Part shown: in pieces, positions 1 through 28,353 of the stretch
Numbering within the stretch: the stretch's first letter is position 1
How the letters are laid out: each line of letters starts with the position of its first letter
NCBI RefSeq assembly: GCF_030382115.1
Contig: NZ_JAUDRJ010000003.1
Coordinates: 661,423 to 689,775 of the forward strand
Source: Nostoc sp. GT001
GTDB taxonomy: Bacteria > Cyanobacteriota > Cyanobacteriia > Cyanobacteriales > Nostocaceae
DNA length: 28,353 nucleotides
Direction: 5' to 3'
Translations under genes and position numbers: made by a program
Notes under the pieces: generated by a model
Database searches by the model: none
The model's input: only the letters and a program-made list of their open reading frames with translations
Told to the model about the DNA's origin: nothing

Positions 1-104
1 GTATCTCTAATCCAGCTATCTCTAATACGGAACTAGCAAGACGGAAGTAGCAAGCTTGAGATTGGAAGGCTACAGTTAAACAAAAAAATTATCAGAGGCG
101 ATAT

Positions 105-1205
105 ATGGAAATCGGCGTTCCCAAGGAAAATAAGGATCAAGAGTTTCGGGTAGGGTTAAGTCCTTCTAGTGTGCGGGTGCTGCGAGAAAATGGTCATAGT
201 ATCTTCGTCGAGACACAAGCAGGTAATGGTGCTGGATTCTCCGATGACGACTACAAAACTGCTGGAGCCGAAATTGTCTCCACATCAGAAAAAGCTTGGA
301 ATCGGGAATTGGTTGTTAAAGTCAAAGAACCGCTGACATCTGAGTATAAATTTTTGCAAAAAGGGCAGGTATTATTTACTTATTTACATTTAGCAGCCGA
401 TCGCAAGTTGACAGAGCATTTAATTGATTGTGGCACAACTGCGATCGCTTACGAAACTGTAGAACAACCTGGGGCAAATAGATTACCCTTGCTCACCCCC
501 ATGAGCGTAATTGCTGGTCGGCTTGCAGTACAATTTGGGGCCAGGTTCTTAGAACGTCAGCAAGGTGGTAGAGGAGTTCTTTTGGGCGGTGTCCCTGGAG
601 TCAAACCAGGTAAAGTAGTAATTTTAGGTGGCGGCGTTGTCGGCACAGAAGCAGCTAAAATTGCCGTAGGGATGGGTGCGATCGTCCAGATTTTAGATGT
701 GAGTGTCGAGCGTTTATCTTACTTAGAAACCCTTTTTGGTTCTAGAGGTTCTAGAGTTGAATTACTTTACAGCAACTCTGCTCATATTGAAGCCGCAGTC
801 CTTGAAGCCGATTTGCTCATCGGTGCAGTTTTAGTGTTAGGACGTAGAGCGCCAATATTAGTATCTCGCGAATTGGTTAAACAAATGCGTCCTGGTTCGG
901 TAATAGTTGATGTAGCCGTTGACCAAGGCGGTTGCATAGAAACTTTACACCCAACATCCCATACAAATCCGGTATACATTGAAGAAGGTGTGGTGCATTA
1001 TGGCGTTCCTAATATGCCAGGAGCAGTACCTTGGACAGCAACTCAGGCACTTAATAATAGTACATTACCTTATGTCGTCCAGTTGGCAAATTTGGGAATT
1101 TTGGCACTGGAGGTTAACCCAGCATTAGCTAAGGGTGTGAATGTGCAGAATCATCGCTTAGTGCATCCTGCTGTGCAAGAAGTGTTCCCTGATTTGGTAA
1201 ATTAA
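105..1205 (+). CDS. ald: Alanine dehydrogenase
   Basis: NAD-dependent enzyme interconverting L-alanine and pyruvate plus ammonia in the cytoplasm. The 366 residues match the usual family length of about 370. Seen: N-terminal MEIGVPKE followed by FRVGL (Arg15), the substrate-site stretch VKVKEP (Lys74 likely), FTYLHLA (His95), a Rossmann glycine motif GGGVVG at 174-179 with Asp197 closing the nucleotide site, and DVAVDQGG (Asp268 region). Because the N-terminal motif starts at the first Met, the start is secure; AGAGG lies just upstream. In Anabaena this enzyme is linked to alanine catabolism and diazotrophic growth (family knowledge). A HIP1-based inverted repeat follows the stop. Its neighbour downstream is the CRISPR leader region, so it is probably monocistronic. 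Confidence 0.96.
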
Positions 1206-1220
1206 GATGTTCAAGGATTA

Positions 1221-1255
1221 GGCGATCGCTTATTTTAATAGAGGTAGCGATCGCC
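1221..1255. repeat. HIP1-based inverted repeat after ald
   Basis: GGCGATCGCT at 1221-1230 pairs perfectly with AGCGATCGCC at 1246-1255 around a 15-base loop. Both arms contain the HIP1 octamer. It starts 16 bases after the ald stop, so it could act as a transcript-end hairpin, but no T-run follows and the arms may simply be two HIP1 sites. Confidence 0.5.
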
Positions 1256-1506
1256 AATCAGACTAATTTTCTTACCAAATGCGCGGATGGGTAGATGTAC
1301 AAAATGAGAAGGAGCGAAAAAGGCTCTACGCTCCATCTATACAAGACTTTGAGGGCAATGGTACTTTCAAACCATCCGCGCACCTTATGGGGATTGGGTT
1401 TCAGCGATTTGCATCTTGTGATATCACTATTCCCTGTGTTATGATTTGCTCATTCGCGCAACTGAACCTTGAAAACCAAATACAGCAGCGCTTTCAGAAG
1501 GCAGCG
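1256..1506 (+). promoter_or_regulatory. Probable CRISPR leader with structured segment and promoter-like elements
   Basis: This gene-free stretch lies upstream of the first repeat, at the end opposite the degenerate terminal repeat, so it is the inferred leader. It holds an 11-bp perfect inverted repeat (TGCGCGGATGG 1280-1290 with CCATCCGCGCA 1372-1382) that encloses a second one (GGAGCG 1311-1316, CGCTCC 1329-1334). Nearer the array a sigma70-like pair is visible: TTGTGA at 1416-1421, an 18-bp gap, and TATGAT at 1440-1445. The -35 element overlaps a perfect 10-bp palindrome GTGATATCAC (1418-1427). The weak open frame at 1279-1518 runs into the first repeat and is not considered coding. Promoter activity is inferred from motif similarity only. 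Confidence 0.5.
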
Positions 1507-3270
1507 ATTGCAATTTAATAAAATCCCTATTAGGGATTGAAACAATTCGAGTGCATCGGATACGATAATTTGTGCCATATATTGCAATTTAATAAAATCC
1601 CTATTAGGGATTGAAACAGTCATTAGCTGATCCTCTTGTAAATAAAGGAGTATTGCAATTTAATAAAATCCCTATTAGGGATTGAAACTTTTACAACGTG
1701 ATACAGACTTTGTGATACGTGAAATTGCAATTTAATAAAATCCCTATTAGGGATTGAAACGCTGAGGAGAACGCAAGTAGACAAGCGCTATCAAGAATCA
1801 GATTGCAATTTAATAAAATCCCTATTAGGGATTGAAACCATTCACCCAGCATCGTACTACAAGTTCCTGAACAATTGCAATTTAATAAAATCCCTATTAG
1901 GGATTGAAACAGCGAAGTCAAGCAGAACGGGATGCTAAACAGTAATTGCAATTTAATAAAATCCCTATTAGGGATTGAAACAATTTAGTAGGAATCCTTA
2001 CACGCTTACCACTACCATTGCAATTTAATAAAATCCCTATTAGGGATTGAAACCTAGAAGCTCTTTTCCTTTCTGGTATTGCCCCCCCTGAATTGCAATT
2101 TAATAAAATCCCTATTAGGGATTGAAACGCTGTAACTATGGAGCTAATCTGCTTCGACCGCATATTGCAATTTAATAAAATCCCTATTAGGGATTGAAAC
2201 TCCCTGGCAATCTTTGATTCTCAAGTTAACGTAGATTGCAATTTAATAAAATCCCTATTAGGGATTGAAACAAAGCATTGAAAGCTGGACGTAATGAGAG
2301 CATTAAATTGCAATTTAATAAAATCCCTATTAGGGATTGAAACGAGAGTAAAGACCGCTTAGTAAACTTCAAACGATATTGCAATTTAATAAAATCCCTA
2401 TTAGGGATTGAAACCCTAGAGACGTTACCATTGCACTTATATCAGTGATTGCAATTTAATAAAATCCCTATTAGGGATTGAAACGGATAAGGCAATTACT
2501 AGTCAGACTGGCCAGATTTATTGCAATTTAATAAAATCCCTATTAGGGATTGAAACTTCTCAAATAAATTCCCCTTCGATATTTTTGGAATTGCAATTTA
2601 ATAAAATCCCTATTAGGGATTGAAACAAAATTCACTTAAATTAACTAAATAAATTATCCCTCCATTGCAATTTAATAAAATCCCTATTAGGGATTGAAAC
2701 AATTAACGAGCAAGCGCTTGCCGGAGCAACAGAGATTGCAATTTAATAAAATCCCTATTAGGGATTGAAACTTGGTCATCGTCAAGGTAAAAATCTCTAT
2801 CCTCTCATTGCAATTTAATAAAATCCCTATTAGGGATTGAAACACCTTGATAACTACCAGCCGCCCAAGCCCGGCATTGCAATTTAATAAAATCCCTATT
2901 AGGGATTGAAACTACTTATATATAGTAACAAATCTAAGAATCTTTTATTGCAATTTAATAAAATCCCTATTAGGGATTGAAACTTATAGCAGGCAACAGC
3001 CACCTTGGGCAAAACAAATTGCAATTTAATAAAATCCCTATTAGGGATTGAAACTTAGTTGCTTTCCTCCTTTAGGAAAGGTGAATGATTGCAATTTAAT
3101 AAAATCCCTATTAGGGATTGAAACGCCTAATTCGTATTCTCTAAAGGGGTATGGAGATTGATTGCAATTTAATAAAATCCCTATTAGGGATTGAAACTAT
3201 CAACTTGCCCTAATCGGCGTGTTGATGCAATCATTGCAATTTAATAAAATCCCTATTGTGGTATTCAAGC
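1507..3270 (+). CRISPR. CRISPR array, 24 intact repeats plus one degenerate repeat, 24 spacers
   Basis: Identical 37-nt repeats start at 1507, 1581, 1652, 1724, 1802, 1874, 1945, 2017, 2092, 2164, 2235, 2307, 2378, 2448, 2520, 2590, 2664, 2735, 2807, 2876, 2947, 3018, 3088 and 3161. A 25th at 3233 matches the first 25 bases and then decays. The 24 spacers are 32-41 nt and all different. Each repeat carries a palindrome AATCCCTA-T-TAGGGATT, a likely Cas6 hairpin, and ends in ATTGAAAC, the usual 8-nt 5' crRNA handle. That and the decayed right-hand repeat indicate left-to-right transcription. No cas gene is present, so the type is not determined; repeats of this kind in Nostocales often belong to type I-D or type III systems (general knowledge). 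Open frames at 1691-1951 and 1918-2163 on the other strand are translations of the repeats. Confidence 0.99.
3233..3270 (+). repeat. Degenerate terminal CRISPR repeat
   Basis: The first 25 bases (3233-3257) match the consensus exactly. The rest reads TGTGGTATTCAAGC where the consensus has TAGGGATTGAAAC, which is several substitutions and one extra base, so the hairpin and the crRNA handle are destroyed. Decay of the last repeat is typical of the leader-distal end. Confidence 0.85.
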
Positions 3271-3328
3271 GATCGCATCACTTTTTGCAACCAGCAATAT
3301 CACCCCAAGCTAGGTTAAAATCAACTTA

Positions 3329-4384
3329 TTAAAGCATTACCAAACTACCTTCTGCTTCTTCCTCTAGTTCATAACCATTAGCCAATTTTTCAATTGCTTG
3401 GTCAATCATTGCCAAACCCTGATCTACTCTTTCAACTAAACTTAGCTGTCCTCGGAGTTCGGCAGCACCAACAAAACCCTTAGCATACCAAGTCATGTGC
3501 TTACGGGCTTGACGTACACCGCGATCGCCTTTATATTCCCACAAGGCTTGTAAATGATCTCTTGCACATTCCAAACGCTGAATTGGGGTTGGTGATGGTA
3601 ATATCTCCCCTGTTTTCAGAAAATGATCGATTTCTCCCACCAAAAACGGATAACCCAAAGTCCCACGGGAACACATGACGCCATCAGCGCCAGTTTGCTC
3701 TAAACATTTAACTGCCGCTTCAACGGAAAAAATATCTCCGTTCCCAATCACTGGGATAGAAAGCACTTCTTTTACACGGGTAATCCATTCCCAACGGGCA
3801 TTACCATTGTACCCTTGGGCGCGGGTGCGTCCATGTACCGTAATCATTTTTGCCCCAGCATCTTCCATCCGCTTGGCAAAGTCGAGAATAGTAATTTCGT
3901 TGTCATTCCAGCCAATACGAGTTTTTACTGTCACAGGAACATCAACAGCTTTTACCACTTCCCGCACAATTGCTTCTGCTACTTCTGGTTGTCGCAACAA
4001 CGAAGAACCACCACCATTTTTAGTGATTTTATTAACCGGACAACCCATATTAATATCAACAGTATCAGCACCTTCGGCAACTGCCTTTATAGCTGCTTCT
4101 GCCAGGAAATCTGGACGGCAATCAAATAGTTGAATGCTAATTGGGCGTTCATTTGGATCTACCTCCATGATTTTGGGTAACTGCTTGACATAATGCAACC
4201 CCGTAGCATTAACCATTTCGGTATACATCATCGAATCTGGCGCATAGCGACGCACGAGACGGCGAAACACCATATCTGTCACTCCAGATAGAGGCGACTG
4301 GAGAACCCGACTTTTTACCTCAAAGGAGCCAATCTTTAAGGGTTGGGAGAGTCTAGCTTGAAGAATAGGAGAGATGGAAATCAT
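3329..4384 (-). CDS. dusB: tRNA-dihydrouridine synthase (DusB-like)
   Basis: FMN enzyme that reduces uridine to dihydrouridine in the D-loop of tRNAs. The 351 residues form a TIM-barrel catalytic domain with a helical C-terminus, the normal family size. Seen: the N-terminal SPLSGVTD flavin-binding region, YTEMV, NMGCPVNKITKNGGGSSLL with the proton-donor Cys115, VKTRIG (Lys154), the HGRTRAQGY segment around His184, and the phosphate-binding GNGDIF at 215-220. The start ATG is placed shortly before the conserved N-terminal motif. The subfamily letter is a best guess; Dus identity is secure. It ends about 60 bp from the CRISPR terminal repeat and points toward it. Open frames on the other strand at 3675-4133 and 3815-4129 are shadows. 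Confidence 0.93.
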   Translation of the reverse strand: MISISPILQARLSQPLKIGSFEVKSRVLQSPLSGVTDMVFRRLVRRYAPDSMMYTEMVNATGLHYVKQLPKIMEVDPNERPISIQLFDCRPDFLAEAAIKAVAEGADTVDINMGCPVNKITKNGGGSSLLRQPEVAEAIVREVVKAVDVPVTVKTRIGWNDNEITILDFAKRMEDAGAKMITVHGRTRAQGYNGNARWEWITRVKEVLSIPVIGNGDIFSVEAAVKCLEQTGADGVMCSRGTLGYPFLVGEIDHFLKTGEILPSPTPIQRLECARDHLQALWEYKGDRGVRQARKHMTWYAKGFVGAAELRGQLSLVERVDQGLAMIDQAIEKLANGYELEEEAEGSLVML

Positions 4385-4564
4385 AGAAAAAATTAAAAAT
4401 TATGGGAATGAGAAATAGTAAAAATATGTAGATAAATCCGTGATAAAGGATACAGTAAAATTTAAGTTAGTTAGGTACACAAGCTAAGTCTCAAAGCCAG
4501 GTATAAAGCCTGTTTTACTTCTGACTTCTGACTTCTGAATTCAGAATTCTGCTGTAATTGTAGA

Positions 4565-5146
4565 TTACGTATCCTGACTTGGAGGCTGTTTTTGCATTTC
4601 TTGTCGAATCTCTTCTAGGCTCAAACCTAACTCTTTCGCAGTTTCTTCAAAACTCAATCCCAATCTCAACAACAAAGGTATCATTCTAAACTTTTCTTCA
4701 CGCGCTCCTTCTTGCTTGCCTTCCTGTTTACCTTCTTGATAAACTCGTGTTTGTTTCAAATCACTTAACCCAAACATACCTTCAATCTCCTCTCGACTCA
4801 TCATCGGAAACTTATAGACTAATATTGTCTCTATCAATTCTAGTAACTGCCGCCGTTGTGGTTCGATATTGATTTCTTGCTGGGTTCTCTCTATTAACTG
4901 CCTAGCAGCGATAATAGTTGTCTCCTCTTCATCGACGACTAATTTCATCGTAGCAATTCCAACTGGCAATGATGCAGTTTCACCTAATTCATTAAGATAA
5001 ATGCGACTGATGCGCTGGCTAGCGAAAAATTCACTGTAATTCTTGATATCTGCTGTATCTAAACTGCGATTGGGATAGATAACTACTCCTCGCCAAGAAT
5101 TTTTCGGTTTATTTTGGCGTAAGTATAAAGAAATTTGGGGTTGCAT
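4565..5146 (-). pseudogene. N-terminally truncated Rpn/DUF2887-type nuclease-like protein
   Basis: The 193 residues align by eye with the C-terminal two thirds of the intact relative at 26847-27683. Compare VVIYPNRSLDTAD with the relative's VIIFASRSLEPSN, RIYLNELGE with RRVYLDELGD, ETILVYKFPMMSREEIEGMFGL with TTIIVYKFSNLSREEIAEMLGL, then an EGKQEGKQEG linker. The relative's first ~85 residues, which carry the PD-(D/E)XK-type Asp and Glu-x-Gln residues, are missing, so nuclease activity is unlikely. Upstream of the ATG, instead of the missing part, lies a palindromic dispersed repeat (5208-5234), which may mark the truncation. The C-terminus ends in a short helical LGLSLEEI segment and not in DUF4351. 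It could still be translated from the ATG at 5146. Called a decayed gene with moderate confidence. Confidence 0.7.
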
Positions 5147-5207
5147 ATTTGCGGAATGATTTTACTATTTTTGTGGGATAGGCAACATGAGCGTCCCTTG
5201 TATTTCG

Positions 5208-5234
5208 GGGCGGGCAGGATGCCCACCCCACAAG
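5208..5234. repeat. Dispersed G/C-rich palindromic repeat, copy 1
   Basis: The core GGGCGGGCAGGATGCCCACC is partly self-complementary (GGGCGGGCA against TGCCCACCC) and is followed by CCACAAG. A second copy at 16725-16751 differs at only 2 of 27 positions. It lies directly upstream of the truncated Rpn-type gene. Confidence 0.75.
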
Positions 5235-5472
5235 AATCATCCCTTAATTCAGCAACGCCAAAAATTTCTGAAAATAAGCGTTTGCTTGATTTCAATTGAG
5301 GAGAATTGATAAGTCTCTGCCGTTTGGGGTGGATTGCCAATTAATTTAAAAAAAATGCCAGGAAGTTCTTGAAAAAGACGATAAAAAATGCTGTAAGTTT
5401 TCACACTTGATGTATTGCGGTGATTTAATCAGTTAGATTTTACCGTGAAATACTACTGATAAAAATTAGTAA

Positions 5473-5495
5473 GCCGATTGCGAGAAGCAATCGGC
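5473..5495 (-). terminator. Rho-independent-type terminator of desC
   Basis: A perfect 9-bp stem, GCCGATTGC at 5473-5481 and GCAATCGGC at 5487-5495, encloses a 5-base loop. Read on the minus strand it sits 31 bases after the desC stop and is followed by a T-rich run (TTACTAATTTTTA). Confidence 0.75.
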
Positions 5496-5525
5496 ATAAC
5501 AAATTGATGATAATTTAGTTGCAAT

Positions 5526-6383
5526 TTAGCCGTGAGTTGCACCTTGAGGAGGACGCGAGACAACTTTTTTAGCTAAACCCAAAGTCTGCAACACTAAGAT
5601 ACTCCACCAAGTAACATCAATTTCCCACCAAGACAACCCAGATTTCGCCATGTGGGGATAAGTATGATGGTTGTTGTGCCAGCCTTCTCCATAAGTGACG
5701 ATGGATACCCACCAAAGATTACGAGCGCCATCATTGGCATCAAAGGTGCGATAACCCCACAGGTGTGATGCTGAGTTCACAAACCAGGTTGAATGCCAAA
5801 GTAAGACACATCTGAGAAACACTCCGTAGAATACAAAAGGCCATCCTCCTAATGCATATAGGAGCAGTGCGAAGGGTATTTGCAATAGCAAGAAGTAGCG
5901 ATCTAGCCAACAATAAAAGGGTTGTCTGGCTAAATCAGGGGCATATTTTTTATAGGTGTCATAGTCAAAAAATTCTGGACGTGGGTAAAAAATCCACAAT
6001 ATATGGCTCCACCAAAATCCTCTTTGAGCAGAATAGGGATCTAAATTGATATCTTCTGTGTGGGCGTGATGCTGGCGGTGTCCACCTACCCAAAAAATTG
6101 GCCCCCCCTGCAAAGCCAGCGCTCCAATGAGGGCGATCGCATACTCTAACCACTTAGGAACCTGAAAACTTTTATGGCTCAGTAGTCGATGATATCCCAG
6201 GCAAATACCAATACTCCCGAATAACCAGTGGAGAAACACTAGCAAACCTAATGCTGGCCAGGAGAAAAACCAAGGAGCCAGAAGTGCTAAAGCATGAAAT
6301 GTAGCAAAAAATACTACATTTGTCCAACTGAGTTGAGGTGACTTGCCTCTCTCAGGAGCGAACGCCCCAAAATTTGCGGTCAT
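5526..6383 (-). CDS. desC: Acyl-lipid delta-9 desaturase
   Basis: Membrane di-iron enzyme that puts the first double bond into acyl chains of membrane glycerolipids, using ferredoxin as electron donor in cyanobacteria. The three histidine boxes are HRLLSH (65-70), HRQHHAH (102-108) and HNNHH (236-240), counted from the chosen start. Hydrophobic segments lie between them. I start at the ATG ending at 6383, which gives 285 residues, because AGGA sits 6 bases before it and the protein then begins MTANFGAFAP; an in-frame extension to 6455 adds 24 unremarkable residues. DesC1 (sn-1) and DesC2 (sn-2) types cannot be told apart by eye. It is divergent from a TetR-type gene, with palindromes in the shared region, which suggests repression or lipid sensing. 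Confidence 0.93.
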   Translation of the reverse strand: MTANFGAFAPERGKSPQLSWTNVVFFATFHALALLAPWFFSWPALGLLVFLHWLFGSIGICLGYHRLLSHKSFQVPKWLEYAIALIGALALQGGPIFWVGGHRQHHAHTEDINLDPYSAQRGFWWSHILWIFYPRPEFFDYDTYKKYAPDLARQPFYCWLDRYFLLLQIPFALLLYALGGWPFVFYGVFLRCVLLWHSTWFVNSASHLWGYRTFDANDGARNLWWVSIVTYGEGWHNNHHTYPHMAKSGLSWWEIDVTWWSILVLQTLGLAKKVVSRPPQGATHG

Positions 6384-6484
6384 AAAAATTCCTGTTGATG
6401 GATGATGCAGTGATTTACTTTTTATTGGGCATAATCCCACTAAGGATTTATCCACCCTCTCACTAGTTAGTTACAGTAGAGTAA

Positions 6485-6501
6485 AGCAAGTATCACTTAC
6501 A
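6485..6501. promoter_or_regulatory. Candidate TetR operator 1 (imperfect)
   Basis: AGCAAGTATCACTTACA matches the perfect palindrome at 6533-6549 in 13 of 17 positions and keeps the half-site order CAAGT...CACTT. It lies in the desC-tetR divergent region, about 100 bp upstream of the desC start. Function is inferred from position and similarity. Confidence 0.5.
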
Positions 6502-6532
6502 TTTGTTATGCTAGCAGAACTCTGATACCCCC

Positions 6533-6549
6533 TGCAAGTGCCACTTGCA
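6533..6549. promoter_or_regulatory. Candidate TetR operator 2 (perfect 17-bp palindrome)
   Basis: TGCAAGTG-C-CACTTGCA is a perfect palindrome ending 7 bases before the chosen tetR ATG, where a Shine-Dalgarno sequence would lie; none is obvious. Its centre is 48 bp from that of the related site at 6485-6501. Auto-regulation by the adjacent TetR protein and co-regulation of desC is the simplest reading. Confidence 0.6.
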
Positions 6550-6556
6550 TTTTTCT

Positions 6557-7786
6557 ATGTCATCTCAACTGATTTCCACTCGTCAACGCCTGATTCAAGC
6601 TGCACTTGAGTTGTTTTCGGCTCAGGGAGTTAGCGCTACCACAACCCGCCAAATTGCTGAAAAAGCCGAAGTCAACGAAGTGACTCTATTTCGGAATTTT
6701 GGCAATAAACATGGGCTGCTTTTGGCTGTGTTGGAAGAGTCCGCAGCCTTCAAGGATTTAGGTGAGTCGCTGGTGCGACGGGCAACACCTCCCGGCAATG
6801 TTTACCAAGCTCTTAAAGATTATGCAAGTGACACTTTACATACATTAGAACGAGTGCCAGAGTTTGTCCGATCTGTGGTAGGTGAAGCCGACCAATTCCC
6901 GGCAGAAAATCGCCGCGCACTAGGCAGGGGAGTAACAGAGGCAAACCGTTATGTAGCTCAGTATTTAGCTACTGTAATCCAGCAAGGACACTTAAATACC
7001 TACTTACCAGCAGAAAAATTAGCCAGTTTGCTGAATGGGATGATCTTGGGATATGCCGTAATTGAGTTCACTAGCGAATTTCACGAACTTTGGGAGGATC
7101 GGGATGATTTTCTGGAAAATTTGGTGGAGTTGTTTTTACATGGAGCCATGTCATCTTCAGCAGAATTAGCAACAAACTCCTTACAAGGAGGGTTCACCAC
7201 CACAGAAGTCGCTGATTTACCAGCTAGTTTAGTTCACGAAATTCTGCAACAAGCCAGGAAATTTGGAGTACGAGATTATGCTTTGGCTTATGTGTTATTT
7301 GGGGCTGGATTATCTGCCACAGAAATAATTAGCTTGGAGCGATCGCACCAAATCTACGATACTCAAGGGCACTTCCTGCAAATCACAATTCCCGGATTTG
7401 TCCGTCAAGTGCCTGTGAATCAATGGATTTTGGGCAAACGCTACGGTTCTTTTACCAATAATCCCCTAATCAAATGGCTGAAAAGTCGTAAAGATACTCA
7501 AACAGCGATGTTTCTGAATGAAACAGGTACACCCATCTCAGAATCAGAACTTGAGACACGTTGGCAAGCATGGAGTGAAGGATTGTTAACTCCCCAAGGA
7601 CAAACGCCAGCGATCGCCCAGGCACAACAAACCTGGCGCGTAGAAATGTTAATGCGAGGGATTACCTTGGAAAACCTGAGTATCTTTACAGCTTGCGATC
7701 GCGCCCAGTTACAACCCTATGTCCGCCGAGCCAAAGAAAAAGCTGCCCTAGAGCAAGCCACCCGTTTGGATCATAAACCAGGGTAG
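6557..7786 (+). CDS. TetR-family regulator fused to a tyrosine-recombinase-like C-terminal domain
   Basis: About 409 residues, roughly twice the usual TetR length of about 200. Residues 8-55 form a TetR helix-turn-helix (TTRQIAEKAEVNEVTLFRNF), followed by a helical ligand domain to about 195. From about 215 the chain resembles the catalytic domain of tyrosine recombinases: RDYALAYVLFGAGLSATEI (box I form, with Ser where the catalytic Arg is expected), a beta pair ending VRQVPV, MFLNETGTPISESEL, and a C-terminal helix set with a Tyr in LQPYVRRAK. Most catalytic residues seem to be lost, so a DNA-binding or oligomerisation role is likelier than recombination. An in-frame TTG at 6545 lies inside the operator-like palindrome; the ATG at 6557 is preferred. 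It is divergent from desC. The ligand is unknown. Confidence 0.85.
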   Translation: MSSQLISTRQRLIQAALELFSAQGVSATTTRQIAEKAEVNEVTLFRNFGNKHGLLLAVLEESAAFKDLGESLVRRATPPGNVYQALKDYASDTLHTLERVPEFVRSVVGEADQFPAENRRALGRGVTEANRYVAQYLATVIQQGHLNTYLPAEKLASLLNGMILGYAVIEFTSEFHELWEDRDDFLENLVELFLHGAMSSSAELATNSLQGGFTTTEVADLPASLVHEILQQARKFGVRDYALAYVLFGAGLSATEIISLERSHQIYDTQGHFLQITIPGFVRQVPVNQWILGKRYGSFTNNPLIKWLKSRKDTQTAMFLNETGTPISESELETRWQAWSEGLLTPQGQTPAIAQAQQTWRVEMLMRGITLENLSIFTACDRAQLQPYVRRAKEKAALEQATRLDHKPG

Positions 7787-8206
7787 GAATGCTATTTCCC
7801 TCTATCAGTTAGGATTTCGTCAATATTATGATTGAGAAGAAGTGAGAAATTTTTTATCACCTGATTTTTGGTCTTAAATACTGGCGCACAATGGCTTATT
7901 TACAAATGTCACAGGATTTTTGCTGAACCCAATGGAATTAACTCTGCATAAATTTAATTTAGTAAATACTTCTAAAGAGGGATTGCAAAAAAAATATAAT
8001 TAACTGTAAATGTATTTAGGTAAATATATGAGTACTTAAATTTCATATAAGCCGCGTCTACCTTGAAAGATATAGTTTCTTTTGGAATTAGGGTAAAGCT
8101 TAGAATTCAAGCAACTATTGAATAACATACTCTCCCTAAAAACTCCAGATTTCAAAATAGACGGGGTTTGATTAAGTTGAAAAAGTCAAATTTATAATTT
8201 TATCCT
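7787..8206. other. AT-rich intergenic stretch
   Basis: 420 bases between the TetR gene and a small membrane-protein gene. I see no convincing gene, strong hairpin or RNA gene here. Confidence 0.5.
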
Positions 8207-8461
8207 ATGTCTTCAACTAAACCCCCGAAGAATAACGATCGTGGCTCTTTTGGAAACTCTAATATTACAAATAGCCAGGTGAATAACAATGGCGATGGAG
8301 TAGTTCAAGTTTCAATAGGAAAGCTCGTTATTCCATTAATCTTTGTTTTAGCTTTAGGTGGGTTAGCTTGGGCTTTAGTTTTTGGTCAGAACAATAATGG
8401 GCAAAACCCTCAAACTGGTATAGAATCTCCGTCTTCAGCATCACCATCAAAAAATCCATAA
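8207..8461 (+). CDS. Small single-pass membrane protein, unknown function
   Basis: 84 residues: a polar Asn-rich N-terminus (about 1-36, with NITNSQVNNNGDG), one hydrophobic segment (about 39-60, LVIPLIFVLALGGLAWALVF), and a low-complexity Asn/Ser/Pro tail. I do not recognise a family. The NIT-SQV motif recurs in the N-terminus of the next gene (NITSSQV at 8960), so the two may share a short interaction or processing signal. There is no clear Shine-Dalgarno sequence and no HIP1 site. It may be a lineage-specific gene; coding is supported by the coherent membrane topology. Confidence 0.55.
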   Translation: MSSTKPPKNNDRGSFGNSNITNSQVNNNGDGVVQVSIGKLVIPLIFVLALGGLAWALVFGQNNNGQNPQTGIESPSSASPSKNP

Positions 8462-8959
8462 ATCAATATATAGCAATCTTAGCTTGATTCCAAACAAGAA
8501 TTGTTTTGCCTTGCTGATAAAGTGAGACTTTGAAAAAGATTCAAAATCGGCATCTTAATTTTCTCTTTTCAGAGATATAAAATATTGTTAATTAGCTAAA
8601 TTTCCCCTAATTTTTCTGGGGTGGGTATTGCTCTCCAAAGCTCTTATATGGTAGGCAGTACCCACTTTTCGCGTATTTCAAAAATTAAATAAAAATCCTA
8701 AAAAGCAGTCCTAAATGATTGATGGAATCTCTATTGCTTTGATTGGAAGAATCTCAATTTTGCAGAAAAACTTGGCAAATAATCCGAAAAGCAATAACTT
8801 CAGTTTGTAGTTCAGTATGTACTGATAAAAGTGAGATAAATTTTTTAGCATCTTGGCGCTAGCCTACAGCAAGCCCTGACGCTCATAGCCTTGCAAAGAA
8901 GTAAGGGCTATCTCACCACTAAGCGATAATTTCCACAACTTAAATAGGATTGCATTATT
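8462..8959. other. Intergenic stretch with hairpins
   Basis: About 500 bases without a credible gene. It contains an 11-bp near-perfect inverted repeat (GTGGGTATTGC 8621-8631 with GCAGTACCCAC 8655-8665) about 160 bp after the small membrane-protein gene, and a shorter hairpin (ATAGCCTT 8885-8892 with AAGGGCTAT 8903-8911) about 50 bp before the next start. Confidence 0.55.
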
Positions 8960-9730
8960 ATGTCTCGAGCTAATATTACAAGTTCTCAGGTTGTATCTGC
9001 TAGTAAATATGTCTTTCAAGTTTATGTTCAATGGGGATTATCTAATATTAAAAAAGGTGCTTGGGGAAGTTTAGCTATTCAGTTCATAGTATTGTTACTT
9101 TTGACAAGTGTCTTGTTTAATGGAATAAACAAATCTGTAACTGATATTCAAATAAAAATAAGCGAAATTCAAAAATTAATAGAAGATAGCGCTAAGGCTG
9201 ATCCATCAAAAACTAATCCAAAGCCCTCACCTAAAGAAACATTAAGGCCAAATATTCCAACTCAACAACCTTTAGCAGTAAATCCCTCACCTCAAGTAAC
9301 TTCAAAGCAAGAAGTTCAAGACCAATTAATTCCGAAGCTAGAGGAGCTAGAAACAAAGTATAAATTTACTAAAGAACTTAACTTCAGTATTATTAATGCT
9401 TCTAATTTTGCTTCCCCGAAAGCAGATGACGATTTTAAAAAAGCATTATTGAAAAGATTTACTGAGATTTGTGTTGTTCCTAACTCTTCTTCAATCGGAT
9501 GGAAAATGTCTAAAACCAGAATCTATTTCTTAAAAAAACGAAGTATTAATGCTGCTTTATCTATTGCAAGCTGGATGCCAGGATCTCAGGATGTTATTGA
9601 TTATGAGCATCAATTGAAAAATCCTGTTAAATATCCAGATTTGCCTAATGGTGATGGGCGTATACAAATCAATAAATCTACAGCAGATATAGTCATTGTT
9701 TTAGGTAATGATTATTCTAAAATAAATTAG
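8960..9730 (+). CDS. Membrane-anchored protein with LytR_C-like C-terminal domain
   Basis: 256 residues. An N-terminal polar part (NITSSQV at 5-11) is followed by one transmembrane helix (about 36-54), a short coiled region, a Pro/Ser/Lys-rich linker (about 80-118), and a folded domain at about 138-253. That domain has the order I associate with LytR_C: a first strand NFSIINAS, a helix, RIYFLKKRSINAALSIASWMPG, and a final strand ADIVIVLGNDY. LytR_C usually follows a LytR-CpsA-Psr catalytic domain, which is absent here, so a cell-envelope role is only inferred. Its TAG stop is formed by the edge of a MITE-like repeat (9728-9798). No HIP1 site is present in the gene, unlike most neighbours. Confidence 0.65.
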   Translation: MSRANITSSQVVSASKYVFQVYVQWGLSNIKKGAWGSLAIQFIVLLLLTSVLFNGINKSVTDIQIKISEIQKLIEDSAKADPSKTNPKPSPKETLRPNIPTQQPLAVNPSPQVTSKQEVQDQLIPKLEELETKYKFTKELNFSIINASNFASPKADDDFKKALLKRFTEICVVPNSSSIGWKMSKTRIYFLKKRSINAALSIASWMPGSQDVIDYEHQLKNPVKYPDLPNGDGRIQINKSTADIVIVLGNDYSKIN

Positions 9731-9798
9731 ACATCTCCAGAAATTAAGTTTTCACCTAGATAGGATAAGGGCTTGAGATTCTTTTTCGGAGATGTCTA
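9728..9798. mobile_element. MITE-like element with 11-bp terminal inverted repeats
   Basis: TAGACATCTCC (9728-9738) and GGAGATGTCTA (9788-9798) are perfect inverted repeats enclosing 49 bp. The ends are TA/TA, which fits a TA target duplication as for IS630/Tc1-like elements, though a 2-bp match is weak. The left 20 bases recur at 11985-12004. It has no coding capacity. Confidence 0.6.
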
Positions 9799-9918
9799 TT
9801 AGAGCCAGGATTAAGCGGGTAGTTTACAGATATCTCCTTAACAACAGATTTGAATTAAAACGATATATGCAGTTTTCATTAACCACATATTAAGTAGAAG
9901 GTAAGCCAACATTATTAA

Positions 9919-11865
9919 TCAATTCAATGGCTCCATAATGACTCTTAAACCTTTACTAGAAAGTGTTTTGAGCATTTCTTTAGCATTATATTCACTACTA
10001 AATACTCCTGCTTGCATAACTCTTTGACCTTGCCAAACTGTGGGAAACGCACCAGGAGCAAGCGATCGCACTAAATCTCGATCCTTATCAGTTGCAAGTT
10101 GCACTACTAAGCGATACCGCACACCAGATTGTGTTGCAGAGTTACCACTATAAGGAATACTTGCAGAACTTGTTTGCAGATTGCCAGTATTAACAATGGG
10201 GATATTGGGATTGGGAAGTGGTAAAAGTTCTGAAGCACTAGGAGCAGCAGTTTCTAGTATTGGTAATGGCTGCTGTGTTTGATTCCTCATACTTGAAACT
10301 GGTGGCTGTACAACTGAATTGGATGGGGACTCAGGGGCAGTAAACTCAATGGTATTAGGATCGATCCGCACGTAATTTAACTGTGGTGTATCAGGTGGCT
10401 GTGCATTAATTGGTATTTGTCTACCTGACAAGCTGCTAGGAGTAGGAAATCCGGCGACTCTAGAAGTAGGTGGTTGTTTGGATATAGGCGGGGAAGGCGG
10501 CACATTATTGGCAGGCATTAATGACAGCTGTTGACTATTTAATTGTGTAGAAACAGGATTATTTGCTGAAATGCTGTTGCTGGTTTGCCCGTTAGTAGTT
10601 TCAGAGACTTCGGGAGATGAGAAGGTGATTTCCCCAGTTGGTGGTATTTCTCGTAATACGTTGTTGGGAGCGGGTTGAGAATTTTGGGTTGCTAGTGCTG
10701 TTGTACCATTAATATCTACATTGCCAGTGATGCGATCGCTCACAAGGTTGTTACCAGCAGCAGAAATCACCTGTTTAGCAGCGCTGGCGTTAATGTCGTG
10801 GCGGGCATTATTTTGAAATGTATTACCCCCAGGTTCGGATGCACTACCCAAATCTGGCATTGCTTGAGCGATCGCAACTAAACCATCTTCTTTATTATCT
10901 TGAATAGAATTATTCCGCAAAATCGGGCGGGCATTTGCTTGTACGATAATTCCCGATCTATTGTTCTGAATTTGATTACCTATAAGTATAGGAGCAGCAT
11001 TTTGGGCAATATTAATCCCAAAACCCGTTTGGTGAAAGACATTCTCTTTGACTTGGGGACTGGAATTACCGGCAATTGTGATGCCATTGGCTCCATTGCG
11101 ATCGAAGTAATTCTTACTAATGGTGGGTGCAGCATTACCACTGACAGAAATGCCATCTTGGGTACTACCAGTAAAAGTATTTTCTGCGACTACCGGATTG
11201 CTAGATTCAATCCATAAACCGTAACCACGAGGATTAGGGTTCGTCACCGTCACTCCAGTAAGCAAGGCTTGATTTGCCCCTACAATTGTGACATTTTGAC
11301 CTAAAAAGCTCCGACTCAGGTAATCACCGCCTCCTTGAATAATAATGTCTTTACCTTGATTGCTGGGGTTGCCTTGAATTGAAATACCCGGTTTCAGTAT
11401 TAAGGGAAATTCCTCTCCTGTCTCGGCGCTATAAGTGCTTGTGGAAAGCATAATTAGAGTATTGGCGTTAGCTAATCGCAGCGCTTGGGTAATCGTCTGT
11501 ACAGGAGTGGATTCGCTGCCATTGCCTGCGTTGTCATCTCCAACACTAGGATTGACAAATAACACATTAGCCTGAGAAGGTGTTTTCTCATTCAGAGGCG
11601 CTGAATCTGGTGTCGATGGAATCTGAGCGATACCTTCTCTACGAGAGGCTGCGCGAACGGTGGGCTTTCCTACGGAACGCTCCGCGAACGCTAACGCACT
11701 ATCCAGGCTTGTACCCAGAAACGTTATACTTGCCGCCCCCATACTTACAGTAAAAGATAATACTGAAAAACTAAAAAATAAAAGCCTTGCTGATTTCAGA
11801 AACTTCAGCTTTGCAAACAGAACATCTACTCTCCGGTACTCAGGAAACACACGAGGGAGCATCAT
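9919..11865 (-). CDS. Secreted DUF1565/parallel beta-helix protein with C-terminal SPOR-like domain
   Basis: About 648 residues. After a basic N-terminus there is a hydrophobic signal segment (about 27-50), then a DUF1565-like start (LFVNPSVGDDNAGNG with STPVQTITQAL), followed by right-handed beta-helix repeats in which NxF/GI/N patterns recur about every 22 residues (about 200-330). A long Pro/Ser/Gln-rich linker follows, then a SPOR-like domain (YRLVVQLATD ... VMQAGVFSSEYNAKEML). Likely exported and associated with the cell wall or surface; the substrate is unknown. I choose the ATG at 11865 because GGAG lies 11 bases upstream; a GTG at 11874 is too close to it. A dispersed repeat (11635-11697) forms about 22 residues just after the signal segment. 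Confidence 0.85.
   Translation of the reverse strand: MMLPRVFPEYRRVDVLFAKLKFLKSARLLFFSFSVLSFTVSMGAASITFLGTSLDSALAFAERSVGKPTVRAASRREGIAQIPSTPDSAPLNEKTPSQANVLFVNPSVGDDNAGNGSESTPVQTITQALRLANANTLIMLSTSTYSAETGEEFPLILKPGISIQGNPSNQGKDIIIQGGGDYLSRSFLGQNVTIVGANQALLTGVTVTNPNPRGYGLWIESSNPVVAENTFTGSTQDGISVSGNAAPTISKNYFDRNGANGITIAGNSSPQVKENVFHQTGFGINIAQNAAPILIGNQIQNNRSGIIVQANARPILRNNSIQDNKEDGLVAIAQAMPDLGSASEPGGNTFQNNARHDINASAAKQVISAAGNNLVSDRITGNVDINGTTALATQNSQPAPNNVLREIPPTGEITFSSPEVSETTNGQTSNSISANNPVSTQLNSQQLSLMPANNVPPSPPISKQPPTSRVAGFPTPSSLSGRQIPINAQPPDTPQLNYVRIDPNTIEFTAPESPSNSVVQPPVSSMRNQTQQPLPILETAAPSASELLPLPNPNIPIVNTGNLQTSSASIPYSGNSATQSGVRYRLVVQLATDKDRDLVRSLAPGAFPTVWQGQRVMQAGVFSSEYNAKEMLKTLSSKGLRVIMEPLN
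11635..11697. repeat. Palindromic repeat inserted in frame in the beta-helix gene
   Basis: G/C-rich and self-complementary in parts (TCTCTACGAGA; GCGCGAACG versus CGCGAACGC). The module TTCTCTACGAGAGGCT recurs with one change at 16937-16952. Read on the minus strand it encodes ALAFAERSVGKP plus about ten further residues, so the repeat has become coding without breaking the frame. Confidence 0.75.
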
Positions 11866-11902
11866 ATCTAACACGACTCCTTGTAAGTAATCATAGATTC
11901 TT

Positions 11903-11920
11903 ATACTCTCTAGAGAGTAT
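11903..11920. promoter_or_regulatory. Perfect 18-bp palindrome upstream of the beta-helix gene
   Basis: ATACTCTCT/AGAGAGTAT is exactly self-complementary and lies 38-55 bp upstream of the chosen start at 11865. Position and symmetry suggest an operator for a dimeric regulator. No regulator gene is adjacent, so its partner is unknown. Confidence 0.5.
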
Positions 11921-11984
11921 TATGTCGATAATATTACTCATATATTGACCGATTGGCGATATTTAATACATAGTAATAAATGAT

Positions 11985-12004
11985 ATTAGACATCTCCAGA
12001 AATT
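11985..12004. repeat. Solo end of the MITE-like element
   Basis: Twenty bases (ATTAGACATCTCCAGAAATT) are identical to the left end of the element at 9728-9798 including two flanking bases; the sequence then diverges and I find no matching right end nearby. Likely a decayed copy or a related element. Confidence 0.55.
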
Positions 12005-12112
12005 GATTATGCATTGCCCAAAATAATTTCTAGGCACAATTCATGAATTATGCCTATATCATTTATCTAATAGATATAAGAGTGAAATTAAATATGCGTT
12101 ATCCAGAAGCCT

Positions 12113-12143
12113 TGTAGAGACGTAGCACTGCTATGTCTCTACA
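12113..12143. repeat. 31-bp palindromic dispersed repeat
   Basis: TGTAGAGACGTAGCA, a central C, then TGCTATGTCTCTACA: a palindrome with one mismatch per arm. Palindromes of this kind are widespread in Nostocales (recollection). It overlaps the 3' end of the integrase fragment at 12131-12355. Confidence 0.75.
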
Positions 12144-12355
12144 TTCTTTTTTAATTGTGAATTTTCTGGTGTATTCCCTTTTTGCAGTCCTTTGTAAGCT
12201 TGTTGTCTATCGTAAAACACTTGACTAAGCTCAGTGCGAAACTGTAGCCTCAAACTACCCTTATCACTGTCTATAGGAACATGGGATAATTTACCGTAAC
12301 CCTCACTACTACGTTGTTTTGCGTAGATTCCGCAAAAATTAGTAAAAAAAAGCAA
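12131..12355 (-). pseudogene. Fragment of a cyanobacterial tyrosine recombinase (integrase)
   Basis: The 74-codon open frame contains SDKGSLRLQF ... YDRQQAYKGLQKGNTPENSQL, which resembles the N-terminal SAM-like region of cyanobacterial phage-type integrases (pattern: ...GRLRLRF...YLSLGL..TPENR). There is no catalytic domain. The frame ends within a 31-bp palindromic repeat (12113-12143) that supplies the last residues NVET and the TAG stop, so the repeat seems to have replaced the rest of the gene. Upstream only a TTG start is available. Probably a remnant and not a functional protein. Identification rests on remembered family pattern. Confidence 0.5.
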
Positions 12356-12367
12356 ATTAATTAACTT

Positions 12368-13483
12368 ATGGTTACTAGGACTTATGATAATTCACACTTC
12401 GATGAAAGCACTAACGGGGTTGTTGTAATGGTCGAGCCATACAGCCAAAAAGAGCAAATACAGCAAGTTGTTTACCGCATTTTAGATGCCAATTTAGATC
12501 GCGCTCGTGAGGGCTTGCGAATTATCGAGGAATGGTGTCGGTTTGGGTTGAATAGTGCCCAGTTGGCTCTTGAATGCAAACGGCTACGACAAGAGGTAGC
12601 CAAGTGGCATACCCCAGAATTGCGGGCGGCGCGAGATACACCAGGCGATCCTGGGACTGAATTAACCCATCCTCAAGAAGAACAACGAGCTAGTATAAAA
12701 TCGGTTTTGCAAGCTAACTTTTGCCGGATAGAAGAAGCGTTACGGGTGTTGGAAGAATACAGCAAGCTAACCCAACCAAATATGGCTAAGGCTTGTAAGC
12801 AGATGCGCTATCAGGTTTATACCCTAGAAAGTAGTTTAATGGGTCATCAGCGGCATCAATTGTTGTGGCGATCGCGTTTGTATCTTGTGACTTCCCCTAG
12901 TGAAAGTTTGTTGAGCAATGTTGAGGCTGCACTCAAAGGTGGATTAACACTTCTACAGTACCGCGATAAAACCACCGATGATTCTTTGCGTCTAGAACAA
13001 GCGAGAAAATTACGCCAGTTATGCCACATCTACGGTGCTTTGTTCATTGTTAATGATCGCGTGGATGTAGCTTTAGCTGTCGATGCCGATGGGGTGCATC
13101 TGGGACAACAAGATATGCCTATTGCTGTTGCTCGGCAATTATTGGGTTCGCAACGTCTGATAGGGCTTTCTACCACAAATAAAGAAGAAATGCAAGCAGC
13201 AATTGCTGAAGGTGTAGATTATATTGGCGTGGGGCCAGTTTATGAAACTCCCACAAAAGTAGGTAAGGCAGCAACAGGGCTAGAATACGTCAGCTATGCC
13301 GCAAAAAATTGCTCAATTCCTTGGTTTGCGATTGGGGGAATAGATGCCAATAATATCAATGATGTGATCGATGCGGGAGCCGAACGTGTAGCTGTGGTGC
13401 GATCGCTCATGCAAGCCGAACAGCCTACCCTCGTGACACAATATTTGCTCTCTCAACTTAATCGCATTAAACCAGAACTTTAA
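12368..13483 (+). CDS. thiE: Thiamine-phosphate synthase (two-domain cyanobacterial form)
   Basis: Joins the HMP-pyrophosphate pyrimidine and the thiazole phosphate to give thiamine phosphate. Residues 30-160 form the N-terminal helical domain typical of cyanobacterial ThiE (YRILDANLDRAREGLRIIEEW; FCRIEEALRVLEEYSK). Residues 168-371 form the TIM-barrel synthase: QYRDK (197-201), VNDR (228-231), HLGQ (244-247), GVGPVYETPTK (287-297) and AIGGI. All substrate-contact motifs appear intact. The start is uncertain: the ATG at 12368 gives 371 residues, the ATG at 12428 (MVEPYSQ) gives 351 and begins closer to the conserved part; neither has a strong Shine-Dalgarno sequence. thiS follows after 63 bp on the same strand, so an operon is likely. 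I see no TPP riboswitch upstream. Confidence 0.95.
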   Translation: MVTRTYDNSHFDESTNGVVVMVEPYSQKEQIQQVVYRILDANLDRAREGLRIIEEWCRFGLNSAQLALECKRLRQEVAKWHTPELRAARDTPGDPGTELTHPQEEQRASIKSVLQANFCRIEEALRVLEEYSKLTQPNMAKACKQMRYQVYTLESSLMGHQRHQLLWRSRLYLVTSPSESLLSNVEAALKGGLTLLQYRDKTTDDSLRLEQARKLRQLCHIYGALFIVNDRVDVALAVDADGVHLGQQDMPIAVARQLLGSQRLIGLSTTNKEEMQAAIAEGVDYIGVGPVYETPTKVGKAATGLEYVSYAAKNCSIPWFAIGGIDANNINDVIDAGAERVAVVRSLMQAEQPTLVTQYLLSQLNRIKPEL

Positions 13484-13546
13484 AAGAGTCATTTGTCATT
13501 AGCCCAAAGTGAGTAACCAATACCCAATTTCCTATTTCCCACATTT

Positions 13547-13759
13547 ATGTCTAATGAGATTACGATTCAGATAAATGGGGAAACCCATAGCTGCTCATTT
13601 CAAACTTCTTTACCCGATTTACTCCAACAGTTGGGTTTCAATCCCCGTTTGGTAGCTGTAGAATATAATGGCGAAATTTTACATCGCCAGTTTTGGCCGC
13701 AAACAAAGGTACAGCCAGGCGATCGCTTAGAAGTAGTAACTATTGTCGGTGGTGGCTAG
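13547..13759 (+). CDS. thiS: Sulfur carrier protein ThiS
   Basis: 70 residues with a ubiquitin-like fold pattern and the C-terminal Gly-Gly (VVTIVGGG) that is adenylated and thiocarboxylated to deliver sulfur for the thiamine thiazole ring. Motifs: ITIQINGE, LLQQLGFNPRLVAVEYNGEIL, PGDRLEVV. Follows thiE in the same direction. Its stop codon overlaps the stop of the convergent beta-lactamase gene in a shared CTAG (13756-13759). Confidence 0.95.
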   Translation: MSNEITIQINGETHSCSFQTSLPDLLQQLGFNPRLVAVEYNGEILHRQFWPQTKVQPGDRLEVVTIVGGG

Positions 13760-14682
13760 TTGATTTGAGCTAGCAAGTCCAAATCTTTAAGGCTGCGTCG
13801 TGTAATCTCGATGCGGGCGGGTGCATCCTCTGCTTTAAGCATATCAAGGGTTGTGGCGAAAAAATAGACGTTTTTGTTTTGCTCTAAGTAACCCACAAAC
13901 CAACCAACATTTGGTTTGCTACTCGTTAACCATCCCGTCTTTCCTCGCAGTGTGTAGTCTGGAGTTTGTTCGCGGATCATAATGTCTTTGACAAGATTTA
14001 TTGTCCGTTGCGAGAAAGGCAAATCGCCTTGATATAACCGTTGCAAAAACTTAATTTGCTCTTTGGGTGTAATTTGCAATAGCTGCGGTTGTAACCAAAA
14101 ACGATCAATGTCTGCAACAGTGCCAATCTGACGGTTTCCGTAGCCTACTTTGTTAATAAATTGCTGCATCCGTTCATATCCAGCCCTACGTGCTAGTACT
14201 TGGTAGAACCAAACAGTTGAATCTTTAAAGGCTTGACGCAAATTTGTATCATGATTCCAGGCATCAATTTCTCGGTGAATTCCATCCCAAGTGAGAACCG
14301 CCACATCATCGGGAAGTATACCTATTTCTAAAGCTACCAGCGCGTTAAAAATTTTGAATGTCGAAGCTGGAGCGATCGCAGTTGCATTACGTTGAGGATT
14401 GTGTTCATAGATGCGGTTATTTTTTGAGTCGTAAATCAAGATAGAGCCTTCACGCTCGAATTCTTGAAAATGTCGCCCGAAATTTGGTGCTTTCACAACA
14501 GGACGTTCAGATGAAGTTGAAGCAGGTTGAGCCACAACATACATTGTCCCAAAGGTAATCACACTAACTACAGCAAGACATCCAATGACTGTAAACACGA
14601 AAGATTGCATTCGGTGCTTTGCGTAACGCCGAAGGTATTGCTCTATGCGAAACCAGATATTTTTCATTGCACATTTAATCAC
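13756..14682 (-). CDS. Class D beta-lactamase (OXA-like serine hydrolase)
   Basis: Serine penicillin-recognising enzyme that would act outside the cytoplasmic membrane. All class D signature motifs are visible: STFK at 107-110 (nucleophile Ser107, Lys110 to be carboxylated), STV at 155-157, YGN at 181-183, FWLQ at 195-198 (the Trp that stabilises the carboxy-lysine) and KTG at 248-250. A basic N-terminus and hydrophobic segment (about 27-50) look like an uncleaved anchor or signal. Length 308, slightly above the usual 250-275 because of the anchor. An in-frame ATG at 14667 (MKNIWF) is an alternative start. Whether it hydrolyses beta-lactams or serves as a sensor or peptidoglycan enzyme cannot be told. 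It converges on thiS, sharing four bases. Confidence 0.9.
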   Translation of the reverse strand: MIKCAMKNIWFRIEQYLRRYAKHRMQSFVFTVIGCLAVVSVITFGTMYVVAQPASTSSERPVVKAPNFGRHFQEFEREGSILIYDSKNNRIYEHNPQRNATAIAPASTFKIFNALVALEIGILPDDVAVLTWDGIHREIDAWNHDTNLRQAFKDSTVWFYQVLARRAGYERMQQFINKVGYGNRQIGTVADIDRFWLQPQLLQITPKEQIKFLQRLYQGDLPFSQRTINLVKDIMIREQTPDYTLRGKTGWLTSSKPNVGWFVGYLEQNKNVYFFATTLDMLKAEDAPARIEITRRSLKDLDLLAQIN

Positions 14683-14828
14683 ATCACAAGCGAGATTTTA
14701 CACTGCAATCTTGCTCATTTGTGAAGCAATTTGTTAGAGGCTTTTTATAAATAAAACTTATAGCAAATTTCCATTGTTAGTATTTTTTGAATTTTCTGAT
14801 TTAGGACTGCTATAGCGAGAATTGCAAA

Positions 14829-14870
14829 CCACAGATCCCCGACTTATTTAATAATTCGGGAATCTTGTGG
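14829..14870 (-). repeat. Hairpin repeat between the glycosyltransferase and beta-lactamase genes
   Basis: CCACAGATCCCCGA ... TCGGGAATCTTGTGG pair around an AT-rich, itself self-complementary centre (TTATT/AATAA). Similar GATCCCCGACTT palindromes are common in Nostoc genomes (recollection). It lies 72-113 bp after the glycosyltransferase stop on the minus strand and could end that transcript. Two related segments (TGATTTAGGACTGCTATA about 14798 and TGATTTAGGATTGCTGTA about 14879) flank it. Confidence 0.6.
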
Positions 14871-14941
14871 AGCGCGAATGATTTAGGATTGCTGTAGATT
14901 ACTATAATTAGATTTTGGTGATTTCTCAATGTGCATTCATT

Positions 14942-16174
14942 TCACGAAATCGCGTTTTTCCCCTCTGATTTATAAAGCGATCGATGAAGGGTTCTACGCT
15001 TGGCTAATTCTTTACCTTTGCGACCGAGTTGCTCGCGTAGTTGTTGGTCTTTGCACAACCGATTGAAAGCTTGAAAAACTTCATAACCAGAATTCACATT
15101 AACTAGTATCCCATTTTCTTCATGGTGAACTGTATCTAGAACACCGCCTAAACGAGGGGCGATTATCGGCTTACCAAAGTAACTTGCTTCTAAATAAGCC
15201 ATACCAAAACCTTCCATATTATTAGGTTTAGTATCCGATAAAGTCAGCATTGCAAATATGTCACAAGCTGCATAATAACCTGCTAATTCTCGCTCTGGCA
15301 CATATCCAGCAAAGTGTACGCGCTTATCTACTCGCAAACGATGCGCCAAAGATTTCAGTTCCGACTCACTTGGCCCTTGCCCGCAGAGTATGTAGTGGAC
15401 ATCAACCCCAAAAGTTAGCAATATTGGGATGTTATCAATTACTCGGTCGAAACCTTTATGTTTTGCTAGTCTGCCGATGGAGAGAATAACTATTGCTGAA
15501 TCAGGAATGTTGTATGCCTGACGCACGCGAACCCGTAAATCATCAAGACTACTGGGACTGGCTACATTATTACCAAATTTTTCTGGTCTGATTACTGGGT
15601 TAATGACGTGGGTAGGAGTATCTAATCGAAAAGAAGTTCTTAGGTAGTCTCTTGTATAAGAACTATTACAAACAATACCTTCGGCGCGTTTGAGTGTTAA
15701 TTTAAATAGCGATCGCAGCACAGGATTGTGTAAAGTACAAAGAAGATCGTTGCCGTGCAGATAGATAAAAAAGCGAATAGGTAACAAATAGCTCAATAGC
15801 AACAGTGAAGGAAAATCATAGCCGTGGCCCCACTCTATATAACGATAGTGATAGCGAAAATAGAGTTTAATTGCTAGGACAAATGAGCAGACGATATTGA
15901 CCAAAGGCTTGAGGATATTTCCCACATAGCCACTACGCCAGCATCTAGGATAATACCAGCGATACACAGGAAACTGTTGACCTTCATCAAATACTCGATC
16001 TCCTGAGCAACTAGCTGCCAGCACAATTACTCGTTCTGGATCTTGAAGACAGCGATTGTAGATATATTCCCCAATTACAGCTTCTTTCGGCATGAAAATC
16101 CGGGATATGACTAGGATATCTGGGTATGCAGCTTTGTCTCTGATTTCGGCTGTTAGTTGAGAAATATGTTCCAT
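14942..16174 (-). CDS. Family GT4 glycosyltransferase
   Basis: 410 residues with the GT-B two-domain fold. The N-terminal acceptor domain starts ILVISRIFMPKEAVIGEYIYN (glycine loop) and contains YLHGND (about 138-143). The C-terminal nucleotide-sugar domain contains SIGRLAKHKGFD (232-243), CGQGP (264-268) and the retaining-enzyme E-x7-E signature in EGFGMAYLEA (Glu321 and Glu329). It should transfer a sugar from a nucleotide donor to a polysaccharide, lipid or glycan acceptor; donor and acceptor are not deducible. A hydrophobic stretch at about 90-135 may associate with membrane. The ATG at 16174 is used; no partner polysaccharide genes are adjacent. Confidence 0.88.
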   Translation of the reverse strand: MEHISQLTAEIRDKAAYPDILVISRIFMPKEAVIGEYIYNRCLQDPERVIVLAASCSGDRVFDEGQQFPVYRWYYPRCWRSGYVGNILKPLVNIVCSFVLAIKLYFRYHYRYIEWGHGYDFPSLLLLSYLLPIRFFIYLHGNDLLCTLHNPVLRSLFKLTLKRAEGIVCNSSYTRDYLRTSFRLDTPTHVINPVIRPEKFGNNVASPSSLDDLRVRVRQAYNIPDSAIVILSIGRLAKHKGFDRVIDNIPILLTFGVDVHYILCGQGPSESELKSLAHRLRVDKRVHFAGYVPERELAGYYAACDIFAMLTLSDTKPNNMEGFGMAYLEASYFGKPIIAPRLGGVLDTVHHEENGILVNVNSGYEVFQAFNRLCKDQQLREQLGRKGKELAKRRTLHRSLYKSEGKNAIS

Positions 16175-16724
16175 AATAAAGTTGATGACTATATTTCCAA
16201 TAGTTTTTAATATTTACAATTAGGATTACTTTCAAAGCCATCATTATTATTTTATTTCTTTTAAAACGAATTTGGTAGACAAATTGGAAGCCTATTTTAG
16301 AAGATTAGCCAGGAAGATTATTTTTTTATTGTGTTGATTTTATTTTTGTTGCAAATCTATCATTATTTGAGAGTTTCTGTGGATAATGAACAAAAAAGAA
16401 AAGCTAACACTTGTAGCGAAAATGCTCAGTGAACAATTACTGCGAAAATTCCGAAATTTAGCTACGTTCAATAGAATATCCTAAATAACCTGGACTACTG
16501 TGCCAAAATGCCAAAATTTTTGTAACTATTTAGTAGCGATATGATGTCCATTGGTAATGAATGACAAGGATTACAGACACTTTCTAGTCTTCTACGTATA
16601 CGTAAATTTTTAGCATCCAGATGTATTAATGAGTGCTATTGGCGGTAGGAAGGTGTTTTGCCCATGCTAAATATTGAGTAATAAGTTCAGAAGTAAGCTA
16701 ATCAGCATTCAAGTTGCATAATCA

Positions 16725-16751
16725 GGGCGGGCAAGATGCCGACCCCACAAG
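16725..16751. repeat. Dispersed G/C-rich palindromic repeat, copy 2
   Basis: GGGCGGGCAAGATGCCGACC then CCACAAG; 25 of 27 positions match the copy at 5208-5234. Confidence 0.75.
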
Positions 16752-16913
16752 ATATTGAGAAAATTTTCATCTGCAAATTAGATGTGTTTCAGCTTAGTAC
16801 TACTTATTCAGTGAAGGATTAAAAAATTAGTCAAAATAATCACTATAAATTCAAATCATCTGTATAATTCAAAACTGTAGTCTGAAACTTCTAATCCAAG
16901 GCATAGCAAACCA

Positions 16914-17017
16914 TTGCCCGTAGGCGTAGCCCGCACTTCTCTACGAGACGCTCCCGCTCCGCGTAGCTTGCTTCCCCGGAGGGGTACGACAAGCTCAGTG
17001 ACCGTCGTAGACATCGC
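16914..17017. repeat. Composite cyanobacterial repeat
   Basis: G/C-rich mosaic of modules found elsewhere in the window: GTAGGCGTAGCCCGCACTTC (also at 27745-27764 with one change), TTCTCTACGAGACGCT (also at 11635-11650 with one change) and GCTCAGTGACCGTCG (similar at 27771-27785). It looks like a chain of short palindromic repeat units. Confidence 0.7.
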
Positions 17018-17256
17018 AATTTATTGGAGGATAAACATGTCTTCAGGTACGGTTCCCCAGTCGAGAAATCCCCCCTGCGATCGCTACTTACCCAAGATAA
17101 GACGCGGTAAATTGAATATGTAGCCTCTAAAAGTGAATGCTACGTGAATGCTACAAAGTTGCTTGTTACGGGCTAGCCTTAGCGACATCCTGCAACACTG
17201 CTCCCAGAATCGGGAGAAATCATAAATAATAACTCCGTTTTTCAAGCGATTGTCTT

Positions 17257-18240
17257 ATGCGTAAAAAACTACAACAAACCATCAAACCGCTGTTAAAAAC
17301 CTTCTTAGCCCTAAGCTTGGTGTTAGCTTTGGCTCTTGGTCACGCTGATGGCGCATTAGCAGCCCGCAGTGGAGGTCGTATCGGTGGTGGCTCCTTTAGA
17401 ATGCCTTCCAGCCGCACCTATACACCGCGCACCTATGCACCTCCTGGCGGGGGCGGATACTACCCTGGTGGTGGTTTTGGTGGTGGCTTTGGCTTTCCCT
17501 TCATAGTTCCCTTCTGGGGTATTGGGGGAGGATTTGGTGGTATATTTACCATCTTAATTTTCTTGGCGATCGCTAATTTCTTATTGCAAACTTTCCGCCG
17601 TGTCTCTAGCGGTGAAACTCCAGAAGCAGATTACAGCAGTAACTCTCCTGTTTCTGTAACTCGTTTGCAAGTAGGTTTGTTAGCTCAAGCCCGTGAATTG
17701 CAAAATGAACTCAACCACATTGCTGAAACTGCTGATACTAACACCCCAGAAGGCAGAGCAGAAATTCTCCAAGAAGCCAGCCTAGCTTTACTCCGCCATC
17801 CCGAATACTTTGTATATGCAGGTGGTGGCACTCAACAAGCCAGCTTGAATTCAGCTGAAGGTCAGTTTAATCGGCTGTCACTGGCAGAACGCAGCAAGTT
17901 TAGCGAAGAAACTCTTTCTAACGTCAACAACCAGCTCAAAGCAGCCCTTGCCAAAGAAGCTTTACCTCCGGCTGGTGAACTCGACAACCCCACCCGCCTA
18001 TTTACCGAAGGTCCTGGTGAATACATTATCGTCACCTTGCTGGCGGCGACACTAGGTAAGTTTGAAATCCCCACAGCTATTAATAGTGCTGACGATTTGC
18101 GTCAAGCTTTGCGGCAAATTGGTAGTATCCCTAGCGACAAGCTTCTAGCAATTGAAGTTCTTTGGACTCCTCAAGCTGAAAATGATACACTCACATCTGA
18201 TGATGTGTTAGCAAATTATCCTGATTTGAGACTTGTTTAA
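17257..18240 (+). CDS. DUF1517 membrane protein
   Basis: 327 residues. A signal-like segment (1-35, ending ALA-AR) is followed by RSGGRIGGGSF and a Gly/Tyr/Pro-rich stretch (38-90), a transmembrane helix (about 94-112), and a soluble C-terminal domain with VTRLQVGLLAQARELQNEL, RHPEYFVYAGGG, RLSLAERSKFSEET and EYIIVTLLAAT. This arrangement matches DUF1517, a family shared by cyanobacteria and plastids; the plant member FLAP1 takes part in photosynthetic control under fluctuating light (family knowledge). Location is presumably the thylakoid or plasma membrane. A strong terminator follows at 18301. The start ATG is the first in frame and fits the signal segment. Confidence 0.9.
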   Translation: MRKKLQQTIKPLLKTFLALSLVLALALGHADGALAARSGGRIGGGSFRMPSSRTYTPRTYAPPGGGGYYPGGGFGGGFGFPFIVPFWGIGGGFGGIFTILIFLAIANFLLQTFRRVSSGETPEADYSSNSPVSVTRLQVGLLAQARELQNELNHIAETADTNTPEGRAEILQEASLALLRHPEYFVYAGGGTQQASLNSAEGQFNRLSLAERSKFSEETLSNVNNQLKAALAKEALPPAGELDNPTRLFTEGPGEYIIVTLLAATLGKFEIPTAINSADDLRQALRQIGSIPSDKLLAIEVLWTPQAENDTLTSDDVLANYPDLRLV

Positions 18241-18300
18241 TCTCTGATAAATTTTGCATCTTGGTGCAACGAATAAGTTCCCCTTAAGAACAATAACTAG

Positions 18301-18331
18301 AAAACCGCTTGTCAATGACAAGTGGTTTTTT
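18301..18331 (+). terminator. Rho-independent terminator of the DUF1517 gene
   Basis: AAAACCGCTTGTCA, a single A, then TGACAAGTGGTTTT form a long stem with one G-T pair, followed by a T-run. It sits 60 bp after the stop codon. Confidence 0.92.
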
Positions 18332-18383
18332 GTAGAGTTTATATCCCAAATAATTAGTTATGATTTCCACAGTCATTTCACCC

Positions 18384-18506
18384 CCAATACTTTTCGGATA
18401 AACCCAACAATCTCTGTTTTGGTCTGGGGAAAGGTTAAAGGGAAAGAGGTAAAGGTAAATATCAAACCCTTAACCTTTCCCCTTTCCCCTTAACCGAAAA
18501 GTATTG
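18384..18506. mobile_element. Non-autonomous insertion element with 9-bp target duplication
   Basis: Terminal inverted repeats CAATACTTTTCGG (18385-18397) and CCGAAAAGTATTG (18494-18506) bound about 123 bp. The 9-mer ATTTCACCC is present immediately before (18375-18383) and after (18507-18515), as expected for a target-site duplication. Inside, GGGGAAAGGTTAA (18424-18436) pairs with TTAACCTTTCCCC (18470-18482). No transposase is encoded; the frame at 18254-18493 is not a gene. Probably a MITE mobilised by a related IS elsewhere. Confidence 0.8.
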
Positions 18507-18669
18507 ATTTCACCCTACCTTGCCCTAAGAGTTTGCAAAGAGGGAATTAAAGGGTGGGGTTCTTAGAGGTGAATAAGTAATTAAACGGACATAATAGATA
18601 TATTTAAGTATGATTTTAGAAACATTTTGGTAGTATTATCAAAATGAATTATACGCAAAGTGTTATCTT

Positions 18670-19050
18670 ATGCCTAGTGTTGAAGCCGACGAAAACCGAG
18701 AGCATCGCATTAAAACCGAGATCGTTGTAGATGCTGAAGACAAAGAAGACCGGGCTATGGGTTGGTACTACTACCTTGAAGAGACTCTGAATTTTCCCTT
18801 TATGGCTAAATGGACTAAGAAGGGACGCAAATCAGGTGCTGTCGAGGAGAAACAAGTCGAAGTACTGGGAATGGCCCCAGATGATGAGTGCTTAAAAGAT
18901 ATGTATGTAGAAGTGGCTTCTATTAATGGTAAGGATGATGATGTATATTCTGCAAAATTATCTGAAGTAGTAGCCATTGATGCTGACAGTGAAACTCAAG
19001 AAGCGATGGCAGACTGGCTCTATTGGATTGCTAGAGGTTATAAGTTTTGA
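18670..19050 (+). CDS. ccbP: CcbP-type calcium-binding protein
   Basis: 126 acidic residues matching the Calci_bind_CcbP pattern: an N-terminal acidic run, MGWYYYLEETLNFPF, a basic stretch, VEVLGMAPDDEC, a short beta region, then acidic AIDADSETQEAMADW and a terminal YWIARGYKF. In Anabaena PCC 7120, CcbP sequesters Ca2+ and restrains heterocyst differentiation, and its removal raises free calcium in differentiating cells (published knowledge). It binds through clusters of acidic residues and lacks an EF-hand. The ATG at 18670 is the first in frame. Some family members are housekeeping paralogues, so a direct heterocyst role is inferred. Confidence 0.85.
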   Translation: MPSVEADENREHRIKTEIVVDAEDKEDRAMGWYYYLEETLNFPFMAKWTKKGRKSGAVEEKQVEVLGMAPDDECLKDMYVEVASINGKDDDVYSAKLSEVVAIDADSETQEAMADWLYWIARGYKF

Positions 19051-19305
19051 AGAATAATGCAGAATTCAGAATTTAGAATTCAGAATCAAAGTGGCAAACT
19101 TAAACCTATTTTCAGCGTTCGCCTGAGCGCTTGTCTAAGTCCGCCAGTCATAAAGAATTCTATTCTGTTAGCGGATAGCTAAGGTTTAGCCCATTCTGGC
19201 TACTGACTCCTGAATTCTGTTTTTTGGTTTTTTCCACGACAGAATTATGGGGCTTCTCGGTTTATACCATAACCTTAGTAGCGCCTAAAGTAGCATATTT
19301 TATTC
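19051..19305. other. Intergenic stretch with GAATTC-type short repeats
   Basis: Contains runs of AGAATTCAGAAT-like repeats (about 19062-19085) similar to the CTGACTTCTGAATTCAG tract at about 4518-4550. No gene or RNA is seen. Confidence 0.5.
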
Positions 19306-20589
19306 TTAACTAAATATGGCATAAGTAGCTTTTCCCTGGCGTTTAGCTTGGTACATAGCAATATCAGCATCCCGCAGCAGAGTTGTTGGCTCCTCATAAC
19401 TACTAAAATTCCAAGTAATACCAATGCTCGCTGTAGTAGATAATTGATATCCATTGAGATTCACTGGCAATTGTAAAGAATCTTGAATACGTTTGGCAAC
19501 ATTGGTAGCGTCGGTAATGTCTTTAATATCCTCCAAAAGAACAGTAAATTCATCACCACCAAATCGTGCTACAGTATCGCCACTACGTAAGCACGACTCT
19601 AAACGTCTAGCGATCGCTACTAAAAAATCATCCCCTATTCCATGCCCAAAGCGATCGTTAATCTCTTTGAAGCCATCTAAATCCAAAAATAAAACTGCAA
19701 AATAATAATCGCTTCTGCGTTTGCTACGTTCAATAGTTTGTCTGAGTCGATCTAAAAATAAAACACGATTTGGTAATGCTGTCAGCCCATCATAAAACGC
19801 ATTGCGGATCAGTTGCGCCTCTGTCTGCTTACGTTTAGTAATGTCTTGAAAAACTAAAACTGCACCAGTAATATTACCATTGCGATCGCGGATAGGTGCA
19901 ACATTATCCCCAATCGCTATTTCTTTGCCATCTTTGGTAATCAATGCACAGTTTTCTGGTAAATTAAAAACTTCACCTGCTTCGATGACATAAGTAGCCA
20001 AATTTTCAATTTTTTCTCCTACATCTTTATTAACTAAGTTAACGACATCTATTAAATCTTTCCCGAATGCTTCACTTTGCTTCCAACCAGTGATTAGTTC
20101 TGCTATAGGATTCATCATTTCAATACACCCATTTGCATACGTCACAATCACTGCACAACCCATACTATTAATAATTGACATCAACCTCTGTTTTTCTTCG
20201 TATAATATTTTTTTGTTCTGATGTTTGTACAGGGTCATTTCAATCACAAAATGTAAATCACTTTCAAGACATGGTTTGGCTATATAACTAAAAGGCTCAC
20301 TTAGCTGATTTTTATATAATGTTTTATATTCCGAACACTCCGTTAGATATACTACAGGCACATGGAAGTGATTCTGGATAATATCCGCGACCTGGAGACC
20401 TTCTATTTCTCTAGCTAGACAGATATCAATTAATACTAAATGGGGGTGAGTTTCTGCTACCTTTTTTATTGCTTCTTCACCATATTCAGTTATTTCTGAT
20501 ACTAAATAACCTAATTTTTGTAAACTCTTTCTAATATTTGAGGCTATATTTTTTTCATCCTCAATCACTAGGATTTTGCGGGCGAACAT
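19306..20589 (-). CDS. Response regulator with PAS and GGDEF domains (diguanylate cyclase)
   Basis: 427 residues. REC domain (1-122): acidic pair Glu10/Asp11, phospho-acceptor Asp55 in LIDICLAR, Thr83 and Lys105. PAS domain (about 133-255) ends VFQDITKRKQTEAQL. GGDEF domain (about 262-427): DGLTALPNRVLF, FLDLDGFKEIND and an intact GGDEF active site at 344-348, so synthesis of cyclic di-GMP from GTP is expected. RSGD at 335-338 is an I-site (RxxD) five residues before the active site, suggesting product inhibition. No EAL domain. The cognate histidine kinase is not in the window, so this is an orphan response regulator. The ATG at 20589 gives a complete REC domain. Confidence 0.93.
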   Translation of the reverse strand: MFARKILVIEDEKNIASNIRKSLQKLGYLVSEITEYGEEAIKKVAETHPHLVLIDICLAREIEGLQVADIIQNHFHVPVVYLTECSEYKTLYKNQLSEPFSYIAKPCLESDLHFVIEMTLYKHQNKKILYEEKQRLMSIINSMGCAVIVTYANGCIEMMNPIAELITGWKQSEAFGKDLIDVVNLVNKDVGEKIENLATYVIEAGEVFNLPENCALITKDGKEIAIGDNVAPIRDRNGNITGAVLVFQDITKRKQTEAQLIRNAFYDGLTALPNRVLFLDRLRQTIERSKRRSDYYFAVLFLDLDGFKEINDRFGHGIGDDFLVAIARRLESCLRSGDTVARFGGDEFTVLLEDIKDITDATNVAKRIQDSLQLPVNLNGYQLSTTASIGITWNFSSYEEPTTLLRDADIAMYQAKRQGKATYAIFS

Positions 20590-21714
20590 GTTACGATAAC
20601 CTGTTTGCTAAGGTTCAGATTTTTGTTGTCAGTGTCAACTCAAGTCAAAAGTGCTTATCTTATCATAAACAATCTCTAACTACCATGTATTCTTGCTTGA
20701 TATTAATACTGACTAATGGTAAATAGCATCATGTTATTAATTTCTGGCAATTTGTATGCTTATCAAAGCTAATTGTGATTAATTTATTTAGCTAATATGA
20801 TGCTAATAACCTCAAATTCAAATTAGAATGTAATTATCAAGCACTCAAAAACTGATTGAAAAATGTATACAATAATTTTCTATTGGGAAAGTATAAACAC
20901 TAAGTATAATATCTATATACAAATTAATCAAGAAGAAAATTTCATAAAATCACAGTATATTACTTTGAATATAAGTTAAAAAAATCTACTGTGTGTCGCA
21001 TGTATTACACTAAATGTTACGTTAGCTGATTATTATTAATAATTAATCAGGACTTACGCACTGACTACGATTTTACGTCATTACGAGCGAAGGGAAGTAA
21101 TCGCCAAAAACTCTGGGATTGCTTCCCTACACTATGTTCCGGTCGCAATGACAAAATAGTGCTTGCGTAAGTCCTATTAATCTCTACCTATAATTAAAGA
21201 GTTTAATGCTGATTTAATTACAAATAGTTATTATATCAAATTAGGTCATATTCTGGACTACAAATGTCTGAAATCTTTAATGACGAGTAAACTCATATTA
21301 CTTAGAAATATTCAGATAAATATCGTAAATTATTTTTAAAAAAATACCACTAGTCTTGTAATAGCATGGCAAGCCTAAATATGCGCAATAGAAAAATTAG
21401 TTATGTTTGTCAAATCTCAATAACTCATATATTTTTAATGCACTATTTTAGCCTTACCACGCCACTACGTGTATTTTAAAAATAAAATACTAGCCCCATA
21501 GCTTCTGGTTAATACTTAATCACAATTTCTGTCCTCTGAAAATATGCAAGTGAAATGTTCATCAGCAGCCCGCAGTATATTTTATTTTTTTGGTAATCAG
21601 CAGGTACTGAGGGCAATGGCAAAAAAGATTCTCATTTTGAGACACTTCCAAGCTCCACCTAAACCCTCAGTTTTTTGCTAGCTGATAGATATTGAAAAAA
21701 ACACATTTTGTGAA
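20590..21714. other. AT-rich intergenic region with a MITE
   Basis: About 1.1 kb without a credible gene. The only clear structure is the inverted-repeat element at 21049-21175. The rest is strongly AT-rich with no recognisable RNA gene. Confidence 0.6.
21049..21175. mobile_element. MITE with 12-bp terminal inverted repeats and 7-bp target duplication
   Basis: AGGACTTACGCA (21049-21060) and TGCGTAAGTCCT (21164-21175) are perfect inverted repeats. ATTAATC flanks it on both sides (21042-21048 and 21176-21182). Inside, a longer imperfect palindrome (GTCATTACGAGCGAAGGGAAG against CTTCCC...GGTCGCAATGAC) resembles a widespread cyanobacterial repeat. No coding capacity. Confidence 0.8.
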
Positions 21715-22083
21715 TTAAAGGTTCGACTTACTTTTAGTCAGTTCAATGCTAATTTTGCCACCAAAGTCTGGAATAGGTGCGGCAGGTTTGCTGAGAGTGA
21801 CTTGGACTTTTGTTACACGATCGCACTCTTGGAGAATAGAATCTGCGATCGTTGTTACCAATTTCTCGACCAAAACAAATTTAGACGTTTTGATCAGATG
21901 TTGTATCAAGCTAATGACGCTGCGATAATCTAAAGTGTCTTCGATCGCGTCAGTCTTGGCCGCTGTGGAGATATCCAACCATAACCTTACATCCACCTCA
22001 AACCATTGTCCTAGCACCTGTTCTTCTGGTAGATACCCAGTGTAGCCATAGCCGCGAATTCCCGTTAAATGAATGCAATCCAT
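21715..22083 (-). CDS. folB: Dihydroneopterin aldolase
   Basis: Converts 7,8-dihydroneopterin to 6-hydroxymethyl-dihydropterin in folate synthesis. 122 residues, the normal family length. Seen: GIRGYGYTGYLPEEQVLGQ with the substrate Glu at 20/21, FEVDVRLWLD, TLDYRSV (Tyr53), VEKLV (Glu73) and the catalytic Lys99 in LSKPAAPIPDFGG. Divergent from menD with 167 bp between start codons. Confidence 0.95.
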   Translation of the reverse strand: MDCIHLTGIRGYGYTGYLPEEQVLGQWFEVDVRLWLDISTAAKTDAIEDTLDYRSVISLIQHLIKTSKFVLVEKLVTTIADSILQECDRVTKVQVTLSKPAAPIPDFGGKISIELTKSKSNL

Positions 22084-22250
22084 AAAAGTTTGAAAGCAAA
22101 TTGGGCATTTTGTAGAAAGTGAAGCAAGTTTGCTTGGAGATTTTCTTTCCCAGAAACTCGCCTGACAGTGTTGGGTTCCATCACCGCATTGATGGATTTT
22201 AAATTGAATTTCCCTAGACGAAATCTAAAATTTAAGATTGTTTTATAGCT

Positions 22251-24029
22251 ATGTTTAATTTAATGCCGATCGCCTTTAAAAATGTTAATCAACTTTGGGC
22301 TTATATTTTAACAGAGACGCTAAAGCGGTTGGGATTGACTTGTGCCATCATTTGTCCTGGCTCGCGCTCTACACCCTTAGCGATCGCTTTTGCTCAACAA
22401 GCACCTGAGATTGAAGCGATTTCCATTCTCGATGAACGTTCAGCCGCCTTTTTTGCTTTGGGACAAGCGAAAGCAACCGGACGCCCTGTGGTACTAGTTT
22501 GCACCTCTGGTACAGCAGGAGCCAACTTTTATTCAGCAGTCATCGAAGCGTCATATAGTCGCGTACCACTGTTGATATTAACCACCGATAGACCCCCAGA
22601 ATTGCGAGATTGTCACTCTGGGCAAACTATAGATCAGTTGAGATTATATGGAAACTACCCAAATTGGCAAACAGAGTTAGCCTTACCCTCCGCCGATCTG
22701 GGAATGCTAGCTTACCTGCGACAAACGGTAATTCATAGCTGGGAAAGGGCGCAAACTCCTACAAAGGGGCCAGTACATTTGAATATTCCCTTTCGCGATC
22801 CCTTAGCACCTGTACCTGATGGAACCGACTTGAGTTATTTGCGATCGCAGTTTCACCCAGAAGACTTTTTCGCAGGAATAGCAAACTCATCGCCCATGCC
22901 CCATACTTCGACTGCGCTCAGTACAAGTTCCCCATTCCCAATGCCCAAAGAGTGGAAAGAATGCGATCGCGGCATTATTATCGCAGGTGTTGCTCAACCG
23001 CAGCAACCAGAAGAGTATTGTAGAGCGATCGCGCAACTTTCCCAAACTCTCCAATGGCCTGTGCTAGCTGAGGGACTCTCCCCAGTGAGAAATTATGCCG
23101 AACTCAACCCTTATTTAATTTCCACTTATGACCTGATTTTGCGAAATCAGCAATTAGGAAAGCAGTTAGCGCCCGAAATGGTGATTCAGGTGGGTGAAAT
23201 GCCTACGAGTAAAGAACTACGTAGCTGGATAAATACAAGGCAACCGCGACGCTGGATAATTGACCCCAGTGACCAAAATCTCGACCCTTTGCACGGGAGA
23301 ACGACGCATTTAAGGATATCTGTAGAAGACATAAAAGTAGAGGAGGGAAATTTATCTTTATCCTCAAAATATGTGCAGCAATGGTGTGATGCGGAAACTA
23401 AGGTGAGGTTAGCTGTTGATCAGACGATGGGGCAGATAGATGAAATAATTGAGAGTAAAGCAGCTTGGTTAATTTCTCAGATTTTACCGCCTGGAACGCC
23501 TCTGTTCATTGGCAACAGTATGCCTGTGCGGGATGTGGAATATTTCTGGAAGCCGAATAATTTAGGAGTGCGATCGCACTTTAACCGGGGTGCAAATGGC
23601 ATTGATGGCACGTTATCCACAGCTTTAGGAATTTCCCATCGCCAGCAAAGTAGTGTGATGTTAACGGGAGATTTAGCGCTGTTGCATGACACCAATGGTT
23701 TTTTAATCCGCAATAAGTTTGTTGGACATCTGACGATTGTGTTAATCAATAACAATGGTGGTGGGATTTTTGAAATGTTACCCATTGCCAAGTTTGATCC
23801 ACCATTTGAAGAGTTTTTTGGCACTCCCCAGGATATTGATTTTGCCCAGTTGTGCGCTACTTATAATGTGCAGCATGAATTGATAACTTCTTGGGAGCAG
23901 TTGCAGCAAAAATTAAACCCACTACCAGCTAAAGGAATTAGGGTTTTAGAGTTACAGACAAATCGGAAATTAGATGCAAAGTGGCGACAGGAGAATTTGC
24001 AACAGTTTGCAGCAGATATTGTCATTTAA
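22251..24029 (+). CDS. menD: SEPHCHC synthase MenD
   Basis: Thiamine-diphosphate enzyme that condenses 2-oxoglutarate with isochorismate, an early step to the naphthoquinone ring of phylloquinone. 592 residues. Pyr domain: CPGSRSTPLAIAF, DERSAAFFALG with the catalytic Glu62, TSGTAGANFYSAV and TTDRPPELRDCHSGQTIDQ. The central domain runs from about 180 to 370. PP domain: GNSMPVRDVEYF, RGANGIDGTLSTALG, the Mg/ThDP motif GDLALLHDTNGF and NNNGGGIFEML. Residues about 213-233 (SSPMPHTSTALSTSSPFPMP) look like translated repeat DNA in the linker between domains 1 and 2. The start ATG at 22251 is used; an ATG at 22263 is possible. menB of the same pathway lies 3.8 kb downstream across an inserted block. 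Confidence 0.96.
   Translation: MFNLMPIAFKNVNQLWAYILTETLKRLGLTCAIICPGSRSTPLAIAFAQQAPEIEAISILDERSAAFFALGQAKATGRPVVLVCTSGTAGANFYSAVIEASYSRVPLLILTTDRPPELRDCHSGQTIDQLRLYGNYPNWQTELALPSADLGMLAYLRQTVIHSWERAQTPTKGPVHLNIPFRDPLAPVPDGTDLSYLRSQFHPEDFFAGIANSSPMPHTSTALSTSSPFPMPKEWKECDRGIIIAGVAQPQQPEEYCRAIAQLSQTLQWPVLAEGLSPVRNYAELNPYLISTYDLILRNQQLGKQLAPEMVIQVGEMPTSKELRSWINTRQPRRWIIDPSDQNLDPLHGRTTHLRISVEDIKVEEGNLSLSSKYVQQWCDAETKVRLAVDQTMGQIDEIIESKAAWLISQILPPGTPLFIGNSMPVRDVEYFWKPNNLGVRSHFNRGANGIDGTLSTALGISHRQQSSVMLTGDLALLHDTNGFLIRNKFVGHLTIVLINNNGGGIFEMLPIAKFDPPFEEFFGTPQDIDFAQLCATYNVQHELITSWEQLQQKLNPLPAKGIRVLELQTNRKLDAKWRQENLQQFAADIVI
22887..22949. repeat. Repeat-derived insertion inside menD
   Basis: Contains ACTTCGACTGCGCTCAGTAC, related to ACTTCGACTTAGCTCAGTGA at 27760-27779, flanked by the direct CCCATGCCC/CCAATGCCC motifs. 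It keeps the menD frame and encodes about 21 Ser/Pro/Thr-rich residues in an interdomain linker. Confidence 0.6.
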
Positions 24030-24206
24030 CTCTGCCGTTAGATATTACTAAATACTGAGATGCAAAGTATTAATCTTGCAAAATGTTTATGGAGTCAAAA
24101 TTAAAAGTGATTTGTGTAAAGCGTTTCAAGTACTGGTGGTGGTGCTGAAACTTGCAAAATATTAAAAATAATAGTACAATAACGACTCTAGCGAATTTAG
24201 CGACAA

Positions 24207-24467
24207 ATGCGACAAGATGTAGAACATAACAATAATGATAGTGAAGAAGATATTTCATTTTTAACAACTGTTGAAGTAGCTCAACTTCTTCGTGTTCACC
24301 AAAGAACTGTACAAAGATGGATATCATCAAATAATCTTAAAGCTACAAAAGTGGGGCCAAGAATTTGGCGTATCAGACAAAAAGACTTAGATGAGTTCTT
24401 ACAAATAAATAACAGTAGAAAACAAGCAGAAGAAGATATTAACTCAAATGGCAACAGGAATAACTAG
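24207..24467 (+). CDS. Excisionase-family helix-turn-helix protein
   Basis: 86 residues. An acidic, Asn-rich N-terminus is followed by a compact HTH_17/excisionase-type domain at about 18-66: FLTTVEVAQLLRVHQRTVQRWI, the wing KVGPRIWRI and RQKDLDEFL. Proteins of this type bind DNA as small architectural factors or regulators. Its last 20 bases overlap the methyltransferase start (24448) in another frame, so the two are translationally coupled. That suggests a control role for the restriction-modification genes, comparable to C proteins though of a different fold. No HIP1 site is present. The ATG at 24207 has no good Shine-Dalgarno sequence; inference of regulation rests on coupling alone. Confidence 0.82.
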   Translation: MRQDVEHNNNDSEEDISFLTTVEVAQLLRVHQRTVQRWISSNNLKATKVGPRIWRIRQKDLDEFLQINNSRKQAEEDINSNGNRNN

Positions 24468-25761
24468 TCAAAATAGTCGTAAAACTCAAAAAAAAAATGT
24501 CATTCCTTTTCGTCTTGAATATGAAGGGAAAATTCCTATAGAAGATATATTAAAAATTCCTGTCGCCAAGTTACATCGCATAATTAGTATAGATGAACAT
24601 CCAAGAAACAGACTCATCTATGGAGAGAATTTAAGAGTTCTTAGTTCATTCTTGAAAGATGATACTATCGCGGGTAAAGTTAGTTTAATTTATATTGACC
24701 CCCCCTATGCAACAGGGAGTAGTTTTGAGTCTCGTCAAAGAGACCATGCTTATCACGACCTAATGGAAGGTGCAGAATATTTAGAGTTTTTACGTCAACG
24801 ACTGGTTTTACTAAGAGAACTTTTATCAGATGAAGGTTCTATTTATATACATTTAGATGACAAGATGGCTTGTGCTATCAAAATTCTAATGGATGAAATT
24901 TTTGGTTCTAAAAACTTTCGCAATTTGATTACAAGAAAAAAATGTAACCCAAAAAACTATACACGTAAACAGTATGGAAACACCGCTGATTACATTCTAT
25001 TTTACACAAAAACAGATAATTATATATGGAATCAGCCTTTTAACCCTTGGACTGAAACTACTGCAAAGAAAGAATATCAATATGTTGAAAAGGAGACTGG
25101 AAGAGTTTATAAGAAAGTTCCTGTTCATGCACCTGGCGTAAGAAAAGGTGCAACAGGTCAACCCTGGAGAGGAATGCTACCTCCTCCTGGTAAACACTGG
25201 CAATATACTCCAGAAACTTTAGACGAAATGGATGCACGTGGAGAAATTTACTGGTCACCAACAGGAAATCCAAGAAGAAAAGTTTATTTAGATAATAGTC
25301 AGGGTATTTCAGTCCAAGATATTTGGCTTGATTTCAAGGATGCCCACAATCAAAATATAAAAATTACTGGCTATCCAACAGAAAAAAATCCAGATATGAT
25401 AAAACGAATAATTCTAGCCTCATCTAATGAAGGAGATATTGTGTTAGATGCATTCGCTGGAAGTGGTACTACTGCTGCTATAGCTGAAGAGTTAGGTAGA
25501 AAATGGATAGCTATTGATAATTCCCAACTTGCTATAGCTACAATAGTTCAGCGTTTAGTTAAAGGGACAGAAGCAATGGGTGACTTTATTAACGGAAATA
25601 GTTCCGCTAAACATGAACAAAAGTGCTTAATAGGTATAAATAGAATTTTACGAAGTGGTCTAGATTTATATATTGAAGAAACACCAGAATTAGAGTTTAT
25701 ATCTGATACTGTAATACATGATTGGGATAGCAAACTCAACTTTCAAGCCAATCTTGTGTAA
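24448..25761 (+). CDS. Site-specific DNA N6-adenine (or N4-cytosine) methyltransferase, beta class
   Basis: 437 residues. Catalytic motif IV DPPY at 84-87 comes before the AdoMet motif I DAFAGSGTT at 334-342, the order of beta-class amino-methyltransferases; GYPTEKNPDMIKRII before motif I is typical of this group. DPPY favours adenine. The middle part (about 165-300) would be the target-recognition region. It uses AdoMet to protect host DNA at an unknown sequence. Translation is coupled to the upstream HTH gene by a 20-bp overlap. Its 3' end overlaps the convergent gene at 25736-26668 by 26 bp. Composition is AT-rich with no HIP1 site, unlike menD next door, which suggests transfer. Confidence 0.92.
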   Translation: MATGITSQNSRKTQKKNVIPFRLEYEGKIPIEDILKIPVAKLHRIISIDEHPRNRLIYGENLRVLSSFLKDDTIAGKVSLIYIDPPYATGSSFESRQRDHAYHDLMEGAEYLEFLRQRLVLLRELLSDEGSIYIHLDDKMACAIKILMDEIFGSKNFRNLITRKKCNPKNYTRKQYGNTADYILFYTKTDNYIWNQPFNPWTETTAKKEYQYVEKETGRVYKKVPVHAPGVRKGATGQPWRGMLPPPGKHWQYTPETLDEMDARGEIYWSPTGNPRRKVYLDNSQGISVQDIWLDFKDAHNQNIKITGYPTEKNPDMIKRIILASSNEGDIVLDAFAGSGTTAAIAEELGRKWIAIDNSQLAIATIVQRLVKGTEAMGDFINGNSSAKHEQKCLIGINRILRSGLDLYIEETPELEFISDTVIHDWDSKLNFQANLV

Positions 25762-26668
25762 ATCTCTCATCAAGCATTTTCAGAGTGCATACTATTATTT
25801 TGCCACTACCATAACTTTCTAGACGAGCGTAATCATTCCACATAGATCCTAGTAGCAATCCTGGGCCATCATTTAAAAAAAATACTTTTAAAGCCACTTT
25901 ATATGTATCAGCATATCTAAGAATATCAGTTGCTTTATCTCGATTTCCACCAGTCCGATCATCTTCTTGAGAACCTCCTCTATCAGAGTCATAACGAGCA
26001 AATCCAACTACTAAGGGGGTTCCATCTAATCTAGATATAAAAATATCTGCTGGAGTTTGAGCTTCCCAATTATCCAAAACCTTATCAAGCATTACATCTT
26101 TTCCAGCACGAACTGGCCCCCGAATTATATAGTTTTTACCAAATACTCTGTCAAACCATAAGAAAAACGCTTCTGTCAAGTCATAGCCTTTTTGCCCCCG
26201 TTTACTCTGTTCTAAAAGAAGAGCCATCAGAGTTTCATCGGGTACAGGACGACTTTGCAAATTTTTTCTAACTTCTTCTAAGCTACGAAATCTATCACCA
26301 AAATCGTTAATTATAGTGGGAATATCACGTTTTTTCTTGGTCATTTCTACAGTCGTATCTGGTGATACATACCTCCGAAATACTCTCAGAAGTTGAATAC
26401 GTAAAGGATCTGGGTCTTTTGTAATAATTTCAAGTAAATTTGCAGAGTTGGTTGCTTCGTCTACCAATTCTATGAAACGCTCCAAAACTTTCTCGTAGAG
26501 CATTTTAGCTTCATCTAAAGAATCTGGGTAGAATGGTGAGTCAAATATGGTAATCCACTTAGATGCAGTTACTTTGTAGCTACTGAATGAATTCAAATTA
26601 CAATCTCCCTCACCATAATCGATACAATCTTTTAAGTATAAAACACATAACTCTATAAAAAAACTCAA
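25736..26668 (-). CDS. Probable restriction endonuclease partner of the methyltransferase
   Basis: 310 residues, of a size normal for a type II restriction enzyme. I do not recognise the family with certainty. Seen: an N-terminal helical half with RRYVSPDTTVEM, then DLTEAFFLWFDRVFG, RGPVRAGKDVMLDKVLDNW, and a strand-rich core ADIFISRLDGTPLVVGFARYDSD followed by RGGSQEDDRTGGNRDK. The acidic/Lys residues in this last part could be a PD-(D/E)XK-like site, but no canonical motif is clear. The convergent, overlapping pairing with a DNA methyltransferase is the main evidence. The start is a TTG at 26668 with AAGGG 8 bases upstream; no ATG comes before residue 56. It could instead be another defence-associated protein. 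Confidence 0.6.
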   Translation of the reverse strand: MSFFIELCVLYLKDCIDYGEGDCNLNSFSSYKVTASKWITIFDSPFYPDSLDEAKMLYEKVLERFIELVDEATNSANLLEIITKDPDPLRIQLLRVFRRYVSPDTTVEMTKKKRDIPTIINDFGDRFRSLEEVRKNLQSRPVPDETLMALLLEQSKRGQKGYDLTEAFFLWFDRVFGKNYIIRGPVRAGKDVMLDKVLDNWEAQTPADIFISRLDGTPLVVGFARYDSDRGGSQEDDRTGGNRDKATDILRYADTYKVALKVFFLNDGPGLLLGSMWNDYARLESYGSGKIIVCTLKMLDERFTQDWLES

Positions 26669-26724
26669 AAGATAACCCTTTCAACGTCCCTCAGCAATTT
26701 CCCCAGATAGTCGTTTTAACAGTC

Positions 26725-26834
26725 GGAGGATGAGCGATCGCACTTTTTCTTCCACTGCTTCTGATATACCCGCGTGTCTGCAAATGCTTCTTCACTTTGG
26801 GAAACTTTATTTGTAGTGCGATCGCTCATCCTCC
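26725..26834. repeat. 20-bp perfect inverted repeat containing HIP1
   Basis: GGAGGATGAGCGATCGCACT (26725-26744) is exactly complementary to 26815-26834. The 110-bp unit lies between the restriction-enzyme candidate and the Rpn-type gene, just outside the last 13 codons of the latter. It is larger than a chance HIP1 pair; it could be a MITE remnant or a bidirectional terminator. The open frame at 26774-27115 is a shadow. Confidence 0.7.
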
Positions 26835-26846
26835 TCTGCGTGAAAC

Positions 26847-27683
26847 TTACACGCTTAGTTGATCTTGTAACCACCCTTCCAAATCAGCAAGAGAAGAGAA
26901 ATCCAACAAAGCATCACCTAAAGCTTCCAACTGTTCCACCGATAACCCTTGAATCTGGGACAGAAGTTTATCAGGAATATTACCTACACGCCGATTTAAT
27001 AGTCGTAAAACGATCGTTCTTTCTCCTTCCTCTCGTCCTTCTTCCTTCGCTTCCCGAATCGCCCGTGGTTCTTCCAAATTCAGTCCCAACATTTCTGCAA
27101 TCTCCTCTCGACTAAGGTTAGAAAACTTGTAGACAATAATCGTCGTCACTAAATCAATTATCGCTTGCTCCGATTGTTGCCGTGCTTGCTCCAGCAAAAA
27201 CCGCGCCCCTTCCATTGCTTCCGTTTCAGAAGTAACATTTGTCAGCAACATCAAACCCAATCCCAAAGGTTGCTGTCGCAAATCCCCCAACTCATCCAGA
27301 TAAACCCGCCTGATTTGACCACTTTCTAATAAAGCGCGGTGAATCGTTGAGTTAGAAGGTTCTAGACTGCGAGAAGCAAAAATTATTACCCCAAACCAGT
27401 CATCGTAACGGATAGAGTTGCGGTAGAGAAACAAAAACAATTCGCTGAAAAAGCGGTGATACAGGTCTTCGTCCTTCTGAAACTGGACTTCAGCAAAAAA
27501 GACGGTTTTGGAAACTGCATTAGCGGGAGGTAGAAACACTCCATCAATCCGAAACGCCGTTTCTTTCACTTCAACCGATTCAAATTGGTAATTTTCCGCT
27601 TCTAAGGGTGGTTCATCTACTAATTCAAACAGTAAACCGGGAAATTGCTTAAATAATTTGTAGAAGATGGTGTCACGTCGCAT
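26847..27683 (-). CDS. Rpn/DUF2887-type PD-(D/E)XK nuclease-like protein with DUF4351
   Basis: 278 residues and apparently complete. The N-terminal part fits the DUF2887/Rpn pattern: MRRDTIFYKLFKQFPGLLFELV, then FRIDGVFLPP (Asp47) and FFAEVQFQKD (Glu65-x-Gln67), the PD-(D/E)XK-like residues, and RFFSELFLFLYR. A helical middle (RRVYLDELGDL, IVYKFSNLSREEIAEMLGL) follows, an EGREEGE linker, and a C-terminal DUF4351-like module (VLRLLNRRVGNIP ... LSVEQLEALGDALLDF). Rpn proteins are recombination-promoting nucleases or transposase relatives; Nostocales carry many copies (family knowledge). The truncated relative is at 4565-5146. The ATG at 27683 begins the conserved N-terminus. Confidence 0.85.
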   Translation of the reverse strand: MRRDTIFYKLFKQFPGLLFELVDEPPLEAENYQFESVEVKETAFRIDGVFLPPANAVSKTVFFAEVQFQKDEDLYHRFFSELFLFLYRNSIRYDDWFGVIIFASRSLEPSNSTIHRALLESGQIRRVYLDELGDLRQQPLGLGLMLLTNVTSETEAMEGARFLLEQARQQSEQAIIDLVTTIIVYKFSNLSREEIAEMLGLNLEEPRAIREAKEEGREEGERTIVLRLLNRRVGNIPDKLLSQIQGLSVEQLEALGDALLDFSSLADLEGWLQDQLSV

Positions 27684-27744
27684 TTCTATTCCTCAACACC
27701 CAGATAATTACCAGATTGTAAAGGCTTGAGACACCAATTTTAGC

Positions 27745-27790
27745 GTAGGCGTAGCCCACACTTCGACTTAGCTCAGTGACCACCGCAGGT
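27745..27790. repeat. Dispersed repeat upstream of menB
   Basis: GTAGGCGTAGCCCACACTTC and GCTCAGTGACCACCG match modules of the composite repeat at 16914-17017. It sits 60-100 bp before the menB start, where a promoter would be expected. Confidence 0.7.
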
Positions 27791-27847
27791 ATCGTATGTC
27801 CCTACGTCCGCGATAAAATTCTTGAAGCAACAGCGCACTCCATAACA

Positions 27848-28353
27848 ATGCAAATTAACTGGGAAACTGCCAAAACCTACGAAGATATTCTGTATCAAAA
27901 AACTGATGGCATTGCAAAAATCACTATTAACCGTCCCCACAAACGCAATGCTTTCCGTCCTGAAACTGTCTTTGAACTGTACGACGCTTTTTGTAATGCT
28001 CGTGAAGATACTACTATTGGTGTCGTCCTATTTACGGGTTATGGCCCACACACTGATGGCAAATATGCTTTCTGTTCTGGTGGCGATCAAAGTGTGCGGG
28101 GACATGCGGGTTATGTGGATGATACTGGCATCCCCCGCTTGAATGTGCTGGATTTACAACGCCTGATTCGTTCGATGCCGAAAGTGGTGATTGCTTTAGT
28201 AGCGGGATATGCGATCGGTGGCGGACACGTCCTACACTTAATTTGCGACCTTACCATCGCTGCCGACAACGCCATTTTCGGACAGACTGGCCCGAAAGTC
28301 GGCAGTTTCGACGGTGGTTTTGGAGCCAGCTATCTCGCCCGCATTGTGGGGCA
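27848..28353 (+). CDS. menB: 1,4-dihydroxy-2-naphthoyl-CoA synthase MenB (5' part, cut by window end)
   Basis: Crotonase-fold enzyme that closes the naphthoate ring from o-succinylbenzoyl-CoA, downstream of MenD in phylloquinone synthesis. The first 168 residues are present: [31 protein letters not shown], the oxyanion-hole segment [52 protein letters not shown] and [16 protein letters not shown], where MenB has a conserved Asp. The gene runs off the right edge. The ATG at 27848 precedes the conserved N-terminus directly. The frame at 27906-28142 is a shadow. Confidence 0.95.

Follow-up and report, generated by a model that had tools for sequence, protein, structure and literature searches.

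In Nostoc sp. GT001, a TetR-family regulator whose C-terminal half is predicted to be a dead tyrosine-recombinase catalytic domain lies next to a fatty acid desaturase gene, and we consider it fairly probable that it is a dedicated local repressor of this divergent desaturase, with TetR dimers on two palindromes and the recombinase-derived part as an accessory module. The analysis started from a stretch of 28,353 nucleotides, referred to here as the window. The architecture, the predicted fold, the loss of the catalytic set, the conserved gene pair, the conserved paired palindromes and the purifying selection can all be read from the sequences. An enzyme that once cut DNA seems to have been recruited to switch a lipid gene, one of the rare instances in which fusion has turned the fold of a mobile-element enzyme to use in a chromosomal regulator. 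For the desaturase in about half of the sampled cyanobacterial genomes, the analysis names a candidate regulator, predicted operators and a likely single target, so that control of the desaturase can be put to a direct test with short DNA probes and a single knockout.

Architecture of the regulator and decay of its recombinase domain

The features of the regulator are as follows:

6557..7786, plus strand: regulator gene, 409 aa; TetR part, linker and dead tyrosine-recombinase domain in one open frame
6590..6730, plus strand: TetR helix-turn-helix (HTH), residues 12-58 (PF00440 TetR_N, E 1.5e-14)
6737..7156, plus strand: TetR ligand/dimer body, residues 61-200 (TetR_C_7, E 1.6e-5)
7157..7204, plus strand: linker, residues 201-216, variable and disordered (pLDDT <50 at 202-214; conservation 0.22)
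7205..7783, plus strand: dead tyrosine-recombinase catalytic domain, residues 217-409 (profile search and predicted fold)
7313..7315, plus strand: Ser253, at the place of catalytic Arg I (alignment)
7394..7501, plus strand: basic block of the recombinase domain, residues 280-315 (mean column identity 0.747, against 0.775 for the HTH)
7718..7720, plus strand: Tyr388, at the place of the catalytic Tyr, the nucleophile (alignment)

As aligned relatives begin at 6557, the ATG at this position is the likely start of the gene. The sequence-only reading that preceded this work had placed the gene at 6485..7786; its stop stands, while its start gives way to ATG 6557, base 6485 coinciding by chance with the first base of predicted operator O1. 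The same reading had described a TetR HTH with an ordinary body of ~200 residues, and this holds: PF00440 scores 54 bits against a Pfam cut-off of 24, the TetR_C_7 match is also above its cut-off, and the ligand/dimer body is all-helical, with Bacillus FadR (PDB 3whc) among its nearest solved folds. No Pfam match to a core-binding domain was found in the regulator, where the TetR body and the catalytic domain are separated by ~16 residues of linker.

The assignment of the C-terminal half was based on both profiles and structure prediction. PF00589 (Phage_integrase) matches the whole regulator at E 1.3e-3, below the Pfam cut-off, and the C-terminal half alone at E 2.5e-4; Pfam gives PF00589 to a number of its close homologues. 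A profile built from 35 C-terminal domains matches Pyrococcus abyssi XerA across the catalytic domain at E 5.8e-11, and as the predicted fold agrees, the likeness to recombinases exceeds what chance would give. The structure prediction returned a tyrosine-recombinase catalytic domain, as first suspected, and in this model the C-terminus is not an extended TetR ligand domain, the alternative considered. The motif order is also as first read, with GAGLSATEI at 249, VRQVPV from 282 and LQPY ending in Tyr388.

An active tyrosine recombinase combines the catalytic-domain fold with the R-K-H-R-H/W-Y set. The fold is predicted for the regulator, and the set is incomplete, with S253, A354, Q357 and A379 at the expected places, Y388 present, and the Lys place mapped without confidence. 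Indeed, Ser for the first catalytic Arg and the lack of an HxxR box (A354 and Q357 at those places) had both been noticed at first reading. Residue columns were counted over 226 distinct sequences (274 including duplicates). At Arg I, S is found in 209/226 and R in 2/226, so that the Arg is lost in 224/226; at Arg II, Q is found in 204/226 and R in 14/226, followed by Q (140/226) or H (72/226). The His II position holds A in 137/226, E in 29, T in 18 and others, His being absent from the ten commonest residues, which cover 223/226 sequences. G or A occupies the H/W position in 214/226, and Y the Tyr position in 218/226. Catalytic relics are scattered among relatives, with GLR in two loci (L061 and L076) and RHTW in three (L059, L063 and L075), which is what decay of an active recombinase would leave. 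We propose that the domain descends from an active tyrosine recombinase that lost cleavage.

The window regulator was also compared with same-length orthologues (86 pairs, those with dS >0.2 being kept). The recombinase domain is constrained, but more weakly than the TetR part: its median dN/dS is 0.105 (82 pairs), ~4x the 0.026 of the TetR body (55 pairs), while the HTH stands at 0.037 (65 pairs).

The desaturase gene and its predicted operators

On the desaturase side, the features are as follows:

5526..6455, minus strand: fatty acid desaturase gene (PF00487, E 1.9e-19); ORF from GTG 6455, likelier start ATG 6383
6485..6501, unstranded: predicted operator O1 (AGCAAGTATCACTTACA), at the predicted desaturase transcription start
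6508..6513, minus strand: predicted desaturase -10 (TAGCAT; extended: TGCTAGCAT), from the promoter fit
6532..6537, minus strand: predicted desaturase -35 (TTGCAG), from the promoter fit
6533..6549, unstranded: predicted operator O2 (TGCAAGTGCCACTTGCA), over the predicted desaturase -35

Adjacency to a lipid desaturase gene, noted earlier for the window, proved much stronger than a single locus could reveal. In 157/157 loci, which hold 132 distinct regulator proteins, 59-670 bp (measured between match ends) separate the regulator from a homologue of the window desaturase. This homologue is divergent and upstream in 156 of the loci; in the remaining one, L060, it is downstream on the same strand. 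The delta-9 His boxes, given as HR-x3-H, HR-x-HH and HN-x-HH in PMC2593844, are present in the desaturase ORF as HRLLSH, HRQHH and HNNHH. According to PMC4390868 and PMC2593844, DesC1 acts at sn-1 and DesC2 at sn-2. The window desaturase shares 47% identity with the desC1-like gene that its own genome carries in the des cluster and, being a second delta-9 type gene besides that one, is presumed from sequence to be a DesC2-like delta-9 acyl-lipid desaturase. Separately, a short frame (268 aa) at G000 C3:2757314-2757904 holds two desaturase-family matches end to end, covering profile positions 3-112 and 147-236.

Outside the close Nostoc relatives, where they are kept consistently, the remaining window neighbours have only scattered and weaker matches. 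A minus-strand gene at 9919-11874 encodes a 651-aa protein with DUF1565 and right-handed beta-helix repeats, which is found near the regulator in many Nostoc relatives and has a 40% match in L058. A plus-strand gene at 8960-9730 encodes a 256-aa protein with no Pfam match; among the matches listed, a relative is near the regulator in L078. A CRISPR array at 1507-3197 (24 Rfam CRISPR-DR5 repeats) is flanked by genes for alanine dehydrogenase (105-1205) and dihydrouridine synthase (3329-4384, minus strand).

Operators were compared in 55 loci (the window, L031-L077 and 7 of 80 named loci). A pair of palindromes (TGCAAGTnnnACTTGCA, at least 11/14 matches each), 42-60 bp apart, is found in 51/55, against 0.005 loci expected from dinucleotide shuffles, and the spacing is 46 bp in 19 pairs, 47 in 17 and 48 in 5. 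In three loci (L060, L068 and L074) the pair adjoins the desaturase, away from the regulator start, and the order in L060 and L178 is regulator, operators, desaturase, so that the desaturase is likely the controlled gene. The single core is about as frequent in the Nostoc sp. GT001 genome (3 + 2 matches) as its reversed control (4 + 5), and it is therefore the pair and its position that are specific. In that genome, the core is found at the desaturase promoter and once within a coding frame; this third genomic match (G000 C1:124694) was taken as chance.

A class-wide scan found the strict pair in 146/388 genomes, with 0 for the reversed control among the matches listed. The pair is present in 145/191 genomes with a regulator match and in 1/197 without (Fisher p 5e-64, uncorrected for kinship). 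When set against the recombinase domain, it is present in 142/189 genomes with the domain and in 4/199 without; three of these four have TetR-only genes (G121, G305 and G205) and in the fourth (G358) the gene is cut by a contig end. Several observations count against our preferred explanation, among them that the 42-60 bp spacing is unphased to the helix, that only one good operator is present in L058, a fused locus, and that 47/189 domain genomes lack the strict pair, although some of them have looser pairs (e.g., G385/L062).

Read toward the desaturase, all 51 pairs present TAnnnT 17 or 18 bp past TTGCAn (50) or TTGCTn (1) at the O2 end, the best of four spacings being taken for each locus; shuffled spacers treated in the same way gave 5.7/51. 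The -10 has the extended TG in 43/51, and O1 starts 5-6 bp past it in 40/51. With predicted O2 over the -35 and predicted O1 over the transcription start, the layout is suited to repression. The -35 to +1 geometry alone may set a spacing near 47 bp. Two earlier candidates were given up. One, a further conserved element in the spacer that separates O1 from O2, had been taken for a possible site of the recombinase domain and is the extended -10 on the other strand; the other, TACTGT left of O1, was replaced as the desaturase -10 by TAGCAT from the promoter fit. An element like GTTACAGTAGAG, at about 6462-6473, is seen just outside O1 in many relatives, within the predicted desaturase 5' leader.

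Distribution and TetR-only forms

The sequence-only reading proposed looking for this architecture in other cyanobacteria, and there it is widespread. In 388 genomes, an even draw from the class (all class-wide counts assume an identical set, as number and handles are the same), the whole regulator is matched at E <=1e-40 in 191 genomes and 79/159 genera, and the recombinase-domain profile at E <=1e-15 in 189 genomes and 77/159 genera. The two sets differ by G121 and G305 (TetR-only), G358 (cut at the contig end) and G424, which has a partial domain match and no regulator match at the cut-off. In its own genus, 50 of 53 genomes have a full-length regulator match. One of the others is partial (residues 84-409), one is in two pieces on two contigs, and in the third (72% complete) this search returned no regulator match. 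Named matches observed are all cyanobacterial, with Nostoc, Anabaena, Calothrix, Nodularia, Argonema and Leptolyngbya among them. The domain profile has a single match in its own genome. A length-limited profile search for stand-alone domains returned 140 proteins, of which the best 120 are at 38-93% identity to the C-terminal domain; there was no close active recombinase among these 120 of 140. The apparent stand-alone relatives, many of them on short contigs or named TetR or partial, were read as fragments of the same fusion.

TetR-only orthologues divergent from the same desaturase number 11: those of 8/8 genomes of the family of G205, and G121, G305 and G311. The TetR of G188, where the desaturase is not adjacent, was excluded. 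We take this family to be Thermostichaceae, as its member L187 matches named Thermostichus and Synechococcus proteins at 65-94%. One good operator is found in 7 of the 11 loci and two in 4, so that the domain is unnecessary for a paired-operator switch. A single operator, present in 7/11 TetR-only loci against 1/55 fused loci, accompanies absence of the domain oftener than not, in a loose link with few independent events. In L177 (G205), the TetR-only frame at 3198-3874 is split in two beside a kept operator pair, which may be decay or a sequencing error.

The ancestry of these forms was considered in a tree of the TetR part with 48 taxa, midpoint-rooted since the test outgroup was not monophyletic, where long branches are a worry. 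As G121/G305 (support 100) and G311 (95) are nested within fused clades, these lineages lost the domain, giving at least two losses. The Thermostichaceae form falls among fused forms with weak inner nodes (45, 59 and 76), and a 31-taxon clade that includes it and excludes other fused forms has a support of 93. The tree thus leans toward domain loss there also, though not firmly. These natural variants (TetR-only, one-operator and partly degenerate catalytic sites) offer a way to learn by experiment what the added domain does.

Proposed mechanism and relation to known systems

We infer DNA binding, repression, a ligand and a coupling role for the regulator as follows, in line with the DNA-binding or oligomerization module supposed at first reading. 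The TetR part would dimerize and read the palindromes O2 (-35) and O1 (+1), thereby blocking RNA polymerase, and a fatty-acyl ligand, thought probable from the FadR-type TetR body and by analogy with MadR, would free it from DNA. The dead recombinase domain would couple the dimers on O1 and O2 and/or grip the intervening DNA, sharpening repression, with four recombinase folds gathered at the promoter. Tolerance of 42-60 bp spacing suits flexible tethering and speaks against rigid phased contact. A more elaborate version, which we regard as unlikely, is a frozen recombination synapse, in which two TetR dimers on O1/O2 would bring the four dead domains into a cyclic tetramer, the assembly that formerly served strand exchange, which would wrap or loop the desaturase promoter until a lipid signal opens it. 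TetR would there replace the DNA reading of the lost core-binding domain, and the tetramer would serve as an allosteric lock.

It is possible, though less so than the coupling just described, that the recombinase fold itself clamps DNA, either without sequence specificity or at the stretch of promoter that O1 and O2 enclose, with the dimers uncoupled. Among 35 sequences, the basic block at 280-315 (pI 11.1 in the Nostoc sp. GT001 protein) is conserved nearly like the HTH, and above the whole domain (0.636), and the domain pI is at least 8.5 in 19/35. The Xer core site is 28 bp, and the gap between O1 and O2, 25-43 bp overall, comes near it at 29-31 bp in 41/51 pairs. MrpR, a dead-recombinase repressor, does bind DNA, according to PMC10516654. 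However, the core-binding half of a recombinase clamp is missing, and the domain pI falls to 5.7 in some members. Sequence-specific binding by the domain is also made less likely by the spacers of the operator pairs compared, whose right halves share no clear motif.

The same block, the most conserved of those tested, lies outside the old active site, and once catalysis is gone a fold can acquire other partners. The domain could thus serve in sensing or in protein-protein contacts (with acyl carrier protein, RNA polymerase or a lipid enzyme, for example), its recombinase ancestry being incidental, and its loss in some lineages that retain the switch fits this. We nonetheless find this doubtful, as the gene neighbourhood suggests no partner besides the desaturase and the tendency of the domain to occur together with operator pairs, imperfect as it is, suggests that it acts at DNA. 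At least two losses in nested lineages and weaker constraint would also suit a functionless passenger retained through fusion to a useful TetR. This is improbable given a dN/dS of ~0.1, a block conserved nearly like the HTH in diverse members, and domain frames that are stop-free in nearly all of the matches listed (exceptions G410 and G198). Low-efficiency recombination by the domain is least credible, for although most members keep the Tyr and a few keep Arg I or Arg II, the near-universal loss of Arg I, the G or A at H/W and the lack of His among the ten commonest residues at His II argue against it.

In the open-licence literature searched, neither a TetR-recombinase fusion nor any TetR regulator acting on a cyanobacterial desaturase was found described. 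The first reading knew of no example of the fusion, and in this literature the TetR fusion and its place beside a lipid gene are indeed without one, whereas phages already supply a dead recombinase fold at work as a transcriptional repressor, MrpR (PMC10516654). The closest known systems include MrpR (YopR) of Bacillus prophage SPbeta and SroF of phi3T (PDB 8a0a, 8bpz, 8bj6, 9rgl and 9rd5). MrpR regulates phage lysogeny with its own core-binding domain and no TetR part, whereas the Nostoc regulator has TetR in place of that domain and adjoins a chromosomal lipid gene, so that specific DNA reading should fall to TetR. With XerA, XerC and XerD, the regulator has the catalytic-domain fold and motif order in common, but it is without their core-binding domain, catalytic His/Arg set and known recombination site.

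On the TetR side, DesT is a TetR regulator of desaturase or fatty-acid genes, and MadR (PMC8872791) reportedly gives TetR-family control of a desaturase that is relieved by saturated acyl-CoA. The TetR body fold of Bacillus FadR resembles that of the Nostoc regulator. To our knowledge, none of MadR, DesT and Bacillus FadR has a recombinase domain. Crypton-derived dead recombinase domains of animal regulators, and yeast Ndc10, use the recombinase fold as a non-cutting DNA module, as may be the case here, but they are eukaryotic, have no TetR part and act on unrelated targets.
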